From Pseudorhodobacter sp. E13 (GTDB taxonomy: Bacteria; Pseudomonadota; Alphaproteobacteria; Rhodobacterales; Rhodobacteraceae), in the NCBI RefSeq assembly GCF_003991405.1, contig NZ_RPEN01000159.1, positions 124,001-188,000 on the forward strand: DNA of 64,000 nt, read 5' to 3'. The translations under genes and the position numbers were made by a program. Shown here in pieces: positions 1 to 64,000 of this stretch. The notes beneath the pieces are model-generated. The model was not told the DNA's origin, ran no database searches, and saw only the letters and a program-made list of their open reading frames with translations. Position 1 is the first letter of the stretch. Each line of letters opens with the position of its first letter.

Positions 1-2
1 GG

Positions 3-182
3 GGCGATGCGGAGGCAGGCCGCGCCTATGCGCAGGCCTTGGCCGCGCGACCCGGTGCAATTTTGCCGTTGATCGGCGGCATGCCCGATGCGGCCCATGT
101 CCGGCTGGAACGCCACGTCTGCATCGATACCACCGCCTCGGGTGGCAATGCCCAGCTTTTGGCGGAAATGGGCGAGGCGTGA
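3..182 (+). CDS. putA: PutA C-terminal fragment (proline dehydrogenase / P5C dehydrogenase), partial
   Basis: The open frame enters from the left edge and ends in TGA; only the last 59 residues are present. The tail carries a conserved-looking stretch ERHVCIDTTASGGNAQLL, which resembles the C-terminal end of bifunctional PutA, where the aldehyde-dehydrogenase half ends in a Gly-Gly-Asn segment. PutA oxidises proline to glutamate in two steps. The catalytic domains lie outside the window, so the call rests on this tail alone. A PutA-like aldehyde dehydrogenase is the alternative. Confidence 0.75.
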   Translation, partial: GDAEAGRAYAQALAARPGAILPLIGGMPDAAHVRLERHVCIDTTASGGNAQLLAEMGEA

Positions 183-224
183 TAGAGGCTTGACGCCTTA
201 CCGCGGATCGGGAAGTTTGACCTG

Positions 225-971
225 ATGTTTCCGATCCGCGACCATAACCCCTCGGGGCGGGTGCCCTATGTCACCTTTGCGCTTATCCTGCTGAATGTCG
301 GGATTTTCGCAAGCTATTGGTTCGCCCTGCCGACTGATCCGCAGCTTATGATGCTGCATGTCGAATGGGGGCTTGTGCCGCGCAACGTCATGGCGGGCAG
401 CCGGTTGGAAACGCTTCTGACCTCGATGTTCTTGCATGGCGGCTTCATGCATCTTGCCGGTAACATGCTGTTTTTGTGGATTTTTGGTGATAACCTCGAA
501 GATATTCTGGGCCATGTCCGCTTTTTGGGATTCTACCTGCTGTCGGGGCTGGCGGCGGCGGCGCTGCAAATCGCCTCGGCGCCCTATTCCCCGGTGCCGA
601 TGATCGGGGCATCGGGCGCGATTGCGGGGGTGATGGGGGGCTATTTGCTGCTGTTCCCGCGCGCCAAGGTTGATGTTCTGATCATTATCGTGATCTTTTT
701 CCGCATCTTTCCGGTGCCTGCCTGGATCATGCTGGGGCTGTGGTTTGCGATGCAACTGGTCAGCGGGTTTTCCACCCCCGGCGATGGCGGTGGGGTGGCC
801 TATTGGGCCCATGCGGGCGGGTTCATTGCTGGCGTCATCCTGATGCTGCCCGCTTGGCGGCGCTTGGGCGGAACCGCCTTCTGGAACCGCACCGAAGGAA
901 CCCCGCCACATCCCGAAGCGACCTATGCGGTCAGCCCGTCCAGCATCCCCCGTGTGCGCCGCCGTAAATGA
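225..971 (+). CDS. Rhomboid family intramembrane serine protease
   Basis: A 248-residue polytopic membrane protein with the rhomboid signature. The catalytic serine lies in GASG (Ser130) and the partner histidine in WAHAGG (His196), each in a predicted membrane segment. HLAGN (His76, Asn80) matches the oxyanion/structural residues of the second core helix. Rhomboids cleave the transmembrane anchors of substrate proteins inside the lipid bilayer; the substrate here cannot be inferred. It follows putA by 42 nt. Length fits a bacterial rhomboid without large extra domains. Confidence 0.93.
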   Translation: MFPIRDHNPSGRVPYVTFALILLNVGIFASYWFALPTDPQLMMLHVEWGLVPRNVMAGSRLETLLTSMFLHGGFMHLAGNMLFLWIFGDNLEDILGHVRFLGFYLLSGLAAAALQIASAPYSPVPMIGASGAIAGVMGGYLLLFPRAKVDVLIIIVIFFRIFPVPAWIMLGLWFAMQLVSGFSTPGDGGGVAYWAHAGGFIAGVILMLPAWRRLGGTAFWNRTEGTPPHPEATYAVSPSSIPRVRRRK

Positions 972-980
972 ACCTGCCAT

Positions 981-1006
981 AAAAAAAGGGGCGGAAAACC
1001 CGCCCC
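981..1006 (-). terminator. Rho-independent terminator of metF
   Basis: Read on the minus strand, a GC stem (GGGGCGG pairing with CCGCCCC, short A/T loop) is followed by seven T residues (the A-run at 981-987). It lies 25 nt past the metF stop codon. It sits between two convergent genes, but only the minus strand has the T-tract. Confidence 0.8.
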
Positions 1007-1030
1007 CAAGGTTCCTTCAGGGAAAAACGA

Positions 1031-1900
1031 TCAGGCGACGTTTTGCAGTTCAACCTGCGGGGTGACGCCCAAAGCATGGCACACCTCACGGGTCAAGTGC
1101 GGCTTGTTCAGCGTGTAGAAATGCAAGTCCTCCACCCCTTCACCGATCAGCGTATCGCAAAGCTCGGTGCAGATCGCGGTGGCCAGCAATTCCTCACGCC
1201 CGTCCCGCTTGGCGGCGGCAAACGCCTCATCCAGCCATGCGGGAACCTGTGTGCCGCACCGCGCGGCGAATTTCTTGGTGCCTTCCCAAGACTGGATCGG
1301 CAGAATACCGGGGATGATCGGCGCGGTAATGCCTTCTTTCACACAAGCATCGCGGAAGCGCAGGAAGGTTTCCGCCTCAAAGAAGAACTGGGTCATCGCG
1401 CTGCTTGCCCCAGCCTCAATCTTGCGCTTGAGGAAGCGCACATCGGCCAAAGTGTCGGCCGAATCCGGGTGCGGTTCGGGGTAGGCGCCGACGCGCAGCT
1501 TGAATTTTCCGGTCGCGGCCAGCGCCTCGACCAATTCAACGGAGGAGGCGAAACCCTCGGGATGCGGCGTAAACCGGGCGGCCCCTTTGGGCGCATCACC
1601 GCGCAGGGCGACGATTTCGGTCACACCAGCGGCGGCATAGCTTTCAGCGATTTCCAGCGTTTCGGCGCGGGTGGCATCCACGCAGGTCAAATGCGCGGCC
1701 ACGTTCAGCCCGTAATTGCTGCCGATCGCGCCCACCGCCTCATGCGTCAGCTTGCGGGTGGTGCCGCCAGCGCCATAGGTCACGGAAACGAAATTCGGGT
1801 TCAACGGGGCCAAGGTCTGCACCGTCTCCCACAGCCGGAAAGACGCATCCAGCGTCTGCGGGGGGAAAAATTCAAACGAGATATTTGGCGTCTTGGTCAT
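1031..1900 (-). CDS. metF: 5,10-methylenetetrahydrofolate reductase MetF
   Basis: Encodes 289 residues starting MTKTPNISFEFFPP, the typical MetF N-terminus, where the Glu is the conserved catalytic residue of the FAD-dependent TIM barrel. The enzyme reduces methylene-THF to methyl-THF, the methyl donor for methionine synthase. The reading frame stays open far upstream, but homology begins at the ATG at 1900, so that start is preferred. It is divergent from a LysR-type regulator resembling MetR, with a candidate operator between them, and is followed by a terminator. Confidence 0.95.
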   Translation of the reverse strand: MTKTPNISFEFFPPQTLDASFRLWETVQTLAPLNPNFVSVTYGAGGTTRKLTHEAVGAIGSNYGLNVAAHLTCVDATRAETLEIAESYAAAGVTEIVALRGDAPKGAARFTPHPEGFASSVELVEALAATGKFKLRVGAYPEPHPDSADTLADVRFLKRKIEAGASSAMTQFFFEAETFLRFRDACVKEGITAPIIPGILPIQSWEGTKKFAARCGTQVPAWLDEAFAAAKRDGREELLATAICTELCDTLIGEGVEDLHFYTLNKPHLTREVCHALGVTPQVELQNVA

Positions 1901-1946
1901 TTTATAAGCTCCTGCTCTTACCCCTCTTGTCGCCGATTCTGCGATG

Positions 1947-1959
1947 TGAGACAATTTCA
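1947..1959. promoter_or_regulatory. Candidate MetR-binding site between metF and metR
   Basis: The 13-mer TGAGACAATTTCA matches 7 of the 8 defined positions of the MetR consensus TGAA-N5-TTCA, and lies in the 93-nt divergent region between metF and its putative regulator. A second inverted repeat, TCATAA (1957-1962) with TTATGA (1975-1980), overlaps its edge. Position and half-site match support the call; binding is inferred. Confidence 0.5.
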
Positions 1960-1993
1960 TAATTCTAATCATGTTTATGAGGATGGCCGCATA

Positions 1994-2899
1994 ATGCATA
2001 TCGAGTTCCGCCACCTGCGCACCATTCGCGCCATTCATCAGGCCGGGGGCCTCGCCAAAGCGGCAGATATGCTGAACATGACCCAATCCGCGCTGAGCCA
2101 TCAGGTCAAAGGGCTGGAAGATCAGGCGGGGGTGGAACTGTTCGTGCGCCGCTCCAAGCCGCTGAAACTGTCGGCGGCGGGGATGCGGTTGCTGCGTCTG
2201 GCCGAACGCATCCTGCCGGAAATGGACGCGTTGGAGGAGGAGTTTCGCGGCCTTCGCTCGGGCAAGTCGGGGCGGTTGCATATCGCCATCGAATGCCACG
2301 CCTGTTTTGAATGGCTGTTCCCGGTGCTGGAACTGTTTCGCCGCGCCTGGCCCGAGGTGGATGTCGATATCCGCGCGGGCCTCGCCTTTGAGGCGCTGCC
2401 AGCCTTGCAGCGAGAGGAGGTGGATCTGGTGATCTCCTCTGATCCCGCACCGCTGGCGAATGTGGTGTTCAACCCGTTGTTTGACTATCACCCGATGTTT
2501 GTCGCCTCGTCCCAGAACCCGCTGGCGGAAAAAGCGATGATCGAGGCCGAGGATTTCCGCGATCAATTGCTGATCACCTATCCCGTGACGCGCGACAAGC
2601 TGGATGTGTTCACCGAGTTGCTGACCCCTGCCAAGGTCGAACCCCGCGGAACGCGCGCGGTGGAACTGACCGCTGTGATTCTGATGCTCGTGGGGTCGAA
2701 TCGTGGCGTTTCGGTCCTGCCCGATTGGGTGTTGCGTGACCTGCGCAGCCATGCCGATTACGTCACCCGTCCCTTGGGGCCGCAGGTGATTACCAAACGG
2801 CTCTATGCCGCCACGCGCGAAGAGGACGCAACCAAGCCTTTCATGGCGCATTTTCTGAAGCTGGGCCGCAGCGAACCGGTGAAGCTGCAACGCGGCTAA
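1994..2899 (+). CDS. metR: LysR-family regulator, probable MetR
   Basis: Encodes 301 residues. The start at 1994 gives the usual LysR N-terminus (MHIEFRHLRTI), followed by a winged helix-turn-helix at about residues 16-60 (AADMLNMTQSALSHQVKGLE) and a periplasmic-binding-protein-like effector domain. Divergent orientation from metF and the intervening TGAA-N5-TTCA-like site argue for MetR, which activates methionine genes with homocysteine as co-effector. Family membership is certain; the MetR role is inferred from context. Confidence 0.85.
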   Translation: MHIEFRHLRTIRAIHQAGGLAKAADMLNMTQSALSHQVKGLEDQAGVELFVRRSKPLKLSAAGMRLLRLAERILPEMDALEEEFRGLRSGKSGRLHIAIECHACFEWLFPVLELFRRAWPEVDVDIRAGLAFEALPALQREEVDLVISSDPAPLANVVFNPLFDYHPMFVASSQNPLAEKAMIEAEDFRDQLLITYPVTRDKLDVFTELLTPAKVEPRGTRAVELTAVILMLVGSNRGVSVLPDWVLRDLRSHADYVTRPLGPQVITKRLYAATREEDATKPFMAHFLKLGRSEPVKLQRG

Positions 2900-3021
2900 G
2901 CGCGGGGTGCGCGGTGCGGCAGTCTGCCCAAGCCATGCGATCCCTGTCTTTTCGCTTGGCCGCCGCGCGCGCAGGCGCTACGCTGGACCTATCTGCAATT
3001 TCGGCAGAGCGGTGGGAAACC

Positions 3022-3156
3022 ATGGCAAATGGCTTTATTTTTTCAAGACCCGCAAGGGTTTACGCGCCCCCAACGCCCAACAAGAGGCGCACGGTGGAGA
3101 AGGGCCCAATGCGGCGTCAATTGGTGACGGCGCGGCGGGCAAATGACCTTTCGTGA
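3022..3156 (+). CDS. Possible small basic protein (44 aa), doubtful
   Basis: A 44-codon frame starting MANGFIFSRPARVYAPP ends 9 nt before the next gene and is rich in Arg/Lys. I do not recognise it, and no convincing Shine-Dalgarno precedes the ATG. It may instead be the leader of the following gene. Conservation in related genomes would be needed to accept it. Confidence 0.2.
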   Translation: MANGFIFSRPARVYAPPTPNKRRTVEKGPMRRQLVTARRANDLS

Positions 3157-3165
3157 GGGATCACA

Positions 3166-3642
3166 ATGGGAAATTTACAAGAGACGTTGGAAAAACTGCA
3201 CAGCACCCTGCCCTTGATCGCAGATCAGGCAACCCGCCCCAATGCTGCCCGCGATTTCACCGCTGCGTTTTTCGCTTTGTATGAAGCGCAGGCGGCGGGC
3301 CTGACCAAGGCGCAACAAGAAACGGTTGACCGCTTCCTGATCGGCTCTGCCCATATTCTCGAACCAGCCCTGCCCTTTCTGGATTACAACCTGAGCGACC
3401 GAATCGAAGCGCGGCTGGCCTCTGGCGCGCAAGCCGATGATTGGCCGATCATCTGCCAATTGCGCAGCACGCTGGAGGCGTTGAAAGAGCTTTACGATCT
3501 ACATTTACCGGTCGCAGACCTGATTCCCGATGACCCGGACCTCGATCAAGCCTTGCGCGATCACGCCAAAGGCGCGACGGGGGTAACAGCGCCAAAGGGC
3601 TTTCCCGACAGTCATTGGTGGTGGGCGCAGGCCAAAGCCTGA
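3166..3642 (+). CDS. Hypothetical protein, 158 aa
   Basis: A soluble, mostly helical acidic protein with no signal peptide or membrane segment. GAGGG stands 7 nt before the ATG, supporting translation. It ends in a Trp-rich tail (SHWWWAQAKA). I recognise no family motif. It lies downstream of metR on the same strand, 266 nt away, and converges on the EAL-domain gene. Function unknown; base composition is like its neighbours. Confidence 0.7.
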   Translation: MGNLQETLEKLHSTLPLIADQATRPNAARDFTAAFFALYEAQAAGLTKAQQETVDRFLIGSAHILEPALPFLDYNLSDRIEARLASGAQADDWPIICQLRSTLEALKELYDLHLPVADLIPDDPDLDQALRDHAKGATGVTAPKGFPDSHWWWAQAKA

Positions 3643-3701
3643 CGAGGTTTCAGACCGACATCCCCTGCCATCGAAAGCATTTCGGCCCTTCTCCCCCCTT
3701 A

Positions 3702-5261
3702 TCAGCGGGCCCGAGAAGTGATTTTGGGCAGGATAGAACGGTTGGCCTGATGCTGGATGATCCATTGCGCCGTATCCTCAAACGGCATCGGGCGCGCAAA
3801 CAGGAACCCCTGCACATGGCCACAGCCCAATTGCGCCAGCATGGCATGCTCCCCTTTTGTCTCAACGCCTTCGGCCAGGGTTTCCAACCCCATCCGTTCT
3901 GCAAGTGACAGAATGCCCGATACCAGCTTTTGCTGATCCTGATCCTCATCGACCTTCATCACGAAACTACGGTCAATCTTGATCCGCCGAACCGCGAAAC
4001 GACGAATATTGGTGATCGAAGCGTGACCGGTTCCAAAATCATCAAGGTCGATTCCGCAGCCCAGCTTCGCCAGCGCCGAGATATTATGAACGATCACATC
4101 GTTGTCGGTTTCTGCGATCACGGTTTCCAAAATCTCTACACAAAGCCGGTCTGGCGTCAGGTCAAAGCGGTCCAATTCCCATTTCAGCTTTTCCGCGAGG
4201 CGCGGATTGCGCAGTTCCGCTGCCGAGAAGTTCACCCCGACATTCGGCACGCGCAGCCCGGCCTTGTCCCAACGGACCAATGCGGCCAGCGCGTGATACA
4301 GCATCACCTCGCCCAATCGTTCCGACAGCCCCGCCTCTTCAATCGCGGGCAGAAATTCCGATGGCGGGATCAGGCCATGCTGGGCGTGGTGCCAGCGCGC
4401 CAGCGCCTCAAACCCCGAGATGACGCCCGTATCGGTGCAAATCTGCGGTTGAAAATGCGGGCGGATATGGCCTTCATCCAAGGCAATTTCCAACTCGCCG
4501 CGTTTGGCATCCCGGTCTGCGCGCTTGCGCGCCATGCCCGGCGTATAGGCGCGAATAGCGCCCGGCCCGTTGCGCAGCGCCTCATCCGCCGCCACTTGCG
4601 CCGCGTCCAGGAGTGAGGCACCTGTCGGCAACGGCGCCTTTGGCCCAAGACAAAACCCGACCGAGCAAGTCACATAAAGCCGTGCCGCGTCCAGACTGAT
4701 TGGTGGCGCAATTGCCGATTGCAGCCGCGCGGCCACCTGCACCATGCCTTCCAGATCCATCCGCCGCATCGGGGCCAAGGCAACCGCAAAGCCCCCCCCT
4801 TCCAATCGCGCCACGGTGTCGCCTTCACGAAGCGTCGCGCACAAGCGTTCGGCGCAACGGGCCAGCACCTCGGTCTGGGCGGCGCGGCCGTGACGATCCA
4901 GCAGCACATCCGCGTCATCGAATTGCATCACGAAACAGGCGGTATTCTTGCCCGACACTTCAGACTCCGCCAAGACCCGATCCAGAAACTTGGCGATCTG
5001 CGGTCGCAGGGCCAGCCCGCTGAGCGCATCGGGCAGCACATGGTCGCCCGGTGGCACGGTGCGAAACGCCCCCGCCAAAGCAAATAGCAACGGCAGGCCA
5101 AGGGCGATCATCATCATGATCGTTTCCCCGCCCGCCCAAAACGCCCCCAGCGACAAGGCGGGCAGAAACACCAAAAGCTCCGGTCGCCGCAGGTAATGGC
5201 CCCAGTTTTTAGAGGCATATACCTTCAAGGGCGTGGGCGTTTGGTCTTGGCGATCCCGCAT
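3702..5261 (-). CDS. Membrane-anchored GGDEF-EAL protein, probable c-di-GMP phosphodiesterase
   Basis: Encodes 519 residues from the ATG at 5261, chosen because AAAGGA precedes it at good spacing. Two membrane segments (about 30-67) lead into a GGDEF domain whose signature reads EGGGF (154-158), so cyclase activity is probably lost. The EAL domain looks intact: FEALARW (284-290), DLDDFGTG (405-412) and EGVE (464-467) retain the metal ligands and catalytic glutamate. In this class a degenerate GGDEF often acts as a GTP-binding regulatory domain. It likely lowers c-di-GMP, opposing the PleD-type cyclase at 36.5 kb. Confidence 0.9.
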   Translation of the reverse strand: MRDRQDQTPTPLKVYASKNWGHYLRRPELLVFLPALSLGAFWAGGETIMMMIALGLPLLFALAGAFRTVPPGDHVLPDALSGLALRPQIAKFLDRVLAESEVSGKNTACFVMQFDDADVLLDRHGRAAQTEVLARCAERLCATLREGDTVARLEGGGFAVALAPMRRMDLEGMVQVAARLQSAIAPPISLDAARLYVTCSVGFCLGPKAPLPTGASLLDAAQVAADEALRNGPGAIRAYTPGMARKRADRDAKRGELEIALDEGHIRPHFQPQICTDTGVISGFEALARWHHAQHGLIPPSEFLPAIEEAGLSERLGEVMLYHALAALVRWDKAGLRVPNVGVNFSAAELRNPRLAEKLKWELDRFDLTPDRLCVEILETVIAETDNDVIVHNISALAKLGCGIDLDDFGTGHASITNIRRFAVRRIKIDRSFVMKVDEDQDQQKLVSGILSLAERMGLETLAEGVETKGEHAMLAQLGCGHVQGFLFARPMPFEDTAQWIIQHQANRSILPKITSRAR

Positions 5262-5432
5262 GATGCGTCCTTTTCGGCTGAGAAGAGGCAAAGCCCCTGA
5301 CATCACCGAAGCTATCGCCCGCCGGATATGCAAAGCGTTAACGCTCGCCTGCAAGTTGCCTACAATTCGAGATAACTGCGCCGACAACCCGGCGCCAGTG
5401 GATTGGTTTGCACGCAGACCGGCAGGCTTGTG

Positions 5433-5672
5433 TCAGGACCTAGGGTTCGTTTTCGGGGGCACCGGGTCATAGCCCGTGCCGCCCCAAGGGTGGCAACGGC
5501 ACAGCCGGTGCACCGTCAAATAGCCACCTTTCAACCCGCCATGGGTTTCCAGCGCCTCCAGCGCATAGGCCGAACAGGTGGGCTGAAACCGGCAGCCATG
5601 GCCCACCCAAGGGCTCAGCAACAGCCGATAGGCGCGGACGGGCAGCGCCACGATATGCGCAAGCGGGGTCAT
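5433..5672 (-). CDS. yidD: Membrane protein insertion efficiency factor YidD
   Basis: Encodes 79 residues with the YidD core: an amphipathic N-terminal helix, then [16 protein letters not shown], and [15 protein letters not shown] with its conserved cysteines. YidD assists YidC-dependent insertion of inner-membrane proteins. The start overlaps the end of rnpA by 4 nt, so the two are translationally coupled. Confidence 0.95.
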
Positions 5673-6106
5673 TTGCGCGGCCCGCCCGCATTGGCATGAA
5701 CGCGGTCCAAGGCATTTTGCAGATCACTGATCAACAAGGCAAAGTCCCGCTCAATGGTCGCAGAGGGCCGCCCGACCAGAACATAATCCCAGCCGGGGCG
5801 CGCGGCTTGCGGCAAAACCGCTTGCGCCACGGCCCGCAAACGGCGCTTGGCGCGATTGCGGGCGACAGCATTTCCGATCTTTTTGGAACAAGTGAACCCG
5901 ACGCGGATCACCGCAGTGTCATCACCGCGCGCACGCGCCTGAAGCATGAAGCCTTGGGTGCCTTGGCGCTGTGCCGAGGCGGCGCGCAGGAAATCACTGC
6001 GGTTGCGCATGACTTCGGGCTTTGCGACACCCGCGCAAAGCGAAACCGCCGATGGCGCTTCGGGCGTGGCAAGACTGCCTTTTCCCTCTGCCTTCGGCGG
6101 TGTCAT
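5669..6106 (-). CDS. rnpA: Ribonuclease P protein component
   Basis: Encodes 145 residues. The RNR signature [15 protein letters not shown] (about 77-91) is the RNA-binding motif of the RNase P protein, which helps the catalytic RNA remove tRNA 5' leaders. The roughly 30-residue N-terminal extension is longer than in E. coli. GAAGGA precedes the chosen ATG; an internal Met at residue 33 ([11 protein letters not shown]) marks where homology starts. It lies between rpmH and yidD, the standard order. Confidence 0.95.
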
Positions 6107-6151
6107 TTCATTCGTCCTTCAAAAAGCAGGGCGCGAAAGGCCCCGGCCAGA

Positions 6152-6286
6152 TCAGGCCGAAAGCTTCTTGCGGCCTTTTGCACGGCGATTGTTCAGAACA
6201 ATGCGGCCGCCTTTGGTTGCCATACGGGACCGAAAGCCATGGCGCCGCGCACGGACCAGGTTCGACGGTTGAAAAGTGCGCTTCAT
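6152..6286 (-). CDS. rpmH: 50S ribosomal protein L34
   Basis: A 44-residue, very basic protein beginning [19 protein letters not shown] and ending [11 protein letters not shown], the standard L34 length and sequence pattern. It is the first gene of the rpmH-rnpA-yidD operon and has a strong promoter about 85 nt upstream. Confidence 0.97.
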
Positions 6287-6602
6287 CGCGGTTCTCCATC
6301 ACAGATGCGGCCAACAGGTTTCGGGCGGGATTCGCCGCAAACGCCTTGGTCGCGCTTATTCGAAGCCCGTCCTTTACGCATCCCTCGGCCCCAAGTCAAT
6401 TCGCCCAAGCCGAATTTCCTGCAACATTTCACGCTTATTGCCCGCAAATCCCCGGCGCGCGGTATCGGAATGTTACAAGTCACCGTGAAATGGTGCCAAA
6501 TCCGTCACCCTTGATCAAGCGCGCGTGAGAGGGCTGTCGCAACCGGACGTGAACGCGCATCTTGGCCGCAGACCAGCGTGATGATGCCTAGCGGAGAAAG
6601 AG
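6287..6602. other. Divergent intergenic region, rpmH / TVP38 gene
   Basis: 316 nt without a credible gene. It holds the rpmH promoter and the upstream region of the plus-strand TVP38 gene, whose Shine-Dalgarno (GGAGAAAGAG) is just before 6603. No tRNA, riboswitch or mobile element was recognised. Confidence 0.6.
6371..6399 (-). promoter_or_regulatory. Sigma-70-type promoter of rpmH-rnpA-yidD
   Basis: On the minus strand TTGACT (6399-6394) and TAAAGG (6376-6371) are separated by exactly 17 nt. Transcription would start near 6364 and give a 5' leader of about 78 nt before rpmH. Confidence 0.6.
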
Positions 6603-7361
6603 ATGACAGTGATGCCCATGGAAACGCCCGAAACAGAGCAGCCGAAATCCGGCCCCAAAACCGGACTTGCGCAGAAACTGCCTATACTGGTGATACTGGC
6701 AGTCGCAGCCACCGGTGCCTTTTTTCTGCGCGATCAGATCAGCTTTGCTGCCTTGGCCGAGAACCGTGAGGCGTTGATTGCGTTTCGGGATGCCAATTAC
6801 CTTGTGGCAATGCTGGCCTTCATCGCCGCTTATGCCGCGATTGTCGGGTTTTCCTTGCCGGGGGCAACGATTGCCACGCTGACCGGGGGCTTTTTGTTTG
6901 GCACCTTTCCGGGCGTGTTCTTTAACGTCACGGCGGCGACCTTGGGGGCGATTGCAATCTTTCTGGCCGCGCGTAGTGGCTTTGGCGCGAAATTTTCGGA
7001 AAAGATCGAAGGCAAGGGCGGGGCTGTGGCCAAGCTGCAAGCGGGTCTGCGCGAAAACGAATGGTCGGTGCTGTTTCTGATGCGGCTGGTGCCTGCGGTG
7101 CCGTTCTTTCTGGCCAATCTTATCCCGGCCTTTGTTGGCACCAAACTGTCGCGCTTTGCAATCTCCACCTTTCTGGGAATCATGCCGGGCGCTTTGGTCT
7201 ATACATCGGTCGGCTCGGGCTTGGGCGAGGTGTTTGCCCGTGGTGAAACGCCGGACCTGTCCATCATCTTCGCGCCGCATGTGCTGGGGCCGATTCTGGG
7301 GCTGGCGGCGCTGTCTGCCCTGCCCATCCTTTTGAAATTGCTTCGCAAGAAAGACGCTTGA
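6603..7361 (+). CDS. TVP38/TMEM64 (DedA/VTT) family membrane protein
   Basis: Encodes 252 residues with several hydrophobic segments and the VTT-domain pattern: SLPGATIATLTGGFLFG, then LRENEWSVLFLMRLVPAVPFF and an AISTFLGIMPGALVYTSVGSG region. The family includes scramblase/flippase-type membrane proteins; the substrate is unknown. It lies 3 nt upstream of a mercuric-reductase-like flavoprotein on the same strand, a pairing that is common for this family, so the two are probably one transcript. Confidence 0.9.
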   Translation: MTVMPMETPETEQPKSGPKTGLAQKLPILVILAVAATGAFFLRDQISFAALAENREALIAFRDANYLVAMLAFIAAYAAIVGFSLPGATIATLTGGFLFGTFPGVFFNVTAATLGAIAIFLAARSGFGAKFSEKIEGKGGAVAKLQAGLRENEWSVLFLMRLVPAVPFFLANLIPAFVGTKLSRFAISTFLGIMPGALVYTSVGSGLGEVFARGETPDLSIIFAPHVLGPILGLAALSALPILLKLLRKKDA

Positions 7362-7364
7362 GTT

Positions 7365-8783
7365 ATGGAACAGATCAAAACCGATATTTGCATCATTGGC
7401 GCGGGCTCTGGCGGGTTGTCGATTGCGGCAGGGGCTGTGCAGATGGGCGCGCGCGTCGTGCTGATTGAAGGCGGCGAGATGGGCGGCGATTGCCTGAACG
7501 CGGGCTGCGTGCCGTCCAAAGCCCTGATCGCGGCGGCAAAGCACGCACATGCGATGACCACAGGCGGGCCGTTCGGCATCACGCCCACCACGCCGCAGGT
7601 CGATTTCGGCGCGGTGAAGGACCATGTGAGGCGCGTGATCGAAGGCATTGCCCCTGTCGACAGTCAGGAACGGTTTGAAGGCCTTGGCGTGCGGGTGATC
7701 CGAGACTGGGCGAAGTTTGACGGGCCGGAAGCCGTGATTGCGGGCAATCATCGCATCACCGCGCGGCGTATCGTCATCGCCACTGGCTCTCGTCCGTTCG
7801 TGCCGCCGATCCCCGGCGTGGACAGCGTGCCCTATCTGACGAATGAGACGATCTTTGCGCAGCGTGAGCGGCCGGAGCATCTGATCGTCATCGGTGGTGG
7901 CCCGATTGGCATGGAAATGGCGCAGGCGCATCGGCGTCTGGGCTGTGCCGTAACGGTGATCGAAGGCGCGAAGGCCTTTGGCCGCGATGACCCCGAAACC
8001 GCCGCTGTCGTCTTGAAAAAGCTGCGCGCGGAAGGCGTCGAGGTGATGGAAGAGGCCCCCGTGGTGCGTATTGGTGGCACGGCGGGCGCGATTGAGGTGG
8101 AAATCAAAGACGGGCGCATTGTCAAAGGCAGCCATTTGCTGATGGCCGTGGGGCGGCAGGTTTCGCTTGACGGGTTGGAGTTGGAAAAGGCGGGGGTGGA
8201 CTATACCCGCAAAGGTGTGACGGTCGGCGCGGATCTGCGCTCCAGCAACCGCAAGGTCTATGCGGTGGGGGACGCGGCAGGCGGGTTGCAGTTTACGCAT
8301 GTGGCCGGGTATCACGCCGGGATCGTGATCCGGCAGATGCTGTTTGGCCTGCCTTCAAAGGCCAGCACCGCGCATATTCCCTGGGCGACCTATACCGACC
8401 CGGAACTGGCGCAGATTGGCCCCACCGAAGCAGAGGCGCGCAAACAGCACGGTGATGCGGTGCAGGTGGTGCGCTTTGAATACGCAGAAAACGACCGCGC
8501 GCAGACCGAAGGCAAGACCGAAGGCCTGATCAAGGTTATGGTGCTGAAAGGGCGGCCCATTGGTGTCTCTATCGCAGGGGCGCAAGCGGGCGAGCTGATC
8601 GGGTTTTGGGCGCTGGCAATCGCGGCAAAGCTGAAGATGTCGGCGATTGCGGGGACGGTCTTGCCCTACCCCACGTTGAACGAGGTTTCAAAGCGTGCTG
8701 CTGGGGCCTATTTTTCACCGAGATTGTTTGATAATCCAATGGTCAAGCGGGTGGTGGGGCTGGTGCAGCGCTTCTTGCCTTGA
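7365..8783 (+). CDS. FAD-dependent pyridine nucleotide-disulfide oxidoreductase (mercuric reductase-like)
   Basis: Encodes 472 residues. GAGSGG (12-17) binds FAD, the redox-active disulfide is Cys43/Cys48 in GDCLNAGCVPSK, and GGGPIG (177-182) starts the NAD(P)H Rossmann fold. The C-terminal dimerisation domain has PYPTLNE where lipoamide dehydrogenase and glutathione reductase carry HPT-x-x-E, so the active-site base is Tyr/Pro-flanked and not His. No merR, merT or lipoate-complex genes are nearby, so neither mercury reduction nor a lipoamide role is supported. It is coupled to the upstream TVP38 gene. Confidence 0.88.
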   Translation: MEQIKTDICIIGAGSGGLSIAAGAVQMGARVVLIEGGEMGGDCLNAGCVPSKALIAAAKHAHAMTTGGPFGITPTTPQVDFGAVKDHVRRVIEGIAPVDSQERFEGLGVRVIRDWAKFDGPEAVIAGNHRITARRIVIATGSRPFVPPIPGVDSVPYLTNETIFAQRERPEHLIVIGGGPIGMEMAQAHRRLGCAVTVIEGAKAFGRDDPETAAVVLKKLRAEGVEVMEEAPVVRIGGTAGAIEVEIKDGRIVKGSHLLMAVGRQVSLDGLELEKAGVDYTRKGVTVGADLRSSNRKVYAVGDAAGGLQFTHVAGYHAGIVIRQMLFGLPSKASTAHIPWATYTDPELAQIGPTEAEARKQHGDAVQVVRFEYAENDRAQTEGKTEGLIKVMVLKGRPIGVSIAGAQAGELIGFWALAIAAKLKMSAIAGTVLPYPTLNEVSKRAAGAYFSPRLFDNPMVKRVVGLVQRFLP

Positions 8784-8803
8784 GGACTGAGATCATGGAA
8801 CCG

Positions 8804-8857
8804 CCGGGGAGGGCTGCCTGCCCTCCCCGGACCCCTCCCGGGGATATTTGTGAATAG
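8804..8857 (+). repeat. Intergenic repeat element, copy 1 (hairpin plus CCCGGGGATATTTG core)
   Basis: A perfect 10-bp stem (CCGGGGAGGG, 8804-8813; CCCTCCCCGG, 8821-8830) is followed by CCCGGGGATATTTGTG and AATAG. The same arrangement occurs at 16881-16955 and 61626-61670 and in degenerate form near 59901. The stem probably terminates the upstream transcript. The next gene's ATG lies directly against this element. Confidence 0.75.
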
Positions 8858-10303
8858 ATGAATGGGGGCAAGAATTTGGGGCGCAGAGGATCAGGGTTTC
8901 TGAACACGCTTTCCGGGCGGTTCCTGATGCTGACCGTTGCCTTTGTCATGCTGGCGGAAGTTCTGATTTTCGTGCCCTCTATTGCGCGGTTTCGGGAGGA
9001 CTATTTGCTCTTGCGGCTGGAGAAGGCGCAAATCGCCTCACTGGCCTTGTTGGCCACCGACGGGATGCTGAGTGCGGAATTGGAGGCGGAGCTGCTTTCG
9101 AATGCTGGCGTTTACAACGTGGTGTTGTGGCGGGACCAGATCCGGCAGCTGATCTTGTCATCACCGATGACCGAAGAAATCTCGGCTACTTATGATCTGC
9201 GCATGGCAACGCCGCTGCATCTGATGCGGGATGCTTTGGTGGTTCTGGTAGACAGTCAGGACCATGCAGTGCGGATCATTGGCAATCCGGTTCAGGATGC
9301 GGGCTCCTTGATCGAGGTGACGATGCCCACAGCCCCTTTGCGCAGGGCGATGCTGGATTACGGCTTTCGCATTCTGGTGCTGTCGGCGTTGATTTCAGCC
9401 GTAACTGCCGCACTGCTGTTTTTTGCGGTGCGCCGATTGCTGGTGCAGCCGATTGGCCGGGTGGTGCGCCACATGTCCGCCTATGCCGAAGCGCCCGAAG
9501 ATGCGCGGCGGGTCATAGCGCCGACCTCTGGTGTGGTGGAGTTGCGTAATGCCGAGGAAGCCTTGCAAAGCCTGCAAACCCAGATGACGGGCGTTTTGCG
9601 ACAAAAAGAGCGTTTGGCGCAATTGGGGTCTGCCGTTGCCAAGATCAGCCATGATTTGCGCAACATCCTGACGACAGCGCAGCTGTTTGCAGACCGGATT
9701 GAGCGGAGCGCGGACCCGGCAGTGGCGCGGATTGCGCCCAAGCTTGTCGGCTCTATCACCCGCGCGGTGTCACTCTGCGAATCGACCCTGGCCTTTGGCA
9801 AGGCAGAGGAGCCGCCGCCGCGCCTGTCGCGTCTGGCGCTGCGCCCCCTGATCGAAGAGGTGATCGAGGCCGAAGCCTTGGGGGAGCGCCCCGGCGTGGC
9901 CTGTCTGATTGATGTGCCCGTCGGGTTGAACCTGCGGGCCGACCCGGAACAGTTGTATCGTGTGCTTGCCAATCTGATGCGCAACGCCATGCAGGCGATT
10001 GAGGCCACCGGCAAGGAAGGCGTGATCGAGGTTTCGGGGGGCGAGACCGATGGCGAATGGTGGATCAAGGTGGGTGATACCGGGCCGGGCCTGCCGCCCC
10101 GCGCGCGCGATCATCTGTTCACCGCCTTTCAGGGCGGCGCGCGCAAGGGCGGCTCTGGCCTTGGTTTGGCGATTGCCTTTGAATTGGTGCGCGGCCATGG
10201 CGGGCGGCTGGAATTGATCCGGTCGGACGAGGCCGGAACGGAATTCATGATTCATCTGCCCAAAACCGATGGGCTTGCGGTGACCTTCGGCGAAAAGCAT
10301 TGA
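8858..10303 (+). CDS. Membrane sensor histidine kinase, orphan
   Basis: Encodes up to 481 residues: membrane segment 22-42, a periplasmic sensor region of about 125 residues, a second membrane segment 171-191, HAMP-like linker, H-box KISHDLRN with His265, N-box Asn376, DTGPG (407-411) and GGSGLGLA (431-438). It autophosphorylates in response to an unknown signal. No response regulator lies beside it. The ATG at 8858 falls inside an intergenic repeat, so an in-frame TTG at about codon 7, or a later site, may be the true start. Confidence 0.88.
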   Translation: MNGGKNLGRRGSGFLNTLSGRFLMLTVAFVMLAEVLIFVPSIARFREDYLLLRLEKAQIASLALLATDGMLSAELEAELLSNAGVYNVVLWRDQIRQLILSSPMTEEISATYDLRMATPLHLMRDALVVLVDSQDHAVRIIGNPVQDAGSLIEVTMPTAPLRRAMLDYGFRILVLSALISAVTAALLFFAVRRLLVQPIGRVVRHMSAYAEAPEDARRVIAPTSGVVELRNAEEALQSLQTQMTGVLRQKERLAQLGSAVAKISHDLRNILTTAQLFADRIERSADPAVARIAPKLVGSITRAVSLCESTLAFGKAEEPPPRLSRLALRPLIEEVIEAEALGERPGVACLIDVPVGLNLRADPEQLYRVLANLMRNAMQAIEATGKEGVIEVSGGETDGEWWIKVGDTGPGLPPRARDHLFTAFQGGARKGGSGLGLAIAFELVRGHGGRLELIRSDEAGTEFMIHLPKTDGLAVTFGEKH

Positions 10304-10328
10304 CCTTGTGCTTTTCCCCTCTTGCAAT
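10300..10328 (+). promoter_or_regulatory. Candidate promoter of tRNA-Arg
   Basis: TTGACC (10300-10305) and TGCAAT (10323-10328) are spaced by 17 nt and end 32 nt before the tRNA. The -35 overlaps the histidine-kinase stop codon. The -10 matches the consensus at four of six positions. Confidence 0.4.
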
Positions 10329-10360
10329 GCCCGGCGCTGGGCGTTACATCGCCCCCCAGT

Positions 10361-10437
10361 GGACCCGTAGCTCAGCTGGATAGAGCATCAGACTACGAAT
10401 CTGAGGGTCGGGCGTTCGAATCGCTCCGGGTCCGCCA
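10361..10437 (+). tRNA. tRNA-Arg (anticodon ACG)
   Basis: A 77-nt cloverleaf with CCA encoded. The acceptor arms GGACCCG and CGGGTCC pair, the D-arm contains AGCTCAGCTGGATAGAGC, and the T-arm contains GTTCGAATC. The anticodon stem TCAGA/TCTGA encloses the loop CTACGAA, giving ACG at 10395-10397 (read as inosine after editing). Confidence 0.97.
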
Positions 10438-10711
10438 TCTTCCTCTTTTTCCTGTTTTGCATGACACGCACGCGCTGTGTTGCCCTTTGCTGCGGCCAAG
10501 GCGGTTTGGGACATTCCCGTCAAGCGATGCGCTTTTCCCGGCGGTGAGCACCCCTGACCTGCGACGATATGGCCGGGGTTTCTGACGAATGCTTGAATTC
10601 CCCACGGGAATCGGGGGGCAAAGCCGCAAATCGGGGGAAAAGCCCTTGACCTTTGCGCCCCCCTATCGTTGAACCACCGCTGACCCTGAACAGGAACGGT
10701 GTTGGTCCCAG

Positions 10712-12535
10712 ATGGACGATCAGAACAAAAATCTCATCCTTGCAACCGTGCTCAGTTTCCTTGTGATTCTGGTCTGGTTTGTGCTTTTCCCACCCGAAGA
10801 GCCGGTGGTTGACCCCAACGCACCTGCGGTTGTGGCAACCACCAATGACGCCGTAACGCCCCCGGCGGCCACGGCAACGGGAGAGCCGGCAACCGCAGCC
10901 GCCCCCGCACAATCAGACGCGCCGCGCGTTGCGATTGAAACTGACCGCGTGAAGGGCTCCATTTCCTTGCTCGGTGGGCGTTTGGATGATCTGGCGCTGA
11001 AAAGCTACAAGGTCACCATCGATCCGACTTCGGATATTGTGACGCTGCTGTCGCCGATTGGCAAACCGCAACCCTACTACGCGCTGTATGGCTGGTTGCC
11101 TGCCGGTAGCCTTGGGTTTGAGGATGTTCCGGGCGCCAATACGCTTTGGTCGCAGGTCGGCACCAACACGCTGACCACCGAAACCCCGATCACGCTGCAA
11201 TGGGACAACGGCAAGGGCCTTGTGTTCCAGCGCGTGATCTCCATCGACAACCGCTATATGTTCAACGTCACGCAAAGCGTTGAAAACAACGGCACAACGC
11301 CGGTCAGCCTTGCGCCTTACGGCATTGTCGCCCGCCACGGGTTGCCCGCCGATCTGGAAGGCTTTTACCTGAGCCATGAGGGTATCGTTCTGCGCGCCGA
11401 TGGCGTTCTGGAAGAGGTCAAATATAAAGACGCGACCAAACTGCCTTTGGTGGACCGCGAAGCTGCCCTTGCCGAAGTGGTGCAGGCCAATGAAAACGGT
11501 TGGATCGGCTTTACCAGCAAATACTGGATGACCGCGCTGATCCCGGAACAGGGCAAGCCCTTTACCGCCGTGACCAAATACGCGCCCGGCGCCGATATCT
11601 ATCAGACTGAAACCCGCCAGCCCGTGATCACCGTGGCACCGGGTGCCAGCGCTGCGGCGGCCTCGCGCCTGTTTGCCGGGGCGAAGGAATGGGAAAGCCT
11701 GCGCGCCTATCAGAACGATGGCGGCGTTGGTGGCTTTATCGACGCGATCGACTGGGGTTGGTTCTTTTTCTTCACCAAGCCGATTTTCGCCGTGCTGCAT
11801 TGGCTGAACGCCCATATCGGCAACATGGGTCTGGCGATTATCGCGCTGACCTTCCTGCTGAAGGCGCTGGTGCTGCCGCTGGCCTATAAATCCTATGTCT
11901 CCATGGCACGGATGAAGGAATTGCAGCCGGAAATGGAAGCGCTGAAAGAGCGTGCCGGTGACGACAAGCAAAAGCTCCAGAAAGAAATGATGGCGCTTTA
12001 TAAAGAGAAAAAGGTCAATCCGGCGGCGGGCTGCTTGCCCATCCTGATCCAGATCCCGATCTTCTTCTCGCTTTACAAGGTGATCTTCGTCACGCTGGAA
12101 TTGCGCCACGCGCCGTTCTTTGGCTGGTTGAATGACCTGTCGGGGCCCGACAGCTCCTCGATCTTCAACCTGTTCGGCCTGCTGCCTTGGGCCGCACCCG
12201 AGCCGGGGTCAATGCTGGCGCTGATCTTCATCGGTGTGCTGCCCTTGCTGTTGGGCATCTCGATGTGGTTGCAGCAAAAGCTGAACCCGACGCCGACGGA
12301 ACCCACACAAGCGATGATCTTTGCCTGGATGCCATGGGTCTTTATGTTCATGCTGGGCAGCTTTGCCAGCGGTCTGGTGGTTTACTGGATCACCAACAAC
12401 GTGATCACCTTTACCCAGCAGTTCGCGATCATGAAAAGTCACGGCCACTCGCCGGATATCTTTGGCAACATCAAGTCCAGCTTCAAACGCAAACCGGTGG
12501 TGCAACCACCAGCCAAGAAGCAAGGCAAGAAATGA
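10712..12535 (+). CDS. yidC: Membrane protein insertase YidC
   Basis: Encodes 607 residues: N-terminal membrane anchor (about 7-25), a long Ala/Pro-rich linker, the large periplasmic beta domain, and the C-terminal insertase core with five membrane segments. The core contains a charged cytoplasmic hairpin (MARMKELQPEMEALKERAG) and NPAAGCLPILIQIPIFFSLYKV. YidC inserts and folds inner-membrane proteins alone or with SecYEG. Its stop overlaps the next gene (ATGA). The usual partner block rpmH-rnpA-yidD lies about 4.4 kb away on the other strand. Confidence 0.98.
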   Translation: MDDQNKNLILATVLSFLVILVWFVLFPPEEPVVDPNAPAVVATTNDAVTPPAATATGEPATAAAPAQSDAPRVAIETDRVKGSISLLGGRLDDLALKSYKVTIDPTSDIVTLLSPIGKPQPYYALYGWLPAGSLGFEDVPGANTLWSQVGTNTLTTETPITLQWDNGKGLVFQRVISIDNRYMFNVTQSVENNGTTPVSLAPYGIVARHGLPADLEGFYLSHEGIVLRADGVLEEVKYKDATKLPLVDREAALAEVVQANENGWIGFTSKYWMTALIPEQGKPFTAVTKYAPGADIYQTETRQPVITVAPGASAAAASRLFAGAKEWESLRAYQNDGGVGGFIDAIDWGWFFFFTKPIFAVLHWLNAHIGNMGLAIIALTFLLKALVLPLAYKSYVSMARMKELQPEMEALKERAGDDKQKLQKEMMALYKEKKVNPAAGCLPILIQIPIFFSLYKVIFVTLELRHAPFFGWLNDLSGPDSSSIFNLFGLLPWAAPEPGSMLALIFIGVLPLLLGISMWLQQKLNPTPTEPTQAMIFAWMPWVFMFMLGSFASGLVVYWITNNVITFTQQFAIMKSHGHSPDIFGNIKSSFKRKPVVQPPAKKQGKK

Positions 12536-13272
12536 CGGTTCGGCTGTCCCGAATCTGTCGCCACCCGATCAAGGCACACGGACGCGAGGATCTCGCGTCC
12601 GTTCTGCTTTCGGCGGGGGCCTGCCTGCCCGGTGATCGCCGCTGGGCCGTCGCGCATGAGGCTGCAAAACTGGTCGCGGGTTGGAACCCCTGCAACAATT
12701 TTCACCGGGGCGCCAAGGCACCGCAACTGATGGCGATTGAGGCAACACTGGCGGGCGACCGCGTCACGCTGCGCCACCCGAACCGACCAGACCTGACCTT
12801 TGCGCCGGATGATCCCGCCGATTTACCCGCGTTTCTGGATTGGGTCGCGCCGATTTCACCGACCGACCGCGCCCAGCCGCAGCGCATTGTCAGCGCGGGA
12901 CGCGGGATGACGGATAGCGATTTCCCGTCTGTCTCTATCCTGTCGCTTGCCTCGCTTGATGCGCTGTCAGAGCGTATGGGCACCCCGCTGTCAGCCGATC
13001 GGTTCCGCGGCAATCTGTGGCTGTCGGGCGTTGATGCCTTTGCGGAGTTTGACTGGATAGGGCGCGACCTACAAATCGGCACCGCCGTGCTGCGGATCAA
13101 AGAGCGTATAACGCGCTGCCGGGCCACCATGGCCAACCCCGAAACCGGGCAGGTCGATGCCGATACGCTGGGCAATCTACAAGCGGCTTATGGGCATCAG
13201 GATTTCGGCGTCTTTGCCGAGGTGATACAGGGTGGCAAAATCGCCTTGCAAGACGAAGGAATATTGCTGTGA
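12532..13272 (+). CDS. MOSC-domain protein
   Basis: Encodes 246 residues from the ATG that overlaps the yidC stop (ATGA). An N-terminal MOSC beta-barrel part (RICRHPIKAHG) is followed by the core, with the conserved cysteine Cys196 in ITRCRATMANPETG. MOSC proteins carry sulfur, or bind molybdenum cofactor and reduce N-hydroxylated compounds; the substrate is not deducible. It overlaps the next gene by 4 nt, so yidC-MOSC-yihA is one coupled unit. Confidence 0.9.
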   Translation: MTVRLSRICRHPIKAHGREDLASVLLSAGACLPGDRRWAVAHEAAKLVAGWNPCNNFHRGAKAPQLMAIEATLAGDRVTLRHPNRPDLTFAPDDPADLPAFLDWVAPISPTDRAQPQRIVSAGRGMTDSDFPSVSILSLASLDALSERMGTPLSADRFRGNLWLSGVDAFAEFDWIGRDLQIGTAVLRIKERITRCRATMANPETGQVDADTLGNLQAAYGHQDFGVFAEVIQGGKIALQDEGILL

Positions 13273-13922
13273 CCCCGCTTCCCTTCCCCATCGCTGAAGA
13301 ACCGGAATTCGCCGCGCGCGAGGCAGGGCGATTGCTGTTTGCAGGCCCGGTGGATTTTGTCAAAGGCGTGGTGGCCATGTCTGGCATGCCCCCCGCAGAC
13401 CGGATCGAAGTGTGCTTTGCAGGGCGCTCCAACGTCGGAAAATCCAGCCTGATCAACGCGCTGACAGGCCGCAAAAACCTTGCACGCGCCTCCAACACAC
13501 CGGGCCGCACGCAGGAAATCAACTATTTCGCCTTGGGCGCCGAACGCTATCTGGTCGACTTGCCCGGCTATGGCTATGCCGAGGCCCCGGTGGCCGCTGT
13601 TGCCAAATGGCAGGCGCTGCTGAAAAGCTACCTGTCCGGCCGCCAAACCCTGCGCCGCGCCTTTGTGCTGATCGACGCGCGGCATGGCGTGAAAGTGGTG
13701 GACGAAGAGATCATGGACCTGCTGGATCGTTCCGCCGTGACCTTCCAAGCCGTGATGACCAAGGCCGACAAGATCGGCAAGGCCGAGTTGGAAAAGAACA
13801 TCGACCAAACCCGCGCCGCGCTGTCCAAACATCCGGCCGCGTTTCCGGAATTGATCGTCACATCCTCTGAAAAAGGGCTTGGGATCGAGACATTGCGCGC
13901 GACCATCGCAACTTTGGAGTAA
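13269..13922 (+). CDS. yihA: Ribosome biogenesis GTPase YihA/YsxC
   Basis: Encodes 217 residues starting at GTG overlapping the MOSC stop. The G1 motif GRSNVGKS (52-59), a TPGRT switch, DLPGYGYAEA (G3) and TKADK (G4) are present. YihA acts in 50S subunit assembly. Length and motif order fit the family. Confidence 0.96.
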   Translation: MTPLPFPIAEEPEFAAREAGRLLFAGPVDFVKGVVAMSGMPPADRIEVCFAGRSNVGKSSLINALTGRKNLARASNTPGRTQEINYFALGAERYLVDLPGYGYAEAPVAAVAKWQALLKSYLSGRQTLRRAFVLIDARHGVKVVDEEIMDLLDRSAVTFQAVMTKADKIGKAELEKNIDQTRAALSKHPAAFPELIVTSSEKGLGIETLRATIATLE

Positions 13923-13961
13923 CCCGCGCGGGCTGCTGGCCTTTTGGTGAACGCGCAAGTG

Positions 13962-14693
13962 TCAGACGTGCTGCGCGCCATTCACCTCAATCTCGGTGCC
14001 TGAAATATAGCTCGACTGCGGGGAGCACAGGAACCAGATCGCATCTGCCACTTCGCGCGGCTGCCCCAAACGGCGCATCGGCAGGGTTTCCACGATCTTC
14101 TCGGTTCCGGGGGACAGAATCGCCGTCTCCACCTCGCCCGGCGCAATCGCATTGACGCGCACGCCAAGCGGGCCGAAATCATGTGCCATTTCCCGCGTCA
14201 GCGCCGCCAAAGCCGCCTTGGACGTAGCATAGGCGGCCCCTGCAAAGGGATGCACGCGCACCCCCGCAATGGAGGTCACATTCACCACAGCGCCTTGCGC
14301 CGCCACCAGTTCCGCCTGCAAACCCCGCGCCAGAATGACCGAAGCAAAGAAGTTCACATGAAACACCTGCCCCCATGTCCGCAAATCCGTCTCCAAGGTA
14401 TTCAGCCGCTTTCCCCCCTCGCCCTTGGGCGAAATCCCCGCATTATTTACCAGCGCATCCAACCGTCCATCAACTTTTTCACGAATAGTCTCAATCGCTT
14501 GAATGGTCTTGTTCGGGTCGGCCAGATCAATCTGGATATGGTTATCCTCGCCCCCCGGCCAAGGGCAACGCGGATCAAACGGCTGGCGCGAGCAGGTCAG
14601 CACCCGCCACCCCTCGGCTGAAAACCGTTTGACCGTTGCATGCCCGATACCCCGGCTTGCCCCCGTCAATACCAGCGTCTTTGGCTTTTCCAT
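13962..14693 (-). CDS. SDR family NAD(P)-dependent oxidoreductase
   Basis: Encodes 243 residues from the ATG at 14693. Classical SDR motifs are present: TGASRGIG (10-17), NNAG (83-86), catalytic Ser141, and Tyr155/Lys159 in YATSK. The C-terminal ISGTEIEVNGAQHV resembles 3-ketoacyl reductase-like enzymes, but the substrate is unknown. It stands alone, convergent with yihA and divergent from argB. Confidence 0.9.
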   Translation of the reverse strand: MEKPKTLVLTGASRGIGHATVKRFSAEGWRVLTCSRQPFDPRCPWPGGEDNHIQIDLADPNKTIQAIETIREKVDGRLDALVNNAGISPKGEGGKRLNTLETDLRTWGQVFHVNFFASVILARGLQAELVAAQGAVVNVTSIAGVRVHPFAGAAYATSKAALAALTREMAHDFGPLGVRVNAIAPGEVETAILSPGTEKIVETLPMRRLGQPREVADAIWFLCSPQSSYISGTEIEVNGAQHV

Positions 14694-14820
14694 CCTTGCG
14701 ACCCTTCCTGAACCCCGTGGCCACCCTACGCTTCTGCCTCGCCAGCGCAAGCGCCACTGCTGACCCTTGGCATAGGCGGCCAAAGCCGTTACCAAATAAG
14801 GAAAGCACAGGACCTCACAC

Positions 14821-15720
14821 ATGAAAAAGCAGCTAGCCAATATGCGCGATTCGATTGCCACCGCCCGGACCCTGAACGAAGCCCTGCCCTATTTGCAGCG
14901 CTATTCCGGCGCGATTGTCGTTGTGAAATTTGGCGGCAACGCCATGGGCGACAATGAGGCGATGGAAGAATTCGCCCAAGACATCGTCTTGATGCGGCAG
15001 GTCGGGGTGAACCCGGTTGTCGTGCATGGCGGCGGGCCGATGATCAACAGCCTCTTGGGCAAGCTGGGCATCAAATCCGAATTCGTGCGCGGCAAACGCG
15101 TCACCGATGCCGCCACGGTTGAAGTGGTGGAAATGGTGCTCTCGGGCCTTGTGAACAAGCGTATCGTGCAGGCGATCAATGATGCCGGGGGCCGCGCTGT
15201 TGGCATTTCCGGCAAGGACGATGACCTGATGGTCTGTGATTATGACGACCCAGAGCTGGGCTTTGTCGGCCGCCCGCGCGATATGCGGGTGCAAGTTCTG
15301 CGCGATATGTTCAACGCTGGTATCATTCCGGTCGTGGCGCCCGTTGCCCCCGGCGACAATGGTGAAACCTTCAACGTGAACGGCGATACCGCAGCCGGGG
15401 CCATTGCAGGCGCGCTGAAAGCAGATCGCTTGCTGCTGCTGACCGATGTGTCGGGCGTAAAGAATGCCGAAGGCGAAGTGATCACCCAGCTGACCCCGGA
15501 AGAAGTGCGCGAATTGACCGAAAAAGGCGTCATTGCAGGGGGCATGATCCCGAAAACGGAAACCGCATTGATGGCAATTGAACAAGGCGTGCGCGCGGTG
15601 GTCATTCTTGATGGTCGTATCCAGAACGCCTGCTTGCTGGAACTCTTTACCGACCATGGCGCAGGCTCGCTCATCCGCTCTGCCACCGTTGAGCCGCGCG
15701 TGAAACCCCGCGAGGAATGA
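14821..15720 (+). CDS. argB: Acetylglutamate kinase
   Basis: Encodes 299 residues of the amino-acid kinase fold: VVKFGGNAM near the N-terminus binds [15 protein letters not shown] is the acetylglutamate loop, and the C-terminal GGMIPK segment is present. It phosphorylates N-acetylglutamate in arginine synthesis. The N-terminal helix ([18 protein letters not shown]) is typical of arginine-inhibited hexameric forms. It overlaps the next gene by 4 nt. Confidence 0.97.
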
Positions 15721-16370
15721 CCGCCCTTTCCGCGATTGAAACCCGCCTGCGGCCGCATTCTCTGGCCGTCATGGGCGGGTTTCACGCAAAGGATGATCCG
15801 GCCTTGCCGGAAGGCTGCAAGACCCTGCTGCTGATCGGCCCGGCAGAACCGGGCTTTTGGCCCCATTTCACCCGACAGCCTGAATGGCGCGACGGCCAGC
15901 CAGACCCGATGGACCGCTGGTCCCAACGCGTCTTGACGGCGCTTGCCACAGGGCTCGGGGCAACTGCGGTTTTCCCCTTTGGCGGCCCGCCGTGGCACCC
16001 GTTCTACCAATGGGCGCTGCGCTCAGGCGCGGCATGGGAAAGCCCGCTGCGCCTGCTGGTGCATGCACAGATGGGGCTTTTCGCCTCCTATCGCGGGGCC
16101 TTGGCACTGCCGCAACGCATCGCCTTGCCTGCGCCGCCCGCCAAACCCTGCGATAGTTGCCCAGACAAACCCTGCCTGACAGCCTGCCCAGTGCAGGCGC
16201 TTGGAGCAGACGGCTACAACCTGCCCGCCTGTCACGGCTTTCTGGATCAGGACGCCGGACAAGATTGCATGAATATGGGCTGTGCTGCGCGCCGCGCTTG
16301 CCCCCTGTCCCTTGCCTATGCAAGACTACCCGAACAGTCGGCCTATCACATGAGGCAGTTTCACAAATGA
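15717..16370 (+). CDS. 4Fe-4S cluster protein, ferredoxin-like
   Basis: Encodes 217 residues, overlapping argB by 4 nt. Cysteines are concentrated in the C-terminal third: [14 protein letters not shown], spaced C-x2-C-x4-C-x3-CP, then four further cysteines ending in CPLS. This suggests one or two Fe-S clusters, reminiscent of the ferredoxin part of epoxyqueuosine reductase, but the catalytic domain of QueG is missing. It is probably a redox protein of unknown partner. No signal peptide is visible. Confidence 0.75.
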
Positions 16371-16873
16371 CCAAACGTCTGATCCTTACCCGTCATGCCA
16401 AGTCCAGTTGGGATGACCCTTTGACCCCCGATCACGACCGCCCCCTGAATGAGCGGGGCAAGATGGCCGCAGCCGACTTGGGCCAATGGCTTGCCTCGCG
16501 CGGATATGCCCCGGAGGAGGTGTTTTGCTCGGACGCGTTGCGCACCCGTAAAACCTTTTCAGGCATCTCCCCCGCTCTGCCCGGCTCCCCCACGCTGGAA
16601 TTGAAACCCGCGCTCTATCACGCGGGGCCTGACGTGATGCTGGCGGTGCTGCGCCATGCCAAATCCGATACGGTGATGATGATCGGCCATAACCCCGGCA
16701 TCGCGGAATTCGCGGCCCGATTGGTCACACGCGCGCCCATCAACCCTGAATTTGCACGCTACCCCACCGGGGCAACCTTGGTCGTTGATTTCATGATTGA
16801 TGATTGGAAAGATGTCACCTACGGCACAGGCGCCACGTTGGACTTCATCGTGCCCAAGGAAATCATGGCCTGA
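16367..16873 (+). CDS. SixA-like histidine phosphatase
   Basis: Encodes 168 residues from an ATG overlapping the previous stop. LTRHAKSSWDD holds the phosphate-accepting His10 with Arg9 (RHA replacing the more usual RHG, as in SixA), and IGHNPG holds the second histidine. SixA dephosphorylates histidine phosphotransfer domains; a different phosphoester substrate is possible. It forms a coupled run with argB and the Fe-S gene. Confidence 0.88.
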   Translation: MTKRLILTRHAKSSWDDPLTPDHDRPLNERGKMAAADLGQWLASRGYAPEEVFCSDALRTRKTFSGISPALPGSPTLELKPALYHAGPDVMLAVLRHAKSDTVMMIGHNPGIAEFAARLVTRAPINPEFARYPTGATLVVDFMIDDWKDVTYGTGATLDFIVPKEIMA

Positions 16874-16880
16874 CCGCGCT

Positions 16881-16955
16881 TTCTTTTCGGCACAAATATC
16901 CCGGGGGGTGAATTTGCCGCAAGGCAAAGAGGGGGGCAGCGCCCCCCTCCTTCGT
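16881..16955 (-). repeat. Intergenic repeat element, copy 2
   Basis: Read on the minus strand: GGGGGGCGCTGCCCCCC hairpin, then a second small palindrome (TTTGCCTTGCGGCAAA), then CCCCCCGGGATATTTGTG followed by an A/G-rich tail. It fills the space between two convergent genes and probably ends the transporter operon. Confidence 0.8.
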
Positions 16956-16972
16956 TTCAGAACCTCAAAAGA

Positions 16973-17764
16973 TCAATGGCCCAGAATCTGGCTCAGGAAC
17001 AGTTTAGTCCGATCCGATTGCGGGTTGTTGAAGAAGTCATGCGGGTTGTTCTGCTCCACGATCTGGCCCTGATCCATGAAGATCACGCGGTTTGCCACGG
17101 CTTGTGCAAACCCCATTTCATGCGTCACGCAGAGCATGGTCATGCCCTCTTCCGCCAGTTCGATCATGGTATCCAGAACTTCCTTGATCATCTCGGGGTC
17201 CAGCGCCGAGGTCGGCTCATCGAACAGCATGATCCGCGGCTTCATGCACAAAGACCGCGCAATCGCCACGCGCTGCTGCTGCCCGCCCGACAATTGCCCC
17301 GGATATTTATGCGCCTGCTCCGGGATCTTGACCTTGTTGAGGTAATGCATCGCCACCTCTTCGGCCTCTTTCTTCGGGGTCTTGCGCACCCAGATCGGGG
17401 CCAGCGTCAGGTTCTCCAGAATGGTCAGATGCGGGAAAAGATTGAAGTGCTGAAACACCATCCCCACTTCTGACCGCACCTTGTCGATGTTCTTGAGGTC
17501 CGAGGTCAACTCGGTCCCGTCCACAATGATCTGGCCGGCCTGATGCTCCTCCAACCGGTTGATACAGCGGATCAGCGTCGATTTGCCAGACCCGGAGGGG
17601 CCTGCGATAACAATACGCTCCCCCCGGTTTACGGTCAGATCAATGTCGCGCAGCACATGGAATGTGCCATACCACTTGTTCATGTTGGAAATCTGGATCG
17701 CGACCTCGTCGCTCACCTGCATGTGACTACGGTCTACTTTACGGTCTGCCATGGCTTCGGTCAT
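16973..17764 (-). CDS. aapP: Polar amino-acid ABC transporter, ATP-binding protein AapP/BztD
   Basis: Encodes 263 residues: Walker [11 protein letters not shown]-loop, signature LSGGQQQR, Walker [12 protein letters not shown] and a switch histidine (VTHEMG). It is the last gene of a four-gene set coding for binding protein, two large permeases and ATPase, as in Rhizobium aapJQMP and Rhodobacter bztABCD, which import glutamate, glutamine, aspartate and asparagine. Confidence 0.95.
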
Positions 17765-17775
17765 AGCGGTCTCCC

Positions 17776-19074
17776 TTAACGGTGATCAGTTTTCAGCTTG
17801 CCTTCAAGGTATTGCGAATACCGGGACATGCCGAAACAGAAGATGAAGAAACAAAGCGCGATGAAGCCGTAAAGCTCCCACACAATCCCGTTCCAGTTGC
17901 TGTCGGCACGAATGGCGTTGGACAGGCCAATCGGGTCCAGAATGCCGATAAAGACAACCAGCGTGGTATCTTTGAACAAGCCGATAAAGGTGTTCACGAT
18001 ACCGGGGATCGAGATTTTCAACGCTTGCGGAAGCAGGATCAGGCGCTGCGCCTTCCAGTAATCAAGGCCCAGCGCATCCGCCGCCTCATACTGGCCGCGC
18101 GGCAAGGCGGCAAAGCCCCCGCGCACCACCTCGGCCATATAGGCCGCGGCGAACAGCGTCACCATGATGATCACCCGCAGCACGATATCGAAATTCGTGC
18201 CCGGTGGCAGGAAGTAGTTCAGCAACAGCGAAGCCGTGAACAGCAGCGTGATCAGCGGCACCCCCCGGATGAACTCGATAAAGCCCACGCAGATCCATTT
18301 GACCAAGGGCATATCCGACTGGCGACCAAGCGCCAGCAGAATACCAATCGGCAAGGACAGCGCGATGCCCGTGACCCCGATGATGATCGAGATCATGAAA
18401 CCGCCAAACTCATCCGACTGGATATGCTTGATGCCAATCGGCAAAGCGTTCGACAGCACCTCATCCAGCGGCCCGGCAAAGAACAGCCACCACAGAACCG
18501 GGGCGACCATCGCGCCGATCACGGCCGCCAAAGCCGAAACCTTTTGCAAGGCGGTAAAGGCGAAATAGCCAATCACAAACCCTGCCAGCGCCAGCAGCGG
18601 CAACCAGATCGTGCCACCCCACAGCAGCCAGAAGGCCAGAAAGGGAAACACGGCCGAGAACCACAGCACTTTGCGCGGCACAGCATCGAACAGGATCGGT
18701 GCCATCGCGACAATCATCAGAAAGAAAGCGATGGTCGGGCGCCAATAGGCATCCTGCGGGTAAAAGCCGAACAACAACTGGTGCCAACGATCCTTGATAA
18801 CGCCCCAGCAGGCCCCGCTCGCCCCTTGCAGAATCTCGCGGCACTCTGACAAGGACCCCGCATTCCAGATGGAGTTTGCAAACCAAGGCCCCAGATGCAC
18901 GCCAAGGTAATAGACGCAAAGCACGCCCAGCAGCGTCAGGATCGTGTTCAGCGGGCCAGAGAACAGGTTCTCCCGCACCCAGCGCACCGCCCCGACCTGA
19001 CTGCTCGGAGGGGCCTGTTCCGTCAGCATCGTTTTGCGGACATAGGCGACGGTATTGCTATGTGTATCGCTCAT
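17776..19074 (-). CDS. aapM: Amino-acid ABC transporter permease AapM/BztC
   Basis: Encodes 432 residues, long for a HisM-type permease because of an N-terminal block of extra membrane helices, as in AapM/BztC. The C-terminal half holds the transport core and the ATPase-contact loop ([21 protein letters not shown]). It lies 11 nt upstream of aapP and 1 nt downstream of aapQ. Confidence 0.94.
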
Positions 19075-19075
19075 C

Positions 19076-20329
19076 TCAACGCTCCTTCAGCTTTACGGAA
19101 TTGTTGTAGATGTTCATCACACCAGAGATGATCAGGCTGATGATCAGATAGGTCATCATCATCAACAGCATACATTCCAACTCGCGCCCGGTCTGGTTCA
19201 GCGTGATGCCGCCCAGCGTTGCGCGCAGGTCCATATACCCCACCGCAATCGCCAGCGAGGTGTTCTTGGTGATGTTCAGATATTGCGAGATCAACGGCGG
19301 GATGATGACCCGCAGCGCCTGCGGCAGGATCACAAGGTTCATCGTGCGGTTGGGGCGCAGGCCAAGGGCGAACGCCGCCTCGGACTGGCCTTTGGAAATC
19401 GCCAGAATACCGGCACGCACGTTTTCCGCAATGAAGGCCCCGGTATAGAGCGTCAGCGCCAGCCACATCGCAATGAACGAGTTGCGCAGATAGCTGCCGC
19501 CCGTAAAGTTGAAACCCTTCAATTCCGGGTATTCCAGATGGAACCCCATCGCGATCAAAGCGATCAGCATGGGGGCCACAATGATCAGCGCCGATTTCCA
19601 CCATGTCACCGGGCGGTCGCCAGTGGCTTCCTGCACAGCGGTCGCATTGCGCTGCAACGCACGGTAGCCCATGACGCTGCCAATGATGACCAGCAGCAGA
19701 ACAAGGTAGTTTGTGCTGACGGAAACGATGCCAAGGTCAAAATCGCCCAAGCTGCGCTCAAACAACGGGCCGGGCAAATAGGTGCCCCGGTTCGTCACGG
19801 CAACAGTATCGAACAGCAGCATCGACGAGGTGGCATTCTCTCCCCGGAACGCATTGGGGGCGGGTGTAATCTCGGTCAGCACCGCAAAGATCACGATGAT
19901 CCACAACAGCAAGGGCACGTTGCGGAAAATCTCGACGTAGATCGACATGAGTTTTGAGACGATCCAGTTCTTGGACAGGCGCAAAACCCCGGCGATCACC
20001 CCAAGCACGGTGGCCGAAACGCAGGCACATACCGCAAGGATCAGCGTGTTGAGCAAACCCACGATCCAGGCCCGCGCATGGGTGCTGTCGTTGGTGTAAT
20101 CTACAAGACGTTGGTTGATATCATACCCGGCGCGCGCGCCAAGGAAATCAAACCCGATGTCTTTGCCTTTTTGGGCAAGGTTGACCAAGGTGTTATCCAC
20201 CAGCCACCAGAAACCGATGGTCATCAGGAACATGAAGATGACCTGAATCGTCAAGGAACGATACCGCGTATCGTAAAGAAGCATGCTCAACCGAAAAGAG
20301 CTGCCCGGAGTCTCGGACGTTGTTGCCAT
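19076..20329 (-). CDS. aapQ: Amino-acid ABC transporter permease AapQ/BztB
   Basis: Encodes 417 residues. The first membrane helix is followed by a large region typical of AapQ/BztB and then the permease core, with the EAA-like loop SEAAFALGLRPNRTMNLVILPQ in its expected place. It pairs with AapM as a heterodimer. A terminator-like hairpin separates it from the upstream aapJ. Confidence 0.94.
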   Translation of the reverse strand: MATTSETPGSSFRLSMLLYDTRYRSLTIQVIFMFLMTIGFWWLVDNTLVNLAQKGKDIGFDFLGARAGYDINQRLVDYTNDSTHARAWIVGLLNTLILAVCACVSATVLGVIAGVLRLSKNWIVSKLMSIYVEIFRNVPLLLWIIVIFAVLTEITPAPNAFRGENATSSMLLFDTVAVTNRGTYLPGPLFERSLGDFDLGIVSVSTNYLVLLLVIIGSVMGYRALQRNATAVQEATGDRPVTWWKSALIIVAPMLIALIAMGFHLEYPELKGFNFTGGSYLRNSFIAMWLALTLYTGAFIAENVRAGILAISKGQSEAAFALGLRPNRTMNLVILPQALRVIIPPLISQYLNITKNTSLAIAVGYMDLRATLGGITLNQTGRELECMLLMMMTYLIISLIISGVMNIYNNSVKLKER

Positions 20330-20424
20330 GAATTATTCCCCCTGCGTCTGAACTGGCACTTTGTCGCGCTCTGATGCTGCCGGCTTATGCCGCAAGCACC
20401 TGTCAGAATTGCAAAATTACTAGG

Positions 20425-20453
20425 AAAAAGGGCGCACGATCAGGTGCGCCCTT
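20425..20453 (-). terminator. Intraoperon hairpin between aapJ and aapQ
   Basis: On the minus strand a perfect 10-bp stem (AAGGGCGCAC with GTGCGCCCTT, 6-nt loop) is followed by five T residues, 15 nt past the aapJ stop. Such partial terminators after the binding-protein gene let it be made in excess over the permeases. Confidence 0.75.
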
Positions 20454-20467
20454 CCAGTCGCCGCGCC

Positions 20468-21490
20468 TTAACGGAAGGGCGGGGAGTATTGCAGACCGCC
20501 TTGGGTCCAAAGTGCGTTCAGACCACGGGCCAGACCGATCGGGGTCGACTCGCCGATGTTGGCGGCAAAGATTTCGCCGTAGTTGCCGCCTGCGGAGATC
20601 GCACGCTTCGCCCACTGCTTGTCCAGACCAATCATCGCACCCAGATCGTCATCCGACGAACCCAGCATACGGTCGATTTCCGGGTTTGCGGTGCCTTTGG
20701 ACAGCTCTTCGATATTGGCCGAAGTGATACCCAGTTCTTCTGCTGCGACCAGCGCGTTCATCGTCCAGCGAACGATATCTGCCCACTGGTCATCGCCATG
20801 TGCAACCAACGGACCCAGCGGCTCTTTGGAGATGATTTCCGGCAGAACTGCGTGGTTTTCCGGGTCAGCAAAAGTTGCACGGGTTGCTGCAAGGCCCGAT
20901 GCGTCGGTGGTATACACGTCGCAAGCGCCAGCCAGATACTGCTGCTGTGCTTCGGCGTTGGTTTCAATCGGAACCGGCTCATAGGTCATGTTGTTGGCTT
21001 TGAAGTAGTCAGCCAAGTTCAGCTCGGTGGTGGTGCCGGTCTGGATACAAACGGTTGCACCGTCCAGTTCCTTGGCCGAAGACACGCCCAGCGCCTTGTT
21101 CACCATGAAGCCCTGACCGTCATAGTAGTTCACCCCAGTAAAGGTGAACTTCAGGTCGGCGTCGCGGCTCATGGTCCAGGTGGTGTTCCGGGCCAGCATG
21201 TCGATTTCGCCTGAAGCCAGCGCGGTAAAGCGGGTCTGACCGGTGGTGGTCACGAATTTTACTTTCTTGGGGTCGCCCAGCACAGCAGCGGCCACAGCGC
21301 GGCACACAGCCACGTCAAAACCTTGCCATTCACCAGCGGAATCCGGCGCGGAGAAGCCGTTAACACCGGTGGACACGCCGCAGTTCAATTCACCGCGTGC
21401 CTTCACGTCTTCCAAGACTGTCGCAGATGCAGCGCCAGCGATCAGTGTCGCGGCGGCTGTCATTGCTCCGACGAATACGGTTTTTTTCAT
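20468..21490 (-). CDS. aapJ: Amino-acid ABC transporter substrate-binding protein AapJ/BztA
   Basis: Encodes 340 residues with a signal peptide (MKKTVFVGAMTAAATLIAG, cleavage near residue 23 after ASA) and the periplasmic binding-protein pattern LNCGVSTGVNGFSAPDSAG. Length fits AapJ/BztA, longer than GltI-type proteins. AAGAGG precedes the ATG. It delivers acidic and amide amino acids to AapQM. Confidence 0.95.
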   Translation of the reverse strand: MKKTVFVGAMTAAATLIAGAASATVLEDVKARGELNCGVSTGVNGFSAPDSAGEWQGFDVAVCRAVAAAVLGDPKKVKFVTTTGQTRFTALASGEIDMLARNTTWTMSRDADLKFTFTGVNYYDGQGFMVNKALGVSSAKELDGATVCIQTGTTTELNLADYFKANNMTYEPVPIETNAEAQQQYLAGACDVYTTDASGLAATRATFADPENHAVLPEIISKEPLGPLVAHGDDQWADIVRWTMNALVAAEELGITSANIEELSKGTANPEIDRMLGSSDDDLGAMIGLDKQWAKRAISAGGNYGEIFAANIGESTPIGLARGLNALWTQGGLQYSPPFR

Positions 21491-21691
21491 TGATTACCTC
21501 TTCCTGATTGTCCCACCCAATTTCAGGTGGATTCGTTGCTCCCTTTCCCCGTCACCGGGGAGAAACTGCTTGAGGGAAGCCCCCCACAGTCACCGATAGT
21601 TTCCTCCGAACCGCTTTGAAAGGTCAAGGGCATCCCTGCGTCAAACGAAAGAATGTGCGTTTTTCACTGTTTCTACGCATGGTGCTGCAAG

Positions 21692-21711
21692 AACCGGCAC
21701 AAGAGCCGGTT
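21692..21711 (-). terminator. Hairpin downstream of the ATP12-RluA-CrcB operon
   Basis: AACCGGC (21692-21698) pairs with GCCGGTT (21705-21711) around a 6-nt loop, 15 nt past the stop of the ATP12-family gene on the minus strand. The T-tract is poor, so termination may be weak. Confidence 0.45.
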
Positions 21712-21726
21712 GTTTTGGCAAGATTG

Positions 21727-22434
21727 TTACCCGCACAATCCGTAGAATCGCGCAGCATGGGTCAAACTTGCCCGCTTGATCGCCTCAGATTCGGCGGCAT
21801 CTTCGTCTTCGCCCCAAAGCTCGATCTGCCAGGCCTCATCCACCCGCGACAGATCAAAGCCTTCATCCGCCGTCAGCCGCCCCTCCGCAATGGCAAAGCC
21901 AAGGATCAAAGAGCCTGAAATCGCGACCAGATCGTGAAAGGCCGCCAGTTGGAACGGCGACAGGGCCCGCACCGCATCCCGAAAGACCAGTTGACACGCG
22001 GCAGGCTGCTCCACCGGCATCACGCCTTGGGTCACGACCAGCGCCGTGCCAAAACGCGCTTGCGCCCAAGCCAGCAATGGGTCCCACCGCTCTGCCTGCC
22101 GGGCCACCAGTTCTTGCGGCGCGGTGGCGCGGTAACACAGCAGGTCAGACCCGCCATAGGCCGCCAGCATATCGGCAACCGCCTCAAACTGCGGGGTGAC
22201 CTTATCCAGCGCGGAATTGGCCGTCCGGGTAAAGGGCATGGTTTCCGGCTTCACCTTTTCGCCCTGCGCCTGCCATTCGGCGGCAACCTCTTGCGCCAGG
22301 TCCCGTGTCGGCACCCAGAACGGCGTTTTTGCGGGCGTTTTCAAACCGCGGCCATCCAGCACCACGGTGAACCCGTCGCCCTGTTCCGCAACTTCGGCCT
22401 GTTTCCAAAACCGTTTCGGCGCCCAAACGCTCAT
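21727..22434 (-). CDS. ATP12-family F1-ATPase assembly chaperone
   Basis: Encodes 235 residues. The N-terminus (KRFWKQAEVAEQGDGFTVVLDGR) and the middle segment (AAYGGSDLLCYRA) match the ATP12 family, present in alphaproteobacteria and mitochondria, which stabilises the F1 alpha subunit before assembly. No ATP synthase genes are in the window. It is the last gene of a coupled run with the pseudouridine synthase and crcB (4-nt overlaps). Confidence 0.92.
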   Translation of the reverse strand: MSVWAPKRFWKQAEVAEQGDGFTVVLDGRGLKTPAKTPFWVPTRDLAQEVAAEWQAQGEKVKPETMPFTRTANSALDKVTPQFEAVADMLAAYGGSDLLCYRATAPQELVARQAERWDPLLAWAQARFGTALVVTQGVMPVEQPAACQLVFRDAVRALSPFQLAAFHDLVAISGSLILGFAIAEGRLTADEGFDLSRVDEAWQIELWGEDEDAAESEAIKRASLTHAARFYGLCG

Positions 22435-23477
22435 TTATCGCCCCCGAAGGGATCGGCGGGCACGTCATTGACGCCCCAGTCCAGCGCTTTCCATGTCCGC
22501 TCCATATGGTCGGGCAAAGGGGCGGTAAAGGTCATCATCTTCTTGGTGATCGGGTGTTCAATGGTCAGTGACCGCGCATGCAGATGCAGCTTCTTGCTGA
22601 TCTCACCGCCGATTGAGGCCCCCCAGCCATCCCCCTGATTTTCCGACCCAGAGCCGCCGTATTTGCCATCGCCAAGGATCGGGTGGCCCAGTTCGGCCAT
22701 ATGCGCGCGCAATTGATGCGTGCGCCCGGTCACAGGCTCCAGCGCCATCCAGGACAGGCGGCTGCCAAGGAACCAAAGCACGAAGAAATCGGTCTGCGCG
22801 CGCTTGGCATCAGGATAATCTGCCATCTTGGCCGGATGCACGCAGATCATCTTTTCGCCTTCGCCGCCGCGCCCCCGGCCCCCGGCCTTCATCAACCCGT
22901 ATTTGATAGAGCCTTTGCGCGGGCTGGGCACCCCGGCCACAGCCGCCCAGTAAATCTTGCGCGTGTTGCGGTGGCGCAACGCCTCGGACAGCGCGCGCGC
23001 CACCCGGTCCGTGCGCGCCAGCATCAACAGGCCCGAGGTATCTTTGTCCAGCCGGTGCACCAGCTTGGGGCGATCCTTGTAGCCAAACTTCAGCGCCTCG
23101 GTCAGCCCGTCGACATGCCGGTCGCCTTGCCCCGAACCGCCTTGGCTAGGCAATCCCGGCGGCTTGTTCAGGATGATCAGATGCTCATCCTTGAAGACCA
23201 CGCAAGACTGGATCATCTTTTCATCCGCCGCCGACACGCCACCTGTCGCAGGGCGCGACGGGGCATCACCTGTGGGCAAAGGCGGCACGCGGATTTCGGC
23301 GCCGGGCGCCACCCGATCCGAGGCCTTTGCCCGCCCGCCATTCACCCGCACCTGCCCTGTGCGGCACAGCTTTTCCACCGCGCCTTGCGTGATATGGGGA
23401 AAGCGCCGCTTGAGCCAACGGTCAAGCCGCTGTTCGCCTTCGTCCACCGACACGGTCAACAGTTTCACCGCAGTCAT
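22431..23477 (-). CDS. RluA-family 23S rRNA pseudouridine synthase
   Basis: Encodes 348 residues from the ATG at 23477. An S4 RNA-binding domain (about 15-62) precedes the catalytic domain with the signature HRLDKDTSGLLML; Asp144 is the catalytic residue. The S4-plus-RluA layout is that of RluC/RluD. The frame stays open upstream through crcB, but homology begins at MTAVKLL. Which uridines are modified cannot be said. Confidence 0.93.
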   Translation of the reverse strand: MTAVKLLTVSVDEGEQRLDRWLKRRFPHITQGAVEKLCRTGQVRVNGGRAKASDRVAPGAEIRVPPLPTGDAPSRPATGGVSAADEKMIQSCVVFKDEHLIILNKPPGLPSQGGSGQGDRHVDGLTEALKFGYKDRPKLVHRLDKDTSGLLMLARTDRVARALSEALRHRNTRKIYWAAVAGVPSPRKGSIKYGLMKAGGRGRGGEGEKMICVHPAKMADYPDAKRAQTDFFVLWFLGSRLSWMALEPVTGRTHQLRAHMAELGHPILGDGKYGGSGSENQGDGWGASIGGEISKKLHLHARSLTIEHPITKKMMTFTAPLPDHMERTWKALDWGVNDVPADPFGGDK

Positions 23478-23851
23478 GCCAGTATCCCCCGCATTGTCAA
23501 AATTCCAACCACCAGCGCCATGATCGACAGCACCACAGACCCGGCCACATAAGCCCCCGCCAAAGCGGTTTGGCCGCGTTCCAACAGCGTAAACGCATCC
23601 AGCGAAAAGGCAGAAAAGGTGGTAAAGCCACCCAGCAGCCCCGTCATCAGAAAAGGTGCCAGCTTGGTGCCGCCCTTCTGCGCCAGAACCACCACCAACA
23701 CCCCCATCAGGAACGACCCCACCACATTGACCAACAGCGTGCCATAGGGAAACCCCGGCCCAATCCAGCGCATCACCGCCGTATTGGTCAGATACCGGGC
23801 CGAAGCCCCCAAAGCGCCACCCAGCGCCACTTGAACCAGAGTTGTCATCAT
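23474..23851 (-). CDS. crcB: Fluoride channel CrcB/Fluc
   Basis: Encodes 125 residues with four predicted membrane helices and the Fluc motifs GALGASARY, GTLLVNVVGSF and GGFTTFSAFS. It exports fluoride as a dual-topology dimer. The start may be Met1 or Met2. No fluoride riboswitch was recognised upstream. It overlaps the rluA-type gene by 4 nt. Confidence 0.95.
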   Translation of the reverse strand: MMTTLVQVALGGALGASARYLTNTAVMRWIGPGFPYGTLLVNVVGSFLMGVLVVVLAQKGGTKLAPFLMTGLLGGFTTFSAFSLDAFTLLERGQTALAGAYVAGSVVLSIMALVVGILTMRGILA

Positions 23852-23931
23852 CGCCGCTGTCTGTGCCCGCCACCCTGTTTTGTCAACCGGACTTGCGCCG
23901 CCAATCCCTGCAAAACCGGGGGAAACCGCGA

Positions 23932-25242
23932 TTAATCGCCCTGCCGCTTGGCGCGCAGTTTCGCGAAATACTCAATCCGCTTTTTCAACTCCCGCTCGAA
24001 CCCGCGCTCGGGCGGGGCATACCAGACGGGGCGTTTCATCGTTTCCGGGAAATAGTTCTGGCCTGAAAATCCGTCCTCGGCATCATGGTCATAGGCATAG
24101 CCGCTGCCATAGCCGATCTCTTTCATCATCTTGGTCGGCGCGTTCAGAATGTGTTTGGGCGGAGGTTCCGACCCGGTCTGCTTGGCCGCCGCACGCGCCG
24201 CCTTATAGGCCACATAGACCCCGTTCGATTTCGGGGCCAGTGCCAGATAGACCACCGCCTGCGCCAGCGCGAGTTCCCCTTCGGGGCTGCCCAGCCGTTC
24301 ATAGGTCTGCCAGCTTTGCAGGCAGATATCCTGCGCTTGCGGGTCGGCCAGCCCGATATCCTCGACCGCCATGCGGGTGATGCGGCGGGCCAGAAAACGC
24401 GGGTCTTCGCCGCCTTCCAGCATCCGGGCGAACCAGTAGAGGGCGGCATCCGGGTCTGATCCGCGCACCGATTTGTGCAGCGCCGAGATCAGGTTGTAAT
24501 GCTCCTCACCCGATTTGTCGTATTTCGCCGCTCGTCGCATCAGCCGCTGCGAAAGCTGGTCCCGCGTCAGATGCGCGTCCCCCTTCCACGCCGCGACTTG
24601 TTCGATCAGGTTCAACAACGCGCGACCATCGCCATCGGCCATTTCCAGCATTGCCTCGCGCGCTTCGCCCTTCAATGGTAGCGCGCGGCCCAACTCCTTT
24701 TCCGCCCGCTGGGCCAGCAGTTCCAGATCAATCAGCGACAACCGCTCCAGCACGATCACCTGCGCACGCGACATCACAGCGGCGTTCAGCTCAAAACTGG
24801 GGTTTTCGGTGGTGGCCCCCACCAAAAGGATGGTGCCATCCTCCATATAGGGCAGAAACCCGTCTTGCTGGGCCTTATTGAAACGATGAATCTCATCCAC
24901 GAACAGCAACGTGCCCTTGCCGTTCTGCCGCCGCATCTTTGCCGCCTCGAACACTTTGCGCAAATCCGGAACCCCGGTGAAAATGGCCGAGATTTGCACG
25001 AAGGTCAGGTCTGTTTCATCCGCCAGCAGCCGGGCGATGGTGGTCTTGCCCACGCCCGGCGGCCCCCAGAGGATAAGTGACGACAAAGAGCCAGAGGCAA
25101 GCATCGCGCCCAAAGGCCCCTCGGGCGAAAGCACCTTGGCCTGCCCGATCACCTCGGACAATTTGCGCGGCCGCAACCGATCGGCCAAGGGGCGGGGGCC
25201 ATCGGCTTTGGTCTGGGGCGTTTGGTCAAACAGATCGGGCAT
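23932..25242 (-). CDS. rarA: Replication-associated recombination protein A (RarA/MgsA)
   Basis: Encodes 436 residues, an AAA+ ATPase with Walker A GPPGVGKTT, Walker B LLFVDEIHRF and sensor motif GATTENPSFELN, plus the C-terminal tetramerisation region. It acts at stalled replication forks. The Deg-type protease gene lies 44 nt upstream on the same strand. Confidence 0.96.
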   Translation of the reverse strand: MPDLFDQTPQTKADGPRPLADRLRPRKLSEVIGQAKVLSPEGPLGAMLASGSLSSLILWGPPGVGKTTIARLLADETDLTFVQISAIFTGVPDLRKVFEAAKMRRQNGKGTLLFVDEIHRFNKAQQDGFLPYMEDGTILLVGATTENPSFELNAAVMSRAQVIVLERLSLIDLELLAQRAEKELGRALPLKGEAREAMLEMADGDGRALLNLIEQVAAWKGDAHLTRDQLSQRLMRRAAKYDKSGEEHYNLISALHKSVRGSDPDAALYWFARMLEGGEDPRFLARRITRMAVEDIGLADPQAQDICLQSWQTYERLGSPEGELALAQAVVYLALAPKSNGVYVAYKAARAAAKQTGSEPPPKHILNAPTKMMKEIGYGSGYAYDHDAEDGFSGQNYFPETMKRPVWYAPPERGFERELKKRIEYFAKLRAKRQGD

Positions 25243-25286
25243 GAAGCTAGATTACGCTGTCCCGCACAGTTTAGGAAGCATGCGCA

Positions 25287-26663
25287 TCACAGCCGGAACC
25301 GCAGCCGCACCTGCTGCCCGCCGCGCAACAGGTCCACCGCCCAACCGCGCCCGCCACTGGCCGCGACAGCCTCGACATCGGCGGGGGAGGTAATGGCCGC
25401 GCCATTGATCCCCAAGACGATGTCGCCCACCGCCATGCCCGAAAGCTGCAACCGCCCTTCAATCGCCGTAATCACCACACCTGTGGCCGACAAGGGCAAA
25501 CCCATTTCAGACATCAGCGCCGGATCGATCAACGCGACCGTCAGCCCCGCAAGCCCGCCTTCGGTGATGGTGATCTCTGCGCGCGCCTCGGCTTTGGGCG
25601 CTTCGATCAGATCCACCTCTGCCTCCTGTGCCTCACCGCCGCGCATGTAAGCGACCGAAACACGCTTGCCGATACCCGCAACGGCAAGCCGGAACATGAT
25701 CTCTTGCGGGCTGTTCACCTCGGCCCCATCCAGCCGCACGATCACATCGCCGGGCACAAGCCCTGCCTTGCCAAACGGGCTGTCGGGGTGCAGTTCATCC
25801 AAGACAATACCGATGGGCCGCTCCATGCCCAAGGCCTCGGCCATCTGCGCGTCCACCGTCTGCCCCGAAACGCCGGCCCATGGCCGCACAAAGCTGTCTT
25901 GGCCCGCCGCCGCCTGCGCCACCATCTGCGCCACCAGATCAGACGGGATCGCAAACCCGACCCCGTTGGAGCCGCCCGATTGCGTGATGATAGCAGTATT
26001 GATGCCAATCAACCGCCCTGCCATATCAATCAGTGCCCCGCCGGAATTGCCGGGGTTCACCGGCGCATCGGTCTGGATGAAATACCCGCGCCCGAGCGAG
26101 GCGGATGACCGCGCAAGGCCCGAGACGATCCCGCTTGAAACAGTTTGCCCCACCCCGAACGGGTTGCCGATGGCCAACACCAATTCTCCCACTTCCACCT
26201 CGTCGCTGGCGCGCAGGGCAAGATGCGGCAGCCCTTCGGCCCCGTCCAGTTGCAGCAAGGCCAGATCGGCCTGCTCATCCGCCATGATAACCGATGCGGC
26301 AAACTCGCGCCGGTCGGTTAGCACCACACGAATATCGGTGGCCCCACCGACCACATGAAAATTCGACATCACCAGACCGCTGGCATCCAATATCACCCCC
26401 GACCCAAGCGAGTTTTGCACCCGCGCTGTCGGGGTTCCGAAATCCTGAAAGAACTGCTGAAAGAACGGGTCGCCGGAAAACGGGCTTTCACGGCCCTCGA
26501 CCACGCGCTTGGCATAGATATTCACCACCGCAGGGGCCGCCTCGCGCACCAAAGGGGCAAAAGACAGCCCGATCTCGGCCTGCGATTGTGGCACGGCCTC
26601 GGCCTGCGCCAGCACGGGCATCGCGGAAAGCGCGAAAACGACAAGCAATCTGGTCAGCATCAT
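25287..26663 (-). CDS. Deg/HtrA-type periplasmic serine protease with two PDZ domains
   Basis: Encodes 458 residues from the ATG at 26663, preceded by AAAGAGG. A signal peptide ends near ALAQAEA (residues 1-23). The trypsin-like domain has His103 (SNFHVVGG), Asp133 (ADLALLQL) and Ser207 (NPGNSGGAL), and two PDZ domains follow. It degrades or refolds damaged envelope proteins. DegP and DegQ cannot be told apart by reading; the very short activation loop is closer to DegQ/DegS length. Confidence 0.93.
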   Translation of the reverse strand: MMLTRLLVVFALSAMPVLAQAEAVPQSQAEIGLSFAPLVREAAPAVVNIYAKRVVEGRESPFSGDPFFQQFFQDFGTPTARVQNSLGSGVILDASGLVMSNFHVVGGATDIRVVLTDRREFAASVIMADEQADLALLQLDGAEGLPHLALRASDEVEVGELVLAIGNPFGVGQTVSSGIVSGLARSSASLGRGYFIQTDAPVNPGNSGGALIDMAGRLIGINTAIITQSGGSNGVGFAIPSDLVAQMVAQAAAGQDSFVRPWAGVSGQTVDAQMAEALGMERPIGIVLDELHPDSPFGKAGLVPGDVIVRLDGAEVNSPQEIMFRLAVAGIGKRVSVAYMRGGEAQEAEVDLIEAPKAEARAEITITEGGLAGLTVALIDPALMSEMGLPLSATGVVITAIEGRLQLSGMAVGDIVLGINGAAITSPADVEAVAASGGRGWAVDLLRGGQQVRLRFRL

Positions 26664-26741
26664 TGGAAATCCTCTTTGCAGCGTCCGCCACCGATATGGG
26701 CCATCGGTGACGGTTCTGCAACGGCTCAACCCCAAGCCTGT

Positions 26742-27329
26742 TCAGTGCATCTTGCCTGCCATGTTAATGGTCACGCAAACGCAATCCACGCCGTCGATAT
26801 CCATCACAGGGCCCGCTGGCTCACATTCCAGACCAACCCTGCGCCCAAGACGCCGCGAATTTTCCGGGATCAGCCCCAGAACCGAGGTTGCCCCCAGATT
26901 CCGCGCCGAGATCACCATCTCGTGCCGCAACTGCAACTGCACCCGCAACCGCAGGTTCGCAGGCACCAGATCCGACACAAACACCCGGCTGCTTTCCCAA
27001 ATGTGATCAGCCACAGGGGCCTCCTCATACAGCAAGCTGCTGGGGATCGAGGCGAGAAGCCCGTTCTGGGCATCGCGGATCATGTAAGAATAAATACCGC
27101 AGCGATGCGTTGTTGGCGTCAGGCGAATACCCGCCAAGACCTGCCCGTTTTCATGCACCGCCACCCAGCGGCTTGCGGGCGTATCATATTGGTCAAACTC
27201 CATGCCATTGGCCTGCGGCAAATCCCATTTGTTTTGCAGGATGAACGAGCGGTGCCGCGCCCGAAACATATTGGCAAACAATTCACCGTGATTGTGCAGG
27301 TTCTCGTAAGAGAGTGTTGTAACTTCCAT
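26742..27329 (-). CDS. Acyl-homoserine-lactone synthase (LuxI family)
   Basis: Encodes 195 residues with the LuxI invariant positions: Arg25 and Phe29 (RARHRSF), Trp35, Asp46 and Asp49 (EFDQYD), Arg69 (AGIRLTPT), and Glu112/Arg115 (WESSRVFVSD). It makes an N-acyl-homoserine lactone from SAM and acyl-ACP; acyl length cannot be read from sequence. It lies 50 nt downstream of a LuxR gene on the same strand, so luxR-luxI are probably cotranscribed. Confidence 0.94.
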   Translation of the reverse strand: MEVTTLSYENLHNHGELFANMFRARHRSFILQNKWDLPQANGMEFDQYDTPASRWVAVHENGQVLAGIRLTPTTHRCGIYSYMIRDAQNGLLASIPSSLLYEEAPVADHIWESSRVFVSDLVPANLRLRVQLQLRHEMVISARNLGATSVLGLIPENSRRLGRRVGLECEPAGPVMDIDGVDCVCVTINMAGKMH

Positions 27330-27379
27330 TTTAGTGCTCCTTCTGGGGTTAAGAACCGGTCAGAGGGGAGCGAACACTC

Positions 27380-27991
27380 CTAAAGCAATCGGTATTCTCG
27401 CGCTTTGCGCAAGGCCTCAGATGTCGTTCGGGCTTCAAGTCGCACGCGGGCCGAAGTCAGCCGCGCCTTGAAGGCACTTTCCGAGATCCCTAGTTTAGCT
27501 GCGGCAGCAGTGTGTCGGTCCCCGTCAGCGATGCATTGCAACGCTTCAATCTGTGCTTTGGTCAGTTCAGAGGGGGGATTGGCCTCGATATGCAATCGCA
27601 CTGTAATATCGGCCAGCCGCGCCATCTCTTCATCTGTAAACTCACGGTCAGAGCGGCAAATGCCAGCCATCGACCGCGAGGTAATTGGCCCATAGGAGGA
27701 AACGACCCCATAGTTCATCCCATGTGCCGCAGCTTTTTTAAGCACGTTAAACGGGTCGGGTAGCGGGATCTCACTCCACCGAGCGGTTCCAGCGGTCCCA
27801 ATGCCCCAAAACACCAGCGGATCGCGAAGGTAATAGGAATTGGCATTGTAATAGGCCACCCAATCGGGCGGATAAGCACTATGATAAATCAAAGGGGATG
27901 CAAACCGAATATGCAGCCCAACGGCATAGCCTTCCGGCGCAAGCTGATGCAACTCTTCATACAACTGAGAAAGCCTCTTCTCTAACGACAT
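27380..27991 (-). CDS. LuxR-family AHL-responsive transcriptional regulator
   Basis: Encodes 203 residues from the ATG at 27991 (a TTG lies one codon upstream). The AHL-binding domain has Trp44, Tyr48, Asp57-Pro58 and Trp72 in the spacing of LuxR/TraR. The C-terminal helix-turn-helix (about 143-195) includes ADGDRHTAAAAKLGISESAFKARL; it lacks the usual GKT/SxxEIA wording, so the DNA-binding domain is somewhat divergent. It heads the pair with luxI. Confidence 0.92.
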   Translation of the reverse strand: MSLEKRLSQLYEELHQLAPEGYAVGLHIRFASPLIYHSAYPPDWVAYYNANSYYLRDPLVFWGIGTAGTARWSEIPLPDPFNVLKKAAAHGMNYGVVSSYGPITSRSMAGICRSDREFTDEEMARLADITVRLHIEANPPSELTKAQIEALQCIADGDRHTAAAAKLGISESAFKARLTSARVRLEARTTSEALRKAREYRLL

Positions 27992-28029
27992 CAACCTTAA
28001 CAGAGTCCTTCTAGATTCTGCTCAACCCT

Positions 28030-28049
28030 AGATACATTTACCTATATCT
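28030..28049. promoter_or_regulatory. Candidate lux-box-like dyad upstream of luxR
   Basis: AGATA and TATCT flank 10 nt, giving a 20-bp dyad with 7 of 10 positions symmetric, 38 nt before the luxR start. Size and place fit a lux box, but the half-sites do not match the Vibrio consensus. Confidence 0.3.
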
Positions 28050-28145
28050 GCCAGTGCCTTCGTTAAGAAACCGTTTACTCTTGCGGTCTAATTTCCGGGT
28101 TAAGCGCAGCCGTGCCTATTCCGTTGGCACCGGAACACAATAAGC

Positions 28146-28171
28146 AAAAAAGCCCGCCTGTAAAAGCGGGC
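28146..28171 (-). terminator. Terminator of the ribosomal operon
   Basis: Minus strand: GCCCGC, 8-nt loop, GCGGGC, then six T residues, 26 nt past the rplQ stop. It separates rplQ from the luxRI region downstream on the same strand. Confidence 0.88.
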
Positions 28172-28197
28172 CTTTGCAATTCGTTTTGCTTTCGGGC

Positions 28198-28617
28198 TTA
28201 CGCCTCGGCAGCTTCCGATGCGGCAACGCGGGCCTTGTCGCCTGCGCCTTTGGCGTTCGGATCGCGGTCAACGAATTCGATGATCGCCATCGGGGCCATA
28301 TCGCCATAGCGGAAACCCGCTTTCAGCACACGCACATAGCCGCCCTGACGGTCCTTGTAGCGCGGGCCAAGGATTTCGAACAGACGGGCCACATACTGGT
28401 CCTGCTTCAATTGCGCAGCAGCCTGACGGCGCGCGTGCAGATCGCCACGCTTTGCCAGCGTGATCAGCTTTTCGATGATCGGGCGCAGTTCTTTTGCCTT
28501 GGGCAGGGTGGTCTTGATCTGCTCATGTTCAATGAGCGAGCCACACATGTTGGCGAACAGCGCCTTGCGGTGTTCATGTGTGCGGTTCAGACGGCGGTAT
28601 CCACGAGCGTGACGCAT
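28198..28617 (-). CDS. rplQ: 50S ribosomal protein L17
   Basis: Encodes 139 residues starting [20 protein letters not shown], the L17 N-terminus, with an acidic-Ala C-terminal tail as in other alphaproteobacteria. It is the last gene of the rplO-to-rplQ operon, 132 nt after rpoA. Confidence 0.98.
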
Positions 28618-28749
28618 ATTCTATCTCCTAAAGTCGCGTTTTGCTTTGTCCGGCAGCCCTCGAATGGGCCACTCACCTTGGGGCATCATGCCCATGTTTT
28701 CCCCGGCAGATCCGGGCATTTGCGGGGGGCGTTACCGCCCCCCAAACTC

Positions 28750-29766
28750 TTAGAACTGGTCCTCAAAGCGCTTGGCCAGATCTTCGATGTTTTCTGGCGG
28801 CCAATCCTCGACGTCCATGCCAAGGTGCAGGCCCATACCCGACAGCACTTCCTTGATTTCGTTCAAGGACTTGCGGCCAAAGTTCGGCGTGCGCAGCATT
28901 TCGGCTTCGGTTTTCTGGATCAGATCGCCGATATAGACGATGTTGTCGTTCTTCAGGCAGTTCGCAGAACGCACCGACAGTTCCAACTCGTCGACCTTCT
29001 TCAGCAGCAGCGGGTTGAATTCCAGCCCGTCATCCACATCCGAACGCGTCGCCGATTCCGGCTCGTCGAAGTTCACGAAGATCGACAGCTGGTCTTGCAG
29101 AATGCGCGCGGCATAGGCCACAGCATCATCCGGCGTCAGCGAGCCATCGGTTTCGATTTTCATCGTCAGCTTGTCATAGTCCAGAACCTGACCTTCGCGG
29201 GTCGGCTGCACTTCATAGCTGACCTTTTTCACCGGCGAATAGATCGCATCAATCGGGATCAAGCCGATCGGCGCATCTTCGGGGCGGTTCTTGTCAGCGG
29301 AAACATAGCCCTTACCGGTGTTGACGGTCAGTTCCATGAACACGTCAGCGCCATCGTCAAGGTGGCAGATCACGTGATCCTTGTTCAGCACTTCGATCCC
29401 CGAGGAGTCAGAGATATCGCCAGCGGTCACAACGCCCGGACCCTTGGCGGAAATCGACAGGCGCTTCGGCCCTTCGACATCCATGCGCAGGCTGACGCCT
29501 TTCAGGTTCAGAACGATGTCGGTGACGTCTTCACGCACACCCGCGACCGAGGAGAACTCGTGCAGAACATTGTCGATCTGGACGCTGGTGATGGCTGCAC
29601 CTTGCAGCGAGGACATCAGCACGCGGCGCAGCGCGTTGCCCAGCGTCAGGCCAAAGCCACGCTCCAGCGGTTCAGCGATCACAGTTGCCGTGCGCGACGC
29701 GTCCGGGCCGGGGTTAACCACCAGCTGCGTCGGTTTGATCAATTCGGCCCAATTTTTGTGGATCAT
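28750..29766 (-). CDS. rpoA: RNA polymerase alpha subunit
   Basis: Encodes 338 residues from the ATG at 29766, chosen over an ATG 15 nt earlier because GGAGG sits 8 nt before it and the product then starts [12 protein letters not shown]. The N-terminal assembly domain and the C-terminal DNA/activator-binding domain ([20 protein letters not shown] and [14 protein letters not shown]) are both complete. Confidence 0.98.
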
Positions 29767-29886
29767 GCGTATAGCCTCCATACCTGTCTTCTGCCCATGT
29801 CCCTAAGCAGTCGACGCCCGAGGATGTAGAAATGCCGAAACCGGGCCGTGCGCAGAACGCGCGCGGCCCGGTGATAACGAATAGCC

Positions 29887-30276
29887 TTAGACGCGGCGGC
29901 GCTTTGGCGGGCGGCAGCCGTTATGCGCGATCGGCGTCACGTCACGGATCGACGTGATGTTCAGACCGGCAGCAGCCAGCGCGCGCAAAGCCGATTCACG
30001 GCCCGAACCGGGGCCCTGCACTTCGACTTCCAGCGTTTTCACGCCATGCTCTTGCGCCTTGCGGGCCGCATCCTCAGCCGCCATCTGGGCAGCGTAAGGG
30101 GTGGATTTACGCGACCCCTTGAAACCCATGGTGCCCGAGGAGGACCAGGAAATTGCATTGCCCTGAACGTCAGAGATCAGGATCTTGGTGTTGTTGAACG
30201 AGGAATTCACATGCGCAACGCCAGCGGCGATGTTTTTGCGTTCCTTGCGCTTCATACGGGTCTTATCGCGTGCCAT
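29887..30276 (-). CDS. rpsK: 30S ribosomal protein S11
   Basis: Encodes 129 residues with S11 hallmarks: [20 protein letters not shown] and the C-terminal [21 protein letters not shown]. It lies 13 nt after rpsM and 120 nt before rpoA in the standard order. Confidence 0.98.
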
Positions 30277-30289
30277 ATCTCAGCGCCCC

Positions 30290-30658
30290 TTATTTCTTCT
30301 TGCCAGCAATGGCCTTTGCAGGGCCCTTGCGTGTGCGTGCGTTGGTATGGGTGCGCTGACCGCGGACCGGCAGGCCACGACGGTGGCGCAGGCCACGGTA
30401 GCAACCAAGGTCCATCAAGCGCTTGATGTTCATCGAGGTTTCACGACGCAGGTCACCTTCAACGGTGTAGTTTGCGTCGATATGTTCGCGGATCGCGAGC
30501 ACTTCGGCATCCGAAAGCTCGTTCACGCGGCGGGTGCGGTCAATGCCAACCGACTCACAGATCAGCTCTGCGGTGTGGGAACCGATCCCGGTGATATATG
30601 TCAATGCGATGGGGACGCGTTTCCCCGTCGGAATGTTTACGCCAGCAATACGAGCCAC
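30290..30658 (-). CDS. rpsM: 30S ribosomal protein S13
   Basis: Encodes 122 residues from a GTG at 30658, where the product begins [15 protein letters not shown]. The C-terminal tail [24 protein letters not shown] contacts tRNA in the P-site. No rpmJ lies between adk and rpsM. The 181 nt upstream contain no gene. Confidence 0.97.
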
Positions 30659-30839
30659 GCGCTTTTCCTTTCGTTGCGGTTCCGTGATACCAGAACCTTT
30701 TTTCACAACCCAAAGGCGGCGTATCCGCCCTTGATGATTTCGTTTACGATTTTCAGAGACCCAAACGCCGAAACGATTCCCTTGCGGGACGCCGTGCAAT
30801 ATGGGGTTTTGCCCCGCCCGTCAAGGGCGACAGGCAGGA

Positions 30840-31493
30840 TTATTGCGCGCCGTCAAGCACTTTGGAAATCGCCGCCGACACCGCATCCATTTCAGCCAGC
30901 CCATCCACCGAGGACAGCTTGCCCTTGGCATAGTAATAGCCAATCAAGGGCGATGTCTTTTTGTAATATTCCAGCAGGCGCGTGCGCAGCGCATCGGCAT
31001 TGTCATCGGCCCGGCGCACCATCTTGCCCGAACCGCAGTCATCGCAGACACCATCCACTTTGGTCGGGCGGGTCTGGTCATGATACACAGCCCCGCAATC
31101 GCCGCAGGTATAGCGCCCGGTGATCCGCGCGACCAAAGCCGCATCATCCACCTGCATCTCGATCACCGCATCAAGCGACTGACCCAGATCGGCCATCAAC
31201 TCGGCCAAGGCATCCGCCTGTTTCAGCGTGCGCGGAAAGCCATCAAAGATGAACCCGCCGCCCGCCTCGCCCGTCAGCTTTTCGCGGATCAACCCGATCA
31301 CGATCTCATCCGTGACCAGCTCGCCCCGCTCCATCACTGCCGCGACCTTCAGGCCCATTTCAGAGCCTGAGGTTTTCGCCTCGCGCAGCATGTCGCCGGT
31401 GGAAAGCTGCACCATATTGCGGCCCTCGACCAAACGCTTTGCCTGCGTGCCTTTGCCAGCGCCGGGCGGCCCCAGAAGGATGATGTTGATCAT
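30840..31493 (-). CDS. adk: Adenylate kinase, zinc-lid type
   Basis: Encodes 217 residues: P-loop [13 protein letters not shown]-binding region, and a long LID with four cysteines (CGDC and CDDC) that should bind zinc, as in Gram-positive and many alphaproteobacterial enzymes. It interconverts AMP, ADP and ATP. It sits between secY and rpsM, the usual place. Confidence 0.97.
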
Positions 31494-31502
31494 GCTGCCC
31501 CC

Positions 31503-32858
31503 TTAGCGCCGCGATGGTGCAGGCTTACCCCGCTTTTTGCCGCGCAACTGCGACTTCTCGATCAGGCCTTCATATTGATGCGCCAGTAAATGCGATTGCA
31601 CTTGGTTGATCGTATCCATCGTCACCGACACCACGATCAGCACCGAGGTGCCGCCAAAGTAGAAGGGAATCGCAAACTGGTTGCGCAGCACTTCCGGCAA
31701 CAGGCACACAGCAGCCAGATAGGCCGCGCCCAGCACCAACACCCGGTTGACCACATATTCCAGATATTCCGCCGTCTTTTTGCCGGGCCGGATACCGGGG
31801 ATAAACCCGTTCTGGTTTTTCAGGTTATCGGCCACATCATCCACTTTGAACGCCACGTTCGCGGTATAGAAATAGGCAAAGAACACGATCATCGCGACAA
31901 AGAACAGCAGATACAGCGGCTGCCCCGGCCCGAAATAGGCCAGAATGGTCGACATGATCGGCCCGGTCTGCGCCCCCGAGAAGGTCGAGATCGTGACCGG
32001 CAACAGCAGCAATGACGAGGCAAAGATCGCCGGGATCACGCCTGCCGGGTTCACTTTCACCGGCAAGTGGCTGGACCCGCCATCATAAACCTTCATGCCC
32101 ACCTGACGGCGGGGGTATTGGATATGGATCTTGCGCAGCGCACGTTCCATGAACACCACAAAGGCGATCACGGCCACGACCATAACCATTACACCGATAA
32201 TCACGGCAGGCGGCAGCGCGCCCGACTGGCCTTGGCTGAAGAATTGCGCCAAAGCTGCCGGAATTTCCGCCACGATACCCACAAAGATGATCAACGAGAT
32301 GCCGTTGCCAATGCCGCGCGCGGTGATCTGCTCACCCAGCCACATCAGGAACATGGTGCCGCCAACCAGCGTGATCACGCAGGCCAGCTTGAAGAACAGC
32401 CCCGGATCATGCGCCAAACCACCCGCCTCGATCGACACCGCAATGCCCCAGGCCTGAAAGGTTGCAAGCGCAACCGTGCCGTAACGGGTATATTGGTTGA
32501 TCTTTTTCTGGCCCTGCTGGCCCTCTTTCTTCAACTGCTCCAACTGCGGCACCATGGCCGTCAGCAATTGCACGATGATCGAGGCCGAAATGTAAGGCAT
32601 GATCCCCAGCGCAAAAATCCCCATCCGGGAAATCGCGCCACCGGTGAACATGTTCAACATGCCACCAATGCCCGAAGACAGATCCTGCATGAAGTTCCGC
32701 AGCGCGGTGCCATCAATGCCCGGCACCGGGATATAGGTCCCGATGCGATACACGATCAGCAGGCCGATAGTGAAAAAGATGCGTTGGCGCAGGTCGGTCG
32801 CTTTTCCAAGCGCCCCCCAGCTAAGGTTTGCCGCCATTTGTTCCGCAGCTGATGCCAT
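31503..32858 (-). CDS. secY: Preprotein translocase subunit SecY
   Basis: Encodes 451 residues with ten predicted membrane helices. The GIMPYISASIIVQLL segment, the cytoplasmic loop YPRRQVGMKVYDGGSSHLPVK and the C-terminal SLLAHQYEG-type tail fit SecY. It forms the protein-conducting channel with SecE and SecG. It lies between rplO (110 nt upstream) and adk (9 nt downstream). Confidence 0.98.
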   Translation of the reverse strand: MASAAEQMAANLSWGALGKATDLRQRIFFTIGLLIVYRIGTYIPVPGIDGTALRNFMQDLSSGIGGMLNMFTGGAISRMGIFALGIMPYISASIIVQLLTAMVPQLEQLKKEGQQGQKKINQYTRYGTVALATFQAWGIAVSIEAGGLAHDPGLFFKLACVITLVGGTMFLMWLGEQITARGIGNGISLIIFVGIVAEIPAALAQFFSQGQSGALPPAVIIGVMVMVVAVIAFVVFMERALRKIHIQYPRRQVGMKVYDGGSSHLPVKVNPAGVIPAIFASSLLLLPVTISTFSGAQTGPIMSTILAYFGPGQPLYLLFFVAMIVFFAYFYTANVAFKVDDVADNLKNQNGFIPGIRPGKKTAEYLEYVVNRVLVLGAAYLAAVCLLPEVLRNQFAIPFYFGGTSVLIVVSVTMDTINQVQSHLLAHQYEGLIEKSQLRGKKRGKPAPSRR

Positions 32859-32968
32859 GGTTAAATTTCTCCACAGGCGCTAAAGGAAGCGCCGCCAAAC
32901 CGTTTTCCGGTCGGCGGCGCGAGAAAACTTATAGGGATGTAAGCCGTCTTGCGGCGGCTCACAACCTC

Positions 32969-33448
32969 TTATTCAGCCGCAGCCGCCACAGGTGCCGCAA
33001 CCGTGAGGCTGCCACCGGCTTTTGCCACCGCTTCAATCGCCGCAGCCGACGCACCGGTCACGATGATCGTTGCCTTGGCTTTCAGCTCGCCCTTGGCCAG
33101 AACGCGGATACCGTCCAGCTTTTGCTTGGTCAGACCGGCCGCGATGATCGCGTCTTCGGTGATGTCGGCTTTGATGTCCAGCTTGCCCAGGTCGATGAAC
33201 TTCTGGATCAGGCCCAGGTTCACAACGGCATAATGCTTTGCATTCGGCTTGGTGAAGCCGCGCTTCGGCAGGCGGCGATACAGCGGCATTTGCCCGCCTT
33301 CATACCCACCAATAGCCACGCCCGAACGCGATTTCTGGCCCTTGATACCACGGCCAGCGGTTTTACCCTTGCCCGAGCCCGGACCACGCGCCTTGCGCTT
33401 TTGCTTCTTTGCTGCGCCTTCATTGTCGGCGAGTTGGTTCAATTTCAT
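32969..33448 (-). CDS. rplO: 50S ribosomal protein L15
   Basis: Encodes 159 residues from the ATG at 33448 ([12 protein letters not shown]), with the glycine/lysine-rich [20 protein letters not shown] segment and an Ala-rich tail. It is the first ribosomal gene of this segment; the expected upstream neighbour rpmD is not in the preceding 172 nt. Confidence 0.97.
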
Positions 33449-33620
33449 GTCGCTTCTCCTATTGCCGGATGTGACCCCCAGCGACGGGAGCGGCCAAACA
33501 CGGCGTTTCTTGTTGATTCTTGTGACCATGACAGGCCACCGGGGGCGTATAGAACCAATGCAGCCCTATCGCAAGCCAGTTTTCCCTGTGCCAAAGGGCA
33601 AACGGACTAGGCCATCCGTG

Positions 33621-35177
33621 TCAGAAATCCGTCGGCGCCCCGCCCGCTTGTTTGCGTTGGGCGACAAAGCGGGCAAGCTCCTCGCGGTGATCTTCGTTCA
33701 TTTCGGGGGCCTCGAACTCTGCCAATATCTGCTTGTAGATCCGATGTGCCCGCTCTGGCGTCCAGACTGCGCCATCTTGCTGCCATGCCTCATAGTTCCG
33801 CCAATCTGAGGCAAAGGGCGCATAGAACGCGGTTTGATAGCGGTCTTGCGTGTGCTGGCAACCAAAGTAATGCCCGCCTGCCCCCACCTCTTTGATCGCG
33901 TCAAAAGCAAGGTCTTCTTCGGTGGTGGCGAATGTCGCCTCCTCAAAGTAGCGCTGGATCATCTGGAGCACTTCACAATCCATGATGAACTTCTCAGGGC
34001 TGGCAATCAGGCCGCCCTCCAGCCAACCCGCCGCGTGATACACCATATTGGTGCCCGACTGCACCGCCGCCCACAGACTGTTGGAGGTTTCCCACATCGC
34101 CTGCCCGTCCGGCACATTGGCCGCACAAACACCCGAGGACCGCAGCGGCAGCTTGTAAAACCGCGCCAATTGCCCTGTCATCTGCGTGGCCCGCATATAT
34201 TCCGGGGTGCCAAAGGCCGGCGCGCCGGATTTCATATCGACATTGCTGGTAAAAGTGCCAATCGCCACCGGGCAACCGGGGTTGATATATTGCAACAGCG
34301 CAATCGCGGCCAAAGCCTCGGCAATGCTCAACGCGACCGCACCCGACATCGTCACCGGGGCCATCGCCCCCGCCAGCGTGAAGGGCGTCACCACAACCGG
34401 TTGCCCGCGCTTGGCCAGACGCATCGCGCCGTCCAGCATCGGGTAATCATGCTTCAACGGGCTGACAGAGTTGATGTTGGTATACATCCGAGGCTTGGCA
34501 TCGAATTCCGCATGGGAAAGCCCGCCTGCCAGCCGGGTCATCTCCATCACATCTTCCACACGCTCCGCGCCCAGCGAATAGGCATGCACCACCTTGTCCG
34601 TCAGCGTCAGCTTTTCATACAGGCAATCGAGGTGACGGACCGAAGGGTGAATATCAATCGGCTCCACCGGATAGCCGCCCGCGATATGGATGCAGTTGAA
34701 ATACTGCGTCAGCTTCATGAACTCCTTGAACGTCTCAAAGTCACCCGACCGCTTGCCCCGCTCCATATCCCAGGCGTTGGGCGGGCTGGAGACGTTGACA
34801 AACAGCATATGCTTGCCGCCGACGATCAATTCCCGGTCCGGGTTGCGCGGGGTGATGGTGAAGCTTTCGGGCGCATGGCCCAGCATTTCCATCACGAAAT
34901 CTTCGTCCATGCGGACGTTTTCGCCATTCACCCGACAGCCCGCCTGTTTCAGGATCGCCACGGCATCGGGGTTCAGAAACTCGATCCCGATTTCGGACAG
35001 AACCCGCATGGCGGTGCGGTGAATGGCCTGCACCCCATCGGCGTCCAGCGGCTCCACCGGGCGGTCGGGGTTGATGGGCAAGCGCCACGGCATCTGATCA
35101 ATCGCAGCATTCCCCGCGCGGGTCTTGTTGCCCGCACGCCCACCGGCCCTGCGGCGGCGCCCTGCTTCTTCGGCCAT
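33621..35177 (-). CDS. Trimethylamine methyltransferase (MttB) superfamily protein, non-pyrrolysine
   Basis: Encodes 518 residues from the ATG at 35177, preceded by GGAGTG. Family features include an N-terminal RRAGGRAG-type basic stretch, GIEFLNPDAVAILKQAG, and a TIM-barrel body. No in-frame amber codon is present, so this is the non-pyrrolysine branch (MtgB/DddX-like neighbours), whose members demethylate quaternary amines such as glycine betaine using corrinoid proteins. No corrinoid protein or activase gene is nearby. The substrate is unknown. Confidence 0.88.
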   Translation of the reverse strand: MAEEAGRRRRAGGRAGNKTRAGNAAIDQMPWRLPINPDRPVEPLDADGVQAIHRTAMRVLSEIGIEFLNPDAVAILKQAGCRVNGENVRMDEDFVMEMLGHAPESFTITPRNPDRELIVGGKHMLFVNVSSPPNAWDMERGKRSGDFETFKEFMKLTQYFNCIHIAGGYPVEPIDIHPSVRHLDCLYEKLTLTDKVVHAYSLGAERVEDVMEMTRLAGGLSHAEFDAKPRMYTNINSVSPLKHDYPMLDGAMRLAKRGQPVVVTPFTLAGAMAPVTMSGAVALSIAEALAAIALLQYINPGCPVAIGTFTSNVDMKSGAPAFGTPEYMRATQMTGQLARFYKLPLRSSGVCAANVPDGQAMWETSNSLWAAVQSGTNMVYHAAGWLEGGLIASPEKFIMDCEVLQMIQRYFEEATFATTEEDLAFDAIKEVGAGGHYFGCQHTQDRYQTAFYAPFASDWRNYEAWQQDGAVWTPERAHRIYKQILAEFEAPEMNEDHREELARFVAQRKQAGGAPTDF

Positions 35178-35282
35178 GAAAACACTCCGTGCTGCGTGTC
35201 GATGTGCCAAGAATGACCGAAGCCGCCCGGAAATGAGCACTCAAACCGCGACATATTCAGGTCGTTTTTGGTGCCTGAATGG

Positions 35283-35981
35283 TCACGACGTTGGGCAAAG
35301 CCCGTCAATCCACGCCCCAAGTGCCGCGATATCGGGCAAAACCGCATCCGCATGGGGGCGCAATTCCTCGGCTTTTGCGATACCGGTCAGCACCGCCACC
35401 ACACGCATGCCCGCAGCGCGCCCCGCGATCAGATCATGACGGCTGTCGCCCACCATCACCGCACGCGCCGGATCAATGCCCACCTGCCGGGCAAAGGCAA
35501 GGCACATCCCCGGCCCCGGCTTGGCCCCATGGCCGGAATCCTGCCCCGCCACGAAATCGAACAGGTCCAGCACATCATGCGCCGCCAGATGCGCGCGCGC
35601 GGGGCTTTCGGCATCATTGGTGGCCAAGCCGATCTTCAATCCACGGTCGCGCAACGCCCCCAGAACCGGGCGCAGGGGCACCGCAGGGGCCATCGCCGAC
35701 AGTTCCGCCATCGCGTTCAACCGCTCGGCCAACTGGGGCTGAGTGTAGCCCGTCAGATACGGCAGGATTACGGCAGACACCTCATCCGAGGTGCCCGCGA
35801 TCACCGGGCTGTCTGGGTGAAAATCCCGCGTCTTGATGTCATAGCCGATGGCGGCCGCCATTTGGGCCGCGTGCGGCGCATCCTGTGCCAAGGCTTCCAG
35901 CACGCGCTGCGCCCAGCCGCTCCAGCTTAGGCGGAAATCGAACAGCGTTCCGTCCTTGTCAAACACCACACCGTCAATCAT
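35283..35981 (-). CDS. HAD-family hydrolase, phosphoglycolate phosphatase-like
   Basis: Encodes 232 residues from the ATG at 35981 (GGGGGGCG ahead); earlier starts at 35999 or 36002 are possible. Motif I is FDKDGTLFD, motif II GLATND, motif III/IV a lysine in GAKPGPGMC and VGDSRHD. It has a cap domain of the Gph type. Phosphoglycolate, a different sugar phosphate, or a pyrophosphate could be the substrate. It lies 63 nt downstream of the DUF3572 gene. Confidence 0.85.
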   Translation of the reverse strand: MIDGVVFDKDGTLFDFRLSWSGWAQRVLEALAQDAPHAAQMAAAIGYDIKTRDFHPDSPVIAGTSDEVSAVILPYLTGYTQPQLAERLNAMAELSAMAPAVPLRPVLGALRDRGLKIGLATNDAESPARAHLAAHDVLDLFDFVAGQDSGHGAKPGPGMCLAFARQVGIDPARAVMVGDSRHDLIAGRAAGMRVVAVLTGIAKAEELRPHADAVLPDIAALGAWIDGLCPTS

Positions 35982-36044
35982 CGCCGCCCCCCAGTCCATC
36001 ACTTTGCAGGCACCATGCCCAGCGCGCAGTCGGAATGCAACGGC

Positions 36045-36326
36045 TCAGGTCCAGTTGATCTGCTCACCACCGGGCAGGCCCGCGCGCGCCTCCATCGGGG
36101 CCTGATAGGGCAGGTTTTCGGCATCACAAAAGGCGATGACCCATGCGTCATCCATCAGGATGAAATCCAGAACCGACCCAAGGAACGCGGGCTGCCCCGC
36201 ATTTTTGACCAAATCGTTAACCGATGCGCCGCTCGCCCCCAGAAAAACCGGCAGCAATTCGTCATTCGCAGCCAGCCATCCCAGAGCCTGCAAAGCAATC
36301 GTTTCGGCGTATTCTTGCCTGTTCAT
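36045..36326 (-). CDS. DUF3572 family protein
   Basis: Encodes 93 residues containing the pattern ALQALGWLAANDELLPVFLGASGAS characteristic of DUF3572, a small alphaproteobacterial family of unknown function. It is acidic and soluble, and is upstream of the HAD hydrolase and divergent from the pleD-type gene. Confidence 0.8.
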   Translation of the reverse strand: MNRQEYAETIALQALGWLAANDELLPVFLGASGASVNDLVKNAGQPAFLGSVLDFILMDDAWVIAFCDAENLPYQAPMEARAGLPGGEQINWT

Positions 36327-36478
36327 CAGCGGATTCTTTCCTATTTGGGCCTGTTTTGGGGCAAATTGAGAGTCTTAACGGTCTTTGTTCTGTTTGAATT
36401 AAAAATCGCAAGAATTTCTTAACCAAATAGCGGGAAAGATGATCAGAACATTACTCGTGAGACCTTAGAGGTATCTCA

Positions 36479-37861
36479 ATGTCTGGCAAAATTCTCATTG
36501 TGGATGATGTTGCGACCAATCGCATCGTCTACAAAGTCAAGCTCGGCGCAGCTTGTTATGCCCCGTTGCTTGCAGCGGATGGCGCGGGCTGTCTGACGCT
36601 TGCAAAGCAGGAAAAGCCGGATCTGATTCTGTTGGATCTGGCGTTGCCCGATATGTCTGGCACCGAGGTGCTGCGCCGCCTGCGCGCAGACCCGGCAACC
36701 GCCGCCATTCCCGTCGTGGTGTTTTCATCGGAAGGCGGTCGCCAGGCCCGGATGGAGGCACTTGCCGCAGGGGCCGATGACTATCTGACCAAATCGGTGG
36801 ATGATCAGACCCTGATGGCGCGTCTGCGCAGCTTGCTGCGTGACCGCGAAGAAAGTCAGGGGCTGCATGGCGGGGGCGGTTCCATCCGCTCTTTGGGCTT
36901 TGCCGAACCTGCCTTGGGCTTTCACCTGCCCGGCACGATTGCCCTTGTCACCCAACGCCCCGAAACCGCCCTGCGCTGGCGCCGGGAACTGGGCGGGCAG
37001 GTGCCCGACAGTTTGCAGATGATCTCACGCGAGGCGGCTTTGGCCGAACCGGCCCTGTCACCAATGCCCGATGTCTTTGTCATCGAATGTGATGCACAAA
37101 ACCCGATGGCCGGGCTACGGCTGATGTCTGAACTGCGCTGCCGGACCCAAACGCGCCATGCCGCCATCTGCATCGTGCAAAGCGCCCCCGGACCCGGTGA
37201 TGCGGCCATGGCCTTTGATCTGGGCGCCAATGATGTGGTGACAGCCGAAGTGGACCCGCGCGAATTCGGCCTGCGCCTGTCGCGGCTTCTCAACCGCAAG
37301 CGCGAGGCGGACCGCATTCGCGCCTCTGTTCGTGACGGGTTGCGCCTTGCTTTGGTCGATCCGTTGACCGGGCTTTACAACCGCCGCTATGCCCTGAACC
37401 GCTTGGCCGAAATCGCAGGACAAGCGTGGGACAGCAAAACCCCCTACGCCGTGATGGTTCTGGATATCGACCGGTTCAAGGATGTGAATGACGGTTACGG
37501 CCATGCCTCTGGTGATGCGGTGCTGACAGAGGTCGCGCGCCGGATGGCTGCAAATGTGCGGGCGGGTGATATGGTCGCCCGTATCGGCGGTGAGGAATTC
37601 CTGATTGCCCTGCCAGAGACTGATCTGTCCATGGCCCGGCCCATTGCCGAACGGATTTGCCGCGCGATTGAGGGGATGCCTTTCGCCCTGCCCGGCTTTG
37701 CACCCTTGACCGTAACGGCCTCCATCGGGCTTGCGATCTGCAACAGTGGCACCGCCTGGCAACAGGAAGACGTGGCCGACGTGATTGACCGCGCAGACCG
37801 CGCCTTGTTGGTGGCCAAATCAGGCGGGCGCAACAAAGTAACCATCAGCAACGCCGCCTAA
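36479..37861 (+). CDS. pleD: PleD-type response regulator diguanylate cyclase
   Basis: Encodes 460 residues: REC1 (1-125) with phosphoacceptor Asp53 and Lys near 104; REC2 (about 150-270) degenerate at the acceptor (VFVIECD) and lysine; then a GGDEF domain with active site GGEEF (370-374) and inhibitory site RAGD (361-364) five residues ahead. This is the PleD layout, where phosphorylation dimerises the protein to make c-di-GMP with product inhibition. No cognate kinase is adjacent. Confidence 0.93.
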   Translation: MSGKILIVDDVATNRIVYKVKLGAACYAPLLAADGAGCLTLAKQEKPDLILLDLALPDMSGTEVLRRLRADPATAAIPVVVFSSEGGRQARMEALAAGADDYLTKSVDDQTLMARLRSLLRDREESQGLHGGGGSIRSLGFAEPALGFHLPGTIALVTQRPETALRWRRELGGQVPDSLQMISREAALAEPALSPMPDVFVIECDAQNPMAGLRLMSELRCRTQTRHAAICIVQSAPGPGDAAMAFDLGANDVVTAEVDPREFGLRLSRLLNRKREADRIRASVRDGLRLALVDPLTGLYNRRYALNRLAEIAGQAWDSKTPYAVMVLDIDRFKDVNDGYGHASGDAVLTEVARRMAANVRAGDMVARIGGEEFLIALPETDLSMARPIAERICRAIEGMPFALPGFAPLTVTASIGLAICNSGTAWQQEDVADVIDRADRALLVAKSGGRNKVTISNAA

Positions 37862-37902
37862 GGCACAGGGGCGGCCCCAGTAACGCGCACCCTCCGGCCA
37901 TG

Positions 37903-37926
37903 AAAAAGGCCGGATGATCCGGCCTT
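37903..37926 (-). terminator. Terminator of the ECF sigma module
   Basis: Minus strand: AAGGCCGG, 5-nt loop, CCGGCCTT, then T residues (37907-37903). It lies 55 nt past the stop of the CnrX-like gene and faces the end of pleD, so it may act in both directions. Confidence 0.7.
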
Positions 37927-37980
37927 CCGCACAACCTGAATGGAGCATCTGGGCAGGCCAATACCCCCGCCGCGCACCGC

Positions 37981-38508
37981 TTACTGGCGCGGCGGCTCTG
38001 GCTTGCGCTCTTTGCGGTCGCGGCGTTTCAGGCTGTTTTCCAGCCGGTCGGCAAAGGCCGCGCGCTCTGCTGCGGGCATCTTTTCCAGATGATCCAGAAT
38101 GATCGTCTGCCCCAGCGCCTGACGTTCGGCCATGCGCGCGGCCCCGGCTTCCAGATTGGCGCGCAGGGCGACGGCATCAAACGGCTCTTGCCGCAGCAAC
38201 TCCAGCACACGCTGCAAATCCTCGCGCATCTGCCGGCGATCGTCTCGGATATCGGGTTTCGCCTGACCATAGGCGCGGCGCAGCGCCTTGCGGTCCTGCT
38301 CATCCAGCGCTTCGGTAAAAAGCCCGAAGCCCACATCGCGCGCCGCGATCTCGGGGCGTTGCGGACCGAAGCGGCCCAAGGCCGCACCACCGACAACGCC
38401 CAGAACCGCAAGGTTCAGCGCCAGCGACACAAACAGCAAGGCCCGCCCCCATCGGAAGGGCGGCTTGCCAGAAGCCAAAGGCGCGTTGGGTTTGTTCGTT
38501 TCGTTCAT
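37981..38508 (-). CDS. CnrX/CpxP-like periplasmic sensor protein
   Basis: Encodes 175 residues: a short cytoplasmic N-terminus, one membrane helix (about 22-44), and a helical Arg/Glu-rich periplasmic domain typical of the heavy-metal sensor/CpxP-Spy superfamily. Metal-binding His residues of CnrX are not obvious, so the ligand is open. It is the last gene after the ECF sigma and the short membrane protein, with 3-nt spacing, and probably takes part in controlling that sigma factor. Confidence 0.7.
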   Translation of the reverse strand: MNETNKPNAPLASGKPPFRWGRALLFVSLALNLAVLGVVGGAALGRFGPQRPEIAARDVGFGLFTEALDEQDRKALRRAYGQAKPDIRDDRRQMREDLQRVLELLRQEPFDAVALRANLEAGAARMAERQALGQTIILDHLEKMPAAERAAFADRLENSLKRRDRKERKPEPPRQ

Positions 38509-38511
38509 ATC

Positions 38512-38865
38512 CTACCCTTCCGTCAGGAAGTCGTCGAAGGCGGGAAGCACATCCACCGTTTCATATATTGCATCATCGGCCCAAAGCACGTCGGTAAAGG
38601 AACTGACAGCCGTTGGCTGGGCAAAGCCAATCCAGACGCCAGCCAGCGTTGCCGTTGACAGCCCCGCCAACGCGCCCGCCCCGCCCAATGCCGTAAGGAT
38701 CGAGGACCAGAGGCTGACCCGCGCCACAGGTGCCCGCGTCACCACCGCCGCGCGCGGCAGATGCGCCTCGGCATCCGCCATCACCCGCGCCATCAGATCG
38801 GATGACACCGATGCCGGTTGGCGCTGCGCCACTGCGAAAAGATCGTCCAGATCGCTGTCATTCAT
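38512..38865 (-). CDS. Single-pass membrane protein, candidate anti-sigma factor
   Basis: Encodes 117 residues from the ATG at 38865, preceded by GGAAGG. An acidic cytoplasmic N-terminus (about 50 residues), one membrane helix (about 55-82) and a short acidic outer tail. The layout and position directly after the sigma gene match small anti-sigma factors such as CnrY. No zinc (ZAS) motif is visible. The role is inferred from position. Confidence 0.6.
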   Translation of the reverse strand: MNDSDLDDLFAVAQRQPASVSSDLMARVMADAEAHLPRAAVVTRAPVARVSLWSSILTALGGAGALAGLSTATLAGVWIGFAQPTAVSSFTDVLWADDAIYETVDVLPAFDDFLTEG

Positions 38866-38866
38866 T

Positions 38867-39466
38867 TCAGCTTCCTTCCTCATATCCCAATTCCGCCCGG
38901 CGCCCCGACAAAGCTGCGGCCAAAGCCCGCTTTCCCCGCGCCGTCAAACTTTCAACCGCTTCCACACCGATGTCCATCACCTCGGCAATCTCGGGGTTGG
39001 AGAACCCTTCGATATGCCGCAGCACAACGGCTTGGCGCTGGCGGTCTGGCAATGTGTCCAAGGCGGCATTCAGCGCCTTCATCCGGTCACTATCGACCAA
39101 TTCCGCCTCGGCGCTTTTGGCACCGTCTTCCACTTCGGGCGCGTCATCGAGACCAACTGCCCGGCGACGTTTCACCCCGCGCATGCGGTCGGTGCACAGA
39201 TTGGTCACCACCCGAAACAGCCAGGTTGACACCTTCGCCTCGCCCGGCCGCCATTCCGGCGCGATGCGCCACAGCCGCAACATGGCCTCTTGCGCCACAT
39301 CCTCGGCCTCGGCCCGATCACCGCCCAACATGCGCGCGGCATAGCCAAGCACACGCGGCAAATGGCGGGCCGCCAATTCCCGCGCAGCCGTGCCATCGCC
39401 ATTGGCGTAAAGCACCAACAAGGCGTCATCCGGCGCGTCTGAGGCGGTGTCGAAGGGCATTTGCAT
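38867..39466 (-). CDS. ECF-type RNA polymerase sigma factor
   Basis: Encodes 199 residues with region 2 (EAEDVAQEAMLRLWRIA and STWLFRVVTNLC) and region 4 (LPDRQRQAVVLRHIEGFSN followed by a helix-turn-helix). This is an extracytoplasmic-function sigma factor. It heads a coupled run with the candidate anti-sigma and the CnrX-like protein. The EF-hand gene lies just upstream, separated by a hairpin. Confidence 0.92.
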   Translation of the reverse strand: MQMPFDTASDAPDDALLVLYANGDGTAARELAARHLPRVLGYAARMLGGDRAEAEDVAQEAMLRLWRIAPEWRPGEAKVSTWLFRVVTNLCTDRMRGVKRRRAVGLDDAPEVEDGAKSAEAELVDSDRMKALNAALDTLPDRQRQAVVLRHIEGFSNPEIAEVMDIGVEAVESLTARGKRALAAALSGRRAELGYEEGS

Positions 39467-39512
39467 CCTATCGCACTAACGATACATCATTCTAACTTCA
39501 ATTCGGATTGTC

Positions 39513-39548
39513 TGGCCCCCGCCCGCAAACGGGGCAAAGCGGGGGCCA
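39513..39548 (-). terminator. Hairpin downstream of the EF-hand gene
   Basis: TGGCCCCCGC and GCGGGGGCCA form a perfect 10-bp stem with a 16-nt loop, 10 nt past the EF-hand stop. It lacks a T-tract, so it may be a weak terminator or a 3' stabilising structure before the sigma gene. Confidence 0.55.
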
Positions 39549-39557
39549 AACCATGGC

Positions 39558-40088
39558 TTATTTATCGTCGCGGTTGTGCTTGCGCTTGCCCTTGTCGCCG
39601 CGCTTGCCGTCACGTTTGCCGTCGCGCTTGCCCATCTTTTCCTTGGCCGCATCCGCTTCGGCCTTGGAAATGGCACCGTCATCATCGGTGTCGATGCGGT
39701 CAAACATCCGGTCCCCGCGATCTTCCGGTGCCGTCATTTCCGCGACCGACAGCACGCCGTCCTTGTTGGTGTCCTGACGTTCGATCATGCGCTTGGCCAT
39801 AGCGGCCTCGCGGGCTTCATCCTGCATCTTCCGGCCTGCGATCAACTCGGCTTCGGACAGATTGCCATCCTTGTCGGTATCCATCGCTGCCACTTGTGCG
39901 GCGCGGAAGGCGGCGATTTCTTCTTTCGTCACCTTGCCATCAGCGTTGCCGTCCATCTCTTCGAAGGCGGGCATCATCGCGCCCCGGTCCCCGCCGCGCG
40001 GGCCCATTTCGGCATTGGCAACGGTCGAGAAGCTGGCAGCGACCATGGCGGCCAAGGTTACAGCGGTCAAAACTGTTTTCGTTTTCAT
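39558..40088 (-). CDS. Secreted EF-hand protein with four canonical calcium loops
   Basis: Encodes 176 residues: signal peptide (MKTKTVLTAVTLAAMVAAS, cleavage near ANA), then four 12-residue EF loops, DGNADGKVTKEE, DTDKDGNLSEAE, DTNKDGVLSVAE and DTDDDGAISKAE. All keep Asp at position 1 and Glu at position 12. The C-terminus is a strongly basic KRDGKRDGKR-type tail. Calcium binding outside the cytoplasm is likely; a partner is unknown. It is upstream of the ECF sigma on the same strand. Confidence 0.88.
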   Translation of the reverse strand: MKTKTVLTAVTLAAMVAASFSTVANAEMGPRGGDRGAMMPAFEEMDGNADGKVTKEEIAAFRAAQVAAMDTDKDGNLSEAELIAGRKMQDEAREAAMAKRMIERQDTNKDGVLSVAEMTAPEDRGDRMFDRIDTDDDGAISKAEADAAKEKMGKRDGKRDGKRGDKGKRKHNRDDK

Positions 40089-40302
40089 CTTGTATTTCCT
40101 GTCTGCTCTGAAAGGCCTGTTTGCCTTCCTTCATGCTTCTCAAACGCGGCTTGGCGGGGTTTCCGTCGCCAGAGGGTAAAGTTTTTTGCGACATCCCGCC
40201 GCAAGGCAGAACTTGGCCTCTACTTTTCGGGCAAGACAGGCTATGAGGGGCCTTTGCAGATGGGGTGCCGGTCCGTCCGCACCGCAATGACAGGACGACG
40301 CG

Positions 40303-40695
40303 ATGACCGATCAGACCATAGACCTTGAAGAAGAGCGCCCGGTGGGCGAGGCTTTGCGCCGGGGCTGGCGCTGCCGTTGCCCGAACTGTGGGCAAGGGCC
40401 GCTGCTGCGCGGTTATCTGACGGTGCGCGGCAGTTGCGCTGTCTGCAACGAGGATTTCTCGCCCCAGCGCGCCGATGATGGCCCGGCCTATCTGACGATT
40501 CTGATCGTCGGGCATCTGATGGCCCCGTTGATCCTGTGGGTCTTTACCACCTACCGCCCGGACCCATGGGTGCTGGCCTCGGTGTTTTCGGTGGGCACGG
40601 TGGCCTTGTCGCTGTTCTTGTTGCCACGGCTCAAGGGCATGGTGGTGGCGATGCAATGGGCGCGCCGCATGCATGGGTTTGGCAAGCGTGGCTGA
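40303..40695 (+). CDS. DUF983 family membrane protein
   Basis: Encodes 130 residues. A zinc-ribbon-like CRCPNCG and a CAVCNEDF pair precede two membrane helices, the arrangement of DUF983. The function is unknown. Its end overlaps the start of the NUDIX gene by up to 23 nt. Confidence 0.85.
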   Translation: MTDQTIDLEEERPVGEALRRGWRCRCPNCGQGPLLRGYLTVRGSCAVCNEDFSPQRADDGPAYLTILIVGHLMAPLILWVFTTYRPDPWVLASVFSVGTVALSLFLLPRLKGMVVAMQWARRMHGFGKRG

Positions 40696-41389
40696 AACCG
40701 CAGCCCCTGTGGTGGATAAAACCGCCATCCGCCATGCCGCCACCATTGTTCTGTGGCGCAGCGGCGCGCAGGGGCAGGCGCAGGTTCTGATGGGGCAACG
40801 CGGCGCGGCTGCCGCTTTCATGCCGTCGAAATATGTGTTCCCCGGCGGCGCGGTGGACCCGGCCGATGCCGACGTCACCTTGGCCGATACCCTGCCCGCC
40901 GCAACCCGCGCCCAGCTTGCCATGGATGCCACGATCGCGCCCGAAACGCTCGCCGCCGCCGCGATCCGCGAGCTTTGGGAGGAAACCGGCCTTGCCCTCG
41001 GCCTCCCCGGCACCTGGCCCTCCCCCCCCGCGGATGAGGGGCATGATTGGGCTGGGTTTGCCGCGCGCGGTTTGCTGCCTTCAGCGCAGCATTTGCATTT
41101 CATCTTCCGCGCCATCACCCCACCGGGTCGCCCTCGCCGCTTTGACGCGCGGTTTTTTCTGGTGCCTGCCGATGCCGTTGCCGGGGATGTGAATGATTTC
41201 AGCGCCGCCTCTGATGAACTGTCGCATCTGCATTGGATTGATCTGGCCGAAACCCGCAGCCTCGATCTGCCCTTCATCACCGAAGTGGTCTTGGCCGAAG
41301 TGGCCGCCGTTCTGGCCGATACCAGCACCGCCGGCGTGCCGTTCTTTGACAATTCCGGCCCGCGCCCCTTGTTCCGCCGCCTTGGCTGA
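40673..41389 (+). CDS. NUDIX hydrolase with an extended Nudix box (NUDT19-like)
   Basis: Encodes 238 residues from 40673, or 233 from a GTG at 40688. The catalytic helix is AIRELWEETGL, but the Gly-rich first part of the box (VFPGGAVDPADAD) lies more than 40 residues upstream. Such an insertion is known in eukaryotic NUDT19-type CoA diphosphatases and related bacterial proteins, so a CoA or nucleoside-diphosphate substrate is plausible but not proven. It overlaps the DUF983 gene. Confidence 0.83.
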   Translation: MGLASVAETAAPVVDKTAIRHAATIVLWRSGAQGQAQVLMGQRGAAAAFMPSKYVFPGGAVDPADADVTLADTLPAATRAQLAMDATIAPETLAAAAIRELWEETGLALGLPGTWPSPPADEGHDWAGFAARGLLPSAQHLHFIFRAITPPGRPRRFDARFFLVPADAVAGDVNDFSAASDELSHLHWIDLAETRSLDLPFITEVVLAEVAAVLADTSTAGVPFFDNSGPRPLFRRLG

Positions 41390-41394
41390 ACCGG

Positions 41395-42291
41395 TCAGGC
41401 CAAAGCCACGATCAGGATGATCGACAGGGCCAGCAGGCCCATTCCCACCACCTCACGCGGTTTCGGCTTTTCGCCAAAAACCAGCATCGACACGAGGATG
41501 GAGAAGATAAGCTCCACCTGCCCGACCGATCGCACATAGGCCGCGTTTTGCAGCGCAAAAGCCGTGAACCAACCCAGCGAGCCCAGAACCCCCGTCACCC
41601 CCACCGGCAACACCGCCCGCCAAGCTGCCAGAACGCGCGTCAACTCCCCCGCTTCGCGCCAGCGCAGCCACAGCACCATGACAAAGGTTTGAAACGCGGT
41701 CACACAAGCCAGCGTCAGCAGGGCGCGGAACAGCGGGTCGGCATTCGCCACCTCCAGCGTTGCCCCGCGATACCCAATCGCCGAAGCCCCAAACAGCGCC
41801 CCCGCCATCAGGCCCAACACCGTGGCCCGGTTGAAAATCTTGCCCGCCACCCAGCCTTCGGGCGGGCGCGACAGCAGCAAAACCCCCGCCAACCCGATCA
41901 GGATCGCGACAATCCCCATGCCCGAGACGGCCTCGGCCAGAAACACCGCCGAAAACAGCGCGACTTGCACGGTTTCGGTTTTGGTAAAAGCGATGCCCAC
42001 GGCAAAGCTACGTTCGGAAAACAAGGCAACGGTGCAAAAAGTGGCGATGATCTGCGCTACCCCGCCCGCCGCAGCAAAGCCCCAGAACACCGGGCCAAGC
42101 GGCGGCAGCGCATAGCCGCGCGTGGCCATCAACACCGCCACCCCGGCACAGGCCAAGGGCACCGCGAACAAAAACCGCGAAAATGTGGCCCCACCGGTTG
42201 AAAGCCCAAGCCCTTTCAACCGTTTTTGCAGCATGAATCGGATGGTCTGCACCGCAGCCGCCGCGATGGTGGCGATAACCCAAAGTTCCAT
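41395..42291 (-). CDS. EamA/DMT-family transporter
   Basis: Encodes 298 residues from the ATG at 42291, with about ten hydrophobic segments in two homologous halves, and a C-terminal VGQVELIFSILVSMLVFGEKP, typical of drug/metabolite transporters. The substrate is unknown. It is 20 nt downstream of the desaturase gene on the same strand. Confidence 0.88.
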   Translation of the reverse strand: MELWVIATIAAAAVQTIRFMLQKRLKGLGLSTGGATFSRFLFAVPLACAGVAVLMATRGYALPPLGPVFWGFAAAGGVAQIIATFCTVALFSERSFAVGIAFTKTETVQVALFSAVFLAEAVSGMGIVAILIGLAGVLLLSRPPEGWVAGKIFNRATVLGLMAGALFGASAIGYRGATLEVANADPLFRALLTLACVTAFQTFVMVLWLRWREAGELTRVLAAWRAVLPVGVTGVLGSLGWFTAFALQNAAYVRSVGQVELIFSILVSMLVFGEKPKPREVVGMGLLALSIILIVALA

Positions 42292-42311
42292 GCGCCCTGA
42301 TGGCACGCGCC

Positions 42312-43238
42312 CTAACGGCTGTCGAGCGGTTCCGCGCAGCCAGTCGGATAAAGCGGATGCGGCACCGGGTCTTTGGCCCGCAACAGATGCGCCCGGAACA
42401 CCGCGCCATAGCCGGAATAGGCGTATCCGTCATTGCCCGCCAGAAACTCGGCCCGCCGCGCGGCATAGATCCGGGGCAGATGATACCACGGCACCCCCGG
42501 ATGGCAGTGATGCACTGAGTGAAGATTATTGTTCAGAAACAACAGCGACAGCGGGCCACGATCTTCGACCACCACAGTCCGGGCGCGGGCCACCTCATGC
42601 GCGCGATGTTCCAGAAAGGTGCGGATTTTCAGGATGGCATGGCCCAGATAGGCCGCCAGCAGATAGGCCCAGAGCGGCATCGCCGCCCACCAAAGCCACA
42701 GCACCACCGGAACCAGCCCCAGCGCGTGCAAGGCCCAATCCCGTCGCACCCCCGGCGCATTGGCGCGAACCAGCCGCGCCTCGGTCAGCAGCCAAAGCGT
42801 ATTGCCGATGATCGGCCCCAGAACCACGCGGCCCAGAAGCGTGTTATTGGCCCGAAACAGCGCCTGCACCGGGCGCGGCAAACCCGCCCAGACTGCGGGG
42901 TCGAAATAATTGCTTTCAGGGTCGTCATAAGGGTCGGTCAAGGCCGGATCATTGTGATGTGCCAGATGCGTATCGCGAAACCGCCCGTAAGGCACCGTCA
43001 GGGTCAGCGCCGGGCTGACCAAAGCCTCATTCAGCCATTTGATGCGGAACGGGTGGCCATGCAGCGCTTCATGCTGAAGCGAGGAAAACTGCGTGATCGC
43101 AACCCCGGTCAGCACGATCCCCAGAACCGGGCTTGCGCCATAGGCCAGCGTGGTCCCAACACCCCAAAGCGCATAGGTCGCCAGCAGAAGCAGCAGCGTT
43201 TGCCATTCAACCCGCGCGATCTGGATGCGGTCAGACAT
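42312..43238 (-). CDS. Membrane fatty acid desaturase-like protein
   Basis: Encodes 308 residues from the ATG at 43238. The three histidine boxes of the di-iron membrane desaturase/hydroxylase family are HEALHG (56-61), HLAHH (91-95) and HSVHH (240-244), between membrane helices. It probably modifies fatty acyl chains or a related lipid. It overlaps the DUF2061 gene by 8 nt and faces the XRE regulator gene. Confidence 0.88.
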   Translation of the reverse strand: MSDRIQIARVEWQTLLLLLATYALWGVGTTLAYGASPVLGIVLTGVAITQFSSLQHEALHGHPFRIKWLNEALVSPALTLTVPYGRFRDTHLAHHNDPALTDPYDDPESNYFDPAVWAGLPRPVQALFRANNTLLGRVVLGPIIGNTLWLLTEARLVRANAPGVRRDWALHALGLVPVVLWLWWAAMPLWAYLLAAYLGHAILKIRTFLEHRAHEVARARTVVVEDRGPLSLLFLNNNLHSVHHCHPGVPWYHLPRIYAARRAEFLAGNDGYAYSGYGAVFRAHLLRAKDPVPHPLYPTGCAEPLDSR

Positions 43239-43440
43239 GCTTGCCCCAACCGATCCGCGCCCAAAGCCGCTCATAGGCAATATAGGCCACAAAGCCGACC
43301 GCCATATTCGCAAGCGCCAGCCCACCCGCCAGCCCCGCCGACCCGGTAACGGCCCAGCCGATCACCAGCATCGACAACAGGCCAACCGCTTGCCAGACCA
43401 AAGCTTTTACCACACTGCGACGACGGCTTTCCATGCGCAC
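43231..43440 (-). CDS. DUF2061 family two-helix membrane protein
   Basis: Encodes 69 residues with a basic N-terminus (MRMESRRRSVVKALVWQ) and two membrane helices, ending in IAYERLWARIGWGK, the DUF2061 pattern. The function is unknown. It overlaps the start of the desaturase by 8 nt, so the two are coupled. Confidence 0.8.
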   Translation of the reverse strand: MRMESRRRSVVKALVWQAVGLLSMLVIGWAVTGSAGLAGGLALANMAVGFVAYIAYERLWARIGWGKHV

Positions 43441-43535
43441 TCCTTCACCTTGCGAAAAGGATTAGCGCCGCCCCAATTGGTGCGGTAGTCTGGATATGCG
43501 CAATGTTTATGGAACAATGTTGAGTTTAGTCACCA

Positions 43536-44384
43536 ATGCAGAATAAAAACACTCGCGCCCAGATGTTTCGCGACCGGTTAGAGGCAGGGATGACCACCGC
43601 CGCACTGTCGCAGGCGCGTTTGGCGCGTCTGGTGGGGGTGGACCGGTCTACCATCTCGCAGCTTTTGGCCAAGGGCAGCACCCGCCTGCCCAATGCGCAA
43701 CTGGCCGCTGAATGTGCCACCGCCCTGCAAGTCAGCGCCGATTGGTTGCTGGGCCTGACCGACCGTCCCGAAATGGGGGCGGAACTGCTGGCCGCCTCGC
43801 TGGCCATGACCGAGGCCCCGCGCGCGCTGGTGGATGAACAGATCTTCAATTGGCACCGAGAGGCGGCGGGCTACAAAATCCGCCATGTGCCCGCCACCCT
43901 GCCCGATATGCTGAAAACCGATGCCATGCTGCGCTGGGAATATGACCCGCATCTGGGCAAAAGCACCGAACAAGCCATCGGTGCCTCGCAGGACCGTCTG
44001 GAATGGATGCGGGCCTCCCGCTCGGATTACGAGATCGCCTTGCCGCTGCATGAACTGGCCGCCTTTGCGCAGGCAAGCGGGTATTACCACGGTTTGCCGC
44101 CGGACCTGCGGCGCGCGCAACTGGACCATCTGATCACGCTGACCGATCAGCTTTACCCCTCGCTCCGGCTGTATCTGTTCGATGCGCGGCGCGTGTATTC
44201 GGCCCCGGTCACAGTGTTCGGCCCGCTGTTGGCGGTGATCTATCTGGGCCGCCACTATATCGCCTTTCGCGATTCCATCCGGGTGGACAGCCTGACACAG
44301 CATTTCGACTGGCTGGTGCGCGAGGCGGCCTTGGGCGCGCGGGATGTCACGGCGCATCTGCGCCATCTGCGATCAACCCTTTAG
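43536..44384 (+). CDS. XRE-family transcriptional regulator with large effector-like domain
   Basis: Encodes 282 residues: an N-terminal helix-turn-helix (about 21-75, LARLVGVDRSTISQLLAKGS) and a C-terminal domain of about 200 residues with no recognised motif. It is divergent from the DUF2061-desaturase genes across 95 nt, so it probably controls them. A lipid or small-molecule ligand is possible. Confidence 0.82.
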   Translation: MQNKNTRAQMFRDRLEAGMTTAALSQARLARLVGVDRSTISQLLAKGSTRLPNAQLAAECATALQVSADWLLGLTDRPEMGAELLAASLAMTEAPRALVDEQIFNWHREAAGYKIRHVPATLPDMLKTDAMLRWEYDPHLGKSTEQAIGASQDRLEWMRASRSDYEIALPLHELAAFAQASGYYHGLPPDLRRAQLDHLITLTDQLYPSLRLYLFDARRVYSAPVTVFGPLLAVIYLGRHYIAFRDSIRVDSLTQHFDWLVREAALGARDVTAHLRHLRSTL

Positions 44385-44872
44385 CGCAAGCGCGCCAAGG
44401 CATAGCCGTTCCACTCCAACACCTCGCGCGCGGCGCGCAACCGGTCGGAGGGCAAGGGGCCATCGCGGTTCAGGATAAAACCGAACCGCCCCGAAGGCGT
44501 GCCGATGACCAGCGTGCGATAGCCGACATCCGCCCAGATCACCCACCACGGCTCGCCGCTGGGGGCGGCAAAACGGCCCGGCCCCGTGGCCCGCAAAGCC
44601 CCGTTGAAGGGCGTGGGCACCCCGTTCAGGCACAGCCGCGCCCGAATCTGCAACCCGCTGGCCGTCTGGTTGATCTCGGCCCCGCCCGGTTTGCAGGCGG
44701 GGGCATCGGCGGCAGCAAATTCCGCAACCTGCACCCAGCGCCCGTCAAGCCGCGCATTGTCCAGCACCGCGTTGGAATAAATCTGCGTTGACGGATCGCG
44801 AAACCCTGCAATCGGCGCGGGTGATTTGGCGACACAACCTGCCAGTAAAACCAGCGCGATCAATCGATACAT
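44381..44872 (-). CDS. Lipocalin-like outer-membrane lipoprotein (Blc-like)
   Basis: Encodes 163 residues from the ATG at 44872. A lipobox LLAGC places the lipidated Cys at 13. GRWVQVAEF is the lipocalin GxW motif; two further Cys could form a disulfide. Bacterial lipocalins bind hydrophobic molecules at the outer membrane. It overlaps the next upstream lipoprotein gene by 13 nt. Confidence 0.8.
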   Translation of the reverse strand: MYRLIALVLLAGCVAKSPAPIAGFRDPSTQIYSNAVLDNARLDGRWVQVAEFAAADAPACKPGGAEINQTASGLQIRARLCLNGVPTPFNGALRATGPGRFAAPSGEPWWVIWADVGYRTLVIGTPSGRFGFILNRDGPLPSDRLRAAREVLEWNGYALARLR

Positions 44873-45363
44873 AGATCCACCTGAACGCCATCCTCTTGCA
44901 GGATGGATTGGCACCCGAACAAGGGTTTTGCCGGGGCACAGGTGCGCGACCGTGCAAGGCACACCCCTTCGCAATCGCTTTCCTTGCGGCATTGCTTGCC
45001 ACCGTCACGCGTCGGCATCTGGCAGGTTAAGGCGCCGGATTTGCCCAAGGGCACATATTTGCCGCCCTTCTTTTCACAGGCCAGATGCGCCGCCGATTTT
45101 GGCTTGGCCACCACGGCGGGCTCTGGTTCCGGTTCCGGCTTTGAAACAGGCGCGGGCGTTGCGGGTTTCACTGGTGCCTCATTGCCCGGCGCGGGGGCCG
45201 CACCGATGGGCGCAAGCGGCGTCACCTCGACCGCGGGGCCTTGAAGCGCAGCAGGTGGCGCGACATCGCTGGCAGGTGCCTTGCTCCCGCCCATTTGGCA
45301 ACCCGCAAGCGAAAGCACCACCCCAAGCGCGGACAACAGGCGAAGAAAGCCCCCGGTCGCCAT
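44860..45363 (-). CDS. Proline-rich cysteine-containing lipoprotein, unknown function
   Basis: Encodes 167 residues from the ATG at 45363. A lipobox (LSLAGC, Cys22) is followed by an Ala/Pro/Glu-rich linker and a C-terminal globular part with about eight Cys that could form four disulfides. No family was recognised. It precedes the lipocalin gene with an overlap, suggesting paired function at the envelope. Confidence 0.7.
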   Translation of the reverse strand: MATGGFLRLLSALGVVLSLAGCQMGGSKAPASDVAPPAALQGPAVEVTPLAPIGAAPAPGNEAPVKPATPAPVSKPEPEPEPAVVAKPKSAAHLACEKKGGKYVPLGKSGALTCQMPTRDGGKQCRKESDCEGVCLARSRTCAPAKPLFGCQSILQEDGVQVDLCID

Positions 45364-45364
45364 G

Positions 45365-46408
45365 TCAGAACGGGGCCGGATAAAGGCGATGGGCGGCGTC
45401 AATCTCCTCCAGCACCGCCTCGGACAAATGCAGATCAACCGCGCCGATATTTGTGCGCAACTGCTCCAGACTGGTCGCCCCGATGATCGGGATCACCGGA
45501 AAGGGACGGTTGCGCACAAAGGCCAGTGCCATCTGAATTGGGTCCAGCCCATGCCGCGATGCAATCCCCAGATAGGCCGCAACCGCCTCAAACACACGCG
45601 GGGTGACGCGGCCGCCCAGTTCTGGCGTGTTCACCCGGCGCGTGCCGTCCGGAATAACCCCGCCCGCGTATTTGCCCGTCAGCAACCCAGCGGCGAGCGG
45701 CGAAAAGGCCAGCAAGGGCATATTCTCCATCGCGGCAAATTCGGCCCAATCGGTATCAAACTGACGGCACAGCAGCGAATATTCATTCTGCACGCTGGCC
45801 ATGCGCGGCAGGCCCATTGCCGCCGCCAGCCGCAGCCAGTTCGCCGCCCCCCAGACGCTTTCATTCGACAGGCCAATCGCGCGGATCTTGCCTTCCGCCA
45901 CCAGCTTACCCGCAGTTTGCAGCACATCCGTCATATCGGCGAAAATATCGGCAGGCGGGGTGGTCTGCGGCGCATAGGTCCACATCTTGCGGAAATGATA
46001 AGAGCCACGGTTGGGCCAGTGAATCTGAAACAGGTCGATGTAATCTGTCTTCAGCCGCTTCAGCGAGGCTTCCACCGCTTCGCGCAGCACCGCCCCCGTC
46101 ACCGGGGCCCCGCCGCGCACATAGCCGTTACCCTCCCCCGTGACCTTGGTGGCCAGCACCACCTTGTCGCGCCCGCCATTGCGCGCAAACCAATTGCCGA
46201 TCACCTCTTCGGTGCCGCCAATGGTTTCGGCCCGCACCGGATTGGTCGGATACATTTCCGCCGTATCCCAGAAATTCAGCCCATGCTCCAAAGCCATGGC
46301 AATCTGGTCATGCCCCTCACGCTCAGAGTTCTGCGAGCCCCAGGTCATCGTGCCAAGGCAATATTCCGACACCATCAAACCGGTAGAGCCGAGCGGGATC
46401 TGTTTCAT
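45365..46408 (-). CDS. Aldo/keto reductase, Tas-like
   Basis: Encodes 347 residues: catalytic Asp/Tyr in WDTAEMY, Lys in LATKV, His in QIHWPN, and a cofactor segment GATSLEQLRTNI near the C-terminus, in an (alpha/beta)8 barrel. The Tas-type layout is inferred; the substrate is unknown. Its stop is 1 nt from the lipoprotein start, so the three genes may share a transcript. Confidence 0.9.
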   Translation of the reverse strand: MKQIPLGSTGLMVSEYCLGTMTWGSQNSEREGHDQIAMALEHGLNFWDTAEMYPTNPVRAETIGGTEEVIGNWFARNGGRDKVVLATKVTGEGNGYVRGGAPVTGAVLREAVEASLKRLKTDYIDLFQIHWPNRGSYHFRKMWTYAPQTTPPADIFADMTDVLQTAGKLVAEGKIRAIGLSNESVWGAANWLRLAAAMGLPRMASVQNEYSLLCRQFDTDWAEFAAMENMPLLAFSPLAAGLLTGKYAGGVIPDGTRRVNTPELGGRVTPRVFEAVAAYLGIASRHGLDPIQMALAFVRNRPFPVIPIIGATSLEQLRTNIGAVDLHLSEAVLEEIDAAHRLYPAPF

Positions 46409-46550
46409 CGGGCGCCTTTCTGTTTACGCAGCATCGCCGCGCAAGGTTGCATCATTTTGACAGAGGCGCAAGCGGATGCAGGGGCGCAGGCACAAGCCGG
46501 GGCGGCCAATGAATCCAACCGCTTAAGCGCCTGCCGCGCCGGGTTTCGCC

Positions 46551-47171
46551 CTATGTATCGCCTTGCGTGACGCAAATATCGGCCGGGCCGGACTGTTCCA
46601 GCACACGCCGCGCATTGGGGATATCATTGCCCAGCGCGCGCGCCCGCGCTGCCGCCTCTGACAGGCCAAAGCCGCGCCAACGCGCAATCAGCCGCGCCTC
46701 CAGTTCCACCATCGGCACGGCGATCTGCACCGTGACATCCCAAAACCGGGCAAGGTCGCGCCATGGGGCCTCTTGCAACAGCAGGTAATTGCCTTCGACA
46801 ATCAGAATACGGTCGGCAGGCCCCACAACCGCAGCCCCCGCCACCGCAAGATCACGCGCGCGGTCAAAGCGAGGGATGATCACCTCCGGCTCTGCCTTCA
46901 GCCGCGCCAGAAGGGCTGCAAACCCTGCGACATCAAAGGTTTCAGGCGCACCTTTGCGGGGCCGCAATCCGCGCGCATCCAGAATGGCATTGTCCAGATG
47001 GAACCCATCCATCGGCACCACCACCGCACCCGGCACCTGCGCGGCAATGGCCTCGGCCAAGGTGGATTTGCCAGCCCCCGGCGGGCCTGCCACCGCCACC
47101 AGAACGCGTTGCCCCGGCGTTTGCGGCAGCGCGGCTATGGCTGCGGTGATCTGGTCGATATCCTTGGTCAT
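46551..47171 (-). CDS. P-loop nucleoside/sugar kinase-like protein (FrcK/PanK-like)
   Basis: Encodes 206 residues from the ATG at 47171. Walker A is GPPGAGKST (29-37), with DGFHLDN as the substrate region and an LIVEGNYLLL Walker B-type segment, like uridine kinase/pantothenate kinase relatives and FrcK. The substrate is unknown. The start overlaps the stop of the GAPDH-like gene by 4 nt. Confidence 0.8.
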   Translation of the reverse strand: MTKDIDQITAAIAALPQTPGQRVLVAVAGPPGAGKSTLAEAIAAQVPGAVVVPMDGFHLDNAILDARGLRPRKGAPETFDVAGFAALLARLKAEPEVIIPRFDRARDLAVAGAAVVGPADRILIVEGNYLLLQEAPWRDLARFWDVTVQIAVPMVELEARLIARWRGFGLSEAAARARALGNDIPNARRVLEQSGPADICVTQGDT

Positions 47172-48154
47172 GCCAGTCCTTTCAGGCGGATCGCCATATC
47201 CAGCATCCGGTTGGAGAACCCCCATTCATTATCATACCAGCCAAAGACACGCAGCATCCCGCCTTGCGTTACCCGTGTTTCCGGGCAGGCCATCACGATG
47301 CTTTCGCGCCGCGCCCGCAGATCGGTGGACACCAGCGCCTTGTCCGTCGCACCGATCACCCCGCCTGCGGCCCGAAACGCCGCGTTGACATCGGCCACAG
47401 CAGCGGGCCGCTGCGTCATTACCGCAAGGTCCACCGCCGAAACACTCGCCACCGGCACCCGCACCGCCGACCCTTCGATCCGGCCTGCAAGCGCGGGCAA
47501 AACGTGATCCAGCAGGCGCTGCGCCGAAGTGGTCGTCGGCACCATAGAGACAGCCGCCGCCCGGCTGCGCGCAAAATCGGCGGCAGGCGCGTCCACCGTG
47601 GGCTGGCTGCCGGTATAGCAATGGATCGTGGTCATGGACCCGGTGACAACGCCCCATTCCGCCTCCAGCAAGGCGATCAGCGGGGCCAGCGCATTCGTGG
47701 TGCAGGACGCGTTGGAAATGATGCGGTGTTCGGGCAACAGCCCCGCCTCATTCGCCCCCAGAACCACCGTAAAATCGGCAGCCTTGGACGGGCCAGACAC
47801 CAGAACCCGCTTTGCCCCGGCCCGTGCCCCGCGCGCGGCCATTTCGCGCCCATCCGCGCGCCCGGTGCATTCCATCACCAGATCGACACCGCGCAGATCA
47901 AGCGTGGAAATATCGGCCACCCGATGCAGCGGCAAGGCGCGCCCGTCGATCACCAGATCGCCGCCCTGCATCGCAACTGTGCCGCGCCACGGGCCGAAAA
48001 CGCTATCAAACTCAAACAGATAGGCGCACATGTCTGGGGTGGCGATATCATTGATGCCCACCACCTCCAGCCCCGGCCAGCGGTCCGGTTGCTGCAAAAA
48101 GGCCCGCAAGACCGACCGCCCGATCCGGCCAAATCCGTTGATGAATACCCGCAT
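47168..48154 (-). CDS. Type I glyceraldehyde-3-phosphate dehydrogenase homologue, divergent
   Basis: Encodes 328 residues, preceded by GGAGG. NAD-binding GFGRIG (8-13) with Asp36 and catalytic Cys151/His178 (NASCTTN, TIHCYT) are intact. The substrate phosphate loop differs: TTTS (207-210) replaces the usual TSTG, and the S-loop reads FARSRAAAVSMVPTTTS. Also considered: erythrose-4-phosphate dehydrogenase, which differs here too. It could be ordinary GAPDH or an enzyme for another aldehyde phosphate made by the coupled kinase. Confidence 0.85.
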   Translation of the reverse strand: MRVFINGFGRIGRSVLRAFLQQPDRWPGLEVVGINDIATPDMCAYLFEFDSVFGPWRGTVAMQGGDLVIDGRALPLHRVADISTLDLRGVDLVMECTGRADGREMAARGARAGAKRVLVSGPSKAADFTVVLGANEAGLLPEHRIISNASCTTNALAPLIALLEAEWGVVTGSMTTIHCYTGSQPTVDAPAADFARSRAAAVSMVPTTTSAQRLLDHVLPALAGRIEGSAVRVPVASVSAVDLAVMTQRPAAVADVNAAFRAAGGVIGATDKALVSTDLRARRESIVMACPETRVTQGGMLRVFGWYDNEWGFSNRMLDMAIRLKGLA

Positions 48155-48391
48155 ATGGCACCTCCGTTCTATCTGTCAGAGCATGGCACAGCCTGCCGAT
48201 CAATCCCCGCAGGGCTGGAATTTTGTATCAAGCACAATGCCCCGCGCCACCCCAACCAAAGCCGCGACCAAGGGCATGCGTGAAACTACCGTCAAAACCC
48301 GCCCGCCCCCGCGCAAGGGGTTTGACCGCAGGGCGGCGGCCCCGCCATAGTCAAACCATTGATGCAGACCAGCCGCGCGCGGAGATTTCAG

Positions 48392-50452
48392 ATGATGCTT
48401 TCCGAAGACACTGCCCCGATGTTGCCCGCCGATACCCCCTATCTGGATTGGGCACGCCTGCAACAGCAGCCAACCGCAGCGACCGCCTCACAGCTTATTC
48501 CCGCCTTGGTGCGTTTGCAGGCGGATGGCAAGGATACCAGCGCCGCCCTCGCCGCGCTGGCCGATGCGCTTCTGGCGCAAGAGATCTTGATGGATCGCGA
48601 CGATCTGGAGGATCTGGGCCTGCTGGCCGATGCCCCGCAGCGCGCCACCCCGCCCAGCCCGCGTGATATCTTTACCGTTTTCATCGCGGCCCGAGGCTTT
48701 GCCGCCACCCAGTCGCGGCTGTCGTGCGCGGTGGAATTCCTGCACCTTGGCCGCGCGATAGAGGCACCTGAGGCCGCTATTGCGCTGACCCCGGCCCCAG
48801 CGCTGGCCGAAGATACCGCCCCGATCCCGCCCGAAACCCCCATTGTGGCGGTGATTGATGACGGTATCGGCTTTCTCAACACCCGGTTTTGCCGCCGCGA
48901 TCTGCGCCGCCATGCGCCTGCCCGCTATCGCACACGCTTTCATGCGGTCTGGCTGCAAGCCTTTCAGACCATCCCGATGCCAAGCTACAGCCCGGCCTAT
49001 GTGCAGGCCGGACAAGTGCTGCACCGGCGCGATATTGATGCCCTGCTCGCCCTAGGCCCCCGGCTGGAGGAGGAGGACAGCTATCGCCGCCTCAACCGGC
49101 AGCTTCTGGAACCCGGCGCGCATTGTTCGACCGAATTCGGCTTTACCCATGGCACCCATATCCTTGCCCTTGCCGCCGGGGCAGACCCGGAAAGCGATGG
49201 TCCGGTGCAGGATTGGCCGCTTCTGGCCGTGCAATTGCCCCCCGAAGCGGTGGACAATACCGCAGGCACCCAATTGGAACCATGCATCATCGACGCCGTG
49301 CGCTGGATCTTGCGGCAGGCCCGGCGGATGAATGATCACAGCCCGGTGGTCATCAACATCTCTTTCGCCACGTTTGCCGGGCCGAAAGATGGCACCAAAC
49401 CGATTGAGGCGATGGTGAAACATCTGCTGGAACGCTGGCAGGTGAAAACCGGGCGTCAGGCGCGGCTGGTCTTTGCCTTTGGCAACGCGCGGCGCAACCG
49501 GCAAAGCGCCTTTGCCACCCTTGCCCCGCAGGTGGCGCAAAGCGTCGACTGGTGCCTGCAACCCGATGATTTCGCCCCCTCTTACCTTGAACTGAGGCCC
49601 CTGACCCCGGCAGACCTGTCACGCCTGACGCTGACCCTGACCGCGCCGGATGGCCGCGTGCAAGCCCTGCCCCCGATCCCTGCCAATTCCCGGCGCTTGA
49701 TACGGGACGCCCAAGGCCGCAGCATCGGCGCGTTTTATCACGTCGGGGCCAGACCCAGCGCGCCGGGTGTCGTCACCCCGGCCCATGCGGTTCTGGCGAT
49801 GGCGGCCTCAACCGGCGCGCCTGTTACGGCGGCGCATGGGCGCTGGCGGCTGACGCTGGCGGCCACTGGCCCCAACGATCTGCCGATCCGGCTAGAGGTG
49901 CAGCGCGGCGATACCGTCATGGGCTACCGCCTGAACGGACGGCAATCCTATCTGGACGCGCCGCAGGCCTATGGCTGGGATGCGGAAACCGCCGATTACC
50001 GCCAGCCCGACTCCGCAGGCCCCATCACCCGCGCCGCCAGCCATTCCAGCTTTGCCACCGCGCAATCGCCTTGCATCTATACGGTCGGCGCCGCGCGGGG
50101 CGACACACTGGGCCCCTGCCTCTATTCCCCCGATGGCGCGGCATGGACAGTGCCCGGCCCCACGCTTTCGGCAGTGGCAGATCGCGGCACCGCCCTGCGC
50201 GGGCTGGTGGCAAGCGGCACGTTCAGCGGATCGGGCCGCGCGCTCAATGGCACCTCTGCTGCGGCGGGGGTCGCCTCGCGCCTCATCGCGCAGGCCTTTG
50301 CCGATGGCCAGATTCCGCCCCCCCCCGGCATGGCTGAGGCGGCGCATCTGGTCGCCACCTATGGCCCGCAGCCGCAACCGGGACGAACCGCGCGGCAAGG
50401 GGCAGGCGTTCTGGCACCCCTCCGGCAAGCGGTCGCAGTTTCGGTGGTCTGA
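48392..50452 (+). CDS. Subtilisin-like (S8) serine protease, no signal peptide
   Basis: Encodes 686 residues from the ATG at 48392, preceded by GGAG. Catalytic Asp156 (VAVIDDGIG), His253 (HGTHILALAAG) and Ser about 622 (NGTSAAAG) are in the right order with a large gap between His and Ser. No signal peptide or membrane helix is visible, and an unusual N-terminal region (1-145) precedes the catalytic core. Intracellular action is likely unless an alternative export system is used. Confidence 0.88.
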   Translation: MMLSEDTAPMLPADTPYLDWARLQQQPTAATASQLIPALVRLQADGKDTSAALAALADALLAQEILMDRDDLEDLGLLADAPQRATPPSPRDIFTVFIAARGFAATQSRLSCAVEFLHLGRAIEAPEAAIALTPAPALAEDTAPIPPETPIVAVIDDGIGFLNTRFCRRDLRRHAPARYRTRFHAVWLQAFQTIPMPSYSPAYVQAGQVLHRRDIDALLALGPRLEEEDSYRRLNRQLLEPGAHCSTEFGFTHGTHILALAAGADPESDGPVQDWPLLAVQLPPEAVDNTAGTQLEPCIIDAVRWILRQARRMNDHSPVVINISFATFAGPKDGTKPIEAMVKHLLERWQVKTGRQARLVFAFGNARRNRQSAFATLAPQVAQSVDWCLQPDDFAPSYLELRPLTPADLSRLTLTLTAPDGRVQALPPIPANSRRLIRDAQGRSIGAFYHVGARPSAPGVVTPAHAVLAMAASTGAPVTAAHGRWRLTLAATGPNDLPIRLEVQRGDTVMGYRLNGRQSYLDAPQAYGWDAETADYRQPDSAGPITRAASHSSFATAQSPCIYTVGAARGDTLGPCLYSPDGAAWTVPGPTLSAVADRGTALRGLVASGTFSGSGRALNGTSAAAGVASRLIAQAFADGQIPPPPGMAEAAHLVATYGPQPQPGRTARQGAGVLAPLRQAVAVSVV

Positions 50453-50465
50453 CCCCCCAAAAACC

Positions 50466-50497
50466 AAAAAGGGCTGCCGCGCAAACGGCAACCCTTT
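50466..50497 (-). terminator. Convergent-gene terminator, strongest on the minus strand
   Basis: Plus strand AAAAAGGG with TGCCG pairs to CGGCA and CCCTTT around a 6-nt loop (one mismatch in the stem). The minus strand continues into a T-rich tract, so it best ends the PAP2-fold gene; it may also serve the S8 protease gene. Confidence 0.7.
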
Positions 50498-50534
50498 CCG
50501 ATGGTTGCGGCAACGTTGCTCTGGGGAGGCGCCG

Positions 50535-51623
50535 TTATCGCACCCATTCATCCTTTGCGACTTGCCACAGGTTGGACAGAACCGGTGACGGAGGATCGAC
50601 AAAGGAAACCATGCCCGCGCTTGGCAAAATGCCTTCCAGCGTTTCGAGCGAGAAATCATCTACAAACCCGGTGCCATTGAACTGGCGCACCGGGGTTTCG
50701 GCCTGACCGGACAACCAGTTGATCACCATCTCGCCAATCCCCAGCCCCAGCACGGCACCCGCCATACTGTCCGAGGGGTAATGCACACCGGCGATGGTGC
50801 GGTTGGTGGCAATCCGCGCGGCCAGCCGCATCGGATGGCTGCGCGCCGTGACGGCATCCAAAGCATCCACCGGCCCGCCTGCCTGCAAGGCACTGAACAC
50901 CTGCGCCACGGCAAAGGCCTCGGTCGCGTGGCCGCTGGGCCAACTGCCATGGCCGGGGGTCTGAATGACGGGCTGCACATCGGATGAGGTCTGTATCGGG
51001 CGCGGGAAATCGAAATGCATCTTCAGCCGCATCTCCATCTGCCCCACCATGCGCAACACCGCCCAGATCAGTTCCAGCGACCGTTTGGTCGCCACCCGGT
51101 CCAGATACCCCAGCCCCCCAAAGAATGAGACGATATCGCCGGTCTGCACCTGAATTTCGGCCAGCCGGTCCATCCGCAAATCGGCATAGCTGCGGATCAA
51201 GGACATTTGCGCATCGACAAAGGCCTGATCATAGACCGGGCGCGTCAGGATCACGGCATCCGCCCCGCCAGCGGCCCGCGCCTTCACGATCCCCTTTTGG
51301 GCTGTGCTGATGTCCAGCCCGGCAAGGCAGCCCAGCTCATAATCCAGCACGGCGGCTTGCGGGCCGTCCTGCATCTTGCGAAACGCATCCCAACCGCCGG
51401 GGGTGGCATTGTCAATCGCGCGGCCCCCGACCCCGGTCCATTGCCGCGAAATCCCGTCCCGGGTGGTGGCAAGGGCCAGCGACAGATAAGGCCCCGCCGA
51501 ACCGCCCGCCCCTTGGGTGCCCTGCGTGCCTTGGGTCCCTTGCGTTCCTTGGGTGCCTTGTGTTCCTTGAGTGCCCTGCGTCCCTTGCGTTCCTTGCGTG
51601 CCCTGCGTTCCGGAAAATGACAT
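50535..51623 (-). CDS. PAP2/vanadium-haloperoxidase-fold protein with N-terminal Gly-Thr-Gln repeats
   Basis: Encodes 362 residues from the ATG at 51623 (AGGAG 9 nt ahead). Residues 5-37 are eleven perfect GTQ triplets, then GAGGSAG. The C-terminal domain carries the phosphate/vanadate motifs Lys201-x6-Arg208-Pro209, PSGH (229-232) and Arg275/His281/Asp285. No signal peptide. It could be a vanadium haloperoxidase or a phosphatase; halide-site residues cannot be judged by reading. It is divergent from the SARP-type regulator. Confidence 0.85.
   Translation of the reverse strand: MSFSGTQGTQGTQGTQGTQGTQGTQGTQGTQGTQGTQGAGGSAGPYLSLALATTRDGISRQWTGVGGRAIDNATPGGWDAFRKMQDGPQAAVLDYELGCLAGLDISTAQKGIVKARAAGGADAVILTRPVYDQAFVDAQMSLIRSYADLRMDRLAEIQVQTGDIVSFFGGLGYLDRVATKRSLELIWAVLRMVGQMEMRLKMHFDFPRPIQTSSDVQPVIQTPGHGSWPSGHATEAFAVAQVFSALQAGGPVDALDAVTARSHPMRLAARIATNRTIAGVHYPSDSMAGAVLGLGIGEMVINWLSGQAETPVRQFNGTGFVDDFSLETLEGILPSAGMVSFVDPPSPVLSNLWQVAKDEWVR
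51513..51611 (-). repeat. Eleven tandem 9-bp units encoding Gly-Thr-Gln
   Basis: Eleven consecutive 9-nt units (99 nt) encode (GTQ)11 at the N-terminus of the PAP2-fold protein. The protein repeat is perfect but the codons vary (GGA/GGC/GGG; ACG/ACC/ACT/ACA; CAA/CAG), so the repeat is kept at protein level and is not a fresh slippage product. A Gly-X-Y pattern resembles collagen-like domains. Confidence 0.95.
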
Positions 51624-51711
51624 GCTCAAAAACTCCTGACGGTGACAAAATTGGCCTTTGCAAGCCTAAAAGCCCCTCGCGCGCCAATGCAAACCGCTTT
51701 TGCGCAGGCTG

Positions 51712-51730
51712 CGGATTTTTACGGATTTTT
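51712..51730. promoter_or_regulatory. Tandem 9-bp repeat (CGGATTTTT), candidate regulator site
   Basis: CGGATTTTT occurs at 51712-51720 and again at 51722-51730, with a 10-bp period, in the 246-nt divergent region between the PAP2-fold gene and the SARP-type regulator. SARP proteins bind direct repeats with about one helical-turn spacing, so this is a natural candidate. Binding is inferred. Confidence 0.4.
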
Positions 51731-51869
51731 GACGAAGTAAAGGCACTACCCGCAACGGAAAACTGGTGGTAGGTTGGTCGGGCGCGGTCTGACCGGGCCA
51801 AAAGGGTGGGGCCGCAAAAGCGGCCAGAGTGGGGAAAGCGACCCGTCTTTTGAGGGGGACATTGGGGAT

Positions 51870-53537
51870 ATGCCTGAAGGGCAAGACCATCAAGCGGCGA
51901 CACCATCCGTGGCGATTTCGCTTTACGGGCCATTTGCGGTGCGCGCCCTTGCAAATGATGAGGATCTGACCCCCCGCCCGCATAAGTCGCGGGCTGTGCT
52001 GGCGCTGCTGGCGCTGTCACCGGATTTTCGCCGCACCCGCCGCTGGATCGAAGAACGGTTGTGGAGCGATCGCGCGCCCCAGCAAGCTGCGGGCAGCCTG
52101 CGGCAGGCCTTGGTCGATCTGCGCAAATCGCTGGGGCCCTGTGGTGATATCATCGAGGCGGATCGTGAATGGGTCAGCCTGACCAAAACAGCTGTCCAGA
52201 TCGAGGCGGCAAGCGAAGGCGCGGGTGAGTTGCTGGAAGGCATCTCGGTGCGCGACCCGGCATTTCAGCGCTGGCTCGACTCTGTCCGTCGCCCGCAAGC
52301 CGTGGGGGGGATGCTGCCCGCCGCGCATTTCGCCGGGCTGGCCGCAGCCTTTCCTGCCGCCGAGCTTGAGGCGGAGCCAATCGTCATTTCCTGCGGCACG
52401 GCCAACCTGCCGGGCACCAGTGGCGGGATCGTGGCCGAAATCATCGCCTCGCGCATCGGCGAGGAAATCTCGGACCATGTGACCGCCTGCACCGTCACGC
52501 AACGGCCCAGCGGGGCCGCCGGGCAGAACGGTGCGGCGCAGGGCGGGCCTGTCGCCGATCTGGATGTGACCTGCAATGTGATCGAAGATAACGGCATCTG
52601 TCTGGCCTTTATCAAGGTGGTGCATGTCGCCTCGGGGCGGGTTTTGTTTGCGAAGGATTGCCGCTTTGTCGGCACCGCGACCTCGCTTGTGGGCAGTGAG
52701 GCGCTGATTGGTGCGGCCTTCGAAGCGTCAGAGAAAACCGTTGCCAAGGTGCCGCATGTGCTGGGCCTGTCCCGGATGGCGACCAAATCGGCGGCGCTGG
52801 GGCAATTGGCGCTGCATAAGATGTTTTCCTTTGATGAGGCGCAGCTGAGTCAGGCGGATCGCTTGATGGAACAGGCCTATGAGGTGGAAGGCAACGCCGT
52901 TCATCTGGCGTGGCGCGGCTTGCTTCAGATGGTCAAGGCGATTGAGCTGAGCCAGGCCCAGCGCCCGGAATTGCACGATATGGCCCAAAGCCTGACCAAT
53001 TACGCGATGGAAAGTAAGAATGGCAATTCCACGGTGAAGGCCCTTGTCAGCCAGACCCGCGCGATGCTGTTTGGTGATGCGGTGGCCGCAGGGCAAGCCG
53101 CCGCGCAGGCCCTGGAGGCGAACCCGCGCAACCCCTTCGCGCTGCAAGCGATGGCGGTGGCAAAGATGTTGGCCGGGGAAGGCGAGCAGGCCTATCAGAT
53201 GTCGGCGCTGGGGCGATCCTATGCCAGCCGGTCCACGTTCCGGCATTGGTGGGACGCCCATCATGCGACGGTTTGCGTGGCCACCGGGCGGGTGGATGAG
53301 GCAATCCGCGCCGCCGAGGCCGCCGCTTTTGGCGCGCCCAGCCTGCGGCCCGCCTATCGGTATCTTTTGTCGCTTTATGCCCATCGGGGGGAGTTGGACC
53401 GCGCCGCCCTGATGCAGACCCATCTGGAGAAACTGGAGCCGGGCTTCACGCTGGACCGGATGATTGAGGACCCGGATTACCCGGTGCGAACCTTGCGGAA
53501 AACCGGGTTGCTGAAAGCGTTGAAAAAGCTGCAATAG
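51870..53537 (+). CDS. SARP/BTAD-type transcriptional regulator with TPR-like C-terminus
   Basis: Encodes 555 residues from the ATG at 51870 (GGGGG ahead). An OmpR-type winged helix (about 15-95; YGPFAVRALAN, then QAAGSLRQALVDLRKSLG) is followed by a TolB/FlgO-like middle region (about 150-290) and tetratricopeptide-like helices (about 320-540). This layout is that of SARP/BTAD regulators. It probably controls the divergent PAP2-fold gene. A longer N-terminus from 51774 is possible but lacks homology support. Confidence 0.82.
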   Translation: MPEGQDHQAATPSVAISLYGPFAVRALANDEDLTPRPHKSRAVLALLALSPDFRRTRRWIEERLWSDRAPQQAAGSLRQALVDLRKSLGPCGDIIEADREWVSLTKTAVQIEAASEGAGELLEGISVRDPAFQRWLDSVRRPQAVGGMLPAAHFAGLAAAFPAAELEAEPIVISCGTANLPGTSGGIVAEIIASRIGEEISDHVTACTVTQRPSGAAGQNGAAQGGPVADLDVTCNVIEDNGICLAFIKVVHVASGRVLFAKDCRFVGTATSLVGSEALIGAAFEASEKTVAKVPHVLGLSRMATKSAALGQLALHKMFSFDEAQLSQADRLMEQAYEVEGNAVHLAWRGLLQMVKAIELSQAQRPELHDMAQSLTNYAMESKNGNSTVKALVSQTRAMLFGDAVAAGQAAAQALEANPRNPFALQAMAVAKMLAGEGEQAYQMSALGRSYASRSTFRHWWDAHHATVCVATGRVDEAIRAAEAAAFGAPSLRPAYRYLLSLYAHRGELDRAALMQTHLEKLEPGFTLDRMIEDPDYPVRTLRKTGLLKALKKLQ

Positions 53538-53675
53538 GCTGCGATTCCGCCCGGTGAATCGCGCGCGGAATGGGCGTCAACCCATTGATAAAACGCAACA
53601 ACGCCTGAAATCTTCATCAATTCTTAACACTTGAATCGCAGTCCGCGCTAGCAGCCACAATCACCCAAAAAACGC

Positions 53676-54419
53676 TCAATCCTCAAACCGCGCTAGGGAG
53701 CGCCGCGCGCCGAAATCGATCAGCAAAAGCACAAGGCCCATCACGCCAAAGATCATGGCGATCATCCTTGGGCCTGCAAACGCCTTTTGCAGCTTTTCAG
53801 CGCGGCGGTTGTCGATGAATTCCAGCGCATAGGCTTGGTCTGTCACGTTAAGCCCGGCGGCACGGAGTGTAGGTGCAAGATCACCGTTGAAGCCGAACAT
53901 TCTGGCTTTGACCGCAAGACGGGTTTGGGCAACAGCGCCTGTGCTGCCGGGGGGCAGACCCTCTTTGACCAGCGCCTGCGCGTATTGCTCTAGCGTCCTT
54001 GCCTCTGCGATCCATGGCATCGTGACGAAGGTTTTTACCGGATCGCCGGGCTGCCAATCGGCACCTGTCAGGGGGAAAAGCGTGATGTAGCCGCCAATTC
54101 GCGCCCTTTCGATCTGGTAGTTGACCTTGGAAAGGGCATCAAGCTGGACATAGCCGTCCAGCACTGCCTCGCCCAAGGTGCCCGTAAGGCTCGTCTCGGA
54201 AAACTCGGCCACAGAAACGGGCGTATCCGGCGCTTTTCCGGCAAAGACAACGCCTTGAACGGCATAGAGAAAGGCCCCAGCGGCGCAGAGCAAAAGAACC
54301 GCGCCAAGATAGCGGAAAACGGCTGCAACACGGCGGGCCTTTCGGCGCGATGCGGCGGAGAGGCTGTCGGGGTCCAGAATGGCGGCAAAAACGATAAAGT
54401 AGACACAGAGACTGGCCAT
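53676..54419 (-). CDS. Hypothetical membrane protein, 247 aa
   Basis: Predicted helices at about 1-19, 38-58 and 215-236 flank a large non-membrane loop without recognised motifs. A TTG start three codons earlier is possible. It is 33 nt downstream of the TIM-barrel gene. Function unknown. Confidence 0.7.
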   Translation of the reverse strand: MASLCVYFIVFAAILDPDSLSAASRRKARRVAAVFRYLGAVLLLCAAGAFLYAVQGVVFAGKAPDTPVSVAEFSETSLTGTLGEAVLDGYVQLDALSKVNYQIERARIGGYITLFPLTGADWQPGDPVKTFVTMPWIAEARTLEQYAQALVKEGLPPGSTGAVAQTRLAVKARMFGFNGDLAPTLRAAGLNVTDQAYALEFIDNRRAEKLQKAFAGPRMIAMIFGVMGLVLLLIDFGARRSLARFED

Positions 54420-54452
54420 CGCACCCAACTGAAACGCACTCTTTTGCGACGC

Positions 54453-55277
54453 CTACTCTGCCAGCCCCAGCGCCGCAAGATGTGCGGCCCCTCGGGTGAC
54501 ATTGCGCAAATCGTTCACTTCCAGAATCAGGCGGGGCATCTGTGGCAGGGCGTGCAGGGCGGCAAAGATGGCGTGCCAGTTCAGCGGGCCATCGCCGGGG
54601 TGCCAGTGGCGGTCGGCAAAGCCGTCGCTGTCTTGCAGATGCACATGGGCCAGCCGTTTGCCCGCCGCCATCACATAGGTATCAACCGGGGGGGCACCAG
54701 CAGTGACATGGGCGTATTGTGCGTGCCCGGTATCAAGCGACACTTGCAAGGCCGGGGAGTTCAGCGCCGCGACCATGCGCACCCGCGCCGCCGGGTCCAC
54801 ATCTTCGATATTTTCCAGCACAAGGCCCACGCCCGTATCTTCGGCCCGTTTCAACACAGGGCCAAGGATATAGCGCACGCGTTCTATCTGGATCATCGCG
54901 TCATGGGCGCTGACCTGCTGGTTGCCATGGTCCCATGTGCTGATAGGCGAATGGATGACCATTTGCGTGGCCCCCAACGCCTCGCACACCTCCAGCGCCT
55001 TGAGCATCCGCGCCTGCACAATCAGCGCGACATCCGGGTCGGCGGTATCAAGGCTGAAGCCGATATAGGGGCCGTGGATGCCGATGCGCCCGGTCAACCC
55101 GTCGATCAGGGATTTGGCGCGGGCCAAGGGGGCCGACAGATCGCCGTTCAGCACATGCGGCAGGCAAAAGCTTTGGATTTCAAGGTCGCGCGGGGCACAA
55201 AGCATCCAATCGCGGTGCAGCGCCAGCATATCCAGCGTCAGGGCGGCCCCCAGAACGGGTTTTGGCGTGGGTTTCAT
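54453..55277 (-). CDS. Sugar phosphate isomerase/epimerase-like TIM-barrel protein
   Basis: Encodes 274 residues from the ATG at 55277. Motifs of the xylose-isomerase-like barrel are seen: IGIHGPYIGF, VLENIEDVDP, SLDTGHAQYAH and LAHVHLQDSDG, with metal-ligand Glu/Asp/His positions. The substrate is unknown. The start overlaps the stop of the MaoC-PTA gene by 4 nt, suggesting coupled expression. Confidence 0.82.
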   Translation of the reverse strand: MKPTPKPVLGAALTLDMLALHRDWMLCAPRDLEIQSFCLPHVLNGDLSAPLARAKSLIDGLTGRIGIHGPYIGFSLDTADPDVALIVQARMLKALEVCEALGATQMVIHSPISTWDHGNQQVSAHDAMIQIERVRYILGPVLKRAEDTGVGLVLENIEDVDPAARVRMVAALNSPALQVSLDTGHAQYAHVTAGAPPVDTYVMAAGKRLAHVHLQDSDGFADRHWHPGDGPLNWHAIFAALHALPQMPRLILEVNDLRNVTRGAAHLAALGLAE

Positions 55278-56659
55278 AGCGCCCCCCCTTTCATGCGGGC
55301 ATGGTGAATGGAGGCCACCGCGCAAGAGGCAAGCCGCGCCATGGAACTGTCGGAGCGGGAGTTGAGGATGACAGGCACCCGCGCGCCCATCACCAGTCCC
55401 GCCGCCTCGGCATGGCTGATATAGGCGAGTTGTTTGGCCAGCATATTGCCCGCGTCAATGCCCGGCACCACCAGCACCTCGGCGCGGCCTGCAACCTCTG
55501 ACGTGATGCCTTTGGTGCGGGCCGCAGCCATAGAGACGGCGTTATCCATCGCCAGCGGGCCATCGACAAAGCCGCCCGTGATTTGCCCGCGTTCGGCCAT
55601 CTTGGACAGCAGCGCCGCGTCGATAGAGGACGGGATCGCGGGGTTCACGGTTTCCACCGCCGACAGCACGCCAACGCGAGGGGTCGCGATGCCGATGGAG
55701 ATGGCCAGATCAATGGCGTTTTGCACGATATCCACCTTGGTCGGCAAATCCGGTGCGATGTTGATGGCGGCATCTGTGACCAGCAGCGGGTGGTCCAGCC
55801 CCGGCACATCCATCACGAAAATATGGGTCAGGCGGCGGCCGATGCGCAGGCCTTTGTCACGGTCGACCATCGGGCGCAGCATGTCATCAGTGTGCAGGTT
55901 GCCCTTCATCACCGCATCGGCGCGGCCTTCATGCACCAAGGCCACGGCGCGGGTGGCGGCATCCGTGTGGCTGGGGGCGTCGATGACCTCAATCCCCGTC
56001 AGATCGGCCCCCAATTCGGCGGCGGCGGCGGTGATCTTGGCCGCGTGGCCGACAAGGATCGGGGTGATGATGGTATGTTTCAGCGCCAGAAGCGCGCCCC
56101 CCAGCGAGGAGGCGTTTTCCGGGCAGATCACGGCGGTGCGCAGGGGCGGCAGGGGTTCGGCCAGTGCCAGCAGCGCCTCAAAATGCCGATGGCGGCGCAC
56201 GGTCAGACCCGGCAGGGTGGAGCCATCGACCCGGTAGGTTCTGGTCGGGGCCTGCACGCGCACGGAGCCTGACAGGATCAGGGTTTGATCCATATCGCGG
56301 GTGACTTGGGCGGCCAGCGTCACCACGCCTGCATCCAGCCCGGTGACGGTCACGGTTGTCAGCAGCTCATCCCCGGCATGGGCGCGGGCATGGAAGGTAT
56401 AATCCTGCGACAGGGTCACGATGCCCGGCCCCGGCAATTGCGTGCCCAGAAGCGCCGCGACCAGCGAGGCGGCAAAGGCCGAAGGCACCATCGCCTCGGC
56501 CTGTCCGTCGCCGTCCCCGTCCAGCCCCGGCAGGTGCAAGGGGTTATGGTTGCCGGTGGCGGCGGCAAAGATGAACAGATCATCCGCCGTGCACAGCCGG
56601 GTGGAATGTGCCGTATCGCCGATGGACAGCGTTTCAAACAGCCGGTTTTCAAGGATCAT
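55274..56659 (-). CDS. Bifunctional enoyl-CoA hydratase (MaoC) / phosphate acetyltransferase
   Basis: Encodes 461 residues from the ATG at 56659 (GGAG ahead). The N-terminal third is a MaoC/hot-dog fold (FAAATGNHNPLHL with the catalytic Asn-His), and the rest is a phosphotransacetylase-like domain (SSIDAALLSKMAERGQITGGFVDGPLAMDNAVS and VVPGIDAGNM). This fusion is common in Rhodobacterales. No acetate kinase gene follows; the TIM-barrel gene does. Confidence 0.9.
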   Translation of the reverse strand: MILENRLFETLSIGDTAHSTRLCTADDLFIFAAATGNHNPLHLPGLDGDGDGQAEAMVPSAFAASLVAALLGTQLPGPGIVTLSQDYTFHARAHAGDELLTTVTVTGLDAGVVTLAAQVTRDMDQTLILSGSVRVQAPTRTYRVDGSTLPGLTVRRHRHFEALLALAEPLPPLRTAVICPENASSLGGALLALKHTIITPILVGHAAKITAAAAELGADLTGIEVIDAPSHTDAATRAVALVHEGRADAVMKGNLHTDDMLRPMVDRDKGLRIGRRLTHIFVMDVPGLDHPLLVTDAAINIAPDLPTKVDIVQNAIDLAISIGIATPRVGVLSAVETVNPAIPSSIDAALLSKMAERGQITGGFVDGPLAMDNAVSMAAARTKGITSEVAGRAEVLVVPGIDAGNMLAKQLAYISHAEAAGLVMGARVPVILNSRSDSSMARLASCAVASIHHARMKGGAL

Positions 56660-56718
56660 GGGGCGCTCCGCTTTGTCGGGCATACTGTGCCGCCCTGCGC
56701 CCGCGGGGGCAAGGCCGC

Positions 56719-56916
56719 TTAGGCCGGTTCTGCCGGGAACCCTACGGCAGCAAGCGCTGCGATCATGGCCGGAACGGTCTGGGAGGAGGTGATTTCGGCG
56801 CGGCGGGTGGTCAGATCGACCTGCACCTGCGCACCGGGGTCGAGTTTGCGGATCGCGGTTTCGACGGCGGCTTTGCAATGGCCGCAGCTCATATCGGGGA
56901 TGGAAAGTGTGGTCAT
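56719..56916 (-). CDS. copZ: Heavy-metal-associated (HMA) copper chaperone, CopZ-like
   Basis: Encodes 65 residues with the metal-binding motif MSCGHC near the N-terminus and the ferredoxin-like fold length of CopZ. It probably passes Cu(I) to CopA. It is divergent from copA and has its own CueR-type promoter. Confidence 0.88.
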   Translation of the reverse strand: MTTLSIPDMSCGHCKAAVETAIRKLDPGAQVQVDLTTRRAEITSSQTVPAMIAALAAVGFPAEPA

Positions 56917-56949
56917 GTTGGATTTGCCTCTGAAGGATGCGTTTGGGTG

Positions 56950-56980
56950 ACTATGGGGCTTCCTGCTGGGGGAAGGTCAA
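56950..56980 (-). promoter_or_regulatory. CueR-type promoter for copZ
   Basis: Minus strand: -35 TTGACC (56980-56975) and -10 CATAGT (56955-56950), 19 nt apart. A dyad ACCTTCC...GGAAGCC lies in the spacer, the arrangement of MerR-family activated promoters. Confidence 0.7.
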
Positions 56981-57003
56981 GAGATGATTTTGCCGAATAG
57001 GCC

Positions 57004-57034
57004 TTGACCTTCCCGTGACTGGAACCCCTATGTT
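57004..57034 (+). promoter_or_regulatory. CueR-type promoter for copA-cueR
   Basis: Plus strand: -35 TTGACC (57004-57009) and -10 TATGTT (57029-57034), 19 nt apart, with dyad ACCTTCC...GGAACCC in the spacer. The 19-nt gap and dyad fit a CueR operator that realigns the promoter when copper binds. Confidence 0.78.
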
Positions 57035-57055
57035 GCCCTTGAAAGTGAGGGCAGC

Positions 57056-59485
57056 ATGGCCGGGTATACGTTTGAAGTGGAAGGCATGACCTGCGGTGCC
57101 TGCGTGGGCCGGGTGGAGCGGATTTTGTCGGCGGTCGATGGCGCGGGCAAAGCGGTGGCGAACCTTGCGCAAAACAGCGCGACCGTGGAAGGGGGCGCTG
57201 CCCCTGCGCTGGCGGCGGCCTTGGAACAGGCCGGGTTTGCCGCGCGCGAGACGCATCTGACGCTGGCCATCGAGGGGATGACCTGCGCGTCCTGTGTGGG
57301 GCGGGTGGAGCGCGGTCTGGCCGCCCTGCCCGGTGTGACGCAAGCGCAGGTCAATCTGGCGACGAGCAGCGCCGAGGTTCGGTTTTTGGCAGGTGCGGTG
57401 ACGCCGGATGCGTTGATTTCGGCGGTTGCCGCCTTGGGCTATGTTGCAAAACCACAAGCGCAGCTTGGGGCGGAGGACCACAAAACCGCCGAGATGGACG
57501 ATCTGCGGCGGCAATTGCTGACGGCGCTTGTGCTGGCGCTGCCAGTGTTTGTGCTGGAAATGGGTGGGCATCTGGTGCCCGCCTTTCACCATTTCATCCT
57601 GCGCACGATTGGCACGCAGACCAATTGGCTGATCCAGTTCGTGCTGACAACGGCGGTGCTGATCGGGCCGGGGCGGGTGTTTTACCGGCGCGGCTGGGCC
57701 TCGTTGCGGCATGGGGCGCCGGATATGAATGCGCTGGTGATGATCGGCACGGCGGCGGCCTATGTGTTTTCGGTCATCGCCACCTTTGCGCCGGGGCTGT
57801 TGCCCAGCGCCGCCCGCGCGGTGTATTTTGAGGCCGCCGCCGTCATCGTCACGCTGATCCTGCTGGGCCGCTGGATGGAGGCGCGGGCCAAGGGCCGCAC
57901 CGGGGCCGCGATTGCGCGGCTGGTCGGGCTGGCCCCCAAAACCGCACAGGTGGAGCGCGACGGTGTGGTGCAGGACCTGCCGCTGGATCAGGTGCTGGTG
58001 GGGGACATCCTGCATCTGCGCCCCGGCGAAAAGGTCGCCGTGGATGGTGAGGTGCTGACCGGCGACAGCTATGTCGATGAAAGCATGATCTCGGGCGAGC
58101 CTGCGCCAGTGGCCAAAACCGTGGGGGCGGCGATCACCGGCGGCACGGTGAATGGCACCGGGGCCCTGACCTATCGCGCGTTGCGGGTGGGGGCCGATAC
58201 GATGCTGGCGCAGATCATCCGCATGGTGGGCGAGGCGCAAGGCGCGCGCCTGCCGGTGCAGGATCTGGTGAACAAGATCACCGGCTGGTTCGTGCCTGCG
58301 GTGCTGTTGGCCGCCGCGCTGACGGTGTTGGCCTGGGTGGTCTTTGGCCCCGCCCCTGCGCTGACCCATGCTTTGGTGGCGGGGGTGGCGGTGCTGATTA
58401 TCGCTTGCCCCTGTGCAATGGGATTGGCGGTGCCTGTGTCGATCATGGTGGGCACGGGGCGCGCGGCGGAACTGGGGGTGCTGTTCCGCAAGGGCGATGC
58501 CCTGCAAGGCCTGCAATCGGTTCAGGTGATTGCCTTGGACAAAACCGGCACGCTGACCGCAGGTCGCCCGGAAATGACCGATATGGTGCTGGCCAAGGGC
58601 TTTGACCGCAATGTCGTGCTGGCCCGCATCGCGGCGGTGGAGGCCAAATCCGAGCATCCGATCGCGCAGGCGATTTTGCGGGCCGCGCGCGACAAAGGGC
58701 TGGAGGTGCCGCCTGCTTTTGATTTCGCCTCGCACACCGGGTTTGGCATTGCCGCCCAAGTGGCGGGGCAGCGGATGCTTGTCGGCTCTGCCCGGTTCAT
58801 GGCCCGCGAAGGGGTCGATCTGGGGGATCTGGGCAAGGCAGGCGACACGCTGGCCGCCAATGGCAAGACACCGCTGTTTGCCGCCATGGCCGGGCGGATT
58901 GCCGCGGTGATCGGGGTGGCCGACCCGGTGAAGCCCGGCACGCCAGAGGCGATTGCCGCCTTGAAGGCGATGGGGCTGCGGGTGGTGATGATCAGCGGCG
59001 ACACCAAGGCCACAGCACGGGTGATCGGCGGAGAGTTGGGGATCACCGAGGTCGTGGCCGAGGTTTTGCCCGAAGGCAAGGTAGAGGCGTTGGCCGCGTT
59101 GCGGGCGGATGGTGCGCGTTTGGCCTTTGTCGGTGACGGGATCAATGACGCGCCGGCGCTGGCCAGTGCCGATGTGGGCATCGCGATTGGCACCGGCACC
59201 GATGTGGCGATTGAAGCGGCGGATGTGGTGCTGATTTCGGGCGATTTGCGCGGCGTGGTTTCGGCGTTGACGGTCAGCCATGCGACGATGCGCAATATCA
59301 AGCAAAACCTGTTCTGGGCCTTTGGCTATAATGCCGCCCTGATCCCGGTGGCGGCGGGGGTGTTGTATCCGCTTTGGGCGGTGCAGCTTTCGCCGATGCT
59401 GGCGGCGGGGGCGATGGCGATGTCATCGGTCTTTGTGTTGTCCAACGCGCTGCGGCTGCGCTGGGTTTCGGGGGGAATGGCATGA
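57056..59485 (+). CDS. copA: Cu(I)-exporting P1B-type ATPase CopA
   Basis: Encodes 809 residues: two HMA domains with CxxC at Cys13/Cys16 and Cys77/Cys80, membrane helices, the ion-binding CPC motif (Cys451-Pro-Cys453), the phosphorylated Asp495 in DKTGT, SEHPI, and GDGINDAPAL. It pumps Cu(I) out of the cytoplasm. It overlaps the regulator gene by 4 nt, so copA and cueR are coupled. Confidence 0.97.
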   Translation: MAGYTFEVEGMTCGACVGRVERILSAVDGAGKAVANLAQNSATVEGGAAPALAAALEQAGFAARETHLTLAIEGMTCASCVGRVERGLAALPGVTQAQVNLATSSAEVRFLAGAVTPDALISAVAALGYVAKPQAQLGAEDHKTAEMDDLRRQLLTALVLALPVFVLEMGGHLVPAFHHFILRTIGTQTNWLIQFVLTTAVLIGPGRVFYRRGWASLRHGAPDMNALVMIGTAAAYVFSVIATFAPGLLPSAARAVYFEAAAVIVTLILLGRWMEARAKGRTGAAIARLVGLAPKTAQVERDGVVQDLPLDQVLVGDILHLRPGEKVAVDGEVLTGDSYVDESMISGEPAPVAKTVGAAITGGTVNGTGALTYRALRVGADTMLAQIIRMVGEAQGARLPVQDLVNKITGWFVPAVLLAAALTVLAWVVFGPAPALTHALVAGVAVLIIACPCAMGLAVPVSIMVGTGRAAELGVLFRKGDALQGLQSVQVIALDKTGTLTAGRPEMTDMVLAKGFDRNVVLARIAAVEAKSEHPIAQAILRAARDKGLEVPPAFDFASHTGFGIAAQVAGQRMLVGSARFMAREGVDLGDLGKAGDTLAANGKTPLFAAMAGRIAAVIGVADPVKPGTPEAIAALKAMGLRVVMISGDTKATARVIGGELGITEVVAEVLPEGKVEALAALRADGARLAFVGDGINDAPALASADVGIAIGTGTDVAIEAADVVLISGDLRGVVSALTVSHATMRNIKQNLFWAFGYNAALIPVAAGVLYPLWAVQLSPMLAAGAMAMSSVFVLSNALRLRWVSGGMA

Positions 59486-59871
59486 ACATCAAAGACGCCA
59501 GCGCGCGGGCCGGATTGCCCGCCAAAACCATCCGCTACTATGAGGAGGTGGGGCTGATCCGGCCTTTGCGCGATGCCAATGGCTACCGCGCCTTTCGGGA
59601 AAGCGATGTGCATAAGCTGGGCTTTCTGGGCCGCGCGCGGGCCTTGGGCTTCACCATCGAGGATTGCCGCGTGCTGCTGTCGCTGTATGAGGATCAGAGC
59701 CGCGCCAGTGCCGATGTAAAGGAGATTGCGCAAAAGCATCTGGCGCAGATTTCCGACAAGATTGCGGCCTTGCAGGCGATGCAGGCCACGCTGTCGCATC
59801 TGGTGGCCTGTTGCCATGGTGATGACCGCCCCGACTGCCCGATCCTTGCAGATCTTGCCCCGCCGGGGTGA
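59482..59871 (+). CDS. cueR: MerR-family copper regulator CueR
   Basis: Encodes 129 residues from the ATG that overlaps the copA stop. A MerR winged helix at the N-terminus (GLPAKTIRYYEEVGLIRP) is followed by the coiled coil and a metal loop with Cys111 and Cys119 (C-N7-C, CHGDDRPDC), as in CueR/HmrR. It activates copA, and likely copZ, with Cu(I). Confidence 0.94.
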   Translation: MNIKDASARAGLPAKTIRYYEEVGLIRPLRDANGYRAFRESDVHKLGFLGRARALGFTIEDCRVLLSLYEDQSRASADVKEIAQKHLAQISDKIAALQAMQATLSHLVACCHGDDRPDCPILADLAPPG

Positions 59872-59900
59872 GGTGATTTGGGCGATATGCCTTGTGGCGG

Positions 59901-59935
59901 GTCGGGGTAGGTATTTTTGCCAAGATGAAACCGGG
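59901..59935 (+). repeat. Degenerate intergenic repeat element
   Basis: GGTATTTTTGCC followed by AAGATGAAA resembles the tail of the element at 8804, 16881 and 61626 but lacks a good hairpin. It lies between convergent cueR and the GH13 gene. Weak similarity only. Confidence 0.35.
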
Positions 59936-59949
59936 GGGAGCGTTTTGCT

Positions 59950-61551
59950 TTAGCCCGGTTTCACCTCGGTCGCGCCTGTGAGGAAGGCAAAGCCATTGGC
60001 GGGAAGCTGAAGCTTTGCACCAGACAGCGCGGCCGCATGGGGGCCTGTCAGCGCGGCACCTTGGGTGACATGCAACTGCTGGGGCTGTGGAGACAGGTTG
60101 TAAAGGCAAAGCAAGCCGTCGCGCCAAAAGCCCAAAATCGGTTCCGGCAGATTGGCAAAGCGGGTTTTGCCATAGCGCAGCGCCGGGATTTCTTTGCGAA
60201 ACGCCAGTGCTGTGCGATACGCCGCCAGCACCGAGCCTGTGGCGTGTTCGGCATCTTGCCCAGCCACATTCCGGGCTTTTTGCGGGGCTTTGATCGGCAG
60301 CCAAGGGGTGCCGGTGGTAAAGCCTGCCTGCGCGCTGTCATCCCAGACCATTGGCGTGCGGCAGCCATCACGGCCTTTGTAATCGGGCCAGAATTTGAAA
60401 CCCGGCGGGTCTGTCAGTTCGGAATAAAGGATATCGGTTTCGGTCTGGCCCAGTTCCTCGCCCTGATAAAGGCAGAGCGAGCCTTCGAACCCGATCAGCA
60501 TGGCGATGGCTTGTTTTGCCAAGGCGTCTGGTGCGCCGTGGTCTTGCCAGCGGGTGACGTGGCGGATCACGTCATGGTTGGAAAAGCTCCAGCAGGGGCA
60601 GCCATTGGGGGCGGCGGAATAGAAGCCTTCGATCTTTTGGCGGAAATGGTCGGCGGTGAATTCGGGGCCGAGCATATCAAAGGAATAGGCCATATGCAGG
60701 CGGCTGTTGCCTGCGGTGTATTGGGCCATGATCTCGCCCGCGCGGCGGGATTCGCCTACCTCGCCCACCATGGCGCGGCCTTCGTATTCATCGGTCAGCG
60801 CGCGGAGGCGTTCCAGAAAGGCAAGGTTTTCCGGGCGGTTCTTGGAATAGAGGTGGTCTTGCATGTCATAGGGGTTGACCTTGGGCGCGGCGGTGTTGCG
60901 CGGGTCGGGCGGGTTGGAGCGGAGGCTCTGATCGTGGAAGTAGAAGTTCACCGTATCAAGGCGAAAGCCGTCGACGCCGCGATCGAGCCAAAAGCGCATG
61001 GTGGACAGCAGCCAATCCTGCACATCCGGGTTGTGGAAGTTGAAATCGGGCTGCGAGGTCAGGAAGTTGTGCAGGTAATATTGCCGCCGCCGCGCATCCC
61101 ATTCCCAGGCTGAGCCGCCGAACACCGATACCCAGTTATTTGGCGGGGTGCCATCGGGCAGCGGGTCCACCCAGACATACCAATCGGCGCGCGGGTTGTC
61201 GCGGCTGGAGCGGCTTTCGACGAAGAACGGGTGCTGATCCGACGAATGGCTGATGACCTGATCGACGATGACTCTCAGCCCCAGCGCATGGGCGCGGGCA
61301 ACCAACGCGTCAAAATCTGCCAGCGTGCCGAACAGCGGGTCGATATCGGTGTAGTTTGAGACATCATAGCCCATATCGGCCATGGGCGAGGTGAAGATCG
61401 GTGAGAGCCAGATCGCATCGACCCCAAGGCTGGCCACATGATCCAGCCGGGCGGTGATGCCCGGAAGATCGCCGATGCCGTTGCCGCTGCTGTCCTGAAA
61501 CGAGCGCGGGTAGATTTGATAGGTTACTGAATTGCGCCACCAGTCTTGCAT
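59950..61551 (-). CDS. GH13 alpha-glucosidase
   Basis: Encodes 533 residues from the ATG at 61551 (GGGGAG ahead). GH13 conserved regions: VDQVISHSS, GFRLDTVN with the nucleophile Asp, a catalytic Glu near VGEVGE, and FSNHDVIRH. The layout fits cytoplasmic oligo-1,6/alpha-glucosidase-like enzymes. No signal peptide. No sugar-transport genes are in the window; it stands alone. Confidence 0.92.
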   Translation of the reverse strand: MQDWWRNSVTYQIYPRSFQDSSGNGIGDLPGITARLDHVASLGVDAIWLSPIFTSPMADMGYDVSNYTDIDPLFGTLADFDALVARAHALGLRVIVDQVISHSSDQHPFFVESRSSRDNPRADWYVWVDPLPDGTPPNNWVSVFGGSAWEWDARRRQYYLHNFLTSQPDFNFHNPDVQDWLLSTMRFWLDRGVDGFRLDTVNFYFHDQSLRSNPPDPRNTAAPKVNPYDMQDHLYSKNRPENLAFLERLRALTDEYEGRAMVGEVGESRRAGEIMAQYTAGNSRLHMAYSFDMLGPEFTADHFRQKIEGFYSAAPNGCPCWSFSNHDVIRHVTRWQDHGAPDALAKQAIAMLIGFEGSLCLYQGEELGQTETDILYSELTDPPGFKFWPDYKGRDGCRTPMVWDDSAQAGFTTGTPWLPIKAPQKARNVAGQDAEHATGSVLAAYRTALAFRKEIPALRYGKTRFANLPEPILGFWRDGLLCLYNLSPQPQQLHVTQGAALTGPHAAALSGAKLQLPANGFAFLTGATEVKPG

Positions 61552-61625
61552 GCCCGCTCCCCATTGTCGTCCGTTGGTCAAACGACCCTAAAGGCGCGCT
61601 GCGCGCAAGTCTTATTCGAAGCAAA

Positions 61626-61670
61626 GGGGGCGCTGCCCCCTGACCCCCGGGATATTTGGAAATAGATGAA
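61626..61670 (+). repeat. Intergenic repeat element, copy 3
   Basis: GGGGGCGCTGCCCCC hairpin, then CCCCCGGGATATTTGG and AAATAGATGAA. It matches copies 1 and 2 in order and core. It lies between the starts and ends of two minus-strand genes, so here it runs opposite to the genes beside it. Confidence 0.8.
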
Positions 61671-61720
61671 GGCAGGCGGACTGACCGCTCTTTCATCTTG
61701 GTCCAAATACCTATCCGCAG

Positions 61721-62752
61721 TCAGCCACCTCGCACCGCGTCGATCATGCGGCTGACATTGTCGGGGTCGGCATCGGGTGTGATGCCATGGCCGAGGTTGA
61801 AGATATGCGGGCCGCCGGAGAAAGCCTTTACGATGCGGCGGGTTTCATCCACCAGCGCCTGACCGCCTGTGACCATGTGGTGTGAGGCGAGGTTGCCTTG
61901 CACGCAGCCATCCACCTGCACATGTTCTGCTGCCCATTCCGGGGTGACAGAGTTATCCAGCGCGATGCAATCGGCACCTGTCGCGCGGGCAAAGCCGATA
62001 TAGCCTTCGCCGCCTTCACGCGGGAAGGCGATGATGGGCAGGTTGGGGTGGCGTTGTTTCAGCGCAGCGATGATGCGTTTGGCGGGCAGCAACGCGAAAT
62101 CGTGGAAATCCTGCCCCTTGAGGCTGCCGGCCCAGCTGTCAAAGAGTTTCACCACCTCGGCCCCGGCTTTCACTTGGGCATCGAGATATTCGATCGTGCC
62201 ATCGGTGATGCGGTCGATCAGCGCCTGAAACGCCGGGCGGTCATGGTCTTTGAGCTTATGCGCCGGAGCCTGATCGGGGGTGCCGCGCCCGGCGATCATA
62301 TAGGTGGCCACCGTCCAGGGCGCACCCGCAAAGCCGATCAGCGTGGTTTCGCGCGGCAATTCGCGGGCCAGAATGCGCACGGTTTCATAGATTGGCGACA
62401 GGGTTTCGTGGATATCGGCGGTGGGTTTCAGCGCCTGCACCCCGGCCATATCGGTGATGGTGGACAGGCGCGGGCCTTCGCCCGTCACGAACCACAGATC
62501 CGCGCCAAGCGCTTGGGGCAGCAGCAAGATATCGGCAAACAGGATCGCCGCATCAAAGCCATAGCGGCGGATCGGTTGCAGCGTCACCTCGGCGGCCAGA
62601 TCGGGATTGTAGCACAGTTTGAGAAAATCGCCGGCCTGCGCCCGCGTTGCGCGATATTCGGGCAAATAGCGCCCTGCCTGACGCATCATCCAGATCGGGG
62701 GCGTGGGCAGGGTTTCGCCGCGCAGCGCACGCAGGATGGTCTTGTCGGTCAT
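61721..62752 (-). CDS. hemE: Uroporphyrinogen decarboxylase
   Basis: Encodes 343 residues from the ATG at 62752, preceded by AAAGGAGAG. The N-terminus has [16 protein letters not shown], the UroD signature, with further matches at GFAGAPWT and GHGI. It converts uroporphyrinogen III to coproporphyrinogen III for heme. It is divergent from hemC. Confidence 0.97.
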
Positions 62753-62799
62753 ATCGCTCTCCTTTGGCTTGCGCCTTGCCTTCCAAGATCGGGCGGGCT

Positions 62800-62812
62800 T
62801 GTCAATATGACA
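62800..62812. promoter_or_regulatory. Perfect inverted repeat between hemE and hemC
   Basis: TGTCA-ATA-TGACA is a perfect 5-bp inverted repeat in the 107-nt divergent region. On the minus strand its left part extends to TTGACA, which could be a -35 for hemE. It does not match the FnrL (TTGAT-N4-ATCAA) or PpsR (TGT-N12-ACA) consensus. Confidence 0.4.
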
Positions 62813-62859
62813 CATCATCCCCCGTTGAAAGAGGGGCGCGGGGAGGCTAGGAAAGGGGC

Positions 62860-63804
62860 ATGAAAAATGCACCCCCCTCCCCCGCCCAACCGCTGCGTAT
62901 TGGCACCCGTGGTTCACCGCTTGCCCTGTGGCAGGCGCATGAGGTGCGGCGCAGCCTGATGGTGGCACATGATCTGCCCGAAGCCGCGTTTGAGGTGGTG
63001 GTGATCAAGGTCACGGGCGATATGATTCAGGATCGCGCGTTGAAGGACATCGGCGGCAAGGGCCTGTTCACCCGTGAGATCGAGGAAGCGCTGCTGGCGG
63101 GGTCCATCGACATCGCGGTGCATTCGATGAAGGATATGCCGACGATCCAGCCCGACGGCCTTGTGCTGGAATGTTATTTGCCGCGTGAGGATGTGCGCGA
63201 TGCCTTTGTGTCGCCCGGTGTGGCGCGCTTGGCGGATTTGCCGCAGGGCGCGGTGGTCGGCTCGTCCAGTTTGCGGCGGCGGGCGCAGCTTGCCTTGCGG
63301 CGGCCTGACCTGACGCTGGTGGAATTTCGCGGCAATGTGCAGACGCGCATGAAAAAGCTGGACGATGGCGTGGCCGTGGCGACGTTTCTCGCGATGGCCG
63401 GGCTGAACCGCTTGGGCATGGCGCATGTGGCGCGGTCTGCCATTGAGCCGGAGGAGATGCTGCCCGCCGTGGCGCAAGGCGCGATTGGGGTGGAGCAGCG
63501 GGCGGATGACGCGCGGGTGCGCGGGTTGCTGGACGCCATTCATTGCACCCCCACGGGGCAGCGGGTGAATGCCGAACGCGCCTTCCTGCGCGAATTGGAC
63601 GGGTCTTGTGAAACGCCGATTGCGGCGCTTGCCTTACTGGAAGGCGATACGCTGTGGCTGCGGGGCGAGATTTTGCGCCCCGATGGGTCGGAATCGCTTG
63701 CCGATGATATCCGTGGCCCGGTGGCCGATGGGCCGGGTTTGGGCCGGGCATTGGCGCAAACCCTGTTGGGCCGTGCGCCGAGGGGTTTCTTTGACTGGCG
63801 ATAA
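62860..63804 (+). CDS. hemC: Porphobilinogen deaminase (hydroxymethylbilane synthase)
   Basis: Encodes 314 residues: [13 protein letters not shown], then [10 protein letters not shown] with the catalytic Asp, and Cys250 in [10 protein letters not shown], the dipyrromethane-cofactor attachment. It polymerises porphobilinogen into hydroxymethylbilane. The start of the next gene overlaps its end. Confidence 0.97.
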
Positions 63805-64000
63805 GGCCGCGCTGGAGGCCGCGATACAGGCCGCATTGGCCGGACCTTATCACCGCATCCAAGCGCTGCCCCTGCCCGATGGCCGCAAGGTCTGGCTGAA
63901 ACGGGCCGAGCGGTTGACGGGCCGCATGCGGCTGCAAAAAGGCAGCGGGGCCAAGGGTTTTGCGCGCGAATGGGAAGGGCTGCGCCTGTTGGGCGAGGTT
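63791..64000 (+). CDS. Unknown protein, N-terminal fragment (possible kinase-like)
   Basis: A frame from a TTG at 63791, or a GTG at 63773, continues past the window edge. It reads VWLKRAERLTGRMRLQKG and AKGFAREWEGLRLL, reminiscent of lipopolysaccharide-kinase-type (InaA/Kdo) proteins with an N-lobe lysine, but the recognition is weak and only about 70 residues are visible. It overlaps hemC by 14 nt. Confidence 0.5.
   Translation, partial: MTGDKAALEAAIQAALAGPYHRIQALPLPDGRKVWLKRAERLTGRMRLQKGSGAKGFAREWEGLRLLGEV

Follow-up and report, generated by a model that had tools for sequence, protein, structure and literature searches.

PAP2/vanadium haloperoxidase-fold enzymes of alphaproteobacteria carry lineage-specific homogeneous peptide arrays beside a regulator and a peptidase

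Short peptides repeated in tandem are known from tandem-core peptide systems, which include repeated pheromone precursors, RiPPs with repeated cores and His-Xaa-Ser repeat proteins. Bacterial collagen-like proteins (Pfam PF01391; Scl1/Scl2) have glycine at every third residue, and RRNPP proteins are peptide receptors of the TPR type. The locus analysed here resembles each of these in part. Its enzyme has the complete K/R/H/R/H active site in common with class A acid phosphatases and vanadium bromoperoxidases, but differs from both in carrying a peptide array and in having conserved regulator and peptidase partners. Its GTQ array has glycine at every third residue, as in the collagen-like proteins; however, an enzyme lies behind the array, and homologous arrays need neither glycine nor a period of three. 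Identical short units and a nearby peptidase (in Rhizobium also a peptide-modifying enzyme) are shared with tandem-core systems, to one member of which, the His-Xaa-Ser repeat proteins, the array gave a weak match. Here, however, the array sits on a conserved enzyme and the units have no common processing residue. The adjacent TPR-type regulator recalls the RRNPP receptors, whereas no small dedicated precursor gene was seen, and regulators of this type can include a cyclase together with a TolB-like region, as in L008, where both scored under the Pfam cut-off. No description of the array family or of the module was found in the portion of the literature that our searches covered, and the combination of a repeat with PAP2 is unusual, as had been suspected.

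The window, a stretch of 64,000 nucleotides from Pseudorhodobacter sp. E13, contains a 362-residue open reading frame on the minus strand (50535..51623). It starts with ATG at 51623, behind a Shine-Dalgarno-like AGGAG that was read from the sequence (51633..51637), and ends at 50535. The protein opens with MSFS and eleven perfect GTQ units (51513..51611, minus strand), exactly as the original prediction described it, followed by the PAP2 domain (50712..51032, minus strand). Of the tandem repeats in the window, (GTQ)11 had the highest TRF score, 128, against 56 for the next unrelated repeat. Nine of its eleven DNA units were distinct, and all unit-to-unit differences were synonymous and at third codon positions. 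A search of the same genome for a further GTQ array returned a single match, the known one. The same genome holds a second, diverged module (L144, contig C135), in which (NGGL)6-PAP2 has a papain-family peptidase and a TPR regulator as neighbours.

Convergent with the PAP2 gene is a gene for an S8 subtilase family peptidase with the D/H/S triad present (48359..50452, plus strand; Pfam PF00082, E = 7.3e-9). Divergent from the PAP2 gene is a winged helix/TPR regulator (51774..53537, plus strand), whose true start may be the ATG at 51870. Its own Pfam matches were all below the cut-off; TPR was matched by Pfam in three relatives. Homologues of the regulator are annotated as SARP family or winged helix, and PLSDB names the three proteins phosphatase PAP2 family protein, S8 family serine peptidase and SARP family/winged helix regulator, with no remark on the repeat. 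Nine window neighbours scanned with NCBIfam were metabolic enzymes, a copper ATPase and two genes without a match, with no peptide-modifying family among the nine.

We searched 394 genomes of the same family and found a PAP2 homologue at E <= 1e-10 in 115 of them, at 142 places. The first set took in 100 of these places (98 regions, one with two places, and the window) and five homologues beyond the 142 (L003, L008, L022 and two of G401). It consisted of 105 open reading frames from 87 genomes or records, scoring at least 90 bits against the core profile, and 102 of the 105 had an array (at least 3 copies and at least 9 aa). The second set, the remaining 42 places, was examined after the first-set analysis; 41 of the 42 scored at least 90 bits and 39 had an array. 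A tandem peptide array was thereby present in front of the PAP2 enzyme at 137 of the 142 places. The array-less ones were L071, L110, L269, L283 and L297. L071 looks decayed: its regulator is split, and a short run of GAQ is out of frame with the enzyme. The PAP2 frame of L110 begins right at the end of a contig (a contig end also cuts L022, which is not one of the 142), L269 has only a degenerate repeat (by eye), L283 has no array, and L297 (83 bits, no array) was not counted as a member. Searches at class and phylum level gave 49 loci, some from genomes already used; arrays were found in all 24 PAP2 frames of at least 78 bits and in one of the 25 below (L203, 77.8 bits). The score border between carriers and non-carriers is not perfectly sharp because of L297. 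None of 35 PAP2 relatives on viral contigs had an array (best score 73.9 bits). Under one rule (at least 4 copies and at least 12 aa within the first 120 aa), an array was present in 99 of 105 PAP2 homologues vs 2 of 1337 control frames of the first-set loci. One of the two control positives is a regulator homologue with its own (PSQ)4 array near the N-terminus (L063, ORF 7).

It had been proposed to look for the same Gly-X-Y and PAP2 architecture in related genomes, and to take a repeat that homologues lack, and that varies freely between strains without a conserved length, as a neutral expansion. The outcome differed from what had been expected. Nearly all homologues were repeat-bearing (137/142), but the unit was another: there were 101 distinct units in the 141 arrays of both sets, with periods of 2-6 (for example AAQ, EAV, NSQ, DAR, GGGAG, TK, GKE, TPH and NR). 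GTQ is one example of these arrays, which are homogeneous within a protein, specific to a lineage and mostly N-terminal. The 102 arrays of the first set comprised 77 distinct units; the period was 3 in 70 arrays, 4 in 20, 2 in 8, and 5 and 6 in 2 each. The 39 arrays of the second set comprised 30 units, of which 24 had not occurred in the first, with a period of 3 in 26 arrays, 4 in 7 and 2 in 6.

This diversity bears on the original reading of the repeat as collagen-like, by which a triple helix would trimerise the enzyme. GTQ fits Gly-X-Y and the window array reached 25.4 bits with Pfam Collagen, but this is under the cut-off of 27.2. Moreover, 50 of the 141 arrays were free of glycine (33/102 in the first set and 17/39 in the second), and just 56 of 141 combined period 3 with glycine. 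The collagen reading was rejected at the family level on these counts, and we regard it as very improbable. Oligomerisation by the array as such is still a live idea.

The array started a median of 4 residues past the nearest upstream Met (97 of 102 first-set arrays had one, 88 of the 97 within 15 residues). Most array proteins had only a few residues before the array and no visible export signal (by eye). A sequence-degenerate N-terminal export or packaging signal would agree with this position, with the Tat-like signal that opens L138 and L139 (by eye; both are fused members) and with a type VI ATPase gene beside L219. However, the array is not N-terminal in L217, L140 and L201, where a longer stretch lies ahead of it, and no secretion apparatus was recognised among the minority of recurrent neighbour clusters that were scanned, except RTX/Hint-type proteins in one nine-gene cluster. 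To our knowledge, known degenerate export or packaging signals need no perfect repetition, and we consider this explanation improbable.

The window protein matched Pfam PAP2 (PF01569) with E = 7.9e-14, and Lys201, Arg208, PSGH (229-232), Arg275 and His281 were all found where the original prediction had placed them. The catalytic set, which had been called intact-looking, was intact throughout: K201, R208, H225, H232, R275, H281 and D285 were invariant in 102/102 array proteins of the first set. Two positions of PSGH were less strict (S230 in 99/102, G231 in 91/102). The profile match and the K, R, PSGH, R, H set together place the enzyme in the PAP2 superfamily, whose phosphatases and haloperoxidases have these active-site residues in common. 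Among solved structures an acid phosphatase was the top profile match (7f17, 6e-23), ahead of a vanadium bromoperoxidase (1qi9, 2.7e-12), and haloperoxidase activity is therefore not established. An AlphaFold prediction from five sequences gave an unusable model (pLDDT 35). A vanadium bromoperoxidase-type gene lay on the examined stretch in 15 of 107 loci; L061 was matched to solved bromoperoxidases and the others were called by similarity to L061, and three genes of this type were without a Pfam match. Five of 107 loci had an animal-type heme peroxidase (Pfam for one). Examples of these peroxidase-type genes, vanadium or heme, are L061:4159-5766(-), L138:13471-15471(+) and L079:3528-5297(-). 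Their recurrence suggests a link to halide oxidation.

We compared neighbouring units of the first set at the DNA level. They differed at 293 of 5398 first and second codon positions (5.4%) vs 1849 of 2699 third positions (68.5%), and serine units mixed TCN and AGY codons; amino acids are thus held while codons are free. Codon identity between neighbouring units was lower than in shuffles within the array (720 observed, 939.6 shuffled, sd 20.0, z = -11; 0 of 2000 shuffles as low), and the second set gave the same result (253 vs 346.6, sd 12.6, z = -7.4, 39 arrays). Units two and three apart shared codons slightly more than shuffles (z = +3.4 and +3.5 in the first set, +2.1 and +1.3 in the second). 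The peptide is kept repetitive and the DNA is kept non-repetitive, which is the opposite of slippage. We infer selection or mutational sieving against tandem DNA identity, atop occasional block duplication. The original claim that the repeat is under selection as protein, made for a single gene, thus extends to the whole family.

A neutral, microsatellite-like expansion or a phase-variable contingency repeat would be expected to have near-identical, slippage-prone DNA units, and the codon test, in which neighbouring units were less alike than shuffles in both sets, led us to reject neutral slippage. Copies do vary by one or two between close relatives: NSF occurred 5, 6 or 7 times in six Phaeobacter records examined of the 21 listed. 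No freely drifting, frame-broken or degenerate array was seen in these six. In addition, L054 and L055 have GTQ as the window does, at 62-72% core identity to the window enzyme, so the unit was kept despite 28-38% divergence of the enzyme. Expansion of this kind is hardly credible, and collagen and neutral slippage are both close to excluded as family-wide explanations.

Regularity was high also at the peptide level. Even after extension into half-matching units, 78 of 102 first-set arrays were perfect; the other 24 had at least one deviating residue. The array measured about 28 residues, and copy number dropped as the period lengthened, with a slope of -0.66 (95% -1.02 to -0.25; the interval is wide and the tips are not independent), so that the array leans to keeping its length more than its copy number. 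Any simple repeat could make a disordered, low-complexity tail that serves as a spacer, or as a slippery handle by which protease resistance or sensitivity is set. Such a tail would account for a unit-agnostic, mostly N-terminal array of about 28 aa beside a peptidase, but it explains neither the rarity of single substitutions (5.4% vs 68.5%) nor the perfection of most arrays, and on balance we find it unlikely.

Turnover of the units was analysed in the first set only, on a tree of the core without the array. The unit changed 79 times (minimum 76; shuffles 94.9) and the period 12 times (29.9 in shuffles), so that period is slower to change than unit. The unit was the same in 6 of 8 pairs separated by less than 0.5 substitutions per site, in 6 of 17 at 0.5-0.7 and in 7 of 164 at 0.7-1.2. 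Within one genus (by group code), TGV (L194) stood vs AGV (L193), different throughout. One array, in L220, was a hybrid, (NAH)3(TAQ)4, with nearly identical TAQ DNA units, and its TAQ stretch looks like a recent amplification. New units may arise in this way, by DNA amplification, and would then become codon-scrambled. In Phaeobacter inhibens M647 (L214) the NSF array was kept, the regulator was annotated in two pieces and the PAP2 protein was shorter (360 vs 382-393 aa); this is perhaps a decaying copy.

The partners of the enzyme, which the original prediction had not pointed out, were counted on stop-to-stop open reading frames as same-profile regulators or S8 peptidases within 3 kb. The regulator was near the array PAP2 gene in 100 of 101 first-set loci; in L095, the one locus without it, the flank on one side is 415 bases long. 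S8 was found by profile in 86 of 101 loci. Diverged S8 genes without a profile match were resolved by Pfam in four more (L142, L145, L147, L148), and in three S8 was fused to the array protein (L138:8456-11233(-), L139:6342-9035(-) and L141:2770-4866(-), by Pfam). The PAP2 part of L141 was below the Pfam cut-off, and L138 and L139 also have a trypsin-type gene alongside. In L144 the peptidase is of class C1, by a Pfam match on L023, which is the same locus. A peptidase was detected by profile or Pfam in 94 of 101 loci in total; by eye, L146 has a C1-like and L140 an S8-like gene, L003, L070 and L088 end too soon for a call, and L008 and L157 have no assigned peptidase.

The second set had the regulator in 38 and S8 by profile in 24 of 42 loci, with diverged S8 by Pfam in nine more (L282, L287, L288, L289, L291, L292, L293, L295, L296) and C1 by Pfam in L280, L285 and L290, in total a peptidase in 36 of 42. 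L281, L286 and L294 are C1-like by eye with no Pfam match; L262, L284 and the non-member L297 are also outside the count. In 20 further loci from the class and phylum searches (of which only L193, L196 and L202 belong to the same family), the regulator was near in 20 and S8 by profile in 13. Pfam assigned S8 in L203 and A4 peptidases in L168 and L171. L170 has an M24 peptidase, perhaps incidental, L201 is S8-like and L167 A4-like by eye, and no peptidase was seen in L169. S8 is the usual class, C1 occurs sometimes and A4 outside the family. The S8 partner belongs to the subtilases by profile match and triad: Asp and His were present in 95/95 first-set and outside genes and Ser in 84/95, all 11 others running into the locus end. 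A PDB search with a three-row S8 alignment gave no match. The array carriers form a clade of PAP2/VHPO-fold enzymes with an intact catalytic set, in a conserved regulator/array-PAP2/peptidase module.

Two loci showed further features. L128 has two array-PAP2 genes with S8 neighbours on one stretch, with units SAY and GS. A 974-aa protein with an HEFAH stretch (L008:6723-9644(-)) adjoins the GLGN-array PAP2 gene of Phaeobacter italicus and had no Pfam or NCBIfam match.

The near-constant presence of a peptidase and a TPR-type regulator next to the array, together with units identical within and divergent between lineages, would also suit a tandem precursor. Cutting by the peptidase would turn the array into many copies of one small peptide, which would serve each lineage as a signal of its own, with the TPR regulator as its possible sensor; RRNPP systems and repeated pheromone precursors are precedents. 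In Rhizobium (two records examined of 64, L217 and L218) further operon genes encode a ThiF protein and an aKG-HExxH peptide beta-hydroxylase (TIGR04267, E = 4.7e-21 in the scan of L217). This looks like a peptide-modifying branch of the system and adds to the case for a precursor. A dedicated modification enzyme in the operon, as in RiPP systems, was found there and not among the nine window neighbours scanned. The Rhizobium version (L217:2443-10060 and L218) also has a 73-aa frame that ends in GG, and its array is an imperfect NK.

Covariation with the unit gave a mixed picture of the precursor. The regulator was slightly more similar in same-unit pairs (+0.059, sd 0.084), a weak effect in its favour. 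The S8 peptidases of loci whose units differ were as similar as those of loci sharing a unit (residual -0.003, from 20 same-unit pairs); coevolution of the unit with S8 was tested and not seen. Also against it, there is no common cleavage residue, several units are pure Gly/Ala or dipeptides, copy number leans to a fixed length rather than a fixed dose, and mostly no export signal is visible ahead of the array (by eye). We therefore judge the precursor quite unlikely, and it is, with the low-complexity tail, the main rival of the reading that we prefer.

Four points have to be explained: units match with free choice of unit, length (about 28 residues) is kept more than copy number, the peptidase does not covary with the unit, and a peptidase of one class or another is almost always present. 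A homotypic, unit-agnostic self-association or assembly tag severable by the peptidase fits them best, since a like-with-like contact changes its partner automatically with the unit; we hold it tentatively, as a possible reading. The array of about 28 residues would act as the tag. Units must match and yet their chemistry switches freely; in our proposal each tag pairs with a second copy of its own protein, which switches along with it. A co-encoded peptidase of any class would sever the disordered tag, so that the enzyme may be released or activated; this would explain why unrelated proteases are interchangeable and why S8 shows no unit-specific coevolution. Several observations speak against such a tag. 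The units are chemically diverse (DAR, EAV, GKE, GGGAG, TPH, NR) and a single self-pairing mode is hard to see, 24 of 102 first-set arrays deviate, and L283, L269 and L297 have no proper array. The copy-number slope is as uncertain as stated above, the peptidase may act on something else, and the regulator effect would fit a partner that reads sequence.

A wider formulation, which we consider rather doubtful, is that the arrays are lineage-specific like-with-like peptide codes. They would be selected for perfect self-similarity and not for sequence, kept in non-repetitive DNA, replaced wholesale at lineage splits and served by an interchangeable peptidase, as a self-recognition or assembly code or, more boldly, as a signal of short peptides that the repeat encodes and the TPR regulator reads.

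In summary, the array seems to be a type of protein tag not described before, in which regularity is maintained and no given sequence is. A protein family usually keeps its sequence, or loosely keeps disorder, whereas this one conserves near-perfect periodicity and replaces the sequence. It is a clean natural experiment on what selection sees in a low-complexity tract. It also parallels, in nature, the codon scrambling that engineers apply to genes for repetitive protein polymers. With its conserved layout and exchangeable proteases, the module points to a regulated enzyme system of alphaproteobacteria that has not been described so far.
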